Assembly: GCA_024397995.1 (NCBI GenBank)
Contig: CP073746.1
Coordinates: 2,232,001 to 2,296,000, forward strand
Direction of reading: 5' to 3'
Source of the DNA: a bacterium SCSIO 12827
Lineage (GTDB): Bacteria > Pseudomonadota > Alphaproteobacteria > Rhodospirillales > Casp-alpha2
DNA: 64,000 nucleotides
The position numbers and the translations under genes are program-made. Positions 1 to 64,000 of this stretch are shown here, piece after piece. The stretch's first letter is position 1. Every line of letters starts with the position of its first letter. The notes under the pieces are model-generated. The model was given only the letters and a program-made list of their open reading frames with translations, made no database searches and was not told the origin of the DNA.

Positions 1-597
1 GCCGAGCGCCAGTCCCGCCACGATCAGCCAGAAATCCGCGCGCGCCAATCCGCGAAAAGCGAACACGGCGACATCGCGCCATCCGGCGTCGCCGCCCAGG
101 TCGGACAGACGGGCGACCTGGGTTTCGCCCTCGGGCACGCCGCCAAGCACCAACGGCAAGGCCGCGCTGATCGTGCCGCCGAGGGCGGCCGCGCCCCCCA
201 GCCACATCCACAAGACATCCCCCGCCTCGGCCATCGTGTGATAGCCGACGGCCAGGAAGAAAGCCGCGTGGACAACCCAATCCGTGAAATCATCGAAGGC
301 GGCGCCGAACCGCGACCCCATGCCGCGGAGGCGGGCCAGTTCGCCGTCACAGTAGTCGAACAGGTAATAAAGAAAGAACATCCCCGCACCCAGCACCTGC
401 ACGACCGGCGAGCCGAACGCGAAGCAGGCGGCGGCGGCCAGACCGGAGGCCAGGCCCAAGCTGGTCGCCTGATTGGGTGTCATGCCGAATGCGGCCAGGC
501 GCGGCGTCGTTGCCCGCGACAGCATGCGGATCAGGGGGAGTTGCGACATCACCGCGCGGGCGTGCGACGACGGCAGATCATGTTCCGTGGGTGTCAT
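1..597 (-). CDS. CDP-alcohol phosphatidyltransferase family protein (partial, C-terminus beyond left edge)
   Basis: Open reading frame that begins at an ATG (595-597) and runs off the left edge, so at least 199 codons are visible. It is an integral membrane enzyme of the CDP-alcohol phosphatidyltransferase family, which moves a phosphatidyl or related group from a CDP-activated donor to an alcohol in phospholipid or inositol-lipid synthesis. The family signature DG-x2-AR-x8-G-x3-D-x3-D is complete: D84-G85, A88-R89, G98, D102 and D106, preceded by D81. Hydrophobic segments flank it. An AGGA lies about 8 bases before the start. The substrate cannot be told from the fragment. Confidence 0.85.
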   Translation of the reverse strand, partial: MTPTEHDLPSSHARAVMSQLPLIRMLSRATTPRLAAFGMTPNQATSLGLASGLAAAACFAFGSPVVQVLGAGMFFLYYLFDYCDGELARLRGMGSRFGAAFDDFTDWVVHAAFFLAVGYHTMAEAGDVLWMWLGGAAALGGTISAALPLVLGGVPEGETQVARLSDLGGDAGWRDVAVFAFRGLARADFWLIVAGLALG

Positions 598-719
598 GGC
601 ATGTCCTGTGGCGCGGCGGCATTACCGAACCCTGACCGCGCGTGCTCTCTCGTGCCAAAGGCGACGAAAAAGGTCAAGCCTGCCGAACGGCAGCCCCCTG
701 CAATCACATGAACGGGAAA

Positions 720-1061
720 TCAGAAGCGGGCGCGGAACGCGGCAAACAGGCTGCGGAATACATTGCGGAACAGATTGCCGGCATGGAAACCTTCGGCCAG
801 ACCGCTGTCCAGTTTCTCTGCCAAATCTTCCGGCTTCGCACTGCGCAATTCATCGGCCAACTGGCCGCCGCGAGCAAGGTTCACGGCTTTGTGACCGCCG
901 CCAAGATCAACCGTGGACAGGTCAACCCGATCTTCGACCGTGCGCCCGCCCAAGGATTGCGCCGGATTTTCCATCGCCTGACGCGCCTCGCGCATCAGCT
1001 TTTCGCCGAGCGTGGTTGGGCGCGGCAACGCCGCAGCGGAATTGTGAACTTGGCTCACCAT
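720..1061 (-). CDS. hypothetical protein, 113 aa
   Basis: Small soluble-looking protein of 113 residues with a mid-region rich in Asp and Gly (DLSTVDLGGGHKAVNLARGG) and a basic aromatic C-terminus (RNVFRSLFAAFRARF). No signal peptide, membrane segment or recognisable domain. It lies downstream of no other gene on this strand and 122 bases before the phosphatidyltransferase, so it could be its upstream operon partner. The start lacks a clear Shine-Dalgarno sequence. An overlapping plus-strand frame (642-1094) was judged less protein-like. I do not recognise the family. Confidence 0.5.
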   Translation of the reverse strand: MVSQVHNSAAALPRPTTLGEKLMREARQAMENPAQSLGGRTVEDRVDLSTVDLGGGHKAVNLARGGQLADELRSAKPEDLAEKLDSGLAEGFHAGNLFRNVFRSLFAAFRARF

Positions 1062-1162
1062 GAGTTGAGCATACGCCGGTCGGGGTTAAATTGACACGGG
1101 ATTCACGTTCCCCAATCATCCTGACAGGCAACCAGGCCAGTCAGGTAATCGGGAACGTATCC

Positions 1163-1909
1163 ATGAAACATCTTATATTCACTGTCCTGGCCCTCGCTGT
1201 GACGCTCGTCACCGCAAGTTCCGTCCCGGCCCAAGACAGAAAGCCCGTGGTTGTCGAACTGTTCACGTCGCAGGGCTGCTATTCCTGCCCGCCGGCGGAG
1301 GCATACCTGGGTGAACTGGCCGACCGCGCGGACGTCGTCGCCCTGGAATTCCACGTCGATTACTGGGACAGCCTGAATTACATGTGGCACGGCCAGTGGA
1401 AGGATCCGTTCTCGGCGCCGGAACACACGCAACGCCAGCGCCTCTATAACGTCGCCATTCGCGGCCAATCGGGCGTCTACACGCCACAAATGATCATCGA
1501 CGGCCAGCTTGAGGGCGTGGGGTCGCACCGCGGCAAGATCGGCGATCTCATGAACCAAGCAGCAAAGTCAGAGGGCAAATTGACCGTCACCGTCACGGCC
1601 CAGGGCGGCCGGTTTCAGGCATTGGTCTCCGAAGGGGCCGCCGGTGTGGCCGACATCATCCTCGTCCGTTTTCAGGACCGCGCCGAAACGATGGTCCAGA
1701 AGGGCGAAAACCACGGCAAGGTGCTGATCAGCCGCCATATCGTACGCGAGACCCGAAAACTGGGGTCTTGGCGCGGCGCGCAGACGGCCCTCGACCTGCC
1801 CGCCGACGCGGCCCGCGGTGACGGCATGGGCTGCGCGGTCCTGGTTCAAGCCCCGAACCACGGCCCAATCCTGGGTGCCGCCATCTGCCCCAAGGGCCCG
1901 TTATCCTAG
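1163..1909 (+). CDS. DUF1223 family secreted protein, thioredoxin-like
   Basis: Protein of 248 residues matching the DUF1223 family, periplasmic proteins with a thioredoxin-like fold and unknown reaction. I chose the ATG at 1163 rather than the upstream in-frame start at 1091 because it opens directly into a signal peptide (residues 1-23, ending VPAQ). The conserved block ELFTSQGCYSCPPAE carries a CxxC pair at C39 and C42, and further family blocks follow (EFHVDYWD, YTPQMIIDG). The CxxC suggests a disulfide or redox role in the periplasm, which is inference. It is followed 33 bases later by a lipoprotein gene on the same strand. Confidence 0.85.
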   Translation: MKHLIFTVLALAVTLVTASSVPAQDRKPVVVELFTSQGCYSCPPAEAYLGELADRADVVALEFHVDYWDSLNYMWHGQWKDPFSAPEHTQRQRLYNVAIRGQSGVYTPQMIIDGQLEGVGSHRGKIGDLMNQAAKSEGKLTVTVTAQGGRFQALVSEGAAGVADIILVRFQDRAETMVQKGENHGKVLISRHIVRETRKLGSWRGAQTALDLPADAARGDGMGCAVLVQAPNHGPILGAAICPKGPLS

Positions 1910-1942
1910 AACCGCCGGTTCGGCGTGCCTATATGTCGGCGC

Positions 1943-2500
1943 ATGACCGAATATCTTCACCGCACCGCCCTGGCCGCCCCTGCCGCACTTTTGACCGCGC
2001 TTTTTCTGTCTGCCTGCGCAACCGCGCCGGAACACAGCCTGACCTTTCAAGACATGCAGGCCCGACAGACGGCGATCCAGGCTGTTCTGGCGGCGGGTGA
2101 CATCGACACGCCCCGTCCTTGGAACAGCCCCGACGGCGCCACGGGCACGGCCACTCTTGTCGGCCTCCCGGATGCGGAAGGCTGTCGCCAGGTCAAAACA
2201 GTGGGCCCTGGCGGTGCGATTACCGATACCTGGTGCCCCACGCCCCATGGATTCTGGGTTCATCCGGATGAACTGTTCTACCGCAACGCGACGGGGCGCG
2301 AGACCTATGGCGGCGCCGTGCGCTCGCGGGACGGCGCCGACGGCGTGAAGGCAGTGACCACCCCCGCAGACACCCGGCCCGATCAGATCGACTGCCTGCG
2401 TCTGCTGCGCGAGGAACAACGCCTTGCCGACGACGGACGCGAAGGGGCCGCCCGCGCCAAGCGTCGGGCATTCCACGACTGCCTGAAGCGAAGCCGCTAA
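1943..2500 (+). CDS. putative lipoprotein of unknown function
   Basis: Protein of 185 residues with a lipoprotein signal peptide: a hydrophobic segment ending in the lipobox LSAC, with the lipidated Cys at position 25. The start at 1943 places the signal peptide at the N-terminus; an in-frame codon at 1925 would add six residues. The mature part has four further Cys (DAEGCRQV, TWCPTP, IDCLRL, HDCLKR), possibly two disulfides. No domain recognised. It ends four bases before the convergent CoA-transferase gene. Confidence 0.75.
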   Translation: MTEYLHRTALAAPAALLTALFLSACATAPEHSLTFQDMQARQTAIQAVLAAGDIDTPRPWNSPDGATGTATLVGLPDAEGCRQVKTVGPGGAITDTWCPTPHGFWVHPDELFYRNATGRETYGGAVRSRDGADGVKAVTTPADTRPDQIDCLRLLREEQRLADDGREGAARAKRRAFHDCLKRSR

Positions 2501-2504
2501 AGGC

Positions 2505-3695
2505 TCAGGCCGGCTTCACCTTGGCCGCGTAATCGTCGGCGTCGGCAACATCCCAGCCCAGCACGTCCTTGAGAACCTCCGCCGTCTGCTGACCTAACGT
2601 CGGCGGGGCGGTGCGCACGCTGACCGGCGTTTCCGACAGCTTGAGCGGCGAGCCGATGATGCGCTCGCGGCCGATGGTCGCGTGCTCGACCTCGACCACC
2701 ATATCGCGGGCATGCACTTCCGGCGCTTCCAAAACCTCGTCAACCGTGCGGATGGCGCCCGCGGGCAGGCCCGCCGCATGCAGATCGACCAGCCAATCAT
2801 CGCGGCCTTTGGTGCGGAACGCGGCTTCCATGATCTCGTAAAGCGCGACGCGGTTTTCGGCCCGTGCCCGGTTGGTCGCAAAACGCGGATCGTCGGCCAT
2901 GTCCGGATGGCCCAAGGCGGCCGCCAGCTTGCGGAACTGGCGGTCGGCGCCGATCGCCAGCGCCAGCGGATGGTCCGCCGTGTCGAACGGCCGGTAGGGA
3001 CAGACCGAGGGATGGTCGTTGCCGAGTCTCTGAGGCCGGTCGCCGGTCATCAGATAAGCCGCCCCCTGGTTGGCCAGCAGCGCCACGGCGCTGTCCAACA
3101 ATGCGATGTCCACATGCTGCCCCTTGCCGGTCCGTTCCCGGTGAAACAGGGCCGCGAGCACGCCCGCAACCGCGTCCTGGCCCGCGACCATGTCGGTCAC
3201 GGCGGCGCCGACCTTCATGGGCGGCTGGTCGGCGCCGCCGATCAGGGACATCAGACCGCTTTCCGCCTGGATCAGGAAATCGTATCCGGCGCGTTCCGCG
3301 GCCGGCCCCGTGCGCCCATAACCGGACACGGCACAATAGATCAGCCCCGGATTATCCACGCGGAGTTGCTCGTACCCCAGGCCGTATTTCTCCATGGCGC
3401 CGCGCCGCAGGTTTTCGACCACGATGTCGCTTTTCAATGCCAGATCACGGGCGATGGCCCTGCCCTCTTCCGTTTTCAGGTCGATGATGATGCTCTGCTT
3501 GTTGCGGTTGGTAACCTGGAAATAGGCGCTTTCACCGGCCTCGAACGGCGGGCCGAAATGGCGCACGTCGTCGCCTTCCGGGCTTTCCACCTTGATAACC
3601 TCGGCCCCCAGGTCGCCCAAGATCATGGCGCACCAGGGCCCGGCGAGAACACGCGAGAAGTCGAGAACGCGGATACCGTCGAGGGGTCCGGCCAT
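2505..3695 (-). CDS. CaiB/BaiF family (class III) CoA-transferase
   Basis: Protein of 396 residues, normal for the family, which moves CoA between acyl-CoA esters and free carboxylic acids. The N-terminus is typical (GIRVLDFSRVLAGPWC, LGAEVIKVE), as is the block GKGQHVDIALLDSA, whose Asp corresponds to the covalent-intermediate Asp of formyl-CoA transferase. The ATG at 3695 was chosen because GGAGG lies about 10 bases upstream and the homologous N-terminus starts there; the upstream extension is not protein-like. It lies 13 bases after the acyl-CoA dehydrogenase gene and is probably cotranscribed with it. The acid substrate is not identifiable. Confidence 0.9.
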   Translation of the reverse strand: MAGPLDGIRVLDFSRVLAGPWCAMILGDLGAEVIKVESPEGDDVRHFGPPFEAGESAYFQVTNRNKQSIIIDLKTEEGRAIARDLALKSDIVVENLRRGAMEKYGLGYEQLRVDNPGLIYCAVSGYGRTGPAAERAGYDFLIQAESGLMSLIGGADQPPMKVGAAVTDMVAGQDAVAGVLAALFHRERTGKGQHVDIALLDSAVALLANQGAAYLMTGDRPQRLGNDHPSVCPYRPFDTADHPLALAIGADRQFRKLAAALGHPDMADDPRFATNRARAENRVALYEIMEAAFRTKGRDDWLVDLHAAGLPAGAIRTVDEVLEAPEVHARDMVVEVEHATIGRERIIGSPLKLSETPVSVRTAPPTLGQQTAEVLKDVLGWDVADADDYAAKVKPA

Positions 3696-3708
3696 AATTC
3701 TGTCCTCC

Positions 3709-4869
3709 CTAGCGCCGCTGGTCGAAGCGGCGGCCGACCAGGGCGGCGGCGATGTTGACCTTTTGAATATCGATGGCGCCGCCGGCAATGCCCCAGCCCC
3801 AGCCGTCTCGCATGCGGCGTTCCATATCGAATTCCTTGGAATAACCGTAGGCACCCATGACCTGCATGGCCGCCCCGGTGACGTCGCGCACCATCTCGTT
3901 GGCAAAGCATTTGGCGAGGGAAGAATCGAGGATCGACGGCAGGCCATCGGCGGCGTTCTGCGCCGCCCGCCAGATCAGCAAGCGCGAGGCCTCGCAGCGC
4001 AGGGCCATTTCCGCCAGCTTCATCTGCACTGCCTGGAACTCGACCAGCGGCTTGCCGAACTGCTTGCGCTCCTGAACATAGGCGAGCGCCTCGTCCAGTG
4101 CCGACTGAGCGATGCCCAGGCACATCGTGGCATTGCCGCAGCGTTCCAGATCAAAGGCCTCCATCAACTGCTTAAAGCCGCCGGCGGGGACGATCAGGTT
4201 TGCTTCCGGAACCTCGACGTTGTCGAAGAAGATGTCGGCCGACGGCACGCCGCGGAACCCCATAAGCCGTTCGCGTGCACCGAAGCTAAGCCCTTTGGCG
4301 TCCTTTTCCACCAACACCGCGCCGATACCCTTGGCGCCGGGGGCGTCGGACAGCTTGCAGTAGACCACGTAGGCATCGGCATGGCCGCCGCCTGAACACC
4401 AGCGCTTCTGACCGTTGAGGACGATCTTTCCACCCTTGATCTCGGCCCGGGTCTTCAGATCGGTCAAGGCCGACCCGGCCTCGGGCTCGGACATGGCCAC
4501 GGCGACGACCATCTCGCCAGCACAGACCTTGGGCACGATCTGCTTGGCGAGGTCCGCCTGAGCGAAGTGCTCGACCGCGCGCACCGGGCCGACGGAGCTT
4601 TCGAAGATGGGAAAGGCGACGGCGGGCGAGACCTTGGCGAATTCCTCCAGCACGATCAGGGCTTCGAGATTACCAAGGCCCAGCCCCCCCAGGTCTTCCG
4701 ACACGTTGACGCCGAGAAAACCCATTTCCGCGTAGCGCTTGATCCATTCGGCGGGCAGCGCCTTGTCTTCCTGTTCAAGGGTGCGGGCGACTTCGCGCAT
4801 TTCGCCCTGGGCAAAGGCGCGGGCGGCTTCCTGCAGCTGGCGCTGGTCGTCGGTCAGTCGAAAATCCAC
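3709..4869 (-). CDS. acyl-CoA dehydrogenase family protein
   Basis: FAD-dependent acyl-CoA dehydrogenase of 386 residues, predicted to introduce a 2,3-double bond into an acyl-CoA. The GTG at 4869 is the best start: AAGGAG lies 9 bases upstream and it gives the usual family N-terminus DFRLTDDQRQLQEAARAFA. Family blocks are present (VAMSEPEAGSALTDLKT; RKQFGKPLVEFQAVQMKLAEM cannot be longer quoted, near residues 275-295; AYGYSKEFDMERRMRD). Where many members carry a catalytic Glu in a YEGT motif this protein reads GIAGGA, so the base must lie elsewhere or the activity differs. First gene of a likely two-gene operon with the CaiB-type transferase. Confidence 0.9.
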   Translation of the reverse strand: MDFRLTDDQRQLQEAARAFAQGEMREVARTLEQEDKALPAEWIKRYAEMGFLGVNVSEDLGGLGLGNLEALIVLEEFAKVSPAVAFPIFESSVGPVRAVEHFAQADLAKQIVPKVCAGEMVVAVAMSEPEAGSALTDLKTRAEIKGGKIVLNGQKRWCSGGGHADAYVVYCKLSDAPGAKGIGAVLVEKDAKGLSFGARERLMGFRGVPSADIFFDNVEVPEANLIVPAGGFKQLMEAFDLERCGNATMCLGIAQSALDEALAYVQERKQFGKPLVEFQAVQMKLAEMALRCEASRLLIWRAAQNAADGLPSILDSSLAKCFANEMVRDVTGAAMQVMGAYGYSKEFDMERRMRDGWGWGIAGGAIDIQKVNIAAALVGRRFDQRR

Positions 4870-4963
4870 GGTACATATCTCCTTTGCCGGTTGACCCTGG
4901 GAGCCCGTCACATGGCCGGACCGAATGGGCACGGCAAAGTGCACAGCGCCAAGCCGGAAGTAA

Positions 4964-4989
4964 ATGAAACTTCATTTCATTTGATGAAA
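4964..4989. promoter_or_regulatory. three-part ATGAAA/TTTCAT repeat, candidate operator
   Basis: ATGAAA (4964-4969), TTTCAT (4975-4980) and ATGAAA (4984-4989) form two overlapping inverted repeats with 5- and 3-base spacers. They lie about 95 bases upstream of the acyl-CoA dehydrogenase start, in an AT-rich patch. Spacing and symmetry suit a dimeric repressor; the regulator is unknown. Confidence 0.4.
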
Positions 4990-5041
4990 CACCCGACACG
5001 GACACCGTCGGACCCGAAACGCCAAGGTGAATGCGGGATGC

Positions 5042-5080
5042 TGAAAACGAAAGAGCCCCCCCGGGATGTCCCGGGGGAGC
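5042..5080 (-). terminator. rho-independent terminator
   Basis: On the minus strand a 9-bp GC stem, arms at 5058-5066 and 5069-5077, is followed by TCTTTCGTTTTC. It lies about 100 bases downstream of the small gene at 5178-5480 and upstream of the acyl-CoA operon, separating the two. Confidence 0.75.
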
Positions 5081-5177
5081 TCAGCCGTGCCTTCAGAACG
5101 TCTCCAAGGGTTTAGACAAGACCGCCCCGTGGGACGGTGATTTGCCACCCCCCCCAAACACTGGGGGAGCAAGAGTG

Positions 5178-5480
5178 TCAGGCAACATCGTTGACGACAT
5201 TGCCCCTGGCGCCACCGGCATTGCTGCCGGCGTCGGTAGGCGTGTTCGCGGAGTCTTTTCCGCGGTCTTCACCAGAGGAGTTGCTGTCCTGAGACGGCTG
5301 AGTGGCCGCCGAAGGAGAGGTCGATTCTTCGAGTGATTGCCGTTCCTCAGAACGGAAACCACTCTCGACAGCTTCCTCGACCTCTTGTCGAGTTTGTTGA
5401 AGCAGATTCTCGGTACTTTGAGAAACCTGTTTCGCAAGCGTCAAAGGAAATGACGCGAGATTTGAAGCTTGATCAATCAT
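5178..5480 (-). CDS. hypothetical protein, 100 aa
   Basis: Small hydrophilic protein. The ATG at 5480 (MIDQASNLASFPLTLAKQVS) follows GGAGAAACGCT, a good ribosome-binding site; an upstream in-frame start is less likely. The first half is predicted amphipathic helix with many Gln and Glu (ENLLQQTRQEVEEAVES). The second half is a low-complexity Ser/Asp/Gly tail and probably disordered. It stands alone, with an AT-rich upstream region and a terminator downstream, so it is probably monocistronic. Family not recognised. Confidence 0.6.
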   Translation of the reverse strand: MIDQASNLASFPLTLAKQVSQSTENLLQQTRQEVEEAVESGFRSEERQSLEESTSPSAATQPSQDSNSSGEDRGKDSANTPTDAGSNAGGARGNVVNDVA

Positions 5481-5713
5481 AGCGTTTCTCCGCTCTGAAT
5501 TGCGACGTTCTGTCAGCACCTAAAATATGGCACAAGAAAAGGCAAAAATAAATACTATAGAGGAATCGGGGATGCTCACCCCATTACCCCTTGAAAGCAC
5601 AAGGTTAATAGACCAAGGGCCGCGCTGACAAAGGGCTGCGGAAAGGTTCCGTCCCACCAAAAACGTGCGGAATCAGGAACTGAAGGGTACCGGCGCCACC
5701 TTAGGGCACGGCC

Positions 5714-6463
5714 TCAGGCGGATGCCTTCGCGCGGTAGCCCAACACTCTTTCGGCGAAATCCGGATAGGTTCCGGCGACCTCGCGGCCGATTTTTGCGCG
5801 CAGGATGTCCAGCCGCTCAGGTTCCGGTTCCGGCGTGGTCGGCACGCTATCGGGCACGTCGAAATCGAAGCCCGTGTTATCACGGACTTCCTCGACGCTA
5901 TGCCCCGGATGAACGCTTTCCAGACGGAACCGCCCCCGCACCCGGTCGAACGACATGACGCAAAGTTCCGTGACCAGGGCATGCGGCCCGCCGGGGCGGT
6001 GCACGTCGGGCGGGCTGATGCCCGGCGCGCTGATGAAATCGACCTTGTCGACGAACACCCGGCGCGAGTGTTCCGGGCGGAACAGAATGACACGCGGTAC
6101 GGTGAAGTACATGTAGGCCGACCCGAACGACCCCGGGAACCGACGGTCGAGTGACGGATAGGCGCCGGTACCGACCAGATTCAAGTTGGCCTGGCCGTCG
6201 ATCTGCACCCCACCTAAGAAGAACACGTCGATGCGCCCCTGCCCGGCCGCGTCGAACAGTTCACGCCCCCCGTCCGTGAACGGGTTGTTGGTGATGCCGT
6301 GGATCAGCGACACGCGGAAGGCGCCGCCGGTCAATTCGCGCTGCAACAGGGCGGCGGCGCCGGGAATGGGCGAGGCCGCGCCGATGGCGCCGTTGCCGCG
6401 TTCCGGCAGCAGGCGGGTGATGACGGAAATCAGGAATTCTTCTGAGGAATAGGCTTCGCTCAC
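5714..6463 (-). CDS. CoA-transferase family, beta-type subunit (IpdB-like)
   Basis: Protein of 249 residues of the class I (glutaconate/IpdAB type) CoA-transferase beta subunits. The GTG at 6463 was chosen because it overlaps the stop of the alpha gene by four bases (GTGA), implying translational coupling. Catalytically active transferases carry a Glu in an ENG-like motif near residue 50 of this subunit; here the equivalent stretch reads AASPIPGAA, without Glu. IpdAB-type CoA hydrolases also lack that Glu, so the pair may be a ring- or CoA-ester hydrolase rather than a transferase. That assignment is inference. Confidence 0.8.
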   Translation of the reverse strand: MSEAYSSEEFLISVITRLLPERGNGAIGAASPIPGAAALLQRELTGGAFRVSLIHGITNNPFTDGGRELFDAAGQGRIDVFFLGGVQIDGQANLNLVGTGAYPSLDRRFPGSFGSAYMYFTVPRVILFRPEHSRRVFVDKVDFISAPGISPPDVHRPGGPHALVTELCVMSFDRVRGRFRLESVHPGHSVEEVRDNTGFDFDVPDSVPTTPEPEPERLDILRAKIGREVAGTYPDFAERVLGYRAKASA

Positions 6464-7284
6464 GACGCTGCCTCCGCCTGATGCCCTAGAACCTCGCGCT
6501 TGAGATAGGCGTCGAAACCTTCTTGGCTGCGCGCTTCCTTGGCATAGGCACGGATATGGTCCATGTCGATGGGGTAGCATCCGGCGAGTCCCAGGGGCTT
6601 CGCCCCTTCCCTCACCTGGGCGGTGGCGCTGATGTACATGGCGGGAATGGTGCCCGCCGCCAGCACGGGATCTGCGGTCAGGTCACCGTCGTGAATGTCC
6701 TCATACGTCGCCAAGGTCGTCTTGGCCGCATGAGCGATGGTGAACAACTCATGGCGCTTGCCGACCCAGACGTTACCGTACTTGTCGGCCAGCGGCGCAT
6801 GAACCAACGCCACGTCGGGCTTGATCGCCGGCAGCAGCAGAATCTTGCCGTTCCCCGCGCCCATGGGGTCGTCAACCACCTTCCAGTCGTCGCGGTATTT
6901 GACGATGTCGGAGCCGATGATGCCGCCCAAGGGCATGAACGGCACGCCCTTTTCCGAAGCCTGCAGGGCCGTGTGGATGGCCGGACAGGTGCTGTCCCGC
7001 ATTTTCAGGCTGCCGTCCTGCACCGCGCGGGTGAAACTGGGCGCCAAACCCGCCTCGCCCAGGCTGACCGCGGCCGCTTCCATCAGCCGGACGCAGCCGG
7101 CACCAATCAGCAGGTCCGCCGCCATGCCCGAAATCGGCACCGCCAGCACATGCAAGTCCTTGATCCCGCGGCGGATCAACGCACGGATCAGCGCCATGGG
7201 AACGAAGCTGTAATCAGGCGGCAAAGCCAATAGTGCCCCGTCAGGCACCTGTTCGGCGAGAGCGTCAACGTCAGGGATGGTCAT
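6460..7284 (-). CDS. CoA-transferase family, alpha-type subunit (IpdA-like)
   Basis: Protein of 274 residues, alpha partner of the class I CoA-transferase-like pair. The ATG at 7284 (MTIPDVDALAEQVPDGALLA) matches the family N-terminus. Typical blocks are present: LIRRGIKDLHVLAVP, IGAGCVRLMEA, and DVALVHAPLADKYGNVWVG. The last is the conserved core that contacts CoA in this family. It would form a heterodimer or heterotetramer with the downstream subunit, whose start overlaps its stop. Substrate unknown; nearby CaiB and acyl-CoA dehydrogenase genes suggest catabolism of an acyl-CoA. Confidence 0.85.
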   Translation of the reverse strand: MTIPDVDALAEQVPDGALLALPPDYSFVPMALIRALIRRGIKDLHVLAVPISGMAADLLIGAGCVRLMEAAAVSLGEAGLAPSFTRAVQDGSLKMRDSTCPAIHTALQASEKGVPFMPLGGIIGSDIVKYRDDWKVVDDPMGAGNGKILLLPAIKPDVALVHAPLADKYGNVWVGKRHELFTIAHAAKTTLATYEDIHDGDLTADPVLAAGTIPAMYISATAQVREGAKPLGLAGCYPIDMDHIRAYAKEARSQEGFDAYLKREVLGHQAEAAS

Positions 7285-7375
7285 GGCGGGCTGTCCGTCG
7301 GTGGATGAAGGACGCACAGGGTGTCACAGGGCCTTGGGTACGGTCAATTGCCCGCTATTTCAAAGGCCTGGCCTG

Positions 7376-7819
7376 TCAGGCAACCGTCACCGGTTGTCCC
7401 GCCTTTTTCCAGGCCTTCAGCCCACCGGCCAGCACCGCCACCTTGGTCAGGCCGTTCTTGCGCAGGATGCGGGCCGCGCGGGCCGACAACTGGTCGGTCT
7501 TGCACACCACCAGCACCGGGGTTTCGGCATATTCGGCAAGATCGGCCTTGATCTGCTTGATACGGCCCATGAGATCGATCAACGGCAGGTTCAGGGCGTC
7601 CTTGATATGCCCGTCCTTGCCGGTGAACTGGCTGGGAGAGCGCACATCGATGACCAACGTGTCCGGGTCTTGGTCAAGTTGCGCCTTGGCCGCATCCGGT
7701 TTCACGTAAGGCACACCCGCCATCCAGCGTGGCAACTGGCGGCCGATATAAAAGGCGATGACGATGAGCACAATGCTCATCATCGTGCGTTCGTCGATCT
7801 GAATGTTTGAAAAGTCCAT
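7376..7819 (-). CDS. membrane-anchored rhodanese-like protein
   Basis: Protein of 147 residues. An N-terminal hydrophobic segment (about 13-26) anchors it, followed by one rhodanese domain (about 37-145). The active-site loop is VVCKTDQLSARA, with the sulfur-carrying Cys at 106, so the domain is probably active. Other rhodanese features are DVRSPSQF and LAGGLKAWKKAG. Such proteins move sulfane sulfur or act in thiol redox reactions at the membrane; the partner is not evident. No strong ribosome-binding site precedes the ATG. The neighbouring pentapeptide gene lies 33 bases upstream on the same strand. Confidence 0.85.
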   Translation of the reverse strand: MDFSNIQIDERTMMSIVLIVIAFYIGRQLPRWMAGVPYVKPDAAKAQLDQDPDTLVIDVRSPSQFTGKDGHIKDALNLPLIDLMGRIKQIKADLAEYAETPVLVVCKTDQLSARAARILRKNGLTKVAVLAGGLKAWKKAGQPVTVA

Positions 7820-7852
7820 GGGGATAATTTCTACGGGCTCGTGGCGGGCGGA

Positions 7853-9238
7853 TCAATCGATAACGTCGTCTTCCCTGACCATGTCGCTGGGCAGTCCCAC
7901 CGCGCCCCGCTTGTCGGCGCCGGACAGATTTGCACCGCGCAGGTCCGCATTCGTCAGGTCCGCATCCAGCAAGCTGGCGCCACGCAGGTCGGCATCGCGC
8001 AGATCGGCGCCACGTAGGTCGGCCGATTCCAGATCCGCGTTGCGCAGGTCGGCGCCGTTCATCTGGGCGTCACGCAAGATCGCGTGGTCCAGGTTGGCGC
8101 GTACCTTTCCACCCTGGGCCTTGGTCGAAATGACGATCTCGCCCAACAGCGCACCGACCATATTGGCCCCGGCCAGGTTGGCGCGGCTCAGCTTGGCGCC
8201 GCGCAGGTCGGAGCGCGCCAGATTGGCCTTGCGCAGGTCGGCAAAGGACAGATCGGCCATCAACAACTCAGACCGAGAGAAATCCGTGCGCTGTAAAATC
8301 GCGAAGGAAAAATCCGATGCCGCGAGATTGACCCCGGACAGGTCCTTGTCCGTCAGGTCTGTCTTGGAAAACACCGCCCGCTGCCCTTCGGAGCCGTTGG
8401 AATCAACCCAGCGCGCATGCATCAGGATGGCTTCCTGCAGGCTGACGTCCATGTCCTCGATGCGCTTGGCCAGATAGGCGACATCCAGATTGACCTTGGT
8501 CAGATCCATGTTGTCGAAGATCGCCCCGACAAGGTCGGCCCCCGACAGATCGGCATTGGACAGGTTGGTGTTGTTGAACACAGCACCATGAAAGATCGCA
8601 CCGGACAGGTTGGCGTCGGTGAAATCGGCGCCCTCCAGGTCGCAGCCGGTCAGGTTCGACAGCGACAGGTTGGTGCGGATGAATTTGGCGTGACGCAGGA
8701 TGCAGTCCGTCATGTCGGTCTGCACGATCATGGAATCGGAAACCTTGGCCCCGGTCATGTTGGCGCCGCGCAGATTGGCCTTTTCCAGGCCGCCGGTGGC
8801 GTCCTCGTGAACGACCTGGATCAGATCGCCGCCGCCTTTCTGCGGCTTCAACAGGATGCCGTCGCGCATGTCGGCATCGACCAGCGACGCCCCCTCAAGG
8901 TTCGAGCCGGCCAGACAGGCGCCCCGGATATCCGCCTTGTCCAGCACCGTGCGTTTCAGGTTGGTGAAGCGCATGTCGGCGGCAAACAGAACCGCACCTT
9001 CCAGATTGGTGTCAGACAGATCGCAATGGCAAAACAGGGTCCCCGCGCATTCGATGCGCGCCAGGTTGCGCCGCGACAGATCGAGGTAGCTTAGATCGTG
9101 CATGGACAGCGTCGCCCGCTCGCCGCCGGTCCGGCCGTTGGCGAACAGCATGTGCTTGTCGAGAATCACGTCGAGTTCCTGCTGCGACAGCTTCTTCCAC
9201 GTGTGGTCGCCGAAATCCCGCGTCTTCTGCAACGACAT
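7853..9238 (-). CDS. pentapeptide-repeat protein, 461 aa
   Basis: Almost the whole protein from about residue 48 is made of A(D/N)Lxx pentapeptide repeats, in blocks of roughly 48-127, 152-265 and 305-445, with two short interruptions. Such repeats fold as a right-handed quadrilateral beta-helix. The first 45 residues (TWKKLSQQELDVILDKH) are a separate helical cap. Members such as Qnr/MfpA mimic DNA on gyrase, but most are of unknown role and nothing here supports the gyrase function. The ATG at 9238 has AGGATAT upstream. The repeats also make the reverse frames open and repetitive, which should not be taken as genes. Confidence 0.9.
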   Translation of the reverse strand: MSLQKTRDFGDHTWKKLSQQELDVILDKHMLFANGRTGGERATLSMHDLSYLDLSRRNLARIECAGTLFCHCDLSDTNLEGAVLFAADMRFTNLKRTVLDKADIRGACLAGSNLEGASLVDADMRDGILLKPQKGGGDLIQVVHEDATGGLEKANLRGANMTGAKVSDSMIVQTDMTDCILRHAKFIRTNLSLSNLTGCDLEGADFTDANLSGAIFHGAVFNNTNLSNADLSGADLVGAIFDNMDLTKVNLDVAYLAKRIEDMDVSLQEAILMHARWVDSNGSEGQRAVFSKTDLTDKDLSGVNLAASDFSFAILQRTDFSRSELLMADLSFADLRKANLARSDLRGAKLSRANLAGANMVGALLGEIVISTKAQGGKVRANLDHAILRDAQMNGADLRNADLESADLRGADLRDADLRGASLLDADLTNADLRGANLSGADKRGAVGLPSDMVREDDVID

Positions 9239-9397
9239 AGATATCCTACTCCCTTGGTCCGGCGCGGCAGCCCGTGCCTCCCCGGCCCGGGACTATAAAA
9301 AACCCATGATAAACGAAGGGTAAACGTCCGTCATGACCGGTAACATTGGCACATCGCCAAGATTGCTCCTACCGCCTTTTACGTCTATCTAAGGGCC

Positions 9398-10777
9398 ATG
9401 ACGACATCCCCCGCAAATAACGCTCCGGTCCATGTGATCGGCGGCGGACTGGCCGGCTCGGAAGCCGCCTGGCAGCTTGCCCGCGCCGGCGTGCCCGTGG
9501 TCCTCCATGAAATGCGCCCCGACCGCGCGACGGACGCCCACAAGACCCAGGACCTGGCCGAACTGGTGTGCTCCAATTCATTCCGCTCCGACGACCATGA
9601 GACCAATGCGGTCGGTCTGCTGCACGAAGAAATGCGGCGGCTGGGCTCGCTCATCATCGCAATGGCGGACCGCCACCGCGTGCCGGCGGGCGCGGCGCTG
9701 GCCGTCGACCGCGACGGCTTTGCCGCCGCCGTGACCCAGGCCTTGGAGGCCGAGCCCCTGGTCACCATCGAGCGTGGTGAGATCGACGGCCTGCCGCCCG
9801 AGGACTGGGCGAGCGTCATCATCGCCACCGGCCCCCTCACCTCGCCCGGCCTGTCACAGGCGATCTGCGACCTGACGGGCCAGGATCAGTTGGCCTTCTT
9901 CGACGCCATCGCCCCCATCGTGCACAAAGACTCCATCGACTTCGACATCGCCTGGTTCCAAAGCCGCTACGATAAGGGCGATGGCAAGGACTACATCAAC
10001 CTGCCGATGGATCGCGATCAGTACGATGCCTTCATTGCGGCCCTGTTGGACGCCGAAAAGCACGAGTTCAAGGAATGGGAAAAGGACACGCCTTATTTCG
10101 AGGGCTGCCTGCCCATCGAGGTGATGGCCGAACGGGGGCCCAAGACCCTGTCCTTCGGCCCCATGAAGCCCGTCGGCCTGACCAACCCCAATGCGCCGGA
10201 CACGCGCCTTGCCGCCGTGGTCCAGTTGCGCCAGGACAATGCCCTGGGCACCCTCTACAACATGGTCGGATTCCAGACCAAGCTGACTTACGGCGAACAA
10301 ATCCGCGTGTTCCGCACCATTCCGGGGCTGGCAAACGCCGAATTCGCGCGTTTGGGCGGCATTCACCGCAATACCTTCATCAACTCGCCCCGGCTGCTGG
10401 ACCCGGCGCTCCGCCTGAAGACGCAGCCGCGCCTGCGCTTCGCCGGGCAGATCACGGGTTGCGAGGGCTATGTGGAAAGTGCCGGCATCGGCCTGCTGGC
10501 CGGGCGCTTCGCCGCCGCCGACCATCAGGGGGCCGCCCCTGCCCTGCCGCCGGCCACAACCTCCATCGGCGCGTTGCTGAACCACATCACCGTCGGTGCC
10601 GAGGCCGATACATTCCAGCCCATGAACGCCAACTTCGGCCTGTTCCCGCCGCTGGACACCGACGATCTGCCGAAAAAGCAGCGCCCGCGCGGCCGCGACC
10701 GCAAGATCAAGCTGTCGGAACGGGCACTCGCCGACCTTGACGCCTGGATCAGCGGCGCCAAGGCAGCAGCCGAGTAA
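9398..10777 (+). CDS. trmFO: methylenetetrahydrofolate--tRNA-(uracil-5-)-methyltransferase TrmFO
   Basis: FAD- and folate-dependent tRNA methyltransferase that makes 5-methyluridine at position 54 of the T-loop. The protein has 459 residues, the family length. The N-terminal dinucleotide-binding motif is [18 protein letters not shown]. Family blocks follow: [37 protein letters not shown], and [15 protein letters not shown] near residue 350. It stands alone on the plus strand, divergent from the pentapeptide gene, and its last 29 bases overlap the convergent TPR gene. Confidence 0.97.
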
Positions 10778-12272
10778 GCCCTCTGGCCTTTTTCCGATCC
10801 TTCGGTTCAAACATCGCCAAGTCCGCCGTGACCCGCGCCATGACGCCCGGCCAATCGCCGAAGGTATCCTGTCGATACAGCCGCATGGTCGGATACCAGG
10901 GACTGTCGTCACGGCCGAGCATCCAGCGCCAGTCAGGAACCTTGGGCAGCATCACCCAGACCGGCTTCGCCAGCGCCCCCGCCAGATGGGCGACGGAGGT
11001 ATCGGCCGAGATCACCAGGTCGAGACAGGCGATGGCCGCCGCCGTGTCGGCGAAATCGTTCAGCATGGGGGTAAGATCGACCGTTCCTTCGGGCGGATTG
11101 CGAAAAGCCCCCGGCGTATCGTCCCGGACCTTCTGCAGACTGTAGAGCGTCACGCCCGACACCCGCGCCAGACCCCCGAACAGGGCCGGATCAATGGCCC
11201 GCTTCCAATCGCCGCCGTTGGTCGGGCTGCCGGTCCAGGCGATGCCGATATGCAGTCCCCCGCCGCGCCCGATCCGCGGGCGCAGGCGCGCGATATCCTC
11301 CTGCGCCGCGCGCAGGTAAGGCACGTCACGGGGCAAAGCATCGACGCCCGCGCCGAACAACCGCATGGCGGACACGGCCGGGACGTACAGGTCGAACGAA
11401 TCCCGGGCGATCTTCTCGCCGCAGACCTCGGGCGCGCCGGGAAGCGTTTCCATCAGGCGCCGGATTTCCGGCTTGCAGGGCATGACCACGCGGGCACATC
11501 GCGCCGCGATCAGCGGCACATAGCGGGCGAACTGGATGGCGTCGCCGAACCCCTGTTCGCCGTAAAACAGAATGCGCTTATCCGGTTGGGGCGTGCCGTC
11601 CCAGTAAGGCTGCGCCACATCAGGCAGCGCGATCTGCCCGGCCCGCCAACGCCACTCGTAATCCTCGATCCCGGCGGCAGGACCGCCCAGTGTCATGCGG
11701 ATCATGCCTTGGGACATTCTGGCGTCGGCATACTGCGCCCCGCCCTCGTCCAGCTTTGACAGTTGCGCCCCGTAGGCGGCGTCGGCCTCTTCCAGGCGGC
11801 CGGCTTCCCACAGCGTCTTGGCGCGGGCCAAAGCCGCCCCGGGCGCCGCCGGGCTCAAGGCGACGGCCCGATCGTGCGCATCCAGGGCCACATCAAAATT
11901 GCCGCGCCTGCGGGCCACCACCGCCAATGAGTTCCAGGCCCGGGCATCGTCCGGCCGGGCCTGGGTCAGGGCCCGCGCCGCGTCGGCCGCCCCGGCCCAG
12001 TCCCGGTCCCGATAGGCCGCGGCAAAGACAGCGGTAAGATCATCATCACCTGCCATGGGTTGGCGTTTCGGTTTGATGTCGAACACCCGGCCCGGCTTAG
12101 CAGGCTGCGGGCGGAGACCGGCAAGGGCGGCCTGGATAGCGGCATCATCAGGAACCAGCACCAACCCGTTCTCAAGATGGCGGACCGCGTCCGCCTTCAG
12201 GCCGCAGTCCAGGTAGAACTGCGCACGCTCCAGAATCCGCCGAACCTCTTCCGCTTGGCTGCCCTCGTTCAT
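10749..12272 (-). CDS. TPR protein with family 9-like glycosyltransferase domain
   Basis: Protein of 507 residues. The first half (about 1-190) contains tetratricopeptide repeats, for example [20 protein letters not shown]. The second half resembles ADP-heptose/glycosyltransferase family 9 domains: [28 protein letters not shown], and [18 protein letters not shown], the nucleotide-sugar binding region. Such TPR-glycosyltransferase fusions are common in Rhodospirillales and are often annotated without function; glycosylation of a surface or flagellar component is possible but unproven. Start at the ATG 12272. It follows the NDUFAF6-like gene by 28 bases, same strand. Confidence 0.8.
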
Positions 12273-12300
12273 GCCCCTGCCCCGAACCCGATCCAGCGAC

Positions 12301-13182
12301 CTAGAATTTCCCGCCGATGCGGGCCATCAGCAAGACCAACGGGCGCAGACCGTCCACCCGCATCACCGATCCAGCAAATGGATCGAACCCGGCCTGCGTC
12401 AGGCGTTTCAAGTCGCGGGCCGCCAGACGTGCCGGCAACAGCGCCGGCAGGGCCCGACGCGGCACCCGATGACGGCGCGCGGATGCCAAGGCATCCCTGG
12501 CCCGCGCCGCGACGCGGGCGACGACGTCGGAAAGTGCGTTCTCCTGCCCCGTGGGGCCACGGTCACGCAAACGGTCCAGATCCAATCCCGCCGTGCGGCA
12601 CAGGTCGCCGGGCAGGCGCACCACCCCGGCCCGTAGGTGAAAGGGCACGGCCCGCAGAATACCGGTCAGGGCCTGGGCCATGGCGACGTCCGCCGCCGCC
12701 GCCGCGGCAGGACCGCTGTCCTGCCCCAATACGCGCAGGGCCAGGGACACCACCGGGGCGGCCGTCCGCTGGGCGAAATCTTCAAGCGCCGCCAGATCCG
12801 CCGGTGCCGCGCCCGCAAGATCATCCTCGCGGGCGGCGATCAGGTCTTCCAGCGCGTCCCGGGGCACGGCGAAGCGGGCGACGGCCCAGGCAAGCGGTTC
12901 GGCCACGGGGTGCTTGGGCGGCGTGCCCGCATAGATGTCGTCCAGACGGTCGCGCCACCACTGCAGGCGCATGCGCCCGATCAGTTCCTCGGATACGGTT
13001 TCCCGCACACGGGCAATTTCCAGGTTGAAACCGTAGAGCGCGATCAGGCCTTCGCGGGCTTCCGGCGGCGCCAAAAGAGCCGTCAGATAACGGTCGCGGT
13101 CGTCGCGGCGCAGGTCCGCCATGACCGGCGCCAGGGCCTCCGGGGTGGGGATTCCGGTCGATGATTCGGCGTTATTTGCCAT
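12301..13182 (-). CDS. squalene/phytoene synthase family protein, NDUFAF6-like
   Basis: Protein of 293 residues of the squalene/phytoene synthase fold. The block EIARVRETVSEELIGRM followed by LQWWRDRLDDIYAG resembles mitochondrial NDUFAF6 (a complex I assembly factor) more than true phytoene synthases, and the two Asp-rich prenyl-diphosphate motifs are not complete. I therefore favour a role in respiratory complex I assembly over isoprenoid synthesis; this rests on similarity from memory. The ATG at 13182 is preceded by GGGAGA about 14 bases upstream; a start further upstream is possible. In related genomes this gene usually follows the secDF-DUF498 cluster found here at 15390-18832. Confidence 0.75.
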   Translation of the reverse strand: MANNAESSTGIPTPEALAPVMADLRRDDRDRYLTALLAPPEAREGLIALYGFNLEIARVRETVSEELIGRMRLQWWRDRLDDIYAGTPPKHPVAEPLAWAVARFAVPRDALEDLIAAREDDLAGAAPADLAALEDFAQRTAAPVVSLALRVLGQDSGPAAAAAADVAMAQALTGILRAVPFHLRAGVVRLPGDLCRTAGLDLDRLRDRGPTGQENALSDVVARVAARARDALASARRHRVPRRALPALLPARLAARDLKRLTQAGFDPFAGSVMRVDGLRPLVLLMARIGGKF

Positions 13183-13288
13183 GATGAACGTGAATTTCTC
13201 CCGTTTCCGGGCGTTGTGGGATGGGCCGCGCAAGGCGCGGTGGGCCTTGATATATGCCTCTAATCGGAATTGAGAACGAGGAATATCA

Positions 13289-13316
13289 TTGATGGAACCC
13301 TGTCAGGCTTTATATT
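13289..13316 (+). promoter_or_regulatory. predicted sigma-70 promoter for the PuuD-like gene
   Basis: TTGATG at 13289-13294 and TATATT at 13311-13316 with a 16-base spacer. A transcript would start near 13323, giving a leader of about 85 bases before the ATG at 13410. Confidence 0.5.
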
Positions 13317-13330
13317 CCGTGACATGCGGG

Positions 13331-13374
13331 CGGGTTTATTGGGGCTTTCAGCCCGACCGCCGGGTTTATTGGGG
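13331..13374 (+). repeat. direct repeat pair, CGGGTTTATTGGGG
   Basis: Two identical 14-base copies at 13331-13344 and 13361-13374, exactly 30 bases apart (about three helical turns). They lie downstream of the predicted promoter and upstream of the ribosome-binding site of the PuuD-like gene, so they would be in its leader RNA. Confidence 0.7.
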
Positions 13375-13409
13375 TTAATAGACAAACAAGTCGAAGGAGG
13401 GATCGGACA

Positions 13410-14015
13410 ATGGCCGCTATCCTGTCAAGCTTACGAAACACGGTGATCGCCGGTTTCATTCTCACCATTCTCATGGTTCTTGCCGTCGCCGGTGTCACCG
13501 GCGAAGGTCAACCGGGCGGACATGCCTGGTTCGCGTTCCTGTTCCGCTGGCTGCACGTGCTGTCCGGCGTCATGTGGATCGGCCTGCTGTGGTATTTCAA
13601 CTTCGTCCAGATCCCGAACATGGGCAAAATTCCGGACGAACAGAAACCGGCCATCGGCAAGGTCATCGCACCGGCGGCCCTGTTCTGGTTCCGCTGGGGC
13701 GCCATGGCGACCATCGTCACCGGCCTGATCCTGGCCGGCATGAATGGCTACCTGGTTGATGCCATGACCCTGGGTCTGCAGGGTGGGGTCGCCAAGTCGA
13801 CCGCCATCGGCATCGGCATGTGGCTCGGCATCATCATGTGGTTCAACGTGTGGTTCGTGATCTGGCCGAACCAGAAGAAGGCCCTGGGCATCGTCGATGC
13901 CACGGCCGACGAAAAGGCCGCGGCGGGTCGCACGGCCATGCTGTTCTCGCGCACAAACACGCTGCTTTCGATCCCCATGCTCTACGCCATGGTGTCGGCG
14001 CAGAACGTGTTCTAA
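13410..14015 (+). CDS. PuuD-like (DUF989) urate hydroxylase-type membrane protein
   Basis: Integral membrane protein of 201 residues with about four or five membrane segments. The sequence WLHVLSGVMWIGLLWYFNF and the following VQIPNMG are characteristic of the membrane domain of PuuD, whose full-length members also carry a cytochrome c domain and act on urate. Here the cytochrome domain is absent, so urate oxidation is uncertain; a conserved His in WLHVL could bind haem. AAGGAGG precedes the ATG by about 10 bases. It has its own promoter and terminator. Confidence 0.75.
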   Translation: MAAILSSLRNTVIAGFILTILMVLAVAGVTGEGQPGGHAWFAFLFRWLHVLSGVMWIGLLWYFNFVQIPNMGKIPDEQKPAIGKVIAPAALFWFRWGAMATIVTGLILAGMNGYLVDAMTLGLQGGVAKSTAIGIGMWLGIIMWFNVWFVIWPNQKKALGIVDATADEKAAAGRTAMLFSRTNTLLSIPMLYAMVSAQNVF

Positions 14016-14041
14016 GCCGATAATAGAATACCGACGTGAAG

Positions 14042-14073
14042 CGGGGCTGCCATTGGCGGCCCCGTTTTCGTTT
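14042..14073 (+). terminator. rho-independent terminator
   Basis: Stem 14042-14063 (GGGGCTGCC ATT GGCGGCCCC with one mismatched pair) followed by GTTTTCGTTT. It lies 27 bases after the PuuD-like stop codon. Confidence 0.75.
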
Positions 14074-14121
14074 GGTCTGAGCCGTCTGAAATTGACCCGA
14101 AACGGACATCCGTTTGTTTTG

Positions 14122-14150
14122 TTGGGCTAGTTGTTATGATGCTAACCCAA
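14122..14150. promoter_or_regulatory. inverted repeat TTGGGCTAG / CTAACCCAA
   Basis: Nine-base arms (14122-14130 and 14142-14150) with one mismatch and an 11-base spacer, directly upstream of the small membrane-protein gene. Operator or leader hairpin; undecided. Confidence 0.35.
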
Positions 14151-14165
14151 TGATAGGGGGTGGAC

Positions 14166-14453
14166 GTGTTTTACGCTTTATCACTTTGGGTCACGCGCCT
14201 TTATCGACAGTACGAAAAGTGGCTGCGTACAAAAAGCTATCGCGTCTATTTTTTGCTGGGCGCTTACATAGTGTCAGGGATATTCCTCGTCGAGACAGTG
14301 GCAAGGTCAAATAGCGATTCCCAGCGACTGCTTAATTTCGTCGCAGTGGCAATCAGCTTGGCGACTTTTCCATTTATCTTCGCAACCCTTTTGATCGCTA
14401 GGACGATGCTGAAAGAGTGGAGCGAAGCGGTTAAGCGGCTGCCCCGGAAGTAA
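14166..14453 (+). CDS. small membrane protein of unknown function
   Basis: About 95 residues with two hydrophobic segments (VYFLLGAYIVSGIFLVE and FVAVAISLATFPFIFATLL) and a basic C-terminus. The GTG at 14166 was chosen because AGGGGG ends five bases upstream; an in-frame GTG at 14160 would add two residues but leaves no room for that site. Base composition is visibly lower in GC than the neighbours, which suggests a recent arrival. No homologue recognised. Confidence 0.55.
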   Translation: MFYALSLWVTRLYRQYEKWLRTKSYRVYFLLGAYIVSGIFLVETVARSNSDSQRLLNFVAVAISLATFPFIFATLLIARTMLKEWSEAVKRLPRK

Positions 14454-14563
14454 GTCCGCTGTTGGCTCAAAGCTGACCACCCGCCATCCCATCACCCGGA
14501 CGCACGAAATCGCTCCGCACCCGGGGGGTGCGGCCGCGATCAACAAACAAGAACGTTTGCCGG

Positions 14564-15259
14564 TTAGGCCGTCAGGTTGGCTCCGCCGAAAGCGCCCAGC
14601 GTATAGGACGCCGTCTGCACGCCGGCACTGCGGTGGCGGCCGATGGAATCGGCGATGTCGTCGAACACCAGGGCGACGAATTCCTTGCGGCCTTCACGCA
14701 ATTCTTCAGCGGAGAACGCGGGAATGTCCCGCCCCTCGCCAAGAATGGCGTTCAATGCCGCCGTTACCGCCGGGTCTTCGACCACCTCTTCGTCCGGCAC
14801 CGCGTCCGCCACGCCTTCAAGCTGGGCACGGGCGTCGGCAAGCGATGCCTCGGCTTCGGCCAGGGTGGAGTCCAAGGTCTTCAGCCCTTCCGTGTCACCG
14901 GCGGCGGTCAGCTCGCTTTTGCGGGCCGCCAACACGCGGTCAAGGAAGGGAGCTGCGACCTTGAGGTCGGACAGCAGGGCTTCGAGCGCGGCGCCAGAGG
15001 CCGGAGGGTTGTCCTCAGCCTCGGAAAATGCCTTGCTCAGGCTGGCGAACACCGTCTTGAGCGCCTCCGCCGCCGAAACCTCCTTTGTCTCCCCACCGGA
15101 AATCGCGCTGGGCAGGTTGAAGGTTGCGGACGCACCCTTGGCGTCGCCGGCTTTGGTATCATCGCCGGGCGCAGCCGATTTATCGGTGCTTTTCGAGGGA
15201 GGAACAGGACGGTTTGCGAGCTGGGAGGCCACGCCCCCCACTTTGGTTACGTCTGTCAT
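14564..15259 (-). CDS. hypothetical Ala/Glu-rich protein, 231 aa
   Basis: Soluble protein of 231 residues starting at the ATG 15259 (MTDVTKVGGVASQLANRPVP). Residues 1-50 are low complexity and likely disordered. Residues about 60-175 are predicted helical with coiled-coil tendency (STLAEAEASLADARAQLEG). The C-terminus (EFVALVFDDIADSIGRHR) is the most conserved-looking part. No signal peptide or known domain. A TATAAT element lies about 86 bases upstream. It sits inside the otherwise conserved DUF498/NDUFAF6 neighbourhood. Confidence 0.65.
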   Translation of the reverse strand: MTDVTKVGGVASQLANRPVPPSKSTDKSAAPGDDTKAGDAKGASATFNLPSAISGGETKEVSAAEALKTVFASLSKAFSEAEDNPPASGAALEALLSDLKVAAPFLDRVLAARKSELTAAGDTEGLKTLDSTLAEAEASLADARAQLEGVADAVPDEEVVEDPAVTAALNAILGEGRDIPAFSAEELREGRKEFVALVFDDIADSIGRHRSAGVQTASYTLGAFGGANLTA

Positions 15260-15344
15260 CTTCTTTGCACGGCCCCGTAATGGAGCGGTCCTTCTGGATC
15301 GTTTTCCCGTTCTGGGAGTCGGAATATCCTTCTGGAAGGCCTTT

Positions 15345-15350
15345 ATTATA
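15345..15350 (-). promoter_or_regulatory. perfect TATAAT -10 element
   Basis: On the minus strand, TATAAT preceded by the AT-rich tract TTTATATACC. It lies upstream of the 231-residue protein and downstream of the DUF498 gene. No good -35 hexamer is visible at 17 bases. Confidence 0.4.
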
Positions 15351-15389
15351 CAGAAACCGGTATATAAAGGAAAGCCGTCCTGATGCCCG

Positions 15390-15788
15390 TCAATCGACGG
15401 CCAAAATGGCCGCCGCGGCGCGGCGATCCTCGCCCAGAAGAACATTGAAGGTGCGGCAGGCCGCCCCCGTATCCATCCATTCCACGGCGATGCCGAGCGC
15501 GCGCAGATCCTGGCGCAGGCCCTTGGGCGGCGCCAAAAATGCCGCACCACAGCCGATGATGAGAATTTCCGCATGGGGCTCGGGGGCATCCGGCCCGGTC
15601 ATGGCCAGATGCAAGGCGTCGACGTCCAGGTCGGCGATGGTGCGCGCGTCCCACGCCACACAGCGGTCGGGCCAGATCAGGATAGAGGTATCGAAGGCTT
15701 CGCCGGCGACCCGGAACCGCCCGTCTCCGTAGGCCTGGATGATCTTCCGGCCGGCGGGAACCAGGGGCGTGACGTCAAGTCCGGGCAT
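15390..15788 (-). CDS. Mth938-like (DUF498) protein, NDUFAF3 homologue
   Basis: Protein of 132 residues with the full DUF498/Mth938 fold pattern: AYGDGRFRVAGEAFDTSILI at the start and the core ILIIGCGAAFLAPPKGLRQD. Mitochondrial NDUFAF3 belongs to this family and assists complex I assembly; the bacterial role is inferred. It lies 15 bases after secF on the same strand, the usual alphaproteobacterial arrangement, and is probably cotranscribed with yajC-secD-secF. Confidence 0.88.
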   Translation of the reverse strand: MPGLDVTPLVPAGRKIIQAYGDGRFRVAGEAFDTSILIWPDRCVAWDARTIADLDVDALHLAMTGPDAPEPHAEILIIGCGAAFLAPPKGLRQDLRALGIAVEWMDTGAACRTFNVLLGEDRRAAAAILAVD

Positions 15789-15803
15789 GGATCAGGTCTT
15801 CGC

Positions 15804-16739
15804 TTACGGCGTTTCCGCCGCCTCCTTGGCGTCGCCGGTGCCGCGGGCGCGGGCGGCCACGTTGGTATAAAGCAACAACGGCGAGGCGACGCAGATCGAC
15901 GAATAGGTACCGACCAGGATACCGAAGATCATCGCGAAGGAGAAATCGCGGATCACCTCCCCGCCCAGGAAAAACAACGCCAACAGCGCCACCAGGGTGG
16001 TCAGGGACGTCATCAGGGTGCGGGACAGGGTCGCGTTGATCGAGTCATTCAAAAGATCGGGCACCGGCTTGGTCTTGTACTTGCGCAAATCCTCGCGGAT
16101 GCGGTCGAACACGACCACCGTGTCGTTAATCGAATACCCGGCGATGGTCAGCACGGCGGCCACCGTCGACAGGTTGAATTCAAGACCCAGAAGGGAAAAC
16201 ATGCCGAGCGTCAGGAACACGTCGTGGGTCAACGCCATGACCGCCCCCAGGCCGAACTGCCATTCGAAGCGCAGCCAGATGTAGATCAACATGGCGATGA
16301 TCGCCACGACCACGGCCAACACGCCGTCCAGCAGCAGTTCCGACGACACCTTGGGCCCGACGAATTCCACGCGACGGTAATCGACACCGGCCCCAAGTGC
16401 ATCTTTCACGGCGGCAACGGCGGCCTGCTGCGCCGTCGCGTCGCCATCCTGCGCGCCGATGCGGATCAACACGTCGGCCGGGTTGCCGAATTCCTGCAGG
16501 CTGACCTCACCCAGGCCGAGCGCGCCCAATTGTCCGCGCATCTGGCTCAGATTGGCGGCCTGCGGCATGCGCACCTCGATCAGGATACCGCCCTGGAAAT
16601 CGATGCCGAAATTCATCCCCTTGACGAACACCAGGGCCAGCGACATCGCGACGGCCAGGGCCGACATCGTCAGGAACACCTTGCGGAACGACATGAAGGG
16701 AATGTTGATGTCGTCGGGGACAAGCTTGAGCAGACGCAT
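15804..16739 (-). CDS. secF: protein translocase subunit SecF
   Basis: Inner-membrane protein of 311 residues with six membrane segments. With SecD and YajC it helps proton-driven release of secreted proteins on the periplasmic side of SecYEG. The signature GMNFGIDFQGGILIEVRM follows the first membrane segment. The block NDTVVVFDRIREDLRKY is the conserved region of the fourth and fifth segments. The C-terminal 20 residues are a short acidic/Ala tail. It starts 21 bases after secD. Confidence 0.97.
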   Translation of the reverse strand: MRLLKLVPDDINIPFMSFRKVFLTMSALAVAMSLALVFVKGMNFGIDFQGGILIEVRMPQAANLSQMRGQLGALGLGEVSLQEFGNPADVLIRIGAQDGDATAQQAAVAAVKDALGAGVDYRRVEFVGPKVSSELLLDGVLAVVVAIIAMLIYIWLRFEWQFGLGAVMALTHDVFLTLGMFSLLGLEFNLSTVAAVLTIAGYSINDTVVVFDRIREDLRKYKTKPVPDLLNDSINATLSRTLMTSLTTLVALLALFFLGGEVIRDFSFAMIFGILVGTYSSICVASPLLLYTNVAARARGTGDAKEAAETP

Positions 16740-16760
16740 GATCTTTATCCTACCCGGCGC

Positions 16761-18344
16761 CTAGACCGGCAATTCCTGTGGCCGCGTGCGACGCAACCAG
16801 GCGACGACCATCAGGCGGGTGACCATGATCGCAGTGAACATGGAAGTCGCGATGCCGACGGCGAGCGTCACGGCGAAGCCCCGCACCGGCCCGGACCCGA
16901 AGGCGTAGAGCAGAACGGCGGCGATCAGCGTGGTCACGTTGGCATCGATGATGGTGGTCAGCGCCCGGCTGTAGCCGGCGTCGATGGCGCTGATCGGCGT
17001 GCGCCCGGCGCGCACTTCTTCTCGGATGCGTTCGAATATCAGCACGTTGGCGTCGACCGCCATGCCGACGGTCAGCACGATCCCGGCGATGCCGGGCAGC
17101 GTCAGCGTCGCCTGGATCACCGACAGAACCGCCAGGATCAGCAGCAGGTTGAAGATCAGCGCCACATTGGCCATCACGCCGAATTTGCCATAGGCGATGA
17201 CCATGAAGACGATCACCGCGATCAGACCGACGATGCAGGCGGTTTCCCCGGCGGCGATGCTGTCCGCGCCCAGGCTGGCGCCGACCGTGCGTTCCTCAAG
17301 GATCGAAATCGGCGCCGGAAGGGCGCCCGCGCGCAGCAGAAGGGCCAAATCCTGGGCCGACTGCACGGTGAAGGAGCCGGAAATCTGGCCGCTGCCGGTG
17401 ATGATCGGCTCGCGGATCACCGGCGCGCTGATGACCTTGTTGTCCAGCACGATGGCGAAAGGCCGGCCCACGTTCTTGGTCGTCACGTCGCCGAATTTCT
17501 TGGCCCCGCGGGCATTCAGGCGAAATCCCACGACCGGTTGATTGGTGCGCTGTTCAAAGCTTTGGTGGGCGTCGACCAGGTCCTCGCCCGACACCAGCAC
17601 CCGGCGCTTGACCAGATAGGCGTCCTGACGGCCGACGGCGCGGTCTTCCTCAGTCGCCTGCAGCAGCACACTGCCCGGCGGCACGCGGCCGCGCTCGCGG
17701 GCCTCGGCCACGGAATTTTCCATATCGACCAGTTGGAACGTCAGCTTGGCCGTCTTGCCGATGATCGCCTTCAGGCGTTCCGGGTCTTTCAGACCCGGCA
17801 CCTGGACCAGCACCCGATTGTCGCCCTGGCGCTGAATCGTCGGCTCGCGCGTGCCGGTTTCGTCGATACGGCGGCGCAGGATTTCCACGGACTGCTGCAG
17901 GGCGGACGAGCGCCGCTCCAACAAGGTCTGCTCCAGGGGCGTGATGGTGATGCGCTCACCGTCGACGCTGATCTGTGCGCCCGGCTCGATCGGCTTCAGA
18001 AGGTTGCGCGCCTTCTCGACCTCATCCGCCTTGGCGATGGTAACGACCACCGTATTGCCGTCGACGCCCAGGGTGCGGGCGCGGATACGCGCGGTGCGCA
18101 GCTCGGCGCGCGCACTTTCGGCGATGCCTTCCAGGTACTGCCTGATGACCTCGTCGACCTCGACCTCCAGCAGCAGGTGTGAGCCGCCCTGCAAATCCAG
18201 GCCCAGGTTGACCTGCTGGCTCGGCAATCCGCCGGGCAGCGATTCAGTCAGCGATTTAGGCAGGAAGTTGGGCAGGGAATAGGCCACACCCAGCAGGCAG
18301 ACCACCAGGACCAACGCAACCTTCCACTTGGGGAAATAGACCAT
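16761..18344 (-). CDS. secD: protein translocase subunit SecD
   Basis: SecD, 527 residues, normal length. The N-terminal membrane segment (about 7-26) is followed by LGLDLQGGSHLLLEVEVDE and the large periplasmic P1 head domain. The C-terminal six-helix bundle contains VGMAVDANVLIFERIREE, the family signature with the proton-path Asp. It lies 56 bases after yajC and 21 before secF. Confidence 0.97.
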   Translation of the reverse strand: MVYFPKWKVALVLVVCLLGVAYSLPNFLPKSLTESLPGGLPSQQVNLGLDLQGGSHLLLEVEVDEVIRQYLEGIAESARAELRTARIRARTLGVDGNTVVVTIAKADEVEKARNLLKPIEPGAQISVDGERITITPLEQTLLERRSSALQQSVEILRRRIDETGTREPTIQRQGDNRVLVQVPGLKDPERLKAIIGKTAKLTFQLVDMENSVAEARERGRVPPGSVLLQATEEDRAVGRQDAYLVKRRVLVSGEDLVDAHQSFEQRTNQPVVGFRLNARGAKKFGDVTTKNVGRPFAIVLDNKVISAPVIREPIITGSGQISGSFTVQSAQDLALLLRAGALPAPISILEERTVGASLGADSIAAGETACIVGLIAVIVFMVIAYGKFGVMANVALIFNLLLILAVLSVIQATLTLPGIAGIVLTVGMAVDANVLIFERIREEVRAGRTPISAIDAGYSRALTTIIDANVTTLIAAVLLYAFGSGPVRGFAVTLAVGIATSMFTAIMVTRLMVVAWLRRTRPQELPV

Positions 18345-18400
18345 GGGTGCTTAACCGGACGTGTCAGGAATGGGACGAAACGAAGACCAGGGGCAAGGGA

Positions 18401-18832
18401 TCAACCGTCCTTCTTGCCGCCGCCCAGCAGGCCGCGCAGGCCGCCCGGCTTCTTCTTGGCGGCGCCTTCGTCGTTGGCGGCGTCACCCTTGTCGACGGTC
18501 TTGCCGGAATCGGCCTGGGGCTCGGACTTGCTTTCGACCGAGGCCAGCGTGCTCTTGCGCACCTTGACCTTGATGCCCTCGGCGATTTCAACAATCACCT
18601 CGTCACCTTCGTTGACCTTGGTCACCGTGCCCATGATGCCGCCACCCGTGACGACCTTGTCGCCGCGCCGAACGGCTTCGAGCATGAGCTTGTGTTCCTT
18701 CATCTTCTTCTGCTGCGGACGAATCAGCAGGAAGTAAAAGATCACGAAGATCAGGATCAGGGGCAGGAACGCCTCAATGCCGCCACCACCACCGCCACCG
18801 GCTGCCTGGGCATACGCGGGCGAAATCAACAT
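18401..18832 (-). CDS. yajC: preprotein translocase subunit YajC
   Basis: Protein of 143 residues. An N-terminal Gly-rich lead is followed by one membrane segment (FLPLILIFVIFYFLLIRPQQ) and the conserved cytoplasmic region GDKVVTGGGIMGTVTKV. The C-terminus from about residue 95 is a Lys/Gly/Asp-rich extension not found in short members. YajC associates with SecDF. It is the first gene of the yajC-secD-secF-DUF498 run. Confidence 0.95.
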   Translation of the reverse strand: MLISPAYAQAAGGGGGGGIEAFLPLILIFVIFYFLLIRPQQKKMKEHKLMLEAVRRGDKVVTGGGIMGTVTKVNEGDEVIVEIAEGIKVKVRKSTLASVESKSEPQADSGKTVDKGDAANDEGAAKKKPGGLRGLLGGGKKDG

Positions 18833-19032
18833 GCTTATCTCCTCATTCCCCCCGCATTTACCGTCGGGGGCGGTTCTTAAAATACCCGGAAACCGGTCGT
18901 CTTATTTGGGTGCGCGGGACTATAACCGCAAGACCGCGCGATGCAAACGCAAACCGGCGAATTTTTGCCCATCGCCTGCGGCGGCACGCAGACGATTGAC
19001 GCCTTGCGCTCTCCGGCCTAATTTCCGCCGCC

Positions 19033-19890
19033 ATGACCGATATCGATATGTACAAGGTCCTCGACCGCATCGCCGATGCGCTGGACCGTCTCGCCCCGCC
19101 GCCCGTCCCCGAAAACGACATGTCCGTCGCAGACGCTTTCGTCTGGCACGCCGACACCTCATGGCTGGAGCCCGTGCCCAAGGTCAACCGGGTCGAAATG
19201 GGCCTGTTGCGCGGCATCGACATGCAGGTTCAGCAGTTGACGGACAACACCCAGCGTTTCGCCAAAGGCCTGCCCGCCAACAACGCCTTGTTGTGGGGCG
19301 CGCGCGGCACGGGGAAAAGCTCACTGGTCAAGGCGCTGCACGCGGAAATCAACGCGGAACAGCCGGGTTCCCTCGTGCTGGTGGAAATCCACCGCGAGGA
19401 TATTCCCTCCCTGCCCGCCCTGCTGTCGGTCGTGCGCGCCGGCGGGCGGCGCTGCCTGGTGTTCTGCGACGATCTCAGCTTCGATACCGAGGATACGTCC
19501 TACAAATCCTTGAAGGCAGTGCTTGACGGCGGCATCGAAGGACGGCCCGAAAACGTGCTGTTCTACGCCACGTCCAACCGCCGCCACCTGATCTCGCGCG
19601 ACATGATCGAGAACGAACGCTCCACCGCCATCAACCCTGGCGAGGCGGTCGAGGAAAAGGTCTCCCTCTCGGACCGTTTCGGCCTGTGGCTGGGCTTTCA
19701 TAACCTGGATCAGCAAACTTATTTCCAGATCGTCGAAGGCTATGCCAAGCGCTATGGCCTGGACGGCCCGGATGTCGATCTGCGCCGCGAAGCCAACGAA
19801 TGGGCCGTGACCCGGGGCTCGCGCTCCGGCCGTGTCGCCTGGCAATACATCCAAAACCTGGCCGGACGCCTGGGCAAAACCCTGGAATAG
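19033..19890 (+). CDS. DUF815 family AAA-type ATPase
   Basis: Protein of 285 residues of the DUF815 P-loop ATPases. The Walker A motif is GARGTGKSSLVKALH (about residues 90-104) and a Walker B-like LVFCDDLSF follows near 155. The blocks NVLFYATSNRRHLISRDM and ERSTAINPGEAVEEKVSLSD are typical of the family. The function is unknown; members often sit beside yajC-secDF in Alphaproteobacteria, as here. It is divergent from yajC across 200 bases. Confidence 0.9.
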   Translation: MTDIDMYKVLDRIADALDRLAPPPVPENDMSVADAFVWHADTSWLEPVPKVNRVEMGLLRGIDMQVQQLTDNTQRFAKGLPANNALLWGARGTGKSSLVKALHAEINAEQPGSLVLVEIHREDIPSLPALLSVVRAGGRRCLVFCDDLSFDTEDTSYKSLKAVLDGGIEGRPENVLFYATSNRRHLISRDMIENERSTAINPGEAVEEKVSLSDRFGLWLGFHNLDQQTYFQIVEGYAKRYGLDGPDVDLRREANEWAVTRGSRSGRVAWQYIQNLAGRLGKTLE

Positions 19891-19932
19891 CCGCGGCGTC
19901 ATCGCCCCCGTGACATTCTTGCAACCATTACG

Positions 19933-19951
19933 CCGTATTCAATAAATACGG
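19933..19951. promoter_or_regulatory. palindrome CCGTATT-CAATA-AATACGG
   Basis: Perfect 7-base arms around a 5-base loop, 65 bases upstream of the 63-residue gene at 20016. No U-tract follows, so it is more likely an operator or leader hairpin than a terminator. Confidence 0.3.
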
Positions 19952-20015
19952 GAACTGGCCGGGCACGCCGTTTGTGCTATGCTAAGTGGTTGCTTGGTAA
20001 GGGGGAATACGTGTT

Positions 20016-20207
20016 ATGGCGGGACCGTCAGATGATGACGACTGGCAAGCCAGCATCGCGCACCTGAAACAGATGGCCCACGATGTCGCGGGCCTGCCGC
20101 CTTCCGTCAAACACATGATAGAGCAGGCTTGGCTGGCGGCCGAGAAAGGCCAGGAAGACATGGCGCGAGAGCTTCTCGCCCAGGCCAAGCGGAAGATCGA
20201 ATCCTGA
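20016..20207 (+). CDS. small hypothetical protein, 63 aa
   Basis: Hydrophilic helical protein of 63 residues (HLKQMAHDVAGLPPSVKHMI; AEKGQEDMARELLAQAKRK). AAGGGGG lies about 14 bases before the ATG, a little far. It ends two bases before the convergent nlpD-like stop. No membrane segment. I do not recognise the family; the acidic-to-basic polarity and length are protein-like, so I keep it. Confidence 0.6.
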   Translation: MAGPSDDDDWQASIAHLKQMAHDVAGLPPSVKHMIEQAWLAAEKGQEDMARELLAQAKRKIES

Positions 20208-20209
20208 AA

Positions 20210-21250
20210 TCAGGCCGGCTTTGACGACAGGAACTGCTGCGGATTGACCGCGCGCTTGTTCTTTCGCAACTCGAAATGAAGCTGCGGTTCCGCCACCCCG
20301 CCGGTGTCGCCCACGGTCGCGATTTTCTGCCCCCGGCGCACCCGGTCGCCCTTGGCCACGGCCAGCTGGTCCGTATGGGCATAGGCGGAAATCCAACCAC
20401 CGTCATGCTTGATCAGAACCAGATTGCCGAACCCGCGCAACTCGTTCCCCACATAGGCGACAACGCCGTTTTCCGTGGCCACCACGGGCGTGCCCCGGGG
20501 CGCTTTGATGTTGATGCCGTCGTTGCGCAGGCCGCTCTGCTTGACCCCGAAACGCGAAATCACCCGCCCCCCGGAAACAGGCCAGTAGAAGCCGCTGCCG
20601 CTGCGTTTGGGCGGCCCCGGCAAGGCACGGTTGGCCACGGCCGCCGGTGCCTTGGGCCGGTGCGGTGGCGTCACCTGGATGGATGACGGGGTACCGCCCT
20701 GGGGGGCCGCCTGGCCCGGTTCCGGACGATGGGGGGCCTTGACCGATTGCAGGGTGCCGGTCGGGATCAGCAGATCCTCGCCCACGCGGATCGTATAGGG
20801 CGGACGGATGCCGTTGATGCGCGCCAGTTCGTTGGGCTCGACATCGTATTTCTGGGCGATGGCGTAGACTGTTTCCCCTGCGGAAACCGTGTGCTGACGC
20901 CCGCGCGGCAGAACCAGGCGCTGATTGACCTGCAGGATGAAGGGCGGCTCCAGACCATTGGCCTCGATCAGGGGACGCAGGCCGACGCGATGGCGGCGCG
21001 AAATGGCGTAAAGCGTATCGCCCGGGCCGACACGCACGGCCGAGGCCCCGACGAAGGTCAAATCCCCGCCCGTGCGGCGACGGGTCTCCGGGCTTTGGAC
21101 GGCGCGGGGCGCGGCCGATGCCGGGGCACGCGGGGCCGCCGCTGTCGTCTCGCTGCGGGGCGGCCATTCGGCAGCGCCACAGGCGGCAAGCGTCCACAAC
21201 AGCACTGCCGCCGTTCCCACCTTCCCGATTTCGCGCCAGCTTCCGGTCAT
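20210..21250 (-). CDS. LysM/M23 lipoprotein, NlpD-like with degenerate active site
   Basis: Outer-membrane lipoprotein of 346 residues. The lipobox LAAC puts the lipidated Cys at 24. Two LysM domains follow (GDTLYAISRRHRVGLRPLIE and GETVYAIAQKYDVEPNELAR), then a Pro-rich linker and a C-terminal M23 domain. Zinc ligands are degenerate: the usual H-x3-D is replaced by NDGIN, and HxH by QLH in PQLHFELRK. Such inactive LytM domains activate cell-wall amidases in cell separation. I chose the third of three clustered ATGs (21250) because GAGGA lies 6 bases upstream. It follows pcm by 20 bases, as in the classic surE-pcm-nlpD order. Confidence 0.88.
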   Translation of the reverse strand: MTGSWREIGKVGTAAVLLWTLAACGAAEWPPRSETTAAAPRAPASAAPRAVQSPETRRRTGGDLTFVGASAVRVGPGDTLYAISRRHRVGLRPLIEANGLEPPFILQVNQRLVLPRGRQHTVSAGETVYAIAQKYDVEPNELARINGIRPPYTIRVGEDLLIPTGTLQSVKAPHRPEPGQAAPQGGTPSSIQVTPPHRPKAPAAVANRALPGPPKRSGSGFYWPVSGGRVISRFGVKQSGLRNDGINIKAPRGTPVVATENGVVAYVGNELRGFGNLVLIKHDGGWISAYAHTDQLAVAKGDRVRRGQKIATVGDTGGVAEPQLHFELRKNKRAVNPQQFLSSKPA

Positions 21251-21270
21251 TCGCATCCTCATGCCCGCTG

Positions 21271-21945
21271 TCACGCCGGTGCGGCGACGCCCGCCACCAG
21301 GGGCACGAAGCGGACTTCGCCCATATCCTCGATCTCCAGGCCCAAGGGCCCCTTGTCGACCCGATACAGGCGTTGTTCCCCGTCGCTGGCCTGGCTGCCG
21401 ACCGGCACGATCATGATCCCGCCCTCGGCCAGTTGCGACAGCAGCACAGGCGGAATGTCCTCGGCCGCGGCGGTGACGATGATGCGCTCGAACGGCGCCT
21501 GCTCCGGCCAACCGAGGGAGCCGTCACCCAGATGCGTGGTGATGTTGGTCAGGCCGAAGTGGCGGAACCGGCGTTCGGCCTCGTCCTTCAACCCCTTATG
21601 GCGCTCGATCGTATAGAGCCGGCGGCACAGCAGCGACAGCACCACCGACTGGTAGCCGCAGCCGGTGCCGACCTCCAGCACCTTGGTACGGTCCGTGACC
21701 TCCAGCGCCTCGGTCATGCGTGCAACCACCCAGGGCTGGCTGATGGTCTGCTGATGGCCGATCGGCAGGGCCAGGTTGCGGTAGGCCCGGTCCTGAAAGG
21801 CTTCGGGTACGAACTGTTCGCGCGGCACCCGGCCGATGGCTTCCAGCACCCGTTCGTCGGCGACGCCCAAACGGCGCAGGCTTTCCAGCAGTTCCTCACG
21901 CTCCGCCGCCAGGGCCTCCTCAAGCGCGGGGCGGAGCCGGTTCAT
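21271..21945 (-). CDS. pcm: protein-L-isoaspartate O-methyltransferase
   Basis: Repair methyltransferase of 224 residues that methylates isoaspartyl residues using S-adenosylmethionine. The family start VPREQFVPEAFQDRAYRNLA, the substrate-loop GHQQTISQPWVVARM and the SAM-binding motif VLEVGTGCGYQSVVLS are intact. The ATG overlaps the surE stop by four bases (ATGA). A second, more divergent member lies at 55607-56263. Confidence 0.95.
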   Translation of the reverse strand: MNRLRPALEEALAAEREELLESLRRLGVADERVLEAIGRVPREQFVPEAFQDRAYRNLALPIGHQQTISQPWVVARMTEALEVTDRTKVLEVGTGCGYQSVVLSLLCRRLYTIERHKGLKDEAERRFRHFGLTNITTHLGDGSLGWPEQAPFERIIVTAAAEDIPPVLLSQLAEGGIMIVPVGSQASDGEQRLYRVDKGPLGLEIEDMGEVRFVPLVAGVAAPA

Positions 21946-22724
21946 GGGAAGACCTCGCTCAGGCGTTCAAGCTCCCGCCCCGCCGTCAGGTCGAGGCTCA
22001 GAGGCGTCACGGAAATCACCTTGCGCCGGCAAGCGTCCAGGTCCGTGCCTTCCTGGAATTTTTCCTCATCGCGCTGCACACCGACCCAGTAGTAGGCGTC
22101 GCCCCGAGGGTCGCGGCCATCCTGAATCTCGCCGCCGATCTTGCGCCGGCCCTGGCGCGTGACCTCCATCCCGGTAACCTCTCCGGGCGGGCAGTCGGGA
22201 ATATTCACGTTCAGCAGGATCGCCGGATCAAAGTCGTAACCGGCCAGACGTTCGAGAATTTTCGGCATCCAGAATTCCGAGGTTTCCCAGATCACGTTGC
22301 GGTTGTCGTCGTATTCCTGGGAAAAGGCGACGGAGGGAATACCCAACAGCGCCCCTTCCATGGCCGCCGCCACGGTGCCCGAATAATGCACGTCCTCGCC
22401 CAGGTTGCCGCCCCGGTTGACCCCGGACATGACGATATCGGGGCGCAGGTCCTTCATCACCCGGTTGACGCCCAGAAGCACGCTGTCCGTCGGCGTGCCG
22501 TCCACGGCGAAGCGTCCGTCAGACACGTTGCGGATGCGCAACGGGCGGCGCAGAGTCAGGGAATGGCTGGTCGCCGACTGTTCCGTTTCTGGCGCGACGA
22601 CCCAGACCTCGCGGGCCACGGCGCGCACCGCCTTTTCCAAAACCTTGATGCCCGGCGCATGGACGCCGTCGTCGTTGGATATGAGCACCCGGGCCTGGCT
22701 CAGATCAATGTGGCGGCGGGTCAT
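21942..22724 (-). CDS. surE: 5'-nucleotidase SurE
   Basis: Metal-dependent nucleoside monophosphatase of 260 residues. The metal-binding motif [14 protein letters not shown] opens the protein, and the blocks [20 protein letters not shown] and [13 protein letters not shown] follow. Its ATG overlaps the serS stop by four bases (ATGA), so serS-surE-pcm are translationally coupled. Confidence 0.97.
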
Positions 22725-23995
22725 GCTTTTCCGATGACCTCAAGCCCGCCCATGTAGGGCCGCAGAACATCCGGCACGGTGATCGAGCCGTCGGCCTGCT
22801 GGTAATTTTCCAGCACACCGATCATGGCGCGGCCGACGGCGACGCCGGAACCGTTCAGGGTATGCACGAAGCGCGTCCCCTTCTCGCCCTTCACACGGCA
22901 ACGCGCCTTCATGCGCCGGGCCTGGAAATCACCGCAGTTGGAGCAACTGGAGATTTCCCGGTATGCCCCCTGCCCCGGCAGCCAGATTTCGATGTCGTAG
23001 GTCTTGCGGGCCCCGAACCCCATATCGCCCGTGGACAGCACCACGACGCGGTAAGGCAGGCCCAGCTTCTGCAGCACCGCTTCGGCGCAGCCGGTCATGC
23101 GCTCCAACTCGTCGTCGGAGGATTCGGGCGCCGAGATGGTCACCATCTCGACCTTCTTGAACTGGTGCTGGCGGATCATGCCGCGGGTGTCCTTGCCGGC
23201 GGCCCCCGCTTCGGAGCGATAACAGTCGGTCAGCGCCGCATAGCGGAAGGGCAGCCGATCATCATCGACGATCTCGCCCGCCATCAGGTTGGTCAGGGGC
23301 ACTTCGGCCGTCGGGATCAACCAGTAACCATCATCGGTATGGAACAAATCCTCGGCGAACTTGGGCAATTGGCCCGTGCCGTACATGGTGGCGTCGTTGA
23401 CCAGGGTCGGCGGGGCGACTTCCGTCAGGCCATGCTCGTTGATATGGGTGTCCAGCATGAAGTTGGCGATGGCGCGTTCCAGCCGCGCCAGGGGCCCGGA
23501 CAGCACGACGAAGCGCGAACCGGACAGCTTTGCCGCGTTCTCGAAATCCATATGGCCCAGGCCTTCGCCCAGGTCGACATGGTCTCGGGCCTCGAAATCA
23601 AAGGCCTTGGGCTCACCCCATTTGCGGATTTCAATGTTGGCGCTTTCATCCGCGCCATCGGGCACGTCCACCGCCGGCAGGTTGGGGATGCCGGACAGGG
23701 CGTCTTCCAACACCTGCTCCGCCTCCTTGGCCTCGGCCTCGGCGGCGGCCTGGGCGTCCTTGGACTGCGACACTTTGGCCAGGATCTCCGAAGCGTCCTC
23801 ACCCTTCGACTTGGCGATGCCGATCTGCTTGGACAGGGCGTTGCGTTCGGTCTGAATTTCCTGGGCCCGGGTTTCGGCCGTGCGGCGCTTTTTATCAAGC
23901 GCGATCAGCCCTTCGGCGGCGGGCGGAAGCCCCCGGCGCGCGAGCCCCGCATCGAAAGCGTCGGGGTTTTCACGGATCCATTTGATGTCGAACAT
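22721..23995 (-). CDS. serS: serine--tRNA ligase
   Basis: Class II aminoacyl-tRNA synthetase of 424 residues. The N-terminal coiled-coil arm that holds tRNA-Ser spans about residues 30-105. The catalytic core contains motif 2 ([20 protein letters not shown]) and motif 3 near [16 protein letters not shown]. The start [18 protein letters not shown] is typical. First gene of the serS-surE-pcm-nlpD-like run, 143 bases after tatC. Confidence 0.97.
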
Positions 23996-24138
23996 CGCGG
24001 TCTCTTCGGGGTGTCGTTGACGGGACGGCGGAACAGGTACCGACGCCGTCGGGCAGCCCTGTTCAATCGCGCACTTATAGGCGGGCGAACCGGCCCCGTC
24101 CAGGGGTGGCGGGGCGTTTATGAACGGGGAAACTAGGC

Positions 24139-25020
24139 CTACGGCCCGGGCTCTGCCGCCGTTTTGGCGTTCTCGCCCTGGTCTTCGTCGTCGTCATCCA
24201 AATCGTCGTCTTCGGCGTCCAGATCGTCGCCCCGTTTCTTCTCGACCAGGCGCGCGCACCAGATGGAGATTTCGTAGAGCATGATGGTCGGCACGGCCAA
24301 GCCGATCTGGCTGATGACGTCGGGCGGCGTCAGGATCGCGGCCGCGACGAAGGCGATGACGATGGCGTACTTGCGCTTTGCCCGCAGTCCTTTGGAATTG
24401 ACGATGCCGATGCGCGCCAGCAGCGTGATCACCACGGGCAGCTCGAAACAGATGCCGAAGGCGAAGATCAGCTGCATGACCAGGGACAGGTACTGGTCGA
24501 CCTTGGCTTCCAGCTGGATCGGCAGAGAGCCGTCAATGCCCGCCGATTCAAAACCCAGGAAGAACTTCCAGGCCATGGGGAAGATGAAATAGTAAACCAG
24601 GGCCCCGCCCATGAAGAACAGGATCGGCGTGGCCACCAGGAATGGCGCCAGGGTGCGCTTTTCGTGCTTGTACAGACCCGGCGCCACGAACCCCCAGAAC
24701 TGCATGGCAATAAAAGGAAAGCCCACGAACAGGGCGGCGAAGAACGAGACCTTCAGATAGGTGAAGAAGGCTTCGTGCAAGGCCGTGTAGATCAACCGCC
24801 GCTGGCCGCCCGCATCGTGCATGACGTCGGCAAGCGGATGAACCAGGAAGGCGTAGATATGTTCGGAAAACCCATAGGCGACGAAGAACAGTACGATCAG
24901 CGCCGCGAAGCAGTAGATCAGGCGCGTACGCAGCTCCAGCAGATGCTCCAGCAGCGGCATCTTGCTTTCGTCGGCGCCGATCCCATCAGGGTCGAAATTG
25001 TCGTGGGCGCTGTCGGCCAT
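24139..25020 (-). CDS. tatC: Sec-independent protein translocase TatC
   Basis: Six-helix inner-membrane protein of 293 residues that binds twin-arginine signal peptides. The signature [20 protein letters not shown] is at the N-terminus, and [20 protein letters not shown] lies in the later membrane segments. The last 35 residues are a strongly acidic tail ([14 protein letters not shown]), longer than in most TatC. It follows tatB by eight bases. Confidence 0.96.
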
Positions 25021-25028
25021 GGGGGCGC

Positions 25029-25478
25029 CTAGGTCTTCGCCGTGTCGGCGGCGGGTTCTGCCGCCGGCTCGGCGGTGGTGACCGGCTCGCTCGGCGGCGG
25101 CGGGGTGGTGGCGGTCACGGGCGCGTCCGCGGCGGGCTGTGCCGCTTCGGTCGAAGCCGACTTGGCCTCGGTCATGGTTTCACGCACGGCACCGTCCAAA
25201 TCAGCGGCCTTTTCGATCTCGCCGTCCGGGTCCAGGTTGTCCTTGATTTCCTTGGTCACGTCGTAATGGGCGATTTTGTTGGCCTCGCGGCGGATGTCGT
25301 CCAATTCGGCCTCGCGCGCGACTTCGTCCAGACCCGCCTGGAATTCACCGGCCATGGACCGCAGTTTACGGATCGCGCGCATCACCGTGCGCACGGCGCG
25401 CGGCAAATCCTTTGGACCGATCACGATGATCGCCAGGATGGCGACAATGAACAGTTCCTGCCAGCCGATATCGAACAT
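25029..25478 (-). CDS. tatB: Sec-independent protein translocase TatB
   Basis: Protein of 149 residues with the TatB start MFDIGWQELFIVAILAIIVI, the hinge GPKDLPRAVRT and an amphipathic helix to about residue 70. The rest is an Ala/Pro/Thr-rich disordered tail. It couples substrate-loaded TatC to TatA. Gene order tatA-tatB-tatC on the minus strand. Confidence 0.95.
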   Translation of the reverse strand: MFDIGWQELFIVAILAIIVIGPKDLPRAVRTVMRAIRKLRSMAGEFQAGLDEVAREAELDDIRREANKIAHYDVTKEIKDNLDPDGEIEKAADLDGAVRETMTEAKSASTEAAQPAADAPVTATTPPPPSEPVTTAEPAAEPAADTAKT

Positions 25479-25555
25479 GGCGGCGCGGTACTCCGTTTGG
25501 CCTTTATGAGTGAGCGGACGGGTCCAAATTCAAAAGGACACTCTGCCCGCGTTGG

Positions 25556-25801
25556 TTAGCCGGCAGCCTTGTCTTTTTCCGCCGCGGCCGTCTGCGACGG
25601 CTTGTCGGCCGACTCGCCGTCGATCGCTTTGCGTTCGGCCGTTCCGTCCGTGGCCTCGTCGTCCTCTTTCATGCTTTTCTTGAACGATTTCAGGCCTTTA
25701 CCGAAATCCCCCATGAGCCGCGAAATTTTGCCGCCGCCACCGAAAAGAACGAGGACAACGACCAGGACAACCAGCCAATGCCAGATGCTGAATGTACCCA
25801 T
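25556..25801 (-). CDS. tatA: Sec-independent protein translocase TatA
   Basis: Protein of 81 residues: one membrane helix ([20 protein letters not shown]), the conserved FGxGK-like hinge and an amphipathic helix ([18 protein letters not shown]), then a charged tail. It forms the pore-like assembly of the Tat system. First gene of tatABC, 197 bases after scpB. Confidence 0.95.
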
Positions 25802-25998
25802 TTTCTGCTTTCTCTTGTGGTTTTTACGATGTGGGAAGCCGGATGATGGCAGATACGATGGTGTGCCGCAATGCCCCCGGTCAGCCCCCCTGACGGGGAT
25901 AGATGTAAGGGAATCGACCAGCCATGCAAGGCTTTTCGGCCCGCTTTCGCGAATAAGTCCGGCAGGTGGAAATCTTCGCCCGGCCCGCCGGCTATCCC

Positions 25999-26700
25999 CT
26001 ACCCCGCGGGCGTCAGACCGTCATCGGGATCAAGGGCGTCAACGCGGTCGTCCTCGGTAATGTCGGCGCCGCCCGGCGGCGGGGCATCGCCCTCGTTATC
26101 GTCTTCCGTATCGACGCCGCCACTGCCGTCCGTCAACTCGCCATGGGAACGGTAGACGTTGAGCGCCGGCCCGGATTCCAGAAGCCCCATGGCCTTCAGT
26201 TCCTTGATGCCCGGCAGATCACGCAGCGTTTCCAGCCCGAAGTGGTCCAGGAAACCGTCCGTGGTGCCCCAGGTCAACGGCCGGCCCGGCCCGTCCTTGC
26301 GCCCGCGCGGCCGGATCCAACCTTCCTCAAGCAAAATATCCATGGTCCCCTTGCTCAAGGAGACGCCGCGGATTTCCTCAATCTCGGCCCGTGTGATGGG
26401 CTGATGGTAAGCGACGATGGCAAGCGTCTCGATCGCCGCGCGCGACAATTTGCGCGTGACCTCGATGTGCTTGGTCATCTGTGCCGCCAAGTCTTCCGCC
26501 GTGCGAAAGGCCCAGGATGCGCCGGCGCGGATCAGATTGACGCCGCGCCCGGCGTATTGGTCCTGCAGTTCGGCCAACAGAGCCTTGAGGTCCGCGTCCT
26601 CGGGCAGGCGATTGGACAAAACCCGTTCGGTCATCGGTTCGGCCGAAGCGAACAGCACGGCTTCCAGCAGGCGCAGGTGGTCGCGGTTGAGATCGCTCAT
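25999..26700 (-). CDS. scpB: segregation and condensation protein ScpB
   Basis: Winged-helix partner of the SMC-ScpA condensin, 233 residues. Start at the ATG 26700, two bases after scpA. Typical blocks: [40 protein letters not shown] and [20 protein letters not shown]. The last 45 residues are a very acidic Asp/Gly tail, an extension beyond the core family. Confidence 0.95.
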
Positions 26701-26702
26701 GC

Positions 26703-27554
26703 CTATTGCTCCCCGCCGTCGGCGTCGCTGCCGGCGACCACGCGGGGACCGGTGGCGGAGACGGCGTCGTTGCCGCCATCGGTGCGGGCCCGCAGATAGA
26801 TCGGGCCGAAAATATCGGATTGGCGAATGTTCACTTTGCCTTCCTTGGCGAGTTCCAAACTGGCGGCGAAGGTGGACGCCACCGCCGACTTGCCGAACAG
26901 CCCGCCCCGCAGTTCCTTGGGCAGATAGCTCCACAGGGACTGCCAGTCGGGGGTCCGGCCGAGCAGATGACGCAGGCGCTTGAGCGCATCCTCGACCGTA
27001 TAAACCTCGAACGGTTCGATGTGCAACGTCCGGTCGCCGCCGGCCCCCCGGCGGCGCTGACGGGCATAGGCCTGCAGCAGTTCGTACAGGTTCACGTCGA
27101 GGATCTGTTCGGTCTCCACCGGATGTTTTTCCGGGGCCCCTCGGGCGAAGAAGTCGCGGCGCAGCTGCGACCGTTCGGTCAGCAGCTGACCCGCGTTCTG
27201 CATGGCCTCCAGGCGCTGCATCTGGAACGCCAGGGCGGCGGCCATCTCCTCGCCCGTGGGCTCGTCCTCGCCGCCCAGATCGGGCAGCAGCAAACGCGAT
27301 TTCAGATAGGCCAGCCACGCCGCCATGACCAGATAGTCGGCGGCGATCTCCAGGTTGGTCTGCTGGGCGGCGGCGATGAACTTCAGGTACTGATCGGCCA
27401 GGGCCAGGATCGAAATCTGGGTAATGTCGAGCTTATGGTCGCGGGCCAGGGTCAGCAGAACGTCGAGTGGCCCTTCATAGCCGTCGAGATCGACCACGAA
27501 GATAACCTCGCGGTGCACCGTCGGCGTCTCCGGGGTATCGAAATCGTCGCTCAT
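26703..27554 (-). CDS. scpA: segregation and condensation protein ScpA
   Basis: Kleisin subunit of the bacterial condensin, 283 residues. The ATG at 27554 was preferred over one at 27584 because AAGGAATGGC directly precedes it. The N-terminal kleisin block VDLDGYEGPLDVLLTLARDH and YLVMAAWLAYLKSRLLLPD are clear. The C-terminal winged helix includes LRGGLFGKSAVASTFAASLE. It is followed by scpB with a two-base gap. Confidence 0.95.
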   Translation of the reverse strand: MSDDFDTPETPTVHREVIFVVDLDGYEGPLDVLLTLARDHKLDITQISILALADQYLKFIAAAQQTNLEIAADYLVMAAWLAYLKSRLLLPDLGGEDEPTGEEMAAALAFQMQRLEAMQNAGQLLTERSQLRRDFFARGAPEKHPVETEQILDVNLYELLQAYARQRRRGAGGDRTLHIEPFEVYTVEDALKRLRHLLGRTPDWQSLWSYLPKELRGGLFGKSAVASTFAASLELAKEGKVNIRQSDIFGPIYLRARTDGGNDAVSATGPRVVAGSDADGGEQ

Positions 27555-27617
27555 GCCATTCCTTGCGTTTTCGGCCTTGCGCATCCGGCCCCGCCTTCAG
27601 GCCCGGTCGCCCGGGTT

Positions 27618-28319
27618 TTAGGCGAGTCCGAGGCCCGCGAACAGGAAATTCATCAGGGCCGACGCGGGAACCCCCACCAGCCACCAGAACACGTTCAGGT
27701 CCATGCCGATCTGATCGCCGATCAGGGGCAGCAGGAACACCGCCCCCCGGATAATCAGGAATCCCACCCGTTCCAACCGGGCAAGCGGAATCGCCAGGAA
27801 GTCGGGCAGCAGACCGACGGCCACGCGTCCGCCGTCCAGGGGCGGTATCGGCAGCATATTGAACACGGCCAAAATCAGGTTGATCCATACGGAATTGACC
27901 AGATTGCGCCCCATCCATTCACCCAATTCCGGCGGCAGGGCGGCGACGCTGGTCAGCGCCACGGCGGACAATACCGCCAGGATCAGGTTGGCCCCCGGCC
28001 CGGCGGCGGCGACAAGGACCATGTCGCGGCGCGGCCGGTTGAGGCGGGAAAAATTCACGGGCACCGGTTTGGCATAACCGAACATGAAGCGCCCGCCCGA
28101 GCCCAGCAGCAACAGGGCCGGCAGCAGGATGGTGCCGAAGAGATCAATATGTTTCAGAGGGTTGAAGGTCACACGGCCCAGGTTCTTCGCCGTGGCGTCC
28201 CCCAACATATTGGCGACGAAGCCGTGCGCGGCTTCGTGAAACGTGACGGCCAGCAGCACAGGCAAGATCCAGACGGAAACCGTATAGGCCAGCCCGGCAA
28301 GGTCGAAATCGGTCATCAT
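27618..28319 (-). CDS. site-2 protease family (M50) membrane metalloprotease
   Basis: Integral membrane zinc protease of 233 residues. The zinc motif is HEAAH in VTFHEAAHGFVANMLGD, and the third ligand motif is NMLPIPPLDGGRV near residue 160. Members of this short subfamily (rhomboid-independent, no PDZ domain) cleave membrane proteins; the substrate is unknown. Its ATG overlaps the nagZ stop by four bases (ATGA). The same position next to scpA is common in Alphaproteobacteria. Confidence 0.92.
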   Translation of the reverse strand: MMTDFDLAGLAYTVSVWILPVLLAVTFHEAAHGFVANMLGDATAKNLGRVTFNPLKHIDLFGTILLPALLLLGSGGRFMFGYAKPVPVNFSRLNRPRRDMVLVAAAGPGANLILAVLSAVALTSVAALPPELGEWMGRNLVNSVWINLILAVFNMLPIPPLDGGRVAVGLLPDFLAIPLARLERVGFLIIRGAVFLLPLIGDQIGMDLNVFWWLVGVPASALMNFLFAGLGLA

Positions 28320-29314
28320 GCAGTCGTCTCCGGCGCGGGGCTGCGCAGGGCTTCGGCCCGGGCGGCACGGGCCAAGGCCTTGTCCGACATGATATGGGCA
28401 GCCTCGGCCACGGGCGCCATCTCGGCCATCACGCCGTTGCAGTGCAGGACCACATCGCAGCCCCCCGCCAGGGCCCGCCGCGTGCGGTCGGCAAACGTGC
28501 CGGAAAGGGCGTGCATGGACAGATCATCGGAAATCAACAGGCCGTCGAAGCCGATGTCGCCCCGAATCACGCGGTCCACCACCTTGGCCGAGAACGTCGC
28601 GCAATTGTCCGCGTCGACGGCCGTATAGACGACATGGGCCGTCATCGCCCATGGGGCGGTGTTCAGCGCCCTGAACGGGGCGAAATCCGTGTCGCGCAGG
28701 GTCGCAAGGTCCGTATCGACCACCGGCAGGGCCTTGTGGCTGTCGACCGTGGCGCGGCCGTGGCCGGGGATATGCTTGATGACCGGCGTCACGCCGCCCG
28801 CATGCAGGGCGTCGATGATGACCCGTCCCAACGCCGTGATGGCGGCGGTGTCCGTGCCAAGCGCCCGGTCGCCGATGATCGGGTCGGCCCCCGGCTGCGG
28901 CAGGTCAAGCACCGGCCAGCAATCGACGGTGATGCCCAGGTCCGCCAAGTCGCGGGCGATGGCGCGGGCGTTCACTGCAAGGTCGGCAGATGCTTGGTCA
29001 GGGGTCTCCAGATAGGCCGCCGCGAACTTAGATGCGGGCGGTCGATCCGGCCAATGGGGCGGCCTGAGGCGTTGCACCCGCCCGCCTTCCTGGTCGATCA
29101 GCACGGGCGCCGCACCGTCGCCGACGGTCGCCCGCAGATCACGCACCAAGGCGCGGACCTGATCCGGGGTTTCGATGTTGCGCGCGAACAGAATGAAGCC
29201 GAGGGGATTGGCGTCCTCGAAAAAACGCATTTCCGCGTCCGACAAGGATGGGCCTTCGCAGCCGAAGATCACGGCCCGGGGCGGGCCCTTGCGCCCGCTC
29301 ATATGTCCGGTCAT
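28316..29314 (-). CDS. nagZ: beta-N-acetylhexosaminidase NagZ
   Basis: Glycoside hydrolase family 3 enzyme of 332 residues that removes GlcNAc from muropeptides in cell-wall recycling. The signature KHIPGHGRATVDSHKALPVV contains the His/Asp of the catalytic loop, and LLISDDLSMHALSG carries the nucleophile Asp. I took the ATG at 29314 because it overlaps the stop of the SPOR gene by four bases; an upstream in-frame ATG exists at 29338. Confidence 0.95.
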   Translation of the reverse strand: MTGHMSGRKGPPRAVIFGCEGPSLSDAEMRFFEDANPLGFILFARNIETPDQVRALVRDLRATVGDGAAPVLIDQEGGRVQRLRPPHWPDRPPASKFAAAYLETPDQASADLAVNARAIARDLADLGITVDCWPVLDLPQPGADPIIGDRALGTDTAAITALGRVIIDALHAGGVTPVIKHIPGHGRATVDSHKALPVVDTDLATLRDTDFAPFRALNTAPWAMTAHVVYTAVDADNCATFSAKVVDRVIRGDIGFDGLLISDDLSMHALSGTFADRTRRALAGGCDVVLHCNGVMAEMAPVAEAAHIMSDKALARAARAEALRSPAPETTA

Positions 29315-30324
29315 TTGCCGGGGGCGATCACCAGGCACCCCTCCCCCCGCTTGGCAAGCTGGGCGCAGACGGCGCGGGCCTCGTCCTTATTCCGGGCCGG
29401 GCCCAGACGGATGCGATAGAACACGCCCTTTGCGCCCAGGTCGGCGCGGACGATGTTGACCGTCATTTTACCAAGTACGTCCGAATGCTTCTGTTTCATC
29501 CGTTCGCCCTCGGTCTTGGCCGCCGTGGCCGCGCGGGAGGCGGCAAGCTGCACCTGCCAACCGCTGACCGCCGCCGTTTCCGTCGCCGCAGGAGTACTCG
29601 GCGGCGGAGGCGCAACCTTGGCGACCGGAGCCGGTTGGGCCGCAGCGGCAGGCGCCGCCGCGGATTTCGGCACCAGGGCGATCGGGCTGCCCGGGGTGGA
29701 TGCCGCGGGTGCCACAGGAACGGGCGGCGGCGGGGCCGGTTGCGGCGTCGGCGCCTTGGCCACCGTCGCGGGCGGCGGTGGTGCGACGTCGCGAACCGGC
29801 ATGGGCTTCGGCGCCACCGGTTTGGGCGCCGGGGCCGGGGCCGCCGGCAACAGGGCCTCCGCATTCGATTGTTCCGCAGGTGGCGCCAACTGTGCGCCCG
29901 CCGTGGCGGCGGGTACCGGCGGAACCTGGGACGGTGCCGTCGCTGCCTGCGCCTGCGGCAATTCCCTGGGCTGTTCCGGCGGCGGCAGCAGGTTTTCCAC
30001 CCGCCCCGTCGGCGCCTCGCCCTGCATGCGTTTGTTGATGTCGTAGTCGCGGAACGGAATGTCCTGGCCGCCAGGATTGTCCGGCCGCACCTTGATGGCC
30101 CCCTCGGCGGCGTGAACCACGGGAACCTGGCCGCTTTCCTCGCCGCTCAATCCGGCCAGACGGTCACCGAACAGAAACCCGCCCAAACCCGCCGCCGTGA
30201 CCAGGATCAGGACAAGCAGCAACCAGGCCGTGGTCGGGATGCCGCGACGGCGCCGGGGTTCCGGTTCGAACTCCAACGCGTCGGAAGCGGAGACGCGGAT
30301 GTCGCTGGTGGGCCGGCGGGCCAT
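29311..30324 (-). CDS. SPOR domain-containing membrane protein
   Basis: Protein of 337 residues with one N-terminal membrane anchor (about 31-52, AWLLLVLILVTAAGLGGFLF), a long Pro/Ala-rich periplasmic linker (about 100-250), and a C-terminal SPOR domain (about 255-335; WQVQLAASRAATAAKTEGER and FYRIRLGPARNKDEARAVC). SPOR domains bind denuded glycan at the division septum. It precedes nagZ with a four-base overlap, consistent with a cell-wall unit. Confidence 0.9.
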   Translation of the reverse strand: MARRPTSDIRVSASDALEFEPEPRRRRGIPTTAWLLLVLILVTAAGLGGFLFGDRLAGLSGEESGQVPVVHAAEGAIKVRPDNPGGQDIPFRDYDINKRMQGEAPTGRVENLLPPPEQPRELPQAQAATAPSQVPPVPAATAGAQLAPPAEQSNAEALLPAAPAPAPKPVAPKPMPVRDVAPPPPATVAKAPTPQPAPPPPVPVAPAASTPGSPIALVPKSAAAPAAAAQPAPVAKVAPPPPSTPAATETAAVSGWQVQLAASRAATAAKTEGERMKQKHSDVLGKMTVNIVRADLGAKGVFYRIRLGPARNKDEARAVCAQLAKRGEGCLVIAPGK

Positions 30325-30368
30325 GATGTCGATCCCTCGAAACTCAGTCTTTTCTCGGCACGGCCCGT

Positions 30369-31607
30369 CTACGACGTCCGCGCGTGCAGGTCAAACAGGC
30401 GGCGATGTTCCTCGCCGGCGTAGCGGTCGGTCATGCCGGCGATGAAATCGCACAGGTGCTGCGCCGTCGCCTGGGTTTCCGGTCCCTCGGCCTTGGCCCG
30501 CCATTCCGTCGGCAGGCATTCGGGCTCTCGGATCAGCAGGCAGAACAGGTCCTTGACGACGCGGCGCGCCTTGCTGGTCATGCGGTTCAGCTTGTAGTGC
30601 CGGTACATGTTGTCGAACAAGAACTTCTTCAGCGCCGCGTCCCATTCGCGCATATCGTCGGAAAAACCGGCCACGGGACGGCGCAAATGCCGCACGGCGT
30701 CGGGGCTGTCGGGCTTGCCGTCGTCTAGGCGGCGGCGGGTTTCCTCGATCACATCCGTCACCATATCGCCGATCATGCGGCGCACGGCTTCGTGAATCAG
30801 GTGCGATTCGTCCAAATCGGGCATGTCGTGGCGTACATCATGGAAGATGCGCCCGACCAGGGGCACGTCCGCCAGGTCGTCGATGGTGAACAGCCCGGCC
30901 CGCAGACCGTCGTCGATGTCGTGGTTGTTGTAGGCGATGTCGTCGGCGATGGCGGCGACCTGGGCCTCGGCCCCGGCATAGGTATCCAGTTCCAGATCCT
31001 GCAATTCCTGATAGTCGGCGATGGCGCGCGGCAGCGGCAGATTGCCTGAATTGACCAGCGGGCCGTTGTGCTTGACCACGCCTTCCAGGGTTTCCCAGGT
31101 CAGGTTCAGGCCGTCCCAACCGGGATAGCGTTCCTCCAGCTTGGTCACCACATGCAGGGACTGGGCGTTGTGATCGAAGCCGCCGTAGGGCGCCATGACC
31201 TCTTTCAAGGCGTCTTCTCCGGCATGACCGAAGGGGGGATGGCCCAGGTCATGGGCCAGGGCCAGGGCTTCACCCAGATCCTCGTTCAAATGCAGATAGC
31301 GGCAGATGGAACGCGCGATCTGCGACACCTCAAGCGAATGGGTCAGCCGGGTGCGGAAGAAATCGCCTTCATGGTTGACGAAGACCTGGGTCTTGTAGGC
31401 CAGCCGCCTGAACGCAACCGAGTGGATGATGCGGTCCCGGTCGCGCTGAAAGGCGCCGCGGGTGGCGCTGTCGCCCTCCGGATGCAGGCGCCCGCGCGAG
31501 GTCTCCGACCGGCAGGCATAGGCCGCCAGGGGAAAGGCGGAATCGAGGGATCGCCGGTGGGTGTCGATGGTTTCCTCCTGCCGTGGCCGGGGTGAAAGTC
31601 GTTGCAT
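30369..31607 (-). CDS. dgt: deoxyguanosinetriphosphate triphosphohydrolase-like protein
   Basis: HD-domain dNTP triphosphohydrolase of 412 residues. The metal-binding residues are visible in TRLTHSLEVSQIARSI and LAHDLGHPPFGHAGE (HD motif), and in the later AIADDIAYNNHDIDDGL. It cleaves dNTPs to deoxynucleoside and triphosphate. In related genomes argS follows it; here the next gene, 44 bases on, is the SPOR gene. Divergent from the GlcG-like gene across 42 bases. Confidence 0.95.
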   Translation of the reverse strand: MQRLSPRPRQEETIDTHRRSLDSAFPLAAYACRSETSRGRLHPEGDSATRGAFQRDRDRIIHSVAFRRLAYKTQVFVNHEGDFFRTRLTHSLEVSQIARSICRYLHLNEDLGEALALAHDLGHPPFGHAGEDALKEVMAPYGGFDHNAQSLHVVTKLEERYPGWDGLNLTWETLEGVVKHNGPLVNSGNLPLPRAIADYQELQDLELDTYAGAEAQVAAIADDIAYNNHDIDDGLRAGLFTIDDLADVPLVGRIFHDVRHDMPDLDESHLIHEAVRRMIGDMVTDVIEETRRRLDDGKPDSPDAVRHLRRPVAGFSDDMREWDAALKKFLFDNMYRHYKLNRMTSKARRVVKDLFCLLIREPECLPTEWRAKAEGPETQATAQHLCDFIAGMTDRYAGEEHRRLFDLHARTS

Positions 31608-31649
31608 GGCTGAGCGGCCCGATTATAACCGGGAGAGGAGGACGCCGAC

Positions 31650-32105
31650 ATGCTTGAAATCAAAAGATTGTCCCTGGACGATGCGCGCCTGCTGATCCGG
31701 GGTGCCACAAAGCGCGCCCAGGCCGTCAAGGTGCCCATGGTGATCGCCGTGGTCGACGAATCGGGCCACCTGATCGCCTTCGAGCGCATGGACGGCGGCA
31801 AGATCCTCAGCACCTCCCTCGCCTTCGACAAGGCCACGACGGCCGCCGTGTCGCGCAAGGGCACGCATGAGTACAACGCCGCCGCCCTGCCCGGTCAGCT
31901 GACCTTCGGTATTCAAACGGCACTGGGCGGGCGGTTTTCCATCGTCGGCGGCGGGCGGCCCGTGATGGTGGGCAGCGACGTGGTGGGCGGCATCGGCGTA
32001 TCCGGCGGCGCGCCGGAACAGGACATGGACGTGGCCCAGGCTGGGATCGACCATTTCCTGAAAACCCGGGCCGCCAGGAAGCCCACGGCCCGCAAGAAAA
32101 AATGA
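31650..32105 (+). CDS. GlcG/HbpS family haem-binding-type protein
   Basis: Protein of 151 residues of the GlcG/HbpS (DUF336) family: VPMVIAVVDESGHLIAFERM and GGRPVMVGSDVVGGIGVSGG are diagnostic. Members bind haem or degrade it in some species, and accompany glycolate oxidation or diol metabolism in others; the role here is open. The C-terminus is Lys/Arg rich. AGAGGAGG precedes the ATG by about 9 bases. It interrupts the usual dgt-erpA neighbourhood. Confidence 0.88.
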   Translation: MLEIKRLSLDDARLLIRGATKRAQAVKVPMVIAVVDESGHLIAFERMDGGKILSTSLAFDKATTAAVSRKGTHEYNAAALPGQLTFGIQTALGGRFSIVGGGRPVMVGSDVVGGIGVSGGAPEQDMDVAQAGIDHFLKTRAARKPTARKKK

Positions 32106-32129
32106 CGGTGGCGCCGATGCGCGCCGGCA

Positions 32130-32158
32130 TTGAATTTTCACACCGGGACGCCTAGATT
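32130..32158 (+). promoter_or_regulatory. predicted sigma-70 promoter for erpA
   Basis: TTGAAT (32130-32135), 17-base spacer, TAGATT (32153-32158), 43 bases before the erpA start. Four of six matches in each hexamer. Confidence 0.4.
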
Positions 32159-32200
32159 CAGGACAACCTGTACCCCACGTAGAATTTAAGGATTTTCGCC

Positions 32201-32557
32201 ATGCCGGACGGCACACAATTGGCACCCGAGGAACGCATACTGATCTCCGACAGCGCGGCCAAGCGCATCGGCGAATTGAAAGACATGGACGGTAACCCCA
32301 ACCTGATGCTGCGCGTCGCGGTGTCGGCGGGCGGGTGTTCGGGCTTTTCTTATGGCTTCGACCTGGACGACAAGGTCAACGACGACGACCTGATCTTCGA
32401 GAAGAACGGCGTCAAGGTGGTGGTCGACGAAACCTCGCTCGACCTGCTCAAGGGCTCGGAACTGGATTTCAAGCAAGACCTCATCGGCTCCTACTTCCAG
32501 ATGGCCAACCCCAACGCCAACGTGACCTGCGGCTGCGGCTCCTCATTCGGGGTTTAA
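32201..32557 (+). CDS. erpA: iron-sulfur cluster insertion protein ErpA
   Basis: A-type Fe-S carrier of 118 residues. The three cluster Cys are present: SAGGCSGFSYGF and the C-terminal CGCGSSFGV. It delivers Fe-S clusters to apoproteins such as isoprenoid enzymes and complex I subunits. It has its own promoter and a strong terminator. Confidence 0.95.
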   Translation: MPDGTQLAPEERILISDSAAKRIGELKDMDGNPNLMLRVAVSAGGCSGFSYGFDLDDKVNDDDLIFEKNGVKVVVDETSLDLLKGSELDFKQDLIGSYFQMANPNANVTCGCGSSFGV

Positions 32558-32586
32558 CCGCCTTCGGCGTTTCGTGTTACGAGAGA

Positions 32587-32611
32587 GGCCCGCGCATCCG
32601 CGGGCCTTTTT
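32587..32611 (+). terminator. rho-independent terminator of erpA
   Basis: Perfect 8-bp stem GGCCCGCG (32587-32594) / CGCGGGCC (32599-32606), loop CATC, followed by TTTTT. Confidence 0.9.
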
Positions 32612-32630
32612 CATTGGGAGTGCCTGAGCC

Positions 32631-33431
32631 TTGAAGATCGCCACCTGGAACGTCAACTCGATCAAAGCCCGCCTGCCCCGGGTGCAGGAATGGCTGGCCG
32701 AGTTCCAGCCCGACGTTGCTCTGCTGCAGGAATTGAAATGCCAGGAAGAGGGCTTCCCGAAGCTTGAGATCGAAGACCTGGGCTACAACGTCGCGGTTTC
32801 CGGCCAAAAGACCTACAACGGCGTCGCGATCCTGTCGAAGCATCCGATGGAGGTCGAACTGACCGCCCTTCCCGGCGACGACAGCGACGAACAGGCGCGC
32901 TTCATCGAGGCCGTGATCGAAGGCGGCGAGCGGCCGGTGCGCGTCGCCTCCATCTACCTGCCCAACGGCAACCCGACGCGCGACGAAAACGGCGGCGACC
33001 ACGAGAAGTTCACCTACAAACTCGGCTGGATGGACCGGCTGGTCGCCCATGCCAAGGACCTATTGAAGACCGAAGACGCCTTCGTTCTGGGCGGTGACTA
33101 CAACATCTGCCCGACGGACGCGGACGTCTACGATCCGGTGAAATTCGCCGACGATGCACTGTGCCGCCCGGAAAGCCGGGCCCGGTTCCGCACGCTCCTG
33201 AACCTGGGATTGACCGAGGCCTTCACCGCCATCAACCCGGGTGTGCATCAGTACAGCTATTGGGATTACACCGCCGGCGCCTGGCAGAAGGACAACGGGC
33301 TGCGCATCGACCACCATTTGCTGTCGCCCCAGGCGGCGGACCGGCTGGTTGCCTGCGACATCGACAAGACGCCCCGCGGCAAGGAAAAGCCCTCGGACCA
33401 CACGCCCGTGTGGATCGAGTTGGCCGATTGA
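32631..33431 (+). CDS. xth: exodeoxyribonuclease III
   Basis: AP endonuclease/3'-5' exonuclease of base-excision repair, 266 residues. The start codon is TTG (32631): the sequence from it, MKIATWNVNSIKARLPRVQE, matches the family N-terminus exactly and no ATG lies nearby. Catalytic residues are in LLQELKCQEE, LGGDYNICPTDADVYD, GLRIDHHLLSP and SDHTPVWIEL. Confidence 0.95.
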   Translation: MKIATWNVNSIKARLPRVQEWLAEFQPDVALLQELKCQEEGFPKLEIEDLGYNVAVSGQKTYNGVAILSKHPMEVELTALPGDDSDEQARFIEAVIEGGERPVRVASIYLPNGNPTRDENGGDHEKFTYKLGWMDRLVAHAKDLLKTEDAFVLGGDYNICPTDADVYDPVKFADDALCRPESRARFRTLLNLGLTEAFTAINPGVHQYSYWDYTAGAWQKDNGLRIDHHLLSPQAADRLVACDIDKTPRGKEKPSDHTPVWIELAD

Positions 33432-33454
33432 CCACGCGATAGGGAACACCGCGC

Positions 33455-34219
33455 ATGCCGACATTCGAAAACTGTCCCGTGACGATCCAGTACGAAGAAG
33501 CCGGTTCCGGCTTCCCCTTGTTGGTTCTTCCCGGTGGGGGCCTGAATGCGACGATCGCCGGGCTTGCCAATCATCCTTTTGATCCGCTTCAGGAATTCAG
33601 CGACACCTATCGCGTGATCGCGCTCGACCTGCGGAACGCGAATACTGGCGGGACAGTGGGTCCGCTGGAAATCGAACGCACCTGGGACGGTTTCGTCGAT
33701 GATCAACTGGCGTTGCTGGACCATCTCGGCATCGACCGCTTCATGGTCATGGGGTTCTGCATCGCCGGACCGATGATCTGGAACCTTCTGAAACATGTCG
33801 GCGATCGGGTTGTTGCGGCAACCCTGGTGCACCCCAGCGGCTATACGTCGAGCCACCCCGACATCTACGTCAAAAACGCCCTCAAGGGCTGGGCGCCGAC
33901 GTTCATGAAGCAGCAGCCCGACATCCCCTTGGAAAAGATCACGGAGTTCCTCGACACCATGTACACGAAGCGCGCCGATTTCGTGTTCACCGTCGACCGC
34001 AATTTCGTGCGCAACTGCCAAACGCCTGTCCTGGTGCTGCCGGACGACATCCCGGCCCATCCCTACGCGACGGCGATGGAAACGGCTTTATTGGCGCCCA
34101 ACGCGCAAGTGAGCCTCTACCCCTGGAAAGAAAACGACCGAAAGATCGCCCTGGCGCTGAACCACATCCGCGATTTTCTGGCGGTGAATACCCCTTCGGA
34201 CACCGCCGCCGCGACGTGA
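33455..34219 (+). CDS. alpha/beta hydrolase with Cys in the nucleophile elbow
   Basis: Alpha/beta hydrolase fold protein of 254 residues, no signal peptide. The oxyanion region is LLVLPGGGLNATIAG. The nucleophile elbow reads GFCIAG, so the residue at the nucleophile position (102) is Cys rather than the usual Ser, as in dienelactone hydrolase. Later conserved blocks are VLVLPDDIPAHPY and LNHIRDFLA, which may provide the acid and base. Reaction unknown. It lies 23 bases after xth on the same strand. Confidence 0.85.
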   Translation: MPTFENCPVTIQYEEAGSGFPLLVLPGGGLNATIAGLANHPFDPLQEFSDTYRVIALDLRNANTGGTVGPLEIERTWDGFVDDQLALLDHLGIDRFMVMGFCIAGPMIWNLLKHVGDRVVAATLVHPSGYTSSHPDIYVKNALKGWAPTFMKQQPDIPLEKITEFLDTMYTKRADFVFTVDRNFVRNCQTPVLVLPDDIPAHPYATAMETALLAPNAQVSLYPWKENDRKIALALNHIRDFLAVNTPSDTAAAT

Positions 34220-34226
34220 CGCAACG

Positions 34227-34826
34227 CTATTTCCCGGCGTTGCGGCATTCCTCATACCGAAAACACCCCGCCACGTGGTCGTTCACCAGCCCTGACGCCT
34301 GCATGTAGGCGTAGACGATGGTGGAGCCGACGAAGGTGAAGCCGCGTTTCTTCAGGTCCTTGGAGAGCGCGTCCGAAATCTCCGTTTTGCCCGGCACGTC
34401 GCTCATGGCCTTGCGCTGTCCGTCGATTGGCGTGCCGCCGACGAAGGCCCAGACGTAGGCGTCGAAGGAGCCGAACTCTTCCTGCACCTTAAGGAAGGCG
34501 ATGGCGTTCTTGCGCACGCCATAAACCTTCAGCCGGTTTCGAATGATGCCAGGGTCGGTGAGAAGCTTTTCCAGCTTGGCGTCGGTTAGTTTAGCGCATT
34601 TAACGGGATCGAAATCATCAAATAATTTCCTATAGTTATCGCGCTTTTTTAAGATTGTTTCCCAGCTCAATCCCGCCTGTGCGCCCTCCAGGTTCAGCAT
34701 CTCGAAATGGTGCCGGTCGTCATGCACGGGAACACCCCATTCGGCGTCGTGATAAGCCTCGTAAAAGTCTTTGCCCTGGCCGACCCAGCGGCAGCGTTGG
34801 CGCCCGTCTTCACCGGTTACCGTCAT
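34227..34826 (-). CDS. tag: DNA-3-methyladenine glycosylase I
   Basis: Base-excision repair glycosylase of 199 residues that removes 3-methyladenine. Zinc and base-binding features are present: RCRWVG, the EAYHDAEWGVPVHDD block, and the C-terminal VNDHVAGCFRYEEC. GAGGAGG lies 6 bases before the ATG. A GTTC-N7-GTTC motif 28 bases upstream suggests LexA control. Confidence 0.95.
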   Translation of the reverse strand: MTVTGEDGRQRCRWVGQGKDFYEAYHDAEWGVPVHDDRHHFEMLNLEGAQAGLSWETILKKRDNYRKLFDDFDPVKCAKLTDAKLEKLLTDPGIIRNRLKVYGVRKNAIAFLKVQEEFGSFDAYVWAFVGGTPIDGQRKAMSDVPGKTEISDALSKDLKKRGFTFVGSTIVYAYMQASGLVNDHVAGCFRYEECRNAGK

Positions 34827-34853
34827 GGATACCTCCTCCGTTACGCCTCATGT

Positions 34854-34868
34854 GTTCGCATTATGTTC
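34854..34868. promoter_or_regulatory. putative SOS (LexA) box GTTC-N7-GTTC
   Basis: GTTC (34854-34857), seven bases, GTTC (34865-34868), the alphaproteobacterial LexA consensus. It lies between divergent tag and the gene at 34974; position fits repression of tag. Confidence 0.6.
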
Positions 34869-34973
34869 CGTATTCGTCAAGCCTTATGAAGGGGCCTTTG
34901 CGGCGTTCCGGTTCTATGGCAGGCTCTGCCCCACGCGGGGATATCCCCTGCCCTTTTGGGAGAACATTCAGTC

Positions 34974-35810
34974 ATGAAACGCTTTCTGACGACGACCGTG
35001 ATTGGCGCGTTGATCGCCGGTTTCGCCTGGGCCGCCGGCCCGGCCAAGGACGCCCAGGCGGCCGAGGTCAAATGGTACGGACAGGCCGCCTTCCGCATCA
35101 AGACGCCGGGCGGCAAGGTGATCGTGATCGATCCCTTCATCACCAAGAACCCGAAAACGCCCGCCGATGACAAGGATCTGGCCAAGGTCGGCAACGTCGA
35201 CCTGATCCTAGTCACCCACGGCCACGGCGATCATCTGGGCGACACGGCGGAACTGGCCAAGATGACCGGCGCCAAGGTCGGCGTGAACGCCGATATGGGC
35301 CATACCCTGCGCATCCTCGGCATGGTCGACGGCAAGCAACTGGTCCGCTTCAATAAATCCGGCCCGATCAATCCCATCGGCCCGGACATCACGGTCACCA
35401 TGACCCATGCAGAGCATTCGTCGGAGATCGTCAGCAAGGACGCCGCCGGCAAGGAAGGCATCTATCCGGGCGGCGAGCCCGCGGGCTACGTGATCAAGCT
35501 GGAAGACGGCTATACCATCTATCACACGGGCGACAGCGGCGTGTTCAAGGACATGGAGCTGATCCAGGACCTGTACAAACCGGACCTGGTGCTGATCTGC
35601 ATCGGCGGCTGGTTCACCATGGACCCCCGCCACGCGGCCTATGCGCTCAGCAAGTTCCTCAAACCCGCGACCGCGATGCCCATGCATTACGGCACCTTCC
35701 CGCCCTTGAAGGGCACGCCGGACGAGCTGAAAAAACAGCTCGCCGACATGGGCGGCAAGACCGAGGTCGTGGTCATGCAGCCGGGCGACGAGAAGACGTT
35801 CGGGAAGTAG
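34974..35810 (+). CDS. secreted metallo-beta-lactamase-fold hydrolase (UPF0173-like)
   Basis: Protein of 278 residues. A signal peptide occupies about residues 1-29; the ATG at 34974 was chosen because it opens the signal peptide, with GGGAG upstream. The fold is a metallo-beta-lactamase of the UPF0173 type: VKWYGQAAFRIKTPGGKVIV, the metal motif THGHGDHLGD, and YTIYHTGDSGVFKDM. UPF0173 proteins are usually cytoplasmic, so the signal peptide is unusual. Substrate unknown. It has its own terminator. Confidence 0.88.
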   Translation: MKRFLTTTVIGALIAGFAWAAGPAKDAQAAEVKWYGQAAFRIKTPGGKVIVIDPFITKNPKTPADDKDLAKVGNVDLILVTHGHGDHLGDTAELAKMTGAKVGVNADMGHTLRILGMVDGKQLVRFNKSGPINPIGPDITVTMTHAEHSSEIVSKDAAGKEGIYPGGEPAGYVIKLEDGYTIYHTGDSGVFKDMELIQDLYKPDLVLICIGGWFTMDPRHAAYALSKFLKPATAMPMHYGTFPPLKGTPDELKKQLADMGGKTEVVVMQPGDEKTFGK

Positions 35811-35832
35811 ACCGAAGATTCAAATCGGGACG

Positions 35833-35864
35833 ACAAAGGGCGGCCTCTGCCGCCCTTTGTTTTT
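35833..35864 (+). terminator. rho-independent terminator
   Basis: Perfect 12-bp stem, arms 35833-35844 and 35849-35860, loop CTCT, followed by TTTTT. It ends the metallo-hydrolase gene; on the other strand it lies just beyond the htpX stop and may serve it too. Confidence 0.9.
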
Positions 35865-35871
35865 CACACCA

Positions 35872-36789
35872 TCACCGCCAGGGCCGCCGGGGCCGCGCCA
35901 GCTGCGCGTCCGCACCTTCCATCTGCTCCAGCGCCCGGATGCGCTCGGCCAGGGGCGGGTGGCTGGAAAAGGCCGCCTGCATGCGCCCGGCATTGATCGC
36001 GAAGGCCTTCATTTCGTCCGGCATGGGCGGGGTGTCGTGGGCGGCCTGCAGGGCCTTCAGCGCGTTGATCATGTTGCGCCGGCCGGCAAGCTCCGCCCCG
36101 CCCTTGTCGGCGCGGAATTCGCGCCAGCGCGAGAACCACATGACGATCATCATGGCGGCGATGCCGAACACGAACTGGGCGATCATCGAAACGATCCAGA
36201 ACGCCGGGCCGTGGCCGCGCTCGACCTTGAACACCAGACGGTCGACCAGGTAGCCGACGACCCGCGACAGGAAGATAACGAAGGTGTTCACCACGCCCTG
36301 AATCAGGGTCAGGGTCACCATGTCGCCGTTGGCGACATGCGCGACCTCGTGGCCCAGCACGGCCTCGACCTCTTTCCTGTCCATGGTGTTGAGCAGCCCC
36401 GTGGACACGGCGACCAGGGCGTCGTTCCGGTTCCAGCCCGTGGCGAAGGCATTGGGCGAGGCATGATCGAAAATGCCGACCTCGGGCATGCCGATACCGG
36501 CCTGTTTGGCCTGCCGGGTGACCGTATCAACCAGCCACTGTTCCGTCGGGTTGGCCGGCTGGGTGATGACCTTCACCCCCATCCCGGCCTTGGCCATGGT
36601 CTTGGACAGGAACAGGGAGATCAGCGCGCCGGAAAAGCCGATGACGGCGGAATAGACGATCAAGGCGTTGATGTTCAGGTCGACGCCATTGGCCTGCAAC
36701 AAGCCATCCAGCCCAAGCAGGCGGAAAGTCAGGCTGATCAGCGCGACGATCGCCAGGTTGGTGCCGAGAAACAGCAGAATCCGCAGCAT
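35872..36789 (-). CDS. htpX: protease HtpX (M48)
   Basis: Inner-membrane zinc metalloprotease of 305 residues that degrades damaged membrane proteins. Two N-terminal and two central membrane segments surround the zinc motif HEVAH in VLGHEVAHVANGDMVT; the third ligand is in FRADKGGAELAG. Residues SPNAFATGWNR are typical. No obvious heat-shock promoter was identified. Confidence 0.96.
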   Translation of the reverse strand: MLRILLFLGTNLAIVALISLTFRLLGLDGLLQANGVDLNINALIVYSAVIGFSGALISLFLSKTMAKAGMGVKVITQPANPTEQWLVDTVTRQAKQAGIGMPEVGIFDHASPNAFATGWNRNDALVAVSTGLLNTMDRKEVEAVLGHEVAHVANGDMVTLTLIQGVVNTFVIFLSRVVGYLVDRLVFKVERGHGPAFWIVSMIAQFVFGIAAMMIVMWFSRWREFRADKGGAELAGRRNMINALKALQAAHDTPPMPDEMKAFAINAGRMQAAFSSHPPLAERIRALEQMEGADAQLARPRRPWR

Positions 36790-36906
36790 CGATTTGTCCT
36801 TCGCCCAAGAAAAGGCGCACCCCCATGGGAACGCCGAAATTCTGGAAGATATCTAGGCTGCCGGGCGGCCACCGCAAGGGCTTTGGCCGCGGAATTTCCA
36901 ACGGCC

Positions 36907-37287
36907 TCAGGAACCGAGCGTCACCGCGTATTCCCGCCAGCCGCCGAATGCGGAGATGTCCTTGTGTTTGCCTTCCGCCATCTCGCGGGGATAGAGAATT
37001 CCGTCCAAAACCCGCCCATCGTCCAGTTCGACCGGCCCGCAGTACAGCCCCGGCGGCTCTCCGGCTTCGACCTTGGCCCAAATCTCGTCGCTCATTTCAT
37101 AAATTTCGCCGGGAACGGAAATCCCGCCCTCGCCCACCCTGTACATGCCGGGGTGGACGTCGTCGATGGAATAAAGCCGGTATTCGGGCACGGTCCGGGC
37201 TTCACCCAGGAAGGCCGCGCCCTCGAGATTACCGTTCAAGGCCAGCCCGCGCATCAGGGTACCGTTGACAAACAGGACCTTCGTCAT
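36907..37287 (-). CDS. gamma-glutamylcyclotransferase-like / AtzF C-terminal-like protein
   Basis: Protein of 126 residues. The start VLFVNGTLMRGLALNGNLEG and the middle PEYRLYSIDDVHPGMYRV resemble the C-terminal domain of allophanate hydrolase and the wider gamma-glutamylcyclotransferase fold. Stand-alone members are annotated allophanate hydrolase-related. Its ATG overlaps the stop of the TauD-type dioxygenase by four bases, so the two are coupled and probably act on the same compound, perhaps a nitrogen-containing acid. Reaction unknown. Confidence 0.75.
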   Translation of the reverse strand: MTKVLFVNGTLMRGLALNGNLEGAAFLGEARTVPEYRLYSIDDVHPGMYRVGEGGISVPGEIYEMSDEIWAKVEAGEPPGLYCGPVELDDGRVLDGILYPREMAEGKHKDISAFGGWREYAVTLGS

Positions 37288-38135
37288 GCGGCGACTTGCC
37301 CTTTCCGCCCGTCGGTACAGCCGACGATCATGCGCAGCATGCGCCGGGGTTCGGTGTAGTCATCGACCGCGCAATGCATGGACGACCGGTTGTCGATCCC
37401 GACCAGGCTGTTCAATGTCCATTTATGGCGGTACTGGAATTCGGGTTTCAGGGCATGGTCGAACAGTTCGGCCAGGAGATCGTCGCTCTCATTCTGCTCC
37501 AACTCGTTGATGCGCATGGAATAGCCCGGATTGACGTAGAGGATCGGCACACCGGTCTTGGGATGCGGGCGGACCACGGGGTGGATCACGTCCGGATGGG
37601 CGGCCTGCTGTTCCGGCGTCAGGGTCGGCGTCGCACCCAGGGTGTTCCAGCCCCAACGGTGGGTGCAGGTCAGGCCGTCGAGCCGTTGCTTGGTTTTATC
37701 CGGCAAAGTCGCATAGGCGGCCCGCATGTTGGCAACCATGGTATCCCCGCCCTTAGACGGCAGATGCGTGGAATAGAGGAAAATGGCGTCCGACGGGTTG
37801 ACCTCGTAGGACAGGTCCGAATGCCAGAAAGCGCCCGCCGGCTTGGGCGTGGTGCGGCTTTCCGCCGTCCCCATGTTCTTGGCGATGATCGAAACCTCGA
37901 ACCCGTCCGGGTGGTGGTACTGGTTCAGAATGTGCGGAACCAGCGGACCAAACCGGCTGCCGAAATCGCGCAGCCAGGGCACGTTTTCCTCCAAATCCGG
38001 AATGACGATGGCGATGTGCTCAAGCATCGCCTGTTCCACGGCACGGAAATCGTCATCGGTCAGGGGGTTGCGTGAATCCAAACCGTGGATCACGGCGCCC
38101 ATGGGGGCGTCTAGGGGTTCGATCTTAATCGTCAT
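37284..38135 (-). CDS. TauD/TfdA family 2-oxoglutarate-dependent dioxygenase
   Basis: Non-haem iron dioxygenase of 283 residues. The iron ligands HxD are in FWHSDLSYEV and the distal His in NRSSMHCAVDDY; the Arg that binds 2-oxoglutarate is in EPRRMLRMIVG. The ATG at 38135 has GGAGG 8 bases upstream; an in-frame ATG at 38162 is less likely. It couples oxidation of an organic substrate to 2-oxoglutarate decarboxylation. Taurine or 2,4-D are only family prototypes; the substrate here is unknown. Confidence 0.9.
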   Translation of the reverse strand: MTIKIEPLDAPMGAVIHGLDSRNPLTDDDFRAVEQAMLEHIAIVIPDLEENVPWLRDFGSRFGPLVPHILNQYHHPDGFEVSIIAKNMGTAESRTTPKPAGAFWHSDLSYEVNPSDAIFLYSTHLPSKGGDTMVANMRAAYATLPDKTKQRLDGLTCTHRWGWNTLGATPTLTPEQQAAHPDVIHPVVRPHPKTGVPILYVNPGYSMRINELEQNESDDLLAELFDHALKPEFQYRHKWTLNSLVGIDNRSSMHCAVDDYTEPRRMLRMIVGCTDGRKGQVAA

Positions 38136-38297
38136 GAATGGGCCTCCAGCGTGTTTTTCCAAACTATATCATTCCGCTGCCCACCGGTTCCAGAAATGGA
38201 AAACAGACCAAATAATCATACCCGTGTGTGGTGTTCGCTTGGCGGCATCCCAGATAATCCACTACTCTGTCCCGGAAAGTGCCTTGGAGGAGGTGAT

Positions 38298-38831
38298 ATG
38301 GGAGAGGTGCCGATGGCCATCAGCCACGGTCCAGCGATGGATGCGGTCGAGGGACCGTTTACCGAACAGACATGGGATTTTACGACCCCCGCACTGCGCT
38401 GGCTGCTTGATCATTGGCTGAAAAAGCGGGGCGATTGGGACTGCCCACGCTGGCGCGACATCGACCTGCCGTCCATGTACAAGTACGCGCCCAATATCGT
38501 CATCAAGGACGCCGTCGATGGCGGCCGTGATTTCCGGGTCCGGTTCTGGGGTACGGCCGTCACGGAATGGCTGCGGCATGACGCGACAGGCAAGCTGCTG
38601 AGCGAGTATTTCCCCACAGACGGGCGGGAACGCATCCTTGAATCGCACCGTCAGGCCTTGACCGGTGATATGCCGATCCGCCGCTGGGGGGTCAGCGCCT
38701 ATCCGGAACGCAGCTATGTCGGGTTCGAAACCATCACCCTGCCCCTGGCAAACGACACTGGAGAACGCGCGCATATCATCTCCATGAGCCTTTACCGGAT
38801 GATCGATTTGAAATCCCCCCCATCCAACTAG
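38298..38831 (+). CDS. PAS_5 domain protein, copy 1
   Basis: Protein of 177 residues with a single PAS-like domain of the PAS_5 type, found mainly in Rhodospirillales. Landmarks: RWLLDHWLKKRGDWDCPRW, KDAVDGGRDFRVRFWGTAVT and GKLLSEYFPTD. GGAGGTGAT lies just before the ATG (38298). No output domain, so it may sense a ligand or partner by itself. It is about half identical by eye to the protein at 39521. Its last four bases overlap the convergent copy 2. Confidence 0.82.
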   Translation: MGEVPMAISHGPAMDAVEGPFTEQTWDFTTPALRWLLDHWLKKRGDWDCPRWRDIDLPSMYKYAPNIVIKDAVDGGRDFRVRFWGTAVTEWLRHDATGKLLSEYFPTDGRERILESHRQALTGDMPIRRWGVSAYPERSYVGFETITLPLANDTGERAHIISMSLYRMIDLKSPPSN

Positions 38832-39322
38832 TCCGGCGCGGGGGCGAAGACTTCTTCCAACTTTTCCTCGATCTGAAGTACGGAAACAATATGGGTCACG
38901 GCGGCGCCGTCATCCGACAGGGGAGCCCTAAGCCGCGTATACTCGCGGTACAGACCGTCGTTCCGCATGACCTTGGAAAACCACACGATGGGCCGGCGTT
39001 CCTCGACAAGCTGTGCGCATTCGCCGAACACCTTGGCGCTGAACAGCTTGTTCCGGCGAACCGACATGCCCGTGCAGTCATAGCCGATGGTCGCCGTATT
39101 GCCGGTTCCCCAGAAGCGGTAGACGAAATCGAGCGGTTCCTGAATCACGTCGAGAATGATTACGAAGGGGATCGTCCGGGGCGTTAGGTCAGGCAGCCGG
39201 AAACTCGACCACGCCGGGGCCCAATCTTCGCCCCGCAGCGCGTCCCAATAGGCCAACACTTCCCGCAGCCTGACCGGCAGGTCCGCTGTTTCGGCCGCTT
39301 CGGCCCTGACATCGATGTGCAC
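38828..39322 (-). CDS. PAS_5 domain protein, copy 2 (divergent)
   Basis: Protein of 164 residues, PAS_5 type (LREVLAYWDALRGEDWAPAW; FVYRFWGTGNTATIGYDCTG). It is clearly more distant from the two flanking copies than they are from each other. The GTG at 39322 was chosen because AAGGA lies about 7 bases upstream; an ATG at 39391 would add 23 unlikely residues. It is encoded on the opposite strand between its two paralogues. Confidence 0.75.
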   Translation of the reverse strand: MHIDVRAEAAETADLPVRLREVLAYWDALRGEDWAPAWSSFRLPDLTPRTIPFVIILDVIQEPLDFVYRFWGTGNTATIGYDCTGMSVRRNKLFSAKVFGECAQLVEERRPIVWFSKVMRNDGLYREYTRLRAPLSDDGAAVTHIVSVLQIEEKLEEVFAPAPD

Positions 39323-39520
39323 GGCTGGTCCTTCTGCGTCTCGTGTTCCGCCCTGCGGCCAATTAGAGTCTAAAAGATGACCTTTTAGCAATTAGGCCGA
39401 AAGTCGACCCTCGCCACGACAATAGGTCGCATTTCACGACCAAATGGGTTGTCCCGCGTGCATCAAAGGGTCTAAGGTTGAATTCTTGGGGTGGGGAGAG
39501 CCCAGGTGGGAGGCTCTTCA

Positions 39521-40111
39521 ATGTCGAAATTGCGCCGTGAACTCGCGCAGCAGCAAGGCGCACCGTTCTTTTTTGAACCAACCCAGTCCTTTGACGCCTG
39601 GGAACTCCGCTGGCTTCTGGATTACTGGCAGGGCCTGTGCGACGGCCCGAACTGCCCCCGGCTGATTGACGTCGGCCTGCCGACCATCGTGCGCCAGGCG
39701 CCAAAGATCATCGTACGCGACGCCATCGACGGCGGCCGCGATTTCGTCAACCGGTTCTGGGGTAGCGAACTTAGAAACTGGCTTGGTTTCGACGGCACGG
39801 GCCAGCGAATTTCGGAATATTTCCCGCAGCACGCGCGCGCCGCCATGTTGGCCTCCCAACGCCTTGCCCTGGAAAGCGATACACCCGTGCGCCGCTGGGG
39901 CGTGACCGCCTACCCCCAACCCAACCTCACGACCTATGAGGCGATCGACCTGCCGTTGGCGGACGACGACGGCGCCCGCGCTCACGTGTTGTCGATGTAC
40001 GTCTACCGGTCCGACCGCCTGGATGCTCAGCCCGATGCGGCGCCGCTTCCGGCGGGGGCTGGGAATGCTTCGTCCTGGGATGCCCGAAGCCGCCACAACG
40101 CGGAGTCCTGA
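39521..40111 (+). CDS. PAS_5 domain protein, copy 3
   Basis: Protein of 196 residues. Landmarks mirror copy 1: RWLLDYWQGLCDGPNCPRL, RDAIDGGRDFVNRFWGSELR, ISEYFPQHARAAM and VRRWGVTAYP. The ATG at 39521 follows GGGAGG by about 8 bases. It has an extra C-terminal tail of about 25 residues that overlaps the convergent oxidoreductase gene by 85 bases. Likely product of a duplication with copy 1. Confidence 0.82.
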   Translation: MSKLRRELAQQQGAPFFFEPTQSFDAWELRWLLDYWQGLCDGPNCPRLIDVGLPTIVRQAPKIIVRDAIDGGRDFVNRFWGSELRNWLGFDGTGQRISEYFPQHARAAMLASQRLALESDTPVRRWGVTAYPQPNLTTYEAIDLPLADDDGARAHVLSMYVYRSDRLDAQPDAAPLPAGAGNASSWDARSRHNAES

Positions 40112-41448
40112 GGCGCCGCCACCATCTCGACCGTCAGAATTTCCCCGGGCCGGACATCCGCCATCAGACGATTATTAGCCGCCATGTAGTACGGCACCGG
40201 CCCGCCGGGAATGGCCGCCTGTGCGGGGCGCACCAAGGGCTCCAACCCGTCGATGGTGTGATGGTGGCCGCCCATGTCCAGAACCTCGCCCACCTTGAAT
40301 TCGCGGGTCGCGCGGCCGACCAGATCAAACGCCGGCCGGGGCCGGCGCCCGCTGGTCGGCATGCCACCCTGCGCCGCGGCGATGATCGAAGCCGCCGCCT
40401 CGATCCCCAGCAAATGCACCGGGTTGTGCAGCAGGCCGTAATTGCCGCAGGAACTGACGGGAATGCCCTTGGCCTTGAGAACCTGCCAAGTCTCATGGTC
40501 CGAACAGCGCACGATCACGAACACGCCGCCGGCCAGGCTCAGTTCATCGAACCGGCGCAGGCAGTTGACGATATCGACCACGCCGCCGCCGGCTTCCATC
40601 AGGATGCCGCCCTCGGTTTCCGGCCGGAACACGTCGGGCAGTTCCACCGTGCGCGCCAGCGGCGCGTGGAAGGCGTCAAAATCGGGGCGCAGACCGGTCG
40701 CGTTGCACACCAGCATCATCTCGCACAGGTCGGGCACGGACTTCAGTGCCGTCGGCCCCAGGGGGGCGGCCCGGTCGGCCAGAACCTCGGGAATGTCGGC
40801 GCCGTCCAGATGCCAGTTATCGGCGAAATCGGGCACAGCGAAGGTCTGACCGTGATAGCTCAACTCACCCTTGGCGCGGTGCCAGACGACGTCGTACTCG
40901 CTCGCCTTGCCGGCCATCACGACCTCAAGCCCCAGAAGCTCGGCGCGCGAAATCAGGCCGATCAACAGGCTCGGCTGGTCACCGTCGGGCAGGGTGTAGA
41001 CGACGCCCTTGTCCGCCGCCAGCTTGGCCAGCCAGGAACCGCAGACCGACGCCATTTCCTTGGACGCCAGCACCACATGCTTGCCGGCCAGGATCGCCGC
41101 CTCGGACACCGCCGCCGCGGCCTCCGGCGCCCCAGTGGCTTCGACCACCAGATCGATGTCCGTATCGACCAGGAAAAGCCCGTCCGGCACCACGGCGACC
41201 TTGCCCGCCGCCATGGCGTCCCGTGCCGTGGCCGCGTCGCGGCAGATCTCGATGCCGTCACCGGCCACGCCGCAGCGCAGCAGTACGTTGACCGCCCGGT
41301 CCGGATCGATGTCCGCGACCGCGGGCACGTCGATGGCGGGATGACCCAAGGACTGGGTGATCAGGCTCGCGCCGAATTCCCCGGCACCGACCAGGCCGAC
41401 GCGCACGGGCACGCCCGTGTCCTTGTAGATCTCGTTGAAATCGACCAT
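40027..41448 (-). CDS. homoserine dehydrogenase-like NAD(P) oxidoreductase with SAF domain
   Basis: Protein of 473 residues. The N-terminus has a Rossmann motif (RVGLVGAGEFGASLITQSLG) and the catalytic-like region LVVEATGAPEAAAAVSEAAI followed by GKHVVLASKEMAS, as in homoserine dehydrogenase-like families. The C-terminal 100 residues form a SAF domain (FKVGEVLDMGGHHHTIDGLE; RLMADVRPGEILTVEMV). It is not a biosynthetic homoserine dehydrogenase, which lacks SAF. The zinc alcohol dehydrogenase 14 bases upstream suggests joint oxidation of an alcohol or polyol-derived acid; that is inference. Confidence 0.8.
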   Translation of the reverse strand: MVDFNEIYKDTGVPVRVGLVGAGEFGASLITQSLGHPAIDVPAVADIDPDRAVNVLLRCGVAGDGIEICRDAATARDAMAAGKVAVVPDGLFLVDTDIDLVVEATGAPEAAAAVSEAAILAGKHVVLASKEMASVCGSWLAKLAADKGVVYTLPDGDQPSLLIGLISRAELLGLEVVMAGKASEYDVVWHRAKGELSYHGQTFAVPDFADNWHLDGADIPEVLADRAAPLGPTALKSVPDLCEMMLVCNATGLRPDFDAFHAPLARTVELPDVFRPETEGGILMEAGGGVVDIVNCLRRFDELSLAGGVFVIVRCSDHETWQVLKAKGIPVSSCGNYGLLHNPVHLLGIEAAASIIAAAQGGMPTSGRRPRPAFDLVGRATREFKVGEVLDMGGHHHTIDGLEPLVRPAQAAIPGGPVPYYMAANNRLMADVRPGEILTVEMVAAPQDSALWRLRASQDEAFPAPAGSGAASG

Positions 41449-41462
41449 CTATCCGGCCGCGA

Positions 41463-42587
41463 TCAGAACGTGATGACCTGACGCACCGTATGCCCCTCGG
41501 CCAGATGATCGAAGGCGGCGTTGATGTCTTCCAGGGGAATTTTCTCGCAGATCAGCTTGTCCACCGGCAGGGCGCCACGCTTGTACATCTCGATGTAATG
41601 GGGGATGTCGCGCTCGGGAATGCAGCTGCCCAGGTAACTGCCCTTGATGGTGCGCTCCTCGGTCACCAGGTTGACGTGCTGCACGGTCATGTTGGTGGCG
41701 GGATGCGACAGGCCGCTGGACGTCGTCGTGCCGCCGCGCTTGGTGACCTTGTAGGCCAAATCCATGGCCTCGACCCGGCCGACGCATTCGAACATGTATT
41801 CCAACCCGCCGCCGGTGGCGTCCCGAACCTTTTCGACCACGTCGTTGTCAAGCGCGTTGAACACCGCGTCGCAGCCGAGCTTCTTGCCCCACTCCAGCTT
41901 GTCGTCCAGCGCGTCGATACCGACGATATGCCGCGCCCCCGCCATCTTGGCCCCCATGACGGCGGCCAGCCCCGTGCCGCCCAGGCCGACCACGCCGACG
42001 GACGCCCCCGCCGGCACCTTGGCCGTGTTCAGGACCGCCCCGACGCCGGTGATGACGGCGCAGGAAAAGGTGCAGGCGATGTCCAGCGGCAGGTCCTTGT
42101 CGATCTTCACGACCGAGGAGCGGTGTGCCACCACGTATTCGGAGAAACAGGAAACCCCCGCCTGATGGTACAGCTTCTTGCCGTCCTTATGCAGGCGCAT
42201 GCCGCCGCCCATGAGGGTCCCGGCACCATTGGCCGCCGCCCCCTTCTCGCAGATCGACGGGCGGCCTTCCTTGCACGGCAGGCACTGGCCGCAGGACGGC
42301 AGGAAGGCGAACACCACATGGTCTCCCACTTCCAGGCCCTCGACGCCCGGCCCCACTTCCTGCACCACGCCCGACGCCTCATGCCCCAGTACCATGGGCA
42401 AAGGCCGTTCACGCACGCCCGCAACCACGGACAGGTCCGAATGACACACCCCGGCCGCCGCGACCTTGACCAGAACCTCGTTCGCCTGCGGCGGATCCAA
42501 GTCCACTTCCTCGATCTTCATGGGCAGAGAGGTCGCGTAGGGGCGCTTGGCACCCAGTTCGTAAACGACGGCGGCTTTGGTTTTCAT
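41463..42587 (-). CDS. zinc-dependent alcohol dehydrogenase family protein
   Basis: Medium-chain dehydrogenase of 374 residues. Catalytic zinc ligands are in AAGVCHSDLSVVAG and LGHEASGVVQEVGPG. The structural zinc site is the four-Cys lobe PSCGQCLPCKEGRPSIC. The NAD-binding motif is VGVVGLGGTGLAAVMGAKMA. The ATG at 42587 gives the usual start MKTKAAVVYELG; an upstream in-frame ATG adds 11 residues. It heads a two-gene unit with the SAF oxidoreductase. Substrate unknown. Confidence 0.9.
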   Translation of the reverse strand: MKTKAAVVYELGAKRPYATSLPMKIEEVDLDPPQANEVLVKVAAAGVCHSDLSVVAGVRERPLPMVLGHEASGVVQEVGPGVEGLEVGDHVVFAFLPSCGQCLPCKEGRPSICEKGAAANGAGTLMGGGMRLHKDGKKLYHQAGVSCFSEYVVAHRSSVVKIDKDLPLDIACTFSCAVITGVGAVLNTAKVPAGASVGVVGLGGTGLAAVMGAKMAGARHIVGIDALDDKLEWGKKLGCDAVFNALDNDVVEKVRDATGGGLEYMFECVGRVEAMDLAYKVTKRGGTTTSSGLSHPATNMTVQHVNLVTEERTIKGSYLGSCIPERDIPHYIEMYKRGALPVDKLICEKIPLEDINAAFDHLAEGHTVRQVITF

Positions 42588-42755
42588 TCTTGGGTGGGCT
42601 CCGAAGGACTTGAATTGCACAAATTATGAGGGCGGAACCTTATCCCCACCGCCCCGCCACGGCAAGACGGGGCCACGAGTCATCGGGTGCCAGCCCCCGC
42701 CAAACCGGCTATAACAGGGGCAATTCAAAACAAACGCATCCTTGGGAGTTGATCC

Positions 42756-43781
42756 ATGTTGAAAACCACCGTCGCCGGAAGTTTGCCCAAACCCAGTTGG
42801 CTGGCCGAGCCCGAGAAGCTCTGGGCGCCCTGGAAGCTGGAGGGTGAGGAGTTGTGGCAGGGTCAATGCGACGCCGCCCTTATCTGGATCAAGACCCAGG
42901 AAGACTCCGGGATCGACATCGTTTCCGACGGCGAGCAGTTCCGAAAGCACTTCGTCCACGGCTTTCTGGAGTTCGTCGACGGCATCGACTGGGCCAAGAT
43001 GACCACCATGGGCATCCGCGACAACCGCTATGACGCCGACGTGCCGACGGTGACAGCCAAGGTCAAGCGCCGCGAAAGCGCCCATTCCAAATCCACCGCG
43101 TTCTGCCGCGAACACGCCAAGGGCGGCCTGAAGATCACCATGCCCGGGCCGATGACCATCTGCGACACCATCGCCGACGAGGTCTATGGCAAGCGCGCCG
43201 ACATGGCCATGGCCTTCGCGGAAATCCTCAACGAGGAGGCGCTGGAGCTTCAGGCGCTGGGCGTCGACGTCATCCAGTTCGACGAGCCGGCCTTCAACGT
43301 GTTTCTGGACGATGTGAAGGAATGGGGTGTGGCCTGCCTGAACCGGGCGTTCCAGGGCATCACCACCAAGAAGGCGGTGCATATCTGTTACGGCTACGGG
43401 ATCGACGCCAACAACCAGTGGAAGGAAACGCTGGGCAGTGAGTGGCGCCAGTACGAAGAAACCTTCCCGGCCCTGAACGACAGCGTGGTCGATCAGGTGT
43501 CGCTCGAATGCGCGGGCTCCCACGTGCCCCATTCGCTGATGAGCCTGCTCAAGGACAAGGAAGTGATGGTCGGCTCCATCGACGTCGCCAACCTCAGCGT
43601 GGAAACGCCGGAACAGGTCGCCGAGGTCATCCGCTCCGCCATGCGCTATGTCGATGCAGAACGCATTTATCCCTGCACCAACTGCGGCCTCGCCCCCTTC
43701 CCCCGGCACGTGGCCGAGGGCAAGCTGAAGGCGCTGGCCGCCGGGGCCGCCATCGTGCGCAAGGAATTGGGCGCCGCCTGA
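42756..43781 (+). CDS. cobalamin-independent methionine synthase family, core-MetE type
   Basis: Protein of 341 residues, corresponding to the C-terminal catalytic half of MetE. Zinc ligands are visible: HICYG (His and Cys), a Glu in SLECAGSH and a Cys in TNCGLAPFPR. The DxxQxDEP motif DVIQFDEPAFNVF is the folate/homocysteine region. Short core-MetE proteins take methyl groups from folate or other donors; the donor here is unknown. GGGAG precedes the ATG by about 9 bases. It is divergent from the alcohol dehydrogenase and followed 119 bases later by ilvD. Confidence 0.85.
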   Translation: MLKTTVAGSLPKPSWLAEPEKLWAPWKLEGEELWQGQCDAALIWIKTQEDSGIDIVSDGEQFRKHFVHGFLEFVDGIDWAKMTTMGIRDNRYDADVPTVTAKVKRRESAHSKSTAFCREHAKGGLKITMPGPMTICDTIADEVYGKRADMAMAFAEILNEEALELQALGVDVIQFDEPAFNVFLDDVKEWGVACLNRAFQGITTKKAVHICYGYGIDANNQWKETLGSEWRQYEETFPALNDSVVDQVSLECAGSHVPHSLMSLLKDKEVMVGSIDVANLSVETPEQVAEVIRSAMRYVDAERIYPCTNCGLAPFPRHVAEGKLKALAAGAAIVRKELGAA

Positions 43782-43900
43782 TCCTTGCGATAAACCCGGC
43801 ACAAAACCTTTTCCCGCAAGCACCCTTGCCTTGCGGGCCGTTCACGCTTTAAACCAACGGTCCCGAATTCAGGATATCCAGCCGTTCCAGGGAGAGCCCC

Positions 43901-45622
43901 ATGGCCAAAAAGTTCGACAAGTCCAAACTGCCCTCGCGCTACACCACCCAGGGCCCGTCCAGCGCGCCGCACCGGTCCTACTACTACGCCATGGGCATGA
44001 CCGAGGAAGAGATCGACCAGCCCTTCGTCGGCGTCGCGACCTGCTGGAACGAGGCCGCGCCCTGCAACATCGCCCTGAGCCGTCAGGCCCAGGCCGTGAA
44101 GACCGGCGTCAAGGAAGCCCAGGGCACACCCCGCGAATTCACCACCATCACCGTGACCGACGGCATCGCCATGGGCCACCAGGGCATGAAATCGTCGCTG
44201 GCGTCGCGCGACGTGATCGCCGACTCGGTCGAACTGACCATGCGCGGCCATTGCTATGACGCCATGGTCTGCCTGGCCGGCTGCGACAAATCCCTGCCCG
44301 GCATGATGATGGTCATGCTGCGCCTCAACGTGCCCAGCGTGTTCATGTACGGCGGCTCCATCCTGCCCGGCAAGTTCAAGGGCAAGGACGTGACCGTGAT
44401 CGACGTGTTCGAAGCCGTGGGCACCAATGCCTCGGGCGACATGTCGGACGAAGACCTGCACGAACTGGAATGCGTGGCCTGTCCGTCGGCCGGGTCCTGC
44501 GGCGGCCAGTTCACGGCCAACACCATGGCCTGCGTGTCGGAAGCCATCGGCCTGGCCCTGCCCGGGTCGGCCGGGGCACCCGCGCCCTATGAAACCCGCG
44601 ACGAATACGCCGTGGCGTCGGGCAAGGCGGTCATGGACCTGATCGAAAAGAACCTGCGCCCGCGCGACATCGTGACCCGCAAGTCGTTCGAAAACGCGGC
44701 GCGCATCGTCGCGGCCTCCGGCGGGTCAACCAACGCCGGGCTGCACCTGCCCGCCATGGCCCATGAATGCGGCATCGATTTCACCCTGGAAGACGTCTGC
44801 GAGATCTTCAAAACCACGCCCTACATCGCCGACCTGAAGCCGGGCGGCAAATACGTGGCCAAGGACATGTTCGATATCGGCGGCGTGCCCGTGCTGATGA
44901 AGGCCCTGCTGGACGGCGGCTATCTGCATGGCGACTGCATGACCGTGACCGGCAAGACCATCGCGGAAAACCTCAAGGACGTCGTGTTCCCGACGGACCA
45001 GGACGTGATTTACCCCGTGTCCAACCCGATCACCCCGACGGGGGGTGTTGTCGGCCTCAAGGGCTCGCTTGCCCCCGACGGCGCCATCGTCAAGGTCGCC
45101 GGCCTGCACAGCCTGCAGTTCACGGGCACGGCCCGTTGCTTCGATTGCGAGGAAGACGCGCTTCAGGCCGTGCTCAAGCAGCAGGTCAAGGAAGGCGAGG
45201 TCGTCGTTATCCGCTACGAAGGGCCCAAGGGCGGCCCCGGCATGCGCGAAATGCTGTCCACCACCTCGGCGATCTACGGCCAGGGCCTGGGCGAAAAGGT
45301 TGCGCTGATCACCGACGGCCGGTTCTCCGGCGCCACGCGCGGCTTCTGCATCGGCCATGTCGGCCCGGAAGCGGCCGTGGGCGGCCCCATCGGCCTGCTG
45401 AAGGACGGCGACGTGATCAAGATCGACGCCGAAAAGGGCACCCTGGACGTTGATTTGTCCGAGGCCGAACTGGACGCCCGCCGCAAGGCCTGGACGCCGC
45501 GCAAACACGACTATCAGTCGGGGGTGCTTTGGAAGTATGCTCAGTTGGTGGGCCCCGCCTGCGACGGCGCCGTCACCCATCCGGGCGCCAAGGCGGAAAC
45601 CCACGTATTCGCCGACATCTAA
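43901..45622 (+). CDS. ilvD: dihydroxy-acid dehydratase
   Basis: Fe-S dehydratase of 573 residues for isoleucine and valine synthesis, converting 2,3-dihydroxy acids to 2-oxo acids. Cluster Cys are in [24 protein letters not shown] and [18 protein letters not shown]. The C-terminal signature [20 protein letters not shown] is intact. GGGAG lies about 8 bases before the ATG. No attenuator or T-box was seen in the 119-base leader, only a hairpin without U-tract. Confidence 0.96.
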
Positions 45623-45682
45623 GCCCCGCGTCCAGACGGGGCCGGACGTCGGCCCGGGTGTGACAAAAACGGGATAACGGCC

Positions 45683-45988
45683 ATGGCCGAAGACGCCTTC
45701 GCCTTGAACCGGCGCGAGCACGACCGAAAGTCCTCGGGCTTTCAGGCGCGTGTGACCGTCGGTGGCGCCTCCACCAAATGCCTGATCGAGGACATCTCCC
45801 CCGGCGGAGCGCAGATCATCGCCTCCCTGGACCTGTCCAAGGGCCGCCATCTGACCCTCGACCTGGGGGCGTTCGGCGACGTCAGCGCGACCGTCGCCTG
45901 GTGCCGCAAGGGGCGGCTCGGCATCAAGTTCGAAGCCGATCCCGAGGTTCTGGCCGAACTGGTCATGTCCCTCGCCATGCAGGCCTGA
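45683..45988 (+). CDS. PilZ domain protein
   Basis: Protein of 101 residues consisting of one PilZ domain. The c-di-GMP binding signatures are present: the Arg-rich RREHDRKS near the N-terminus and DISPGGAQI (D/N-x-S-x2-G). It probably responds to cyclic di-GMP. No effector domain. It lies 60 bases after ilvD and 16 before the aminotransferase on the same strand. Confidence 0.9.
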   Translation: MAEDAFALNRREHDRKSSGFQARVTVGGASTKCLIEDISPGGAQIIASLDLSKGRHLTLDLGAFGDVSATVAWCRKGRLGIKFEADPEVLAELVMSLAMQA

Positions 45989-46004
45989 CCCGGGCACCTG
46001 ACCG

Positions 46005-47243
46005 GTGGCGTCCTCCCTCGATCTTCCCTTCGTGCGCGCCCAGTTCCCGGATGCCTGCTTCAACGACGGCTGGGCGTTCTTTGAAAACGCCGGCGGCTCC
46101 TACGTGCCCAATGCGGTGATCGACCGCATGACGGCCTATATGCGGGATTCCCAGGTTCAGCCCCTCGCCCCCTATCCAAAATCGCAACTGGCGGCGGCGC
46201 GCATGGCCGACGGCCACGCCCGCATGGCGGAGATGATCGGGGCAAGTGCCGACGAGGTGGTGATCGGCCCCTCCACCTCGATGAACGTCTACGTCCTGGC
46301 GCAGGCGCTCCGGCCGCTGTGGCAGGCGGGGGACGAGGTCATCGTCGCCGTGCTCAACCACGAGGCCAATTCCTCGCCCTGGCGCAGGCTTGCCGACTTC
46401 GGGATCGTCGTGAAGGAATGGCCCGTCGATGCGGAAACAGGGGCGCTGCGCACCGATCTACTAGAAGACCTGCTCACGGACCGCACGCGGCTGGTCGCCT
46501 TCCCCCATGTTTCCAACATCACCGGCGACATCAACGACGTTCCGGCGATCACCAAACAGGTTCACGCGGCGGGCGCCATGGTCTGCGTCGACGCCGTCGC
46601 CTACGCCCCCCACCGGGCCGTGGACGTGAAGGCCTGGGACGTCGATTTCTACCTCTACAGCTTCTACAAGATCATGGGCCCGCACATCGGCATGCTCTAC
46701 GGCAAGCGCGAACGGCTTTTGGAAGCCCGCGGCCAGGGCCACCTGTTCTTCGCCGAGGACGACATCCAGCACAAGCTGAACCCGGCCGGCCCGAACCATG
46801 AGACCATCGCGGCGCTTGCCGGCATCGCGGATTATGTCGAAGCCCTCTGCGCCCATCATTTCGATCAACCCGCCAACACACTCCACGCCCGCACGGCCCA
46901 GGTGTTCGGCCTGATCGCGGCCCATGAGCAGCGGCTTGCCGAACGGTTCCTGGATGTCGCCCTCAACACGCCGGGCCTGCGCCTCCTGGGCTGCCACACG
47001 GCCCACGACCGCGCGCCGACGTTCTCGTTCACGATCAGGGGCAAGTCATCGGCAGAGGTCGTCCAGGCCCTAACGGCGCAACAGATCGCCTGCTGGAACG
47101 GCGATTTCTACGCGCCGAGGCTGCTCGAAGCCGTCGGCATCACCGACACCACCGACGGCGTCGTCCGCACGTCCATGGCGCATTACAATACGGTGGAAGA
47201 GGTGGAGCGGTTGGTGGGTGTATTGGGTACAAAATTGCTCTAA
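46005..47243 (+). CDS. class V aminotransferase, cysteine desulfurase-like (VC1184 type)
   Basis: PLP enzyme of 412 residues, starting at GTG 46005. The start FFENAGGSYVPNAVIDRM, the block VAFPHVSNITGDINDV, the PLP-ring Asp in VCVDAVAYAPHRAVD and the Schiff-base Lys in YSFYKIMGPHIG are all recognisable. The catalytic Cys loop of true cysteine desulfurases is not evident, so desulfurase activity is doubtful. The subfamily has no established reaction. A terminator follows seven bases after the stop. Confidence 0.87.
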   Translation: MASSLDLPFVRAQFPDACFNDGWAFFENAGGSYVPNAVIDRMTAYMRDSQVQPLAPYPKSQLAAARMADGHARMAEMIGASADEVVIGPSTSMNVYVLAQALRPLWQAGDEVIVAVLNHEANSSPWRRLADFGIVVKEWPVDAETGALRTDLLEDLLTDRTRLVAFPHVSNITGDINDVPAITKQVHAAGAMVCVDAVAYAPHRAVDVKAWDVDFYLYSFYKIMGPHIGMLYGKRERLLEARGQGHLFFAEDDIQHKLNPAGPNHETIAALAGIADYVEALCAHHFDQPANTLHARTAQVFGLIAAHEQRLAERFLDVALNTPGLRLLGCHTAHDRAPTFSFTIRGKSSAEVVQALTAQQIACWNGDFYAPRLLEAVGITDTTDGVVRTSMAHYNTVEEVERLVGVLGTKLL

Positions 47244-47250
47244 TGCAACA

Positions 47251-47277
47251 AAGGCGTCCAGCAAAACGCCTTATTTT
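47251..47277 (+). terminator. rho-independent terminator
   Basis: Stem AAGGCGT (47251-47257) / ACGCCTT (47266-47272), 8-base loop, followed by ATTTTC. It ends the aminotransferase gene at the border of the AT-rich island. Confidence 0.75.
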
Positions 47278-47380
47278 CACGTGCACACGAGCCGACAGCA
47301 TGTAATTTGGTCAGATCATCTTTTTTATTGTTAAATTGGCGTATAGATCGCCTATTTACAGAAATTGTAGATGGGGCTCC

Positions 47381-48307
47381 ATGAGCAAGGAAATCATAGA
47401 AAGCGCAAAAGCAATCCAAGAGGCATCTAAGGCTGCCTCCGAAGTTGCCAATGCAACCACCCGTGCAATCAAAGCCGCCCAGGATGCTGGAGGATTTTTA
47501 GCTAACGTATTCGGCACTGTGCCTGAAGATGCCGTAGGGCTATTGGGAGGAGACTGGCTAAAAATAAAGCGCAAAGAGCGAATTGCAATTATGGTCGAAG
47601 GCACGATTAAACGTTTAAACGAAAGAGGTGTGGATCAGACAAGTTTGCGCCAGATATCTATGGCATTTGGCGTGCCGCTTCTTCAACACGCATCATTAGA
47701 AGAAGATGAACTTTTGTCCGCAATGTGGGCAAATTTGTTGGCAAATGCAGTTGACCCTTCTTCAAATATTGAACCGAATAAGAATTATGTAAACTTACTC
47801 AATCAGTTGAGTCCCGCAGAAGCCGTACTTTTAAATTTACTCGGGACGTTAGAAAGACCGGACATAGACATCTCGACACGAAATACACTTTTTGAAGAAC
47901 AATCCAACAATTTCTGGGAGCCTTTATCAGAAGAATCTAAAATTTTATCAATTCAAAACCTGTTCCGACTGAGGTTGGCAGGAGCTTGGCCGGAGATCGC
48001 AGATGAATACCACGTATTCAGTGATAATCGAACTGGCGAGGACGCTTGGGAACGTAGAGGCACCGTCCGCGGCGCAGAAATAGATATCGATCCCGATGAA
48101 TTCTCTAAAATGGTCAGGCAACTCAGTAACAGTTTGATGGTTTTGACAGGCTACCGTGAGCCAAGCATTTTTGAAGAACGCACAGGGAGCAAGAATATAA
48201 GAAAATACAATCTAAAAAAGGCTCCAGAATTTTCATTGCATATAACAGTTTTGGGCGAAAATCTTTTACGTGCCTGTCAAGCAACGCGCCCAATCAGTTC
48301 TCCATAA
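47381..48307 (+). CDS. Abi-alpha (DUF4393) family protein, candidate phage-defence gene
   Basis: Protein of 308 residues. The N-terminal helical lead (KAIQEASKAASEVANATTRA) and the core LLGGDWLKIKRKERIAIMVE, LLQHASLEEDELLSAMWANL and VDPSSNIEPNKNYVN match the DUF4393/abortive infection alpha family. Molecular function unknown. The gene and its flanks are strikingly AT-rich, with codons such as AAA, ATA and TTA that neighbours avoid, which points to horizontal transfer. No integrase, repeat or tRNA borders it. The ATG at 47381 gives a plausible N-terminus though the ribosome-binding site is weak; an in-frame start at 47336 adds 15 residues. Confidence 0.8.
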   Translation: MSKEIIESAKAIQEASKAASEVANATTRAIKAAQDAGGFLANVFGTVPEDAVGLLGGDWLKIKRKERIAIMVEGTIKRLNERGVDQTSLRQISMAFGVPLLQHASLEEDELLSAMWANLLANAVDPSSNIEPNKNYVNLLNQLSPAEAVLLNLLGTLERPDIDISTRNTLFEEQSNNFWEPLSEESKILSIQNLFRLRLAGAWPEIADEYHVFSDNRTGEDAWERRGTVRGAEIDIDPDEFSKMVRQLSNSLMVLTGYREPSIFEERTGSKNIRKYNLKKAPEFSLHITVLGENLLRACQATRPISSP

Positions 48308-48371
48308 ATCTACCCCCCCAATCACACCGACTGTCTGTTCAATGTTTCAGAAATTTGCGTTATGACTCCCC

Positions 48372-48953
48372 CTAATTTGCCCCGCTCGGCATCGGCGGTG
48401 ATTTCATCTGCGCCGCGTGCAGCACGTCGACCTCGCCCCGCACCTTCTTCAGCTTCTTCTCCAGCATCTTTTCCTCTTTCTCGAGCGCCCGCTCCAGGCC
48501 CTTGATCCGCTTGTTGAGGGCCTCGATGTTGGCGAGGCGTTCGATGCGGAGTTGGGCGTCCTTCTTGCGCCGCCATTTTCGGAAGCGCCATTCGCCGGCG
48601 CAAATCAGCAGCAAGATGCCCGCCCCGGCGCAGACCAAGGCCCCTGCCAGATAAGCCGTCTTGTGCAGGCTCACGGCCGTGCCCCAGAAGCCGATGGTGG
48701 TGAGGCAGGCCGCCGTCATGAACAACAGGCGCCGGGTCACCGGGTCGTCCTTCTGGACCTCGTTCTGGGCGGCGGCGACGGCGATGGCGATTTCCGTCTT
48801 GGCCATGGCCTGCCACTGCTTGAAGGACATGCCCTCGCCCACGCTGCGGCCTTCGCGGATGAACTGCTCCAGCCGCATCATGATGTATTCCGCGCGCTGT
48901 TCCGGCGTCGGATTAAGGGGCAGTTCGGGGGCCTGAAACTCGGTCATCGTCAT
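48372..48953 (-). CDS. hypothetical coiled-coil membrane protein, 193 aa
   Basis: Protein of 193 residues with a helical N-terminus (about 15-70), two membrane segments (about 76-93 and 101-118; TAYLAGALVCAGAGILLLIC), then a basic stretch (WRFRKWRRKKD) and a coiled coil (about 130-175; LERALEKEEKMLEKKLKKV). The topology is likely a hairpin with both ends in the cytoplasm. No family recognised. GC-rich, so it lies outside the AT-rich island. Confidence 0.7.
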   Translation of the reverse strand: MTMTEFQAPELPLNPTPEQRAEYIMMRLEQFIREGRSVGEGMSFKQWQAMAKTEIAIAVAAAQNEVQKDDPVTRRLLFMTAACLTTIGFWGTAVSLHKTAYLAGALVCAGAGILLLICAGEWRFRKWRRKKDAQLRIERLANIEALNKRIKGLERALEKEEKMLEKKLKKVRGEVDVLHAAQMKSPPMPSGAN

Positions 48954-49040
48954 ACGTCTCCGACGATCAGCCTATTTCAGCGGGCTTAACAGGCGGTTAC
49001 CGCCGACACCGCGGGGGCGTCGGCGGCATTGGAGTGCCGT

Positions 49041-49907
49041 CTATTCGGCGGCTTTGCCGACCTGATGCATGTAGACATCCTGCTGCGGGAACGGAATGGT
49101 GAAACCGGCGTCTTCCAGGCCCAGCTTCACGGTCTTGCGCAGGTCGAACAGGGTCGGCCAATAGTCGCCGATGTTGACCCAGGCCCGCAGGTTGATGTCG
49201 ATGGAACTGGCCGCCATGGCCCAGGTCATGACCTCGGGCGCCGGGTCCTTCAAAATGCGCGGATCGGCGTCGAGCATGCCCTTCAGCACCTCCATGGCCT
49301 TGGGCAGGTCATCGCCGTAGGAGATCGAGGCGACAAGGTCGATGCGGCGCGTCGGGTTGCGCGAGAAGTTGGTGATCGAGGCCCCCCAGATCGAGGAATT
49401 CGGCACCGACTTGAAGATACCGTCGGGCGTCCGCAGTTCCGTGGTGAACAGGCTGATTTCCACCACCGTTCCTGACTGGCCGCCAGCGTCGATGAAATCG
49501 CCCGTCTTGAACGGGCGCAGCACCAACAGCATGACCCCCGCCGCGACATTCTGCATGGTGCCCTGCAAGGCCAGACCGATGGCCAGGCCGGCGGCGCCCA
49601 GAATGGCGATAAGCGAGGTCGTCTGCACCCCGAACTGGTTGAGCACCGCGACCAGGACGAAGATCTTGACGACATAGCCAACGACGGACGACAGGAACGG
49701 CGTCAGCGTGTCGTCGATGGATTTGACGCGGTTGAGGGCCTTGGTCACCGTCCGCTTGGCCCAGCCGGCGATCCACCAGCCGACGATCAGGATGACGATG
49801 GCGCCGATCACGCTCATACCGTATTCCGTGCCGACGTCGGCGGCAGTCTGCATGATCGTCTCGATCGCCTTCTGGGCATTGGCGATCTGTTGTTCTGCTT
49901 TATCCAT
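49041..49907 (-). CDS. mscS: small-conductance mechanosensitive channel MscS family
   Basis: Channel protein of 288 residues. Three membrane segments occupy about 1-130. The pore helix LGAAGLAIGLALQGTMQNVA followed by AGVMLLVLRPFKTGDFIDAG is the MscS signature. The beta domain (GTVVEISLFTTELRTPDGIF) and the alpha/beta C-terminal cage follow. It releases solutes on osmotic downshock. Confidence 0.95.
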   Translation of the reverse strand: MDKAEQQIANAQKAIETIMQTAADVGTEYGMSVIGAIVILIVGWWIAGWAKRTVTKALNRVKSIDDTLTPFLSSVVGYVVKIFVLVAVLNQFGVQTTSLIAILGAAGLAIGLALQGTMQNVAAGVMLLVLRPFKTGDFIDAGGQSGTVVEISLFTTELRTPDGIFKSVPNSSIWGASITNFSRNPTRRIDLVASISYGDDLPKAMEVLKGMLDADPRILKDPAPEVMTWAMAASSIDINLRAWVNIGDYWPTLFDLRKTVKLGLEDAGFTIPFPQQDVYMHQVGKAAE

Positions 49908-50049
49908 GTTCGGCCTCTATCCTTGCGCTACGCCCCGCCCCCCCGGGAATGGAACGCCGATTATGTCGATGTGGGGGGCGGCTCACAAGACCCGCGTGTG
50001 GTTGGATAAAAACCTTCAACCCCGGCCCATTTCCGTATCCGCAAACGTA

Positions 50050-50082
50050 AAAGCCCCGCCGGTTTCAAGGGCGGGGCTTTCC
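50050..50082. terminator. bidirectional rho-independent terminator
   Basis: Perfect 11-bp stem, arms 50050-50060 and 50070-50080, 9-base loop. The plus strand continues TTTCCGTTT and the minus strand TTTTACGTTT. It lies upstream of mscS, so on the minus strand it would end a transcript from the valS side or a small RNA. Confidence 0.85.
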
Positions 50083-50289
50083 GTTTCAGTTTCGGGATCG
50101 GCGTCGCACCCGATCCCACCCGATGATCACCGGGTAAATGGGGTTTGGGTCGATATGTCGGGGAACTGCATCGGTGGTTCCAACTTTGTAACCTCCTTCA
50201 TCTGCCTACGAAGAAGGCTAGCGCCCCCCGCCCCGGTCATACCAGCCCCTGAAAGTTCCTATTCCGGGCGCATATTAGGAGAAAAGGAT

Positions 50290-50336
50290 CAATATCCACG
50301 CGGCTGTCGGAGAAACAGCCGCGCAGTGGGATATTG
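50290..50336. repeat. long imperfect inverted repeat downstream of valS
   Basis: Outer arms CAATATCC (50290-50297) and GGATATTG (50329-50336); inner arms CGCGGCTGT (50299-50307) and ACAGCCGCG (50315-50323); 7-base loop and an asymmetric internal bulge (1 and 5 bases). On the minus strand it lies 40 bases after the valS stop and is followed by CCTTTTCTCC, so it may terminate valS. Confidence 0.7.
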
Positions 50337-50376
50337 CCGACAAAAGGCCAAGCGAAGCCTAGGGGGCAGAAGTGGG

Positions 50377-53046
50377 TCAGGCCACCGCCGCCAGGCGCTT
50401 CAAGGCCTCGTCAAGCCGCGCGCGGGTGGCCTGGGCCTCGCCCAGCTTCTCGCGCTCACCATCGACCACCTCGGCCGGGGCGTTGGCGACGAATTTGGCG
50501 TTGCCCAGCTTCTTCTCGAAACGGTCGATTTCCGCGTCCTGCTTGGAAATTTCCTTCAACAGCCGCGCTTTTTCCGCATCCAGATCGATGGCGTCGGCGA
50601 TCGGCAGGATGATCATGGCGCCGTCGAGCACGTCCTGCACGGCGCCCTTGGGCACCTCGCCGGTCAGCACGCCCGCGTCGGACAGGCCCGCCAGGCGCAG
50701 GATCAAATCGCGATGGGTCGACAGCGCCGCCTGGGCCGCATCGTCCCCGTCTTTCAGCAGCATGGGGATTTTCGCCTTGGGCGGCACGTTCATTTCCGAG
50801 CGCACGGCGCGGATCTGCGAGATCAGGCGCACCACCCAATCCATTTCCGCGTTGACGGCGGCATCGACCAGGGCCGCGTCATACACGGGCCAGGGCGTGG
50901 TGATCAGCGGCTGGGCGCGTTCGGCCCGGGTCTGCCAGAGTTCCTCGGTGATGAACGGCACGATGGGATGCAGCAGGGTGATGATCTGATCCAGCACCCA
51001 GGCCGTGGTCGCCCGGGTTTCGGCCTTGGCGGTTTCGTCCGTGCCCATGAACACGGGTTTGGCGAATTCCAGGTACCAATCGCAGAAGGTGTTCCAGGTA
51101 AAGGCGTAGAGGGCACCCGCCGCATCGTTGAAGCGATAGGCGTCGAGCGCCGTGGTCATGGCCTTTTCGGCCTCGGAAACCTTGCCGACGATCCAGCGAT
51201 TCAGGGTAGAGTTAACTGAATTCGGATTAAAATTAGGATCGACGCGGCATTCGTTCATGTCGCAGAACCGGGCCGCGTTCCAGATCTTGGTGCAGAAGTT
51301 GCGATACCCCTCGACCCGGCTTTCCGACATCTTCACATCGCGGCCCTGGGCGGCGAAGGCCGTCAGGGTAAAGCGCAGCGCATCGGCGCCGAACTTGTTA
51401 ATGAGGTCGAGCGGGTCGATGACGTTGCCCTTGGACTTGGACATCTTCTGGCCCTTCTCATCCCGCACCAAGGCGTGGATATAGACCGTGTGGAACGGCA
51501 CCTCGTCCATGAAGTGCAGGCCCATCATCATCATCCGGGCGACCCAGAAGAAGATGATGTCGAAACCGGTGACCAGCACGTCCGTGGGATAATGGCGCGC
51601 CAGTTCCGGCGTCTCGTCCGGCCAGCCCAGGGTCGAGAACGGCCAGAGCGCCGAGGAGAACCAGGTGTCCAGCACGTCCGGGTCGCGGGTCAGCTCCACC
51701 GTCTTGCCGTAATGGGCGTCGGCGGCGGCCTGGGCGGCCTCTTCGCTCATCTCCACGAAGACGGCGCCGTCGGGGCCGAACCAGGCCGGGATCTGATGCC
51801 CCCACCACAGTTGGCGCGACACGCACCATGGCTGGATGTTGCGCATCCATTCGAAATAGGTGTTTTCCCAGGTCTTGGGCACGAACTGGGTCTTACCGCT
51901 CTCCACCGCTTCGATGGCGGGCTTGGCCAGGGTCTTGGCATCGACGAACCATTGATCCATCAGCCAGGGTTCGACCACCACGCCGGACCGGTCGCCGTGG
52001 GGCACGGTCATGTCGTTGTCCTCGACCCGGTCGAGCAGGCCCAGGCCTTCCATCTCCGCCAGGATGGCGTCGCGTGCCTTGAAACGCTCCATGCCCTGGT
52101 ACTTTTCGGGCACGTTTTCATTCAGATGAGCGTCGGCGTCGAGGATGTTGATGATGTCGAGCCCGGCCCGCTTGCCGACCTCGAAGTCGTTGAAATCATG
52201 ACCCGGGGTGATCTTCACCGCCCCCGATCCCTTTTCCGGATCGGCGTAATGGTCGGCGACGATGGGGATCAGGCGGCCGGTGATCGGCAGCACCACGTTC
52301 TTGCCCACCAGGTCCGTATAGCGCTCGTCGTCCGGATGCACGGCGACGCCGGTGTCGCCCAGCATGGTTTCCGGGCGGGTCGTGCCGACGGTGATGAACT
52401 GCCCGTCCTGGCCCTCGATGGGATACTTGAAGTACCACATCTTGCCCTTGGTCTCGCGCTGTTCGACCTCCAGGTCGGAGATCGCCGTGTGCAGCTTGGG
52501 GTCCCAGTTGACCAGCCGCTTGTCACGGTAGATCAGGCCCTGCTTGTGCAGTTCCACGAACACCTTGACCACGGCCTTGGACAGGCCCTCGTCCATGGTG
52601 AAGCGTTCCCGCGACCAGTCACAGGACGCACCCAGGCGGCGCAGCTGTTTGGTGATGGTGCCGCCGGATTCCGCTTTCCAGTCCCACACCCGCTCAACGA
52701 ACTTGTCGCGGCCCAGGTCCGTGCGCTTCACGCCCTCGGCCTCCAGCATGCGTTCAACCACCATCTGCGTGGCGATGCCGGCATGGTCCGTGCCCGGCTG
52801 CCACAGAGCCTGATCGCCCTTCATGCGGTGGTAACGGATCAGGATGTCCTGCAGCGTATTGTTGAGGGCATGGCCCATATGCAGGCTGCCGGTCACGTTG
52901 GGTGGCGGAATGACGATGGTATAAGGCTGGCCGTTGCCGCCCGCTTCAGGCACCTGGGCAGGCGCGAAGGCGCCGCTTTGTTCCCATTCCTCGTATCGGC
53001 GGGTTTCCACCTCTTCGGGGTGGTAGGTCTTGTCCAGTTCGGCCAT
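50377..53046 (-). CDS. valS: valine--tRNA ligase
   Basis: Class I synthetase of 889 residues. The HIGH-type motif is in PPNVTGSLHMGHALNNTLQD and KMSKS in GQKMSKSKGNVIDPLD. The editing domain (about 190-350) contains TTRPETMLGDTGVAVHPDD. The C-terminal coiled-coil arm (about 825-889) is present. It follows popZ by 130 bases with a terminator in between. Confidence 0.97.
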   Translation of the reverse strand: MAELDKTYHPEEVETRRYEEWEQSGAFAPAQVPEAGGNGQPYTIVIPPPNVTGSLHMGHALNNTLQDILIRYHRMKGDQALWQPGTDHAGIATQMVVERMLEAEGVKRTDLGRDKFVERVWDWKAESGGTITKQLRRLGASCDWSRERFTMDEGLSKAVVKVFVELHKQGLIYRDKRLVNWDPKLHTAISDLEVEQRETKGKMWYFKYPIEGQDGQFITVGTTRPETMLGDTGVAVHPDDERYTDLVGKNVVLPITGRLIPIVADHYADPEKGSGAVKITPGHDFNDFEVGKRAGLDIINILDADAHLNENVPEKYQGMERFKARDAILAEMEGLGLLDRVEDNDMTVPHGDRSGVVVEPWLMDQWFVDAKTLAKPAIEAVESGKTQFVPKTWENTYFEWMRNIQPWCVSRQLWWGHQIPAWFGPDGAVFVEMSEEAAQAAADAHYGKTVELTRDPDVLDTWFSSALWPFSTLGWPDETPELARHYPTDVLVTGFDIIFFWVARMMMMGLHFMDEVPFHTVYIHALVRDEKGQKMSKSKGNVIDPLDLINKFGADALRFTLTAFAAQGRDVKMSESRVEGYRNFCTKIWNAARFCDMNECRVDPNFNPNSVNSTLNRWIVGKVSEAEKAMTTALDAYRFNDAAGALYAFTWNTFCDWYLEFAKPVFMGTDETAKAETRATTAWVLDQIITLLHPIVPFITEELWQTRAERAQPLITTPWPVYDAALVDAAVNAEMDWVVRLISQIRAVRSEMNVPPKAKIPMLLKDGDDAAQAALSTHRDLILRLAGLSDAGVLTGEVPKGAVQDVLDGAMIILPIADAIDLDAEKARLLKEISKQDAEIDRFEKKLGNAKFVANAPAEVVDGEREKLGEAQATRARLDEALKRLAAVA

Positions 53047-53107
53047 GGGAACAGATCCTCGGAACGGCTAAAGTCAATCGGTGGGGATTGGCGGGTATAC
53101 AACGAAA

Positions 53108-53136
53108 AACCCCGGGGAACAAAGCCCCCCGGGGTT
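53108..53136 (-). terminator. rho-independent terminator of popZ
   Basis: Perfect 10-bp stem AACCCCGGGG (53108-53117) / CCCCGGGGTT (53127-53136), followed on the minus strand by TTTTCGTTG. It lies 40 bases after the popZ stop. Confidence 0.88.
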
Positions 53137-53176
53137 ATCATTGTAATTCTTTTTCAGGCAGGACGCCGAGGCGGGA

Positions 53177-53833
53177 TCAGCCCCAGTTATCAAGCCCTTC
53201 CGCCCGGTTGACCATGGTGTCGATTTCCTTCTTCACCAGGCGTTCAATCAGGTAGGGCAGGTTGCGGTCCAGCCATTCGCGCAGGATCGGCTTCAGCATT
53301 TCACGCACGATGCCTTCCAGCGACGCATCGCCCGAGGACATGACCGGCAGGTCGCGGCGGTCGAGGATCGCCCGGGCCAGTTCGGCCAGGACGTCCGAGC
53401 CGTGCAGCGAGGTCGGCCGCGACATGATGGCGTCGGGGGCAACCATATCCGGGGTCAATTCCATGATGTCCGCCATCGGTTCCGGCTCCGGCATGGGGGG
53501 CGGCGGCGGGGGCGGAGGCGGCGCAGCGGCGGCCACGGGCTCCGGCTCCGGCTCGAACAGATCTTCCGGCTCAGGCATGGGCTCCGGCTCGGGTTCCGGC
53601 TCGTCCATGTCGGTCATTTCGATGTCGGGTTCCGGTTCGGGCTCCGGTTCCGGCTCGGGCTCCGGTTCGGGCGCAGGTGCCGGTTCAGGCTCGGGTTCCG
53701 GCGCGGCAGCCTGTTCGGCCGGCGCATCGCCTCCCTCTTCATCCTCTTCCTCCGCCAAAATCTTGCGGATGGAAGAAAGGATGTCTTCCATCGAAGGTTC
53801 GCCGCCTTCAGCAGCTTCGGCTTCTTCGCTCAT
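53177..53833 (-). CDS. popZ: polar organizing protein PopZ / DUF2497 family
   Basis: Protein of 218 residues with the PopZ plan: an N-terminal helix ([19 protein letters not shown]), a disordered Pro/Glu-rich linker with long EPEP runs (about 45-125), and C-terminal helices ([37 protein letters not shown]). PopZ forms polar condensates that anchor the ParB-parS centromere. Location between tolC and valS is the usual alphaproteobacterial one. The linker is low-complexity DNA, so length may vary between strains. Confidence 0.9.
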
Positions 53834-54031
53834 AATCCCGCATGCCCATCAATTCTTGTCGCGGTCCCCGGCTCCCCACTCCCACGCAGGTCCGAGTCAC
53901 GCCACTTTTCCCAAGATACACCAGCCATTAACTCACGATGATCGTTAATAATTGGTATATCACAGGAATTAATTGTCGGGCGCCGTCATGGGCGCCGCTA
54001 GGTTCAGCGACGGCAAGGGGCGAGAGCCGCC

Positions 54032-55483
54032 CTACTTGCCTTCTTCGCTGCTCGACCCGCCGACCCACTTGCCGCGCACTTCGTCGTAATGCATGCGCGG
54101 ATCGTAAACATCGACGGCCAGTTTCAGGTCCGTGGCGGTCATCCGGCCAATGGCGGCCGACAGCTCGAACGCGGCGATCCGCTCGTCCCGCTGGGCCTCC
54201 GTATGACCGACGCGAGAATCCAGAAGTTCCTGTTCCGCGTCCAAAACATCCAGAACCGTGCGCGATCCAACGGCGGCTTCGCGCTCGACCCCGTCCAGGG
54301 CGACCACGTTGGCCTCGATCTGGGCGCTGAACGACACCACGCGGGCGCGGGCCGTCTGCAGGTTCTCCCAGGCGCTGGTCGCGTCCTCGATGGCGTCGCG
54401 GCGGGCCTGGTCGATGTTGCGGGTCAGTTCGGCAAGGCTTTGCTTGGCCTCACGCAGGCGCGAATAGACGCTGCCCTGCTGATAGATCGGAATGGTCAGG
54501 TTGACCCGAACCTCGGCCGAATCGATGCGACCCGTATCGCCAGAGGATTCATAGGATCGGTCGGCACTGGCGGTGACATCGACCTCGGGCAGCAACTCAC
54601 CCTTGACCTCACGCACCGTATTCATCCCCGCCTTGCGGTCAAATTCGGCCGCGATAACGTTGGGGTTGGTGGTCGCCGCCATCTTGATGGCATCATGCCG
54701 ATCCTTCGGCAGCCCCCCGGGCTCGCCCGGAAGTTCCAAATTCTTCGGCGCCGGCAAACCGACCACGTTTTCGTATGTGGCGCGGGAGTTTTCCAGATTG
54801 GCTTCGGCCCGGATGCGGTCGGCCGTGGCGCCGGCCAGGCGGGCTTCGGCCTGGTGCACGTCGGTGCGCGTGATCTCGCCGACCTCAAACCGGTCCTTGG
54901 TCGCTTCAAGCTGACGCTTGAGCACCTTTTCGTTGTTGATGTTGAGCGCCAGCACGGCCTCGTCGCGGAACACGTTCAGATAGGCCGTCGCGGCGGCCAG
55001 CAGAATGTCCTGTTCCGTGTCGATCAGACGCGCGCGCTCGGCACGAACGGCGTTTTCCGCCCCTTCCGTCGCCGCCAGCGTACGCCCACCACGGTACAGC
55101 GGTTGGGTGATCGACAGGCCGACGGTTGCAGGATTGCGGTTCTGCGTGCGGTCCGTCGTGCGCAGGGTCGAACGGTTGCGCTCGTATCCGGCATCACCAG
55201 TGATGGCGACCGACGGCCGCCAATTGGACAGCGCCTGGGGCACCTGTTCGTCCGTGGCGCGCAAACGCGCCCGGCGGGCCGCCAGGGTCGGGTTATTGGA
55301 ATAGGCGGCAATCAGCGCCTCAGCCAGGGTTTGCGCCTGGGCCGGCGCCGGCGCGAGAGCAAGCGCACCCGCAAGCCCCGCGGCAACGACGGCAGCGCGG
55401 GAAATTCCGGGAACATACTGAAACGGAGAGAGGATTCGCGTGATCAAGGCCGTTACTCGCCTGTGGTTGTGTCGGACTAACAT
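54032..55483 (-). CDS. tolC: TolC family outer-membrane efflux protein
   Basis: Outer-membrane channel of 483 residues for type I secretion and multidrug efflux. A signal peptide ends near PAPAQAQ (about residue 50) after a longer than usual N-terminal lead. TolC repeats start with TLAEALIAAYSNNPTLAARR, and VGLSITQPLYRGGRTLAATE and NLTIPIYQQGSVYSRLREAK mark the two halves. AGG lies 6 bases before the ATG. The AT-rich 123-base upstream region may hold a promoter. Confidence 0.94.
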   Translation of the reverse strand: MLVRHNHRRVTALITRILSPFQYVPGISRAAVVAAGLAGALALAPAPAQAQTLAEALIAAYSNNPTLAARRARLRATDEQVPQALSNWRPSVAITGDAGYERNRSTLRTTDRTQNRNPATVGLSITQPLYRGGRTLAATEGAENAVRAERARLIDTEQDILLAAATAYLNVFRDEAVLALNINNEKVLKRQLEATKDRFEVGEITRTDVHQAEARLAGATADRIRAEANLENSRATYENVVGLPAPKNLELPGEPGGLPKDRHDAIKMAATTNPNVIAAEFDRKAGMNTVREVKGELLPEVDVTASADRSYESSGDTGRIDSAEVRVNLTIPIYQQGSVYSRLREAKQSLAELTRNIDQARRDAIEDATSAWENLQTARARVVSFSAQIEANVVALDGVEREAAVGSRTVLDVLDAEQELLDSRVGHTEAQRDERIAAFELSAAIGRMTATDLKLAVDVYDPRMHYDEVRGKWVGGSSSEEGK

Positions 55484-55606
55484 ACTACCTGCATTCGCCG
55501 CGTCCAGATTTCAACAAAATACGTGCAAAAATACAGATAATTCAAAAACTTGCATATACAACATCTGATCGCCTCGCGGACCCGACCAGCATCGGATTCG
55601 GCTGCA

Positions 55607-56263
55607 TCAGAAGGTAAAGGCTTCCTCCAACTCGAACCCCGGGAGGTCCGGTGTTCCCGCGTCGAACAGATCGCGGTGAGAGATATGGCCACCGAAACGC
55701 GCCGCCAGGACCGCGCTGCCGACGGCGGAGCCACGCTTCGAGCAGACCGCCACGAGACGGCCGCCCTCGGCCAACTGCTTTTCGATTTTTTCCGGCACGC
55801 TGGGCACGGCGCCGTCAAAAAAGATGACGTCATACGGGGCCTGTTTCGGATAGCCGTTGGCCATCTTGCCGTCGATCACCGCAACCGTGTCGATGCCGAG
55901 TTCGGCCAGGGTTTCCTGGGCCTGCTTGGCCATCGCCTTGTCGCTTTCGACAACCACCACCGTATTCGCCAGCTTGGACAGCAAGGCCGGCGAATAGCCG
56001 GTGCCGCAGCCGATGCACAATACCACATCGTCGGCGCCGATACGTGCGGTCTGCAGCAGACGCGCGGTGATCATCGGCTCCATCAGGTAACGCCCGCCGC
56101 CCACGGCAAGGGCCTCGTCGACATAAGCGATGGATCGCTTGGTTTCGGGCACGAATGCTTCACGCGGCGTTTCCGCCATGGCGGCAATGACACGTTCGTC
56201 CGTGACCCGGTTGGGCAGGACCTGACAATCGATCATGTTTCGGCGCGCGGCTGCGAAATCCAT
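55607..56263 (-). CDS. protein-L-isoaspartate O-methyltransferase family, second copy
   Basis: Protein of 218 residues, PCMT family but divergent from the pcm at 21271. The start RRNMIDCQVLPNRVTDERVI and TPREAFVPETKRSIAYVDEA are typical of the copy that precedes tolC in Alphaproteobacteria. The SAM motif is VLCIGCGTGYSPALLSKLA, where the first Gly-rich residue pattern differs from canonical VLEIGTG. Whether it repairs isoaspartate is unknown. The ATG at 56263 has AAGGAG about 11 bases upstream. Confidence 0.9.
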   Translation of the reverse strand: MDFAAARRNMIDCQVLPNRVTDERVIAAMAETPREAFVPETKRSIAYVDEALAVGGGRYLMEPMITARLLQTARIGADDVVLCIGCGTGYSPALLSKLANTVVVVESDKAMAKQAQETLAELGIDTVAVIDGKMANGYPKQAPYDVIFFDGAVPSVPEKIEKQLAEGGRLVAVCSKRGSAVGSAVLAARFGGHISHRDLFDAGTPDLPGFELEEAFTF

Positions 56264-56419
56264 GTCGCCGGTTCTCCTTCGCGTTGGAACGGACCGCTTG
56301 GGGCCCGATTTGGCTGAATTCTGTATAGTCCCAGCCGTCGGCGAACACAATGGCGGCGCGCATTTCAGCGCCCTTTTCCAGGCCATTCCAGGCCCTTAAA
56401 AATTCGCCGGAACAGTTGC

Positions 56420-56448
56420 TTGACCACCGGGGGGTCAGTATGTAATGT
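56420..56448 (+). promoter_or_regulatory. predicted promoter for the tRNA pair
   Basis: TTGACC (56420-56425), 17-base spacer, TAATGT (56443-56448). It lies about 107 bases before tRNA-Cys, which implies a 5' leader removed by processing. Confidence 0.45.
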
Positions 56449-56555
56449 CCCGCCCTCTGTGGGCCGAAGCCGGTCAGCCTGGCCCTTGGAAGGGACTCCC
56501 GCAATGGGGTCGTTTCCTGGGGGATTAAGCCCCGGCACAGTTTGGTGCCATCTGG

Positions 56556-56629
56556 GGCGCGGTGGCGGAGTGGCTACGCAGCGGCCTGCAAAGCCGTGTA
56601 CACCGGTTCGATTCCGGTCCGCGCCTCCA
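56556..56629 (+). tRNA. tRNA-Cys (GCA)
   Basis: 74 bases. The acceptor stem GGCGCGG / CCGCGCC is fully paired, the discriminator is U as expected for cysteine, and CCA is encoded. Anticodon GCA lies in CCTGCAAAG. The T-loop GTTCGATTCC is standard. Confidence 0.97.
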
Positions 56630-56636
56630 CGCCTGA

Positions 56637-56712
56637 TCCGGCGTAGCTCAGTTGGTAGAGCAGTCGGCTGTTAACCGACTTGTCGCAAGTTCGAGTCTTG
56701 CCGCCGGAGCCA
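56637..56712 (+). tRNA. tRNA-Asn (GTT)
   Basis: 76 bases. Acceptor TCCGGCG / CGCCGGA, discriminator G, CCA encoded. Anticodon GTT lies in GGCTGTTAACC. D-loop AGCTCAGTTGGTAGAGC and T-loop GTTCGAGTC are standard. It starts seven bases after tRNA-Cys and shares its transcript. Confidence 0.97.
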
Positions 56713-56716
56713 ATTA

Positions 56717-56752
56717 AAAGGGCCAGTCCTGAGACCAGGACTGGCCCTTTTT
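56717..56752 (+). terminator. rho-independent terminator of the tRNA operon
   Basis: Perfect 15-bp stem, arms 56717-56731 and 56736-56750, loop AGAC, followed by TTTTT. Confidence 0.95.
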
Positions 56753-56773
56753 CATTGCCACGCCCGCCTGGGA

Positions 56774-56989
56774 TCAATCGGCGAACGTCAGGCACAGCGC
56801 CGTTACGTCGTCGGCGCAGGGCCCGGAATGGTTTTCGATCAAGGCCGCCAGCGCCTGTGCTGCGCCGCCGTCATGATCCGTTAGGCGCCGGATGAGCCGC
56901 TCGAAGGCATGGGCGCCGGGGGCGTCACCGTCCATCAGGCTAAACATGCCGTCCGTGAACAGGACAAGGGCCCCGCCCCGGGGAATGTC
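56774..56989 (-). pseudogene. stranded C-terminal segment of the PP2C domain after an in-frame TAG
   Basis: Seventy-one codons stay open in the same frame directly after the TAG at 56990-56992 and end at a TGA (56774-56776). They encode DIPRGGALVLFTDGMFSLMD and end in CADDVTALCLTF. These are the two last metal-binding motifs (TDG and DDVT) of SpoIIE-type PP2C phosphatases. The segment has no start codon or ribosome-binding site of its own that fits. Confidence 0.85.
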
Positions 56990-58678
56990 CTAGCGCCGTA
57001 ATTCGTAGGGAAAGGCGCCGCTGGTGCCGACAGGAAGGCCCTTGCCCAGGCCGGGCGCAGGATCGCCGCCGTCAGCAGGAAACGCGACAGGATGGGGCAC
57101 CCCGGCGGCCGCATAGTCGAAGCGCCGGGCCGCGATATCGACGACGCCGTACAGCATGGCGGCATATTCGCCCGTCGGCAGAGCCTGTTTCAGGATTTCG
57201 TCGAGCCTGCGAAGCACAGTATCAGGCTGACCGTCACATGCCGCCACAAGCGCCTGCAGACGAATCGCATTAACGCCTGCGACGGGGCCATGCCCGGTCA
57301 TGTCCGCGATGAACAGGGCGAGGCGCCCATCGGCCAGCATCCGCCCGCCCCAGATGTCCCCGTTGACGCCGCTGCAGGCGGTCGACCAGACCGCGAAACG
57401 CACACCGGCCCCACCGCCAAGCACCGCGGGATCGGGCAACAGGGATTTCTGGTAGCGGGACAAAGCCGGGGACAGGCGAACACCCGCGTCGCTGCCGATC
57501 TCCATACTGGCAGGCAGGATGACCGCCCGCGCCGCGGCTTCGACCAGATCAGGGTCCTCCGGCAGGGTGAGCGGCGGTGTGTCGACATCGCCATGGTGGA
57601 GGGTGACCGCCCCTGCCCCGGACGCCGAGATCGTCAATGTCGCCTCAGGCAGCGTGGCGGCGCCGTCATTTGTCACCACGCGCCAATCCCCGACTGCGCG
57701 CAATCTGTCTGCGACCCCGTCCGGCACCGGTCCCACCACCGCGATGGCAGGCCGCGGCGCGGCGGTTCCGGTCACCCCCGGCGCCGGCTTGTTCCGCACC
57801 ATCACCTCGACGATATTTCCGGCCCCCATATAGGCCATCGCTTCGAACGCCATTTTCCGGGCCATCGCGATGCCGCGACCATGGGTATCGAACGCCCGCT
57901 CCAGGGTCAGGTCGACATAGGAATGCCAATCGAACCCCTTGCCTTCATCGGTGATTCGGAAACGTGTCTGCGTGGTGGTTCGGGTCACCTCCACCGTAAC
58001 CCGCCGGTCCTTGTAGGGGGCTTCGCGCAGGCGTGCGTCGATGACCGCATCCCAACGCCCCTCGGCCATCAGGGACGATTTGTTTTTGTAATCCAATTCA
58101 AGATTGCCGTGCTCGACCGCGTTTATCATCAGTTCCGACAACCCCATGGCGACGGCTGGTGGGCGCTCGAAACCGCCGGCCAATAGAACGGCCAGGGAAT
58201 CGGCTTCCTTGGGCGTCATGAAGACAAAGCGGCCTTCGGCCAGCAACCTGATCGCGCCGGATCGTTTGGCCAGTTCCTGTTGCAGGCGCTGTTGGCGGGC
58301 AAAATTGTCGGCCGCCCCACGCACGACGGAAACCAAAACGTCAACGTCATAGGGTTTAGTCAGGTAGTAATAGACCCCCGCCTCGATGCCATCGACGATT
58401 TCGGCCTCAAGGTCCATGGCCGTCTGCATGATCACCGGAATGGCCTTCAGATCCGGATCGCCCTTGATCTTGGAGAGCACTTCCATGCCATCCATTTCAG
58501 GCATTTTCCGGTCAAGGAGAATGGCGTCGTACTGCGCTTCGCCGCCGGACAGCATGGCCCAGGCCTCGGCGCCGTCAGCGGCCTCGTCGATCACGAAGCC
58601 CTCGGGCTCCAGACAATACCTCAGGGTCTGACGATTGAAGTCCTCGTCATCGACGATCAGAACCCGGACATTCGGCAT
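56990..58678 (-). CDS. response regulator-HATPase-PP2C (SpoIIE) protein, interrupted by amber codon
   Basis: 562 codons to the TAG. Receiver domain at about 1-120 (acid pocket D10-D11, phospho-acceptor D56 in LLDRKMPEMDG, K108 in YYLTKPY). An RsbW-like HATPase domain follows at about 165-300 (GLSELMINAVEHGN). A SpoIIE/PP2C phosphatase starts at about 385 (SGVNGDIWGG, FIADMTGHGPVAG). It would control a STAS antagonist by phosphorylation and dephosphorylation, and a STAS gene lies 28 bases upstream. The TAG cuts off the last 71 codons, which contain two essential Asp motifs, so phosphatase activity should be lost unless the codon is read through or is an error. Confidence 0.88.
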   Translation of the reverse strand: MPNVRVLIVDDEDFNRQTLRYCLEPEGFVIDEAADGAEAWAMLSGGEAQYDAILLDRKMPEMDGMEVLSKIKGDPDLKAIPVIMQTAMDLEAEIVDGIEAGVYYYLTKPYDVDVLVSVVRGAADNFARQQRLQQELAKRSGAIRLLAEGRFVFMTPKEADSLAVLLAGGFERPPAVAMGLSELMINAVEHGNLELDYKNKSSLMAEGRWDAVIDARLREAPYKDRRVTVEVTRTTTQTRFRITDEGKGFDWHSYVDLTLERAFDTHGRGIAMARKMAFEAMAYMGAGNIVEVMVRNKPAPGVTGTAAPRPAIAVVGPVPDGVADRLRAVGDWRVVTNDGAATLPEATLTISASGAGAVTLHHGDVDTPPLTLPEDPDLVEAAARAVILPASMEIGSDAGVRLSPALSRYQKSLLPDPAVLGGGAGVRFAVWSTACSGVNGDIWGGRMLADGRLALFIADMTGHGPVAGVNAIRLQALVAACDGQPDTVLRRLDEILKQALPTGEYAAMLYGVVDIAARRFDYAAAGVPHPVAFPADGGDPAPGLGKGLPVGTSGAFPYELRR

Positions 58679-58706
58679 GCCGGTTTCCCCGCTGAATCAA
58701 TATGGA

Positions 58707-59012
58707 TCAGGGCTTGAACGTGAACAGGGTATCGAAACAGGCAAGGTCGAGGACTTCCTTGACGCTGCCGGTCATGCCGGAAAGCGTGATTGTCCGGCCT
58801 TTTTCCTGGGCCGCTTCGCGCAGGATCAAAAGGACACCCAACCCCGCCGAATCAATGTATTCGACGGCGGAAAGATCGACGATGATTTCAGGCAGATTGC
58901 CACGCATCAAAGCAAGCGCCAGGCCGGAAACCTCACCCCGGTCGGAAAAGGTCATCTGCCCGGAAATCCGGGCCGTGACCGTGTTTCCCTTCTCCGCAAC
59001 TTGATATTTCAC
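58707..59012 (-). CDS. STAS domain anti-sigma factor antagonist
   Basis: Protein of 101 residues with one STAS domain. The phosphorylatable Ser lies in VEYIDSAGLGVLLILREAA. Start: GTG at 59012, with AAGGAGG 7 bases upstream; a TTG six bases earlier lies too close to that site. It is the likely substrate of the HATPase/PP2C protein encoded immediately downstream, forming a partner-switching pair. The anti-sigma or other target is not in the window. Confidence 0.9.
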   Translation of the reverse strand: MKYQVAEKGNTVTARISGQMTFSDRGEVSGLALALMRGNLPEIIVDLSAVEYIDSAGLGVLLILREAAQEKGRTITLSGMTGSVKEVLDLACFDTLFTFKP

Positions 59013-59117
59013 CCTCAAGCCTCCTTCGATCGGGATCCTCCACCCTCGGACACCAGTTTACACACACCCGGGCGCCGAAATCAGCAGATTCTCCCGCCAC
59101 CCAAGCGGGCCCGACCA

Positions 59118-60026
59118 TCACGCCATGCCCAGCATCGCCCGCGTCTCGGCCGGGGTCGCCGGTTCGCGGCCGAACGTCTCGGCCATCTGCGCGACGCGCC
59201 GGACCAGATCGGCGTTTGTCGGGGCACCCAGTTCCGGATAGGGATAATCACCAAGACCAATCGCCACATGCCCGCCCATTTCCAGCGCCAGTGCCGCCGG
59301 ACCGAACAGGTTTCCGACCTTGTTGTTGACCGACCATTCGAACTTGACGCCCTGTGGCAGAAATTCCAGATGCGCCATCAGGCCCTTGATGGTCCCCGGG
59401 TGGCCGCCGAGGTAGCCCGAGTCCGACAACGCGAACAGCAGATAGGCCGGCTGATCGATCAGTTGCATTTCCAGGAATGCCTCGAACATGCGCGTGAACG
59501 GCACGGTCCAGGAAACGATCACCGGCTTGACCCCGATTTCGCGCATGCGGTTGGCGAAATAGGCACAGGTCTTGGGCGTGTTCACATAGGCCAATTCGTC
59601 CGTCTTCATGCGCTTGGCCGCCCGGTCGTAGACATCGACGTTGGTGGAGCCAATATCGATGGGCGCGAAATCGGGCTTTAGCGCCGGGTCTTCCGACGCC
59701 CTGACGATGTGCTGCAAGCGGGCCTCGTCCGAGGATTTCAGCGTTACCTGGCCCAGGGTCGGATGGATCATGATGTCGCTGGCGGCGCGGATTTTACGGA
59801 TCGTCTCGAAGTAGACGTCGGGATCGTGGTTGGGCGATCCGTCGGCGTTGCGGGCATGATAGTGGCAGATCGACGCCCCCGCCTCGCGGCAGGCGGCCGC
59901 CGCCTCGGCGATCTCGTCGGGCGTGAACGGCACGTTCGGATTGACGTCGCGCGCCATGTATTCGTTGACGCGAACCTCGATGATCACCTTCTTGCCGAAG
60001 CCCGGCACGGTGGACTGAAATTTCAT
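59118..60026 (-). CDS. beta-keto acid cleavage enzyme family (BKACE, DUF849)
   Basis: Zinc-dependent enzyme of 302 residues that condenses a beta-keto acid with acetyl-CoA to give acetoacetate and a new CoA ester. Zinc ligands are in ASICHYHARNADGSPNHDP. Family blocks: IMIHPTLGQVT, SDSGYLGGHPGTIKGLMAH and GGHVAIGLGDYPYPELGAPT. Substrate cannot be told. It is monocistronic as far as seen. Confidence 0.92.
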   Translation of the reverse strand: MKFQSTVPGFGKKVIIEVRVNEYMARDVNPNVPFTPDEIAEAAAACREAGASICHYHARNADGSPNHDPDVYFETIRKIRAASDIMIHPTLGQVTLKSSDEARLQHIVRASEDPALKPDFAPIDIGSTNVDVYDRAAKRMKTDELAYVNTPKTCAYFANRMREIGVKPVIVSWTVPFTRMFEAFLEMQLIDQPAYLLFALSDSGYLGGHPGTIKGLMAHLEFLPQGVKFEWSVNNKVGNLFGPAALALEMGGHVAIGLGDYPYPELGAPTNADLVRRVAQMAETFGREPATPAETRAMLGMA

Positions 60027-60152
60027 GGCCTGGATGTTCCCTGCGATACCAAGCCCCCCTCGGGGTCGTTGGTAGCCCCGGACCGAGACCGCGTCAATTC
60101 ATCCGCTCCGGAATCCTGGACGGGCACGTATTGCGGTACTATCTCAAACAGG

Positions 60153-60172
60153 GCGGCACCGGCCGGTGCCGC
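60153..60172. promoter_or_regulatory. perfect 20-base palindrome
   Basis: GCGGCACCGG / CCGGTGCCGC without spacer, 21 bases upstream of the TTG start at 60194 and just before its ribosome-binding site. Operator, or in RNA a hairpin that could occlude GGAGG. Confidence 0.5.
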
Positions 60173-60193
60173 ATTATTCGGAGGATTCGCCGC

Positions 60194-60868
60194 TTGCGGC
60201 CCTGTTTGGCGCTTTTGCCCCTTGCCCTGACGGTCTTTACAGCCGTGTCTTGGACGCCCGCACAGGCCGCCGACTGCCGCCTGCCCGGGGTTGAGACCAC
60301 CACCCGGCTGACGGAAAAGCGCGGCAGCATCCGGTTTTCCAACGGCTTTTCCGGCAAGCAGCTTGAGGCCAAGCGTCGCCGCGCGGGCGGTGCCGCGGCC
60401 CAGGCCGACTGGCACCCGGTCGGGCTGATGGGCCGGGATTTGAAATGGGAATTCCGCGTCAAGGTGCAGGGCCAGCGATTGAAGAGGGGGTTTTGCGTCG
60501 GCCTGAAGGACGCGGAATTGACCATCGGCTATGACCGCATCGACGTCTATGTCGACCGCCGCTACCGCCCCGGCACCTGCCAGTACGATGTGATTCTGGA
60601 GCACGAAAACCAACACGTGCGCAACTTCAGGGACACCCTGGCGAGCTATATTCCGGACATCCGCGCCCGCTTGGCCGACGAAGCCGCCGCCGCCCCACCG
60701 CAGGTCACAGGATCCATGAACTCCGGCGCCCGGTATTTCGTCAATCTGCTGCGGGACCGCCTGACGCCCCTGATCGAGCGCATGCAGCGGGACATGGCCG
60801 CCGCCGATGCGCGGCTGGACACCGCCGACAGTTACCGCGCGACCCAGGCCCGCTGCGACGGCTGGTGA
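60194..60868 (+). CDS. secreted DUF922-like protein with HExxH motif
   Basis: Protein of 224 residues. I chose the TTG at 60194 because CGGAGG lies about 9 bases upstream and it opens a clean signal peptide (about 1-30, ending TPAQAAD); a frame start at 60131 would add 21 basic residues. The mature part carries LEHENQHVRNFRDT near residue 140, an HExxH-type motif (H-E-N-Q-H), suggesting a zinc peptidase as in DUF922 families. Two Cys pairs may form disulfides. Function otherwise unknown. Confidence 0.78.
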   Translation: MRPCLALLPLALTVFTAVSWTPAQAADCRLPGVETTTRLTEKRGSIRFSNGFSGKQLEAKRRRAGGAAAQADWHPVGLMGRDLKWEFRVKVQGQRLKRGFCVGLKDAELTIGYDRIDVYVDRRYRPGTCQYDVILEHENQHVRNFRDTLASYIPDIRARLADEAAAAPPQVTGSMNSGARYFVNLLRDRLTPLIERMQRDMAAADARLDTADSYRATQARCDGW

Positions 60869-60883
60869 CCCGCCCCGGCAAGC

Positions 60884-62155
60884 TTAGAGAGACCTGCCCT
60901 TCTTGATTGCATCCGCACCGAACTTGCCGCGCACGCGGTCCATGGCTTCCTCGACCTTGCGCGGGCGGTCGCTTGAAGCGGCCAGCAGGTCGCCCGTTTC
61001 CGGCTGGCCGGCGCCCAGGGGTTCGATCATCTGCACGCCGGTCCCGATCAGGCGGAACCGCGTCCCATCGGTCTCTTTCTCAAGCAACGGCAGGGCCGCA
61101 CGGTAGATGGCTTCGGCCAGTTGGGTCGGGCGGTCCAGTCGGCGCGAGCGCGTCAGCTGCCTGAACTTATCCGTCTTCAGCTTGAGCACCACGGTCCCGC
61201 CGGTCAGGCCCTTGCGCTTAAGCCGGGCCGAAACCTTTTCCGACAACCGCCAGAGCACCGCCTTCAGGGCGTCCAGGTCGCCGATGTCGTCCTCGAAGGT
61301 GGTTTCGGCGGACACACTTTTGGCTGCCCCGCCGGGCGTGACTTGGCGGTCGTCCTGGCCCCGCGCGAAATTATAAAGCCGGCTGCCCATCGCGCCGTAG
61401 CGCACCATCAGATCCCGTTCGTCAAAGCGCAGCAGATCGCCGATGCGGCCCACGCCGTCCTTTTCCAGGCGCCCACGCAAGCTGGCCCCCACCCCCCAGA
61501 TCAGGCCTACCGGCCTGTCTTTCAGGAAATCCGCCGCGTCGGCACGGCCGATGGCGGCAAATCCGCGCGGCTTGTCCAGGTCCGACGCGACCTTGGCCAG
61601 GAACTTGTTATAGCTGAGACCGATGGAGGCGGTGACGCCGACCTCGTCCTCGATTCGTTTGACCAAGCGCACCAAGGTCACCGCCGGCGGCCCCTTGTGC
61701 AGGGCCTGGGTCCCGGCAAGGTCGAGAAAGGCCTCGTCGATGCTGATCGGCTCCACCAGCGGTGTCAGGTCCTGCATCATGGCGCGGATCTGATGGCCGA
61801 CGCGTTGGTACTTTTCCATGTCCGGGCGAATGACCACGGCCTTGGGACAACGCTTCAGCGCCTGGAACATGGGCATGGCCGAGCGCACACCGGAGATTCG
61901 CGCGATATAGCAGCAGGCCGCAACGACACCGCGCCGGCCACCGCCGACGATCACCGGCTGCCCAGCGATGGCCGGATTGTCGCGCTTTTCCACGCTGGCG
62001 TAAAAGGCATCGCAATCGATATGGGCCAAGGTCAGGGAGGCAAGCTCGGGATGACCGAAGGTGCGCCGGCCGCCGCATTGCGGACAGCGCCCGGCCGAAG
62101 CCCCCGACGGGGCCTCCCACAGGGTCGCGCAATCCCGGCACACGGCAGTCATCAT
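60884..62155 (-). CDS. dinB: DNA polymerase IV with N-terminal zinc ribbon
   Basis: Y-family translesion polymerase, 423 residues. Catalytic motifs are in LAHIDCDAFYASVEKRDNPA and PISIDEAFLDLAG. In front of the polymerase is a four-Cys zinc ribbon (CRDC about residue 6, CPQC about residue 25). The ATG at 62155 is a choice among several in-frame ATGs; the ribosome-binding site is weak. No complete SOS box was found upstream. Confidence 0.93.
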   Translation of the reverse strand: MMTAVCRDCATLWEAPSGASAGRCPQCGGRRTFGHPELASLTLAHIDCDAFYASVEKRDNPAIAGQPVIVGGGRRGVVAACCYIARISGVRSAMPMFQALKRCPKAVVIRPDMEKYQRVGHQIRAMMQDLTPLVEPISIDEAFLDLAGTQALHKGPPAVTLVRLVKRIEDEVGVTASIGLSYNKFLAKVASDLDKPRGFAAIGRADAADFLKDRPVGLIWGVGASLRGRLEKDGVGRIGDLLRFDERDLMVRYGAMGSRLYNFARGQDDRQVTPGGAAKSVSAETTFEDDIGDLDALKAVLWRLSEKVSARLKRKGLTGGTVVLKLKTDKFRQLTRSRRLDRPTQLAEAIYRAALPLLEKETDGTRFRLIGTGVQMIEPLGAGQPETGDLLAASSDRPRKVEEAMDRVRGKFGADAIKKGRSL

Positions 62156-62321
62156 CCGGCGGCATCCCGGCATAAGCAATTGAACGACAAGCAATCTTGA
62201 CGCCCGCCCCTGAAGGGCGCGACTATGTTACGAGCAGTCACGACGATGTTCCATCCGCATGCTAAGATGGCGGTCGGAAGATGCTCAAAAAGTACCGCCA
62301 CAGGCGGAAAGGTGTTCGAGG

Positions 62322-62897
62322 ATGAGTGATCCGGTCTCACCCGCCACAGAGTTGAATGACTTGCGGGATGCACAGCTTGAGATTCGGCAACTGAAAGAAA
62401 CCGTCGCCGCGCTCCGCGAGGAACTTGAAAACAAGGTCTTCGACATGCAGCGCGTCGAGCAGGAAGCGCGCGCCGAGGGCATCGACGAGATTAAGCAGCT
62501 GAAGGACACGGCCGCCGCCCTGCGAGAAGAAATGGAACAACTGAACTTCGCCCGCCAAAAGGAAGTTCAGGAAGAACGCGCCGCCGGCAACGACGAAATC
62601 ACTCAGCTCAAGAACACCATTCAGGCGCTGCGCGACGAGATGGAAACACTCAAGCTTGAAAAGGAACGGGAGCTGAACGAAGCAGTCTCCGCCGGACGCG
62701 ACGAAATTCAACAGCTCAAGGCGACCGTGGCGCATTTGCGACAGGAAATGGAAGACCTGAACTTCCGGCACCAGGAGACGGTGCAGGAACTGAACCGGAC
62801 CCGTCGGGACGAAGTCGGTGAACTGCAGCAAGCCATCGTCACCCTCCGGCGTACCCTTGAGGTCAAGTCCCAGCGGGGTTCCGAAGCGCGGCAATGA
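62322..62897 (+). CDS. coiled-coil protein made of 36-residue tandem repeats
   Basis: Protein of 191 residues. Residues 20-163 are four consecutive 36-residue repeats, each starting with E-(I)-x-(Q)-L-K and containing ALRxEME, and a partial fifth follows. Heptad hydrophobic spacing predicts a long parallel coiled coil. No membrane segment or signal peptide. The ATG at 62322 was preferred because the sequence before it is unlike protein. Its TGA overlaps the ATG of the GAF gene (ATGA), so the two are translated together and the proteins may form a complex. No known family. Confidence 0.85.
   Translation: MSDPVSPATELNDLRDAQLEIRQLKETVAALREELENKVFDMQRVEQEARAEGIDEIKQLKDTAAALREEMEQLNFARQKEVQEERAAGNDEITQLKNTIQALRDEMETLKLEKERELNEAVSAGRDEIQQLKATVAHLRQEMEDLNFRHQETVQELNRTRRDEVGELQQAIVTLRRTLEVKSQRGSEARQ
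62379..62810 (+). repeat. four 108-base tandem repeats (coding)
   Basis: Units 62379-62486, 62487-62594, 62595-62702 and 62703-62810, each coding for 36 residues, with a degenerate fifth to 62894. Protein repeats are clear; DNA copies have diverged, so the duplication is not recent. Confidence 0.85.
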
Positions 62898-64000
62898 GCG
62901 GCAATCAACCATCATCCGACACGATCGAACACGATAGCGCCGGCACCCCTCCTGCCCGTCCCGCCGCCCGTCCGGCCGCCAGGACCGTCGTCACGGACGA
63001 GGAAATACACCGCAAGCTGCACGAAGCCGACCGCCGCCTGAAACAGGCGGAGATGTTGTTGAACGTGTCCCGCCGAGTGGCCGGCATCGAATCGTTGGAC
63101 GAGGTTCTGGAAACCCTGGTCGAGGTCATCGTGTTCGAGTTGAAGGCCGAACGCGGCACCCTGTTCCTCAACGACCCGGCCACGGGCGAGCTCTATTCCC
63201 GCGTCGCCCAGGGCAATTTCCAGCGCGAAATCCGCATCCTCAACAACACCGGGATTGCTGGCGCCGTGTTCACTTCAGGTATCGGCGAGACCATCGACGA
63301 CGCCTATCAGGACAAGCGCTTCAACCGCTCCGTCGATGAACAGACCGGGTTCAAGACCGACACGATCTGCGCCGCCCCGGTGAAGACGGTGAAGGATGAA
63401 ATCATCGGCGTCGTGCAGTGTCTGAACAAGAAAAACGGTGAGGCTTTCGACGACGACGACCTGGCGTTGCTTGAGGCCATCACCACTCAGGCAGCCGTCG
63501 CCCTGCAGAGCACGCAATTCGTCGAGAGCATGAAGAAAAGCCGGGAACAGGAAATGAAGTTCCTGGATATGGTCTCGGACGTTACGTCGAACCTGGAACT
63601 GGGCTCGTTGCTGTCGCGCGTAATGTCCGAAGCGACCCGCATGCTGTCGGCAGATCGCTCGACCCTGTTCCTCAACGACGAAAAAACCAACGAGTTGTTT
63701 TCCCGCGTCGCCATGGGGGATTCCTTAGGCGAAATACGTCTGCCCAATCATCTGGGCATCGCCGGGGCCGTGTTCTGTTCCGGCGACACCATCAACATTC
63801 CCTACGCCTACGCGGACCTGCGCTTCAACCCGGCCTTCGACAAGAAGACGGGCTATTTCACGCGCTCGATCCTCTGCGTGCCCGTGGTCAACAAGGCGGG
63901 CAAGATGATCGGCGTGACCCAGGTCCTGAACAAGCGTGGCGGGCCGTTCACGGAAGAGGACGAAACGCGGCTCAAGGCGTTCACGGCGCAGGTCTCCATC
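62894..64000 (+). CDS. dual-GAF domain signalling protein (partial, C-terminus beyond right edge)
   Basis: 369 codons are visible, with no stop before the window edge. A disordered N-terminus (about 1-35) is followed by a short helix and two GAF domains at about 60-205 and 225-369. They are similar to each other: RGTLFLNDPATGELYSRVAQ in the first and RSTLFLNDEKTNELFSRVAM in the second, and both contain GIAGAVF and VxQxLNK. This pattern resembles cyclic-nucleotide-binding GAF pairs found before adenylate/guanylate cyclase, phosphatase or kinase domains; the output domain is outside the window. ATG overlaps the upstream stop. Confidence 0.88.
   Translation, partial: MSGNQPSSDTIEHDSAGTPPARPAARPAARTVVTDEEIHRKLHEADRRLKQAEMLLNVSRRVAGIESLDEVLETLVEVIVFELKAERGTLFLNDPATGELYSRVAQGNFQREIRILNNTGIAGAVFTSGIGETIDDAYQDKRFNRSVDEQTGFKTDTICAAPVKTVKDEIIGVVQCLNKKNGEAFDDDDLALLEAITTQAAVALQSTQFVESMKKSREQEMKFLDMVSDVTSNLELGSLLSRVMSEATRMLSADRSTLFLNDEKTNELFSRVAMGDSLGEIRLPNHLGIAGAVFCSGDTINIPYAYADLRFNPAFDKKTGYFTRSILCVPVVNKAGKMIGVTQVLNKRGGPFTEEDETRLKAFTAQVSI

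Follow-up and report, generated by a model that had tools for sequence, protein, structure and literature searches.

Does the in-frame TAG at 56990–56992 (reverse strand) of the window, i.e., the whole 64-kb stretch of DNA analyzed here, mark a recent loss of function in a regulator of the partner-switch type, a stop codon that is read through, or an error in the sequence?

Domain Structure of the Interrupted Gene

The TAG terminates a gene of 562 codons (56990–58678, reverse strand; ORF list and Pfam) and is followed in the same frame by an open continuation of 71 codons plus TGA (56774–56989, reverse strand) that carries no further lesion and includes both the LVLFTDG and ADDVTALCL motifs. 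The claim of an earlier note on this DNA that the stop splits a gene whose PP2C remainder lies in these 71 codons was borne out by the ORF frame, the two motifs, and Pfam. The 562-residue protein contains a receiver domain (Response_reg, PF00072; residues 6–119, 92 bits), an RsbW-type kinase domain (HATPase_c_2, PF13581; residues 117–291, 38.7 bits), and an incomplete PP2C domain (SpoIIE; residues 450–559) that matched profile positions 2–114 of 192 only, such that the last two PP2C aspartate motifs are lost from it, as also stated in the note. The name response regulator-PP2C given there held for the receiver and the phosphatase and left out the kinase domain in the middle. The 71-residue tail alone matched SpoIIE profile positions 120–191 of 192 (E = 1.1e-5). 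The protein of the sister genome, G004, which is intact, matched positions 2–191 in a single stretch; since the two window parts match successive positions that are unbroken in the sister, the continuation is not a chance open frame.

The kinase residues E182, N186, H190, and DEG.GFD (244–250) were unchanged in all six aligned sequences, and the catalytic asparagine of the kinase domain presumably has its place among them. For NCBIfam, 25 of 95 families were listed for the 562-residue protein, all within the receiver end (residues 1–182) and none reaching its cut-off. Within the kinase part, window 57880–58330 was 79–86% identical to G004 vs. approximately 94% just upstream, and both the window and G004 were 79–86% identical to the congener G001 over this stretch. 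Synonymous divergence between the window and G004 was 0.52 in the kinase part vs. 0.17–0.31 elsewhere in the gene, and window 57880–58330 looks like a recombined segment.

Intact Relatives and the Codon Replaced by the Stop

The window genome (3.93 Mb, single contig, 99% complete; designated G000 in the genus comparison) is the only one of its species among the genomes compared. Among the matches listed, an orthologue was present in at least five of the eight genus genomes, its own included (G000, G004, G001, G002, and G007), and the best matches in G003, G005, and G006 covered the receiver end only, with G003 and G005 being drafts of 430 and 200 contigs. Identity to the window over the 562 residues was 91% in the sister G004, 80% in G001, and 63% in G002, and the G007 gene was split over two contigs in pieces that were 64 and 63% identical. 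The frame was open across the TAG position with the tail present in G004, G001, G002, and G007, and the three congener proteins tested in one piece matched the SpoIIE profile up to position 190 or 191 of 192. The lesion is private to the window lineage as represented by one genome of its species, with the orthologues intact in all four congeners that have the gene. A recent event in a once-intact gene, as had been proposed, agrees with the sister's copy, which is intact and 91% identical, and with a tail free of other lesions.

The comparison of the closest relatives at this position revealed no shared stop, and the codons opposite the TAG were TTG, CTG, CTC, and CTC, i.e., leucine in 4/4 congeners with the gene. 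Origin of the TAG by a single C-to-T change from CAG (Gln), as suggested in the earlier note, is not supported because the relatives have leucine.

In a wider search, tblastn yielded 10 matches to the PP2C part in 10 of 79 loci, all of which extend 72–254 residues beyond the stop position; a (T/S)D(G/A) motif was found in 10/10 and DD(V/L)T in at least eight. Homologues that naturally end at the stop position, which by the earlier note would have refuted its proposal, numbered none among these 10 matches in the 79 loci. In Terasakiella pusilla (L084:3370–5717), three adjacent ORFs encode a STAS protein, a kinase, and a receiver-PP2C protein, an arrangement that appears to be a fission/fusion variant of the same partner-switch system.

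Reading of the TAG Codon

Programmed or tolerated readthrough, giving one kinase-only product and one with both kinase and phosphatase, would suit a tail that remains in frame and appears constrained on the window branch (see below) as well as the purine that follows the TAG. It is nevertheless highly improbable: a CTA anticodon is missing from all 41 tRNA genes detected in the genome (Rfam search, typed by ARAGORN), the PylS model scored 30.1 and 25.1 bits, far below its cut-off of 178.15, the RNA fold 3′ of the TAG had a z of −0.79 with 38 of 200 shuffles folding equally well, and the stop is common to no congener. With a sense codon in 4/4 congeners that have the gene, the stop itself is not conserved, and the readthrough raised as an option in the earlier note found no positive evidence in the tRNAs, PylS, or fold. 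A form of the same idea, in which low-level readthrough yields mostly kinase-only protein and little full kinase-phosphatase so that translation sets the ratio of both activities, is granted an equally slight probability.

Several specific routes around the stop were rejected. Reassignment of TAG or its use for pyrrolysine was discarded on the anticodon and PylS results and on the termination of 19/63 gene-like ORFs of the sister stretch by TAG; in the window genome, this codon appears to serve as a normal stop. A structured readthrough signal was dismissed as the fold 3′ of the TAG was no better than shuffles. Re-initiation could use an in-frame ATG at 56947 or 56935 or a TTG at 56842 after the stop; no Shine-Dalgarno-like stretch was seen by eye in the 18 bases before each of these starts, and the product of at most 57 residues would lack most of the PP2C domain.

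Age of the Stop and Reliability of the Base

Between the window and G004, dN/dS was 0.18 in the body and 0.25 in the tail. With G001 as the outgroup, seven synonymous and three non-synonymous codon changes in the tail fell on the window branch, and so few non-synonymous changes have a probability of 0.005–0.013 under neutrality across that whole branch in a test resting on 10 changes. The constraint suggests that the stop is young, and it is weak given that the sister branch, where the gene is intact, had one synonymous and four non-synonymous changes in this tail. Purifying selection on the tail is equally expected from readthrough or continued translation and from a base error.

This last possibility, a base-calling or assembly error with the gene of the organism itself intact, was weighed by surveying the syntenic stretch of G004, with its 63 gene-like ORFs, against the 64-kb window and judging flagged cases by eye. 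Ten ORFs were flagged, and the receiver-kinase-PP2C gene was the only mid-gene nonsense after the other nine had been set aside: six had lesions at codons 4–34, as wrong start choices would give, one had two indels (5 and 1 bases) that jointly keep the frame, its window ORF having a complete M23 peptidase match, 27856–28239 was antisense to a coding-like ORF (27618–28319), and 63304–63747 was antisense to a GAF/cyclase-like gene (named by eye). As no second mid-gene nonsense or unrestored frameshift was found in the 64 kb, the assembly is not error-rich in the window. An error would also leave what is seen here, one substitution in a gene that is intact elsewhere, with a tail that has no extra lesion and appears constrained on the window branch. 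The clean surroundings on review by eye, the 99% complete single-contig genome, and the absence of the module from further congeners, which together with the empty site of G006 makes real loss plausible, weigh against it, such that an error is rather unlikely while retaining an appreciable share of the probability.

Two further features of the window were observed. The product of 53177–53833 combines a long tract of Glu-Pro repeats with a DUF2497 domain at its C-terminus and is taken here to belong to the PopZ-like pole organizer family. A coiled-coil-like protein of near-repeats is encoded at 62259–62897 immediately upstream of the GAF/cyclase-like gene (both named by eye).

STAS Partner and Distribution of the Module

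An intact anti-sigma-antagonist-like STAS gene of 103 amino acids (58707–59018, reverse strand; PF01740/PF13466) lies upstream of the interrupted gene and adjoins it in 5/5 genus genomes having the latter, its own included. Its product retains the DSAGLG stretch with the DSAG serine motif, the serine of which we assume to be the phosphosite after SpoIIAA/RsbV, and is the presumed substrate of the receiver-kinase-PP2C protein. From its sequence, the locus appears to be a partner-switch module of a receiver-kinase-phosphatase and a putative STAS substrate that is interrupted within the phosphatase.

In the single-contig congener G006, alignment of the flanks revealed a clean empty site (L220) where the stretch corresponding to window 56757–59117, with the STAS and receiver-kinase-PP2C genes, is missing. 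The flanks are 89–93% identical to the window with 9 bases between the flanking matches, and the BKACE gene and the tRNA-Asn/tRNA-Cys pair, which border the site on opposite sides, are both retained. The unrooted TolC and PCMT gene trees placed G000 with G004, separate from G006, G001, and G007, and G006 instead joined G000 in the BKACE tree; G001 has the module at the same site as the window. The simplest reading, which falls short of proof, is that the module was probably lost in G006. The module is accessory, being present among the matches listed in at least five of the eight genus genomes, its own included, and having a clean empty site in G006.

The order of BKACE vs. the STAS and receiver-kinase-PP2C genes in G002 and G007 (L125 and L127, compared with window 54000–60100) is unlike that of the window, and either the cassette or BKACE appears to have moved in these two genomes. 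The window genome also encodes a second partner-switch pair (L181:5049–7180; G000:C1 about 981–983 kb) comprising a GAF-PP2C-kinase of 599 amino acids, apparently intact, and a STAS protein, directly preceding MlaE, ABC ATPase, and MlaD genes.

Predicted Consequences of the Truncation

The locus is probably explained by a nonsense mutation of one base that arose recently in a partner-switch module, itself accessory and dispensable, and by which the phosphatase was lost and the kinase left. The ancestral protein would have combined a receiver with an RsbW-like serine kinase and a PP2C phosphatase of the RsbU/SpoIIE kind, the two enzymes acting oppositely on the product of the adjacent upstream STAS gene, and the TAG would remove the last 71 residues including two PP2C aspartate motifs. 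The aspartates of the TDG and DDVT motifs lie in this lost part, and we take it from SpoIIE/RsbU work that they bind metal. In an AlphaFold model of the sister protein (mean pLDDT 76.6, pTM 0.50, six sequences; of medium quality and used for secondary structure only), strands 570–574 and 625–632 and three helices lie beyond residue 563. With two aspartate motifs and, going by the sister's model, two strands missing, the phosphatase is most likely dead.

As the receiver and kinase regions are complete, a one-way kinase that would keep the STAS protein phosphorylated is the likeliest outcome. By analogy to SypE, the window protein, if stable, would be locked as a kinase; alternatively, the cut protein may be unstable with both activities gone. 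The stop, the intact relatives, the lost motifs, and the accessory status of the module are read directly from sequence, and the dead phosphatase, the kinase-locked state, and any effect on the cell are inferred. In the SypE/SypA system of Vibrio fischeri, the SypE kinase domain alone completely blocks RscS-induced biofilm and the model has the STAS protein inactivated by the kinase and reactivated by the phosphatase (PMC3610818). According to the same text, SypE acts both ways on its STAS protein, as presumed for the intact window family, and its single chain similarly holds an RsbW-like serine kinase, a receiver, and, at the C-terminus, a PP2C phosphatase; the kinase comes first with the receiver in the middle, in contrast to the receiver-kinase-PP2C order of the window family (PMC3610818).

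HsbR/HsbA of Pseudomonas and CrsR/CrsA of Shewanella likewise combine a receiver, a PP2C, and a kinase/anti-sigma domain with an anti-sigma-antagonist partner and have FlgM, HsbD, and RpoS as targets, whereas their order is receiver-PP2C-kinase (PMC6482189). The intact family is thus similar to SypE and HsbR/CrsR, with its domains in a different order.

Nonsense alleles of partner-switch phosphatases are already known, and the window stop is a further instance. The rsbU Q317* allele of Listeria monocytogenes is a natural nonsense mutation that, like the window allele, cuts a partner-switch PP2C within its C-terminal part, here ahead of a Mn-binding site, and behaves as loss of function; the isolate grew faster at 30°C, an effect that lacked significance at 37°C, and reversion of the allele was also observed in one copy (PMC13068326). 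In the same account, the phosphatase RsbU and the kinase RsbW are separate proteins (PMC13068326), whereas the window gene joins both activities in one chain. An adaptive truncation, with a kinase-locked or dead switch having been selected as for the loss of RsbU activity in Listeria, has a precedent in the faster growth and the reversion of that isolate (PMC13068326); with one genome it is not separable from drift and is regarded as improbable.

If real, the mutation would represent another natural loss of a partner-switch phosphatase with the kinase and the STAS partner remaining, in a lineage labeled Rhodospirillaceae among whose genomes the presence of the module varies. The stop would add little that is new regarding mechanism; the domain order of the intact relatives, receiver-kinase-PP2C, may be more useful than the stop itself.
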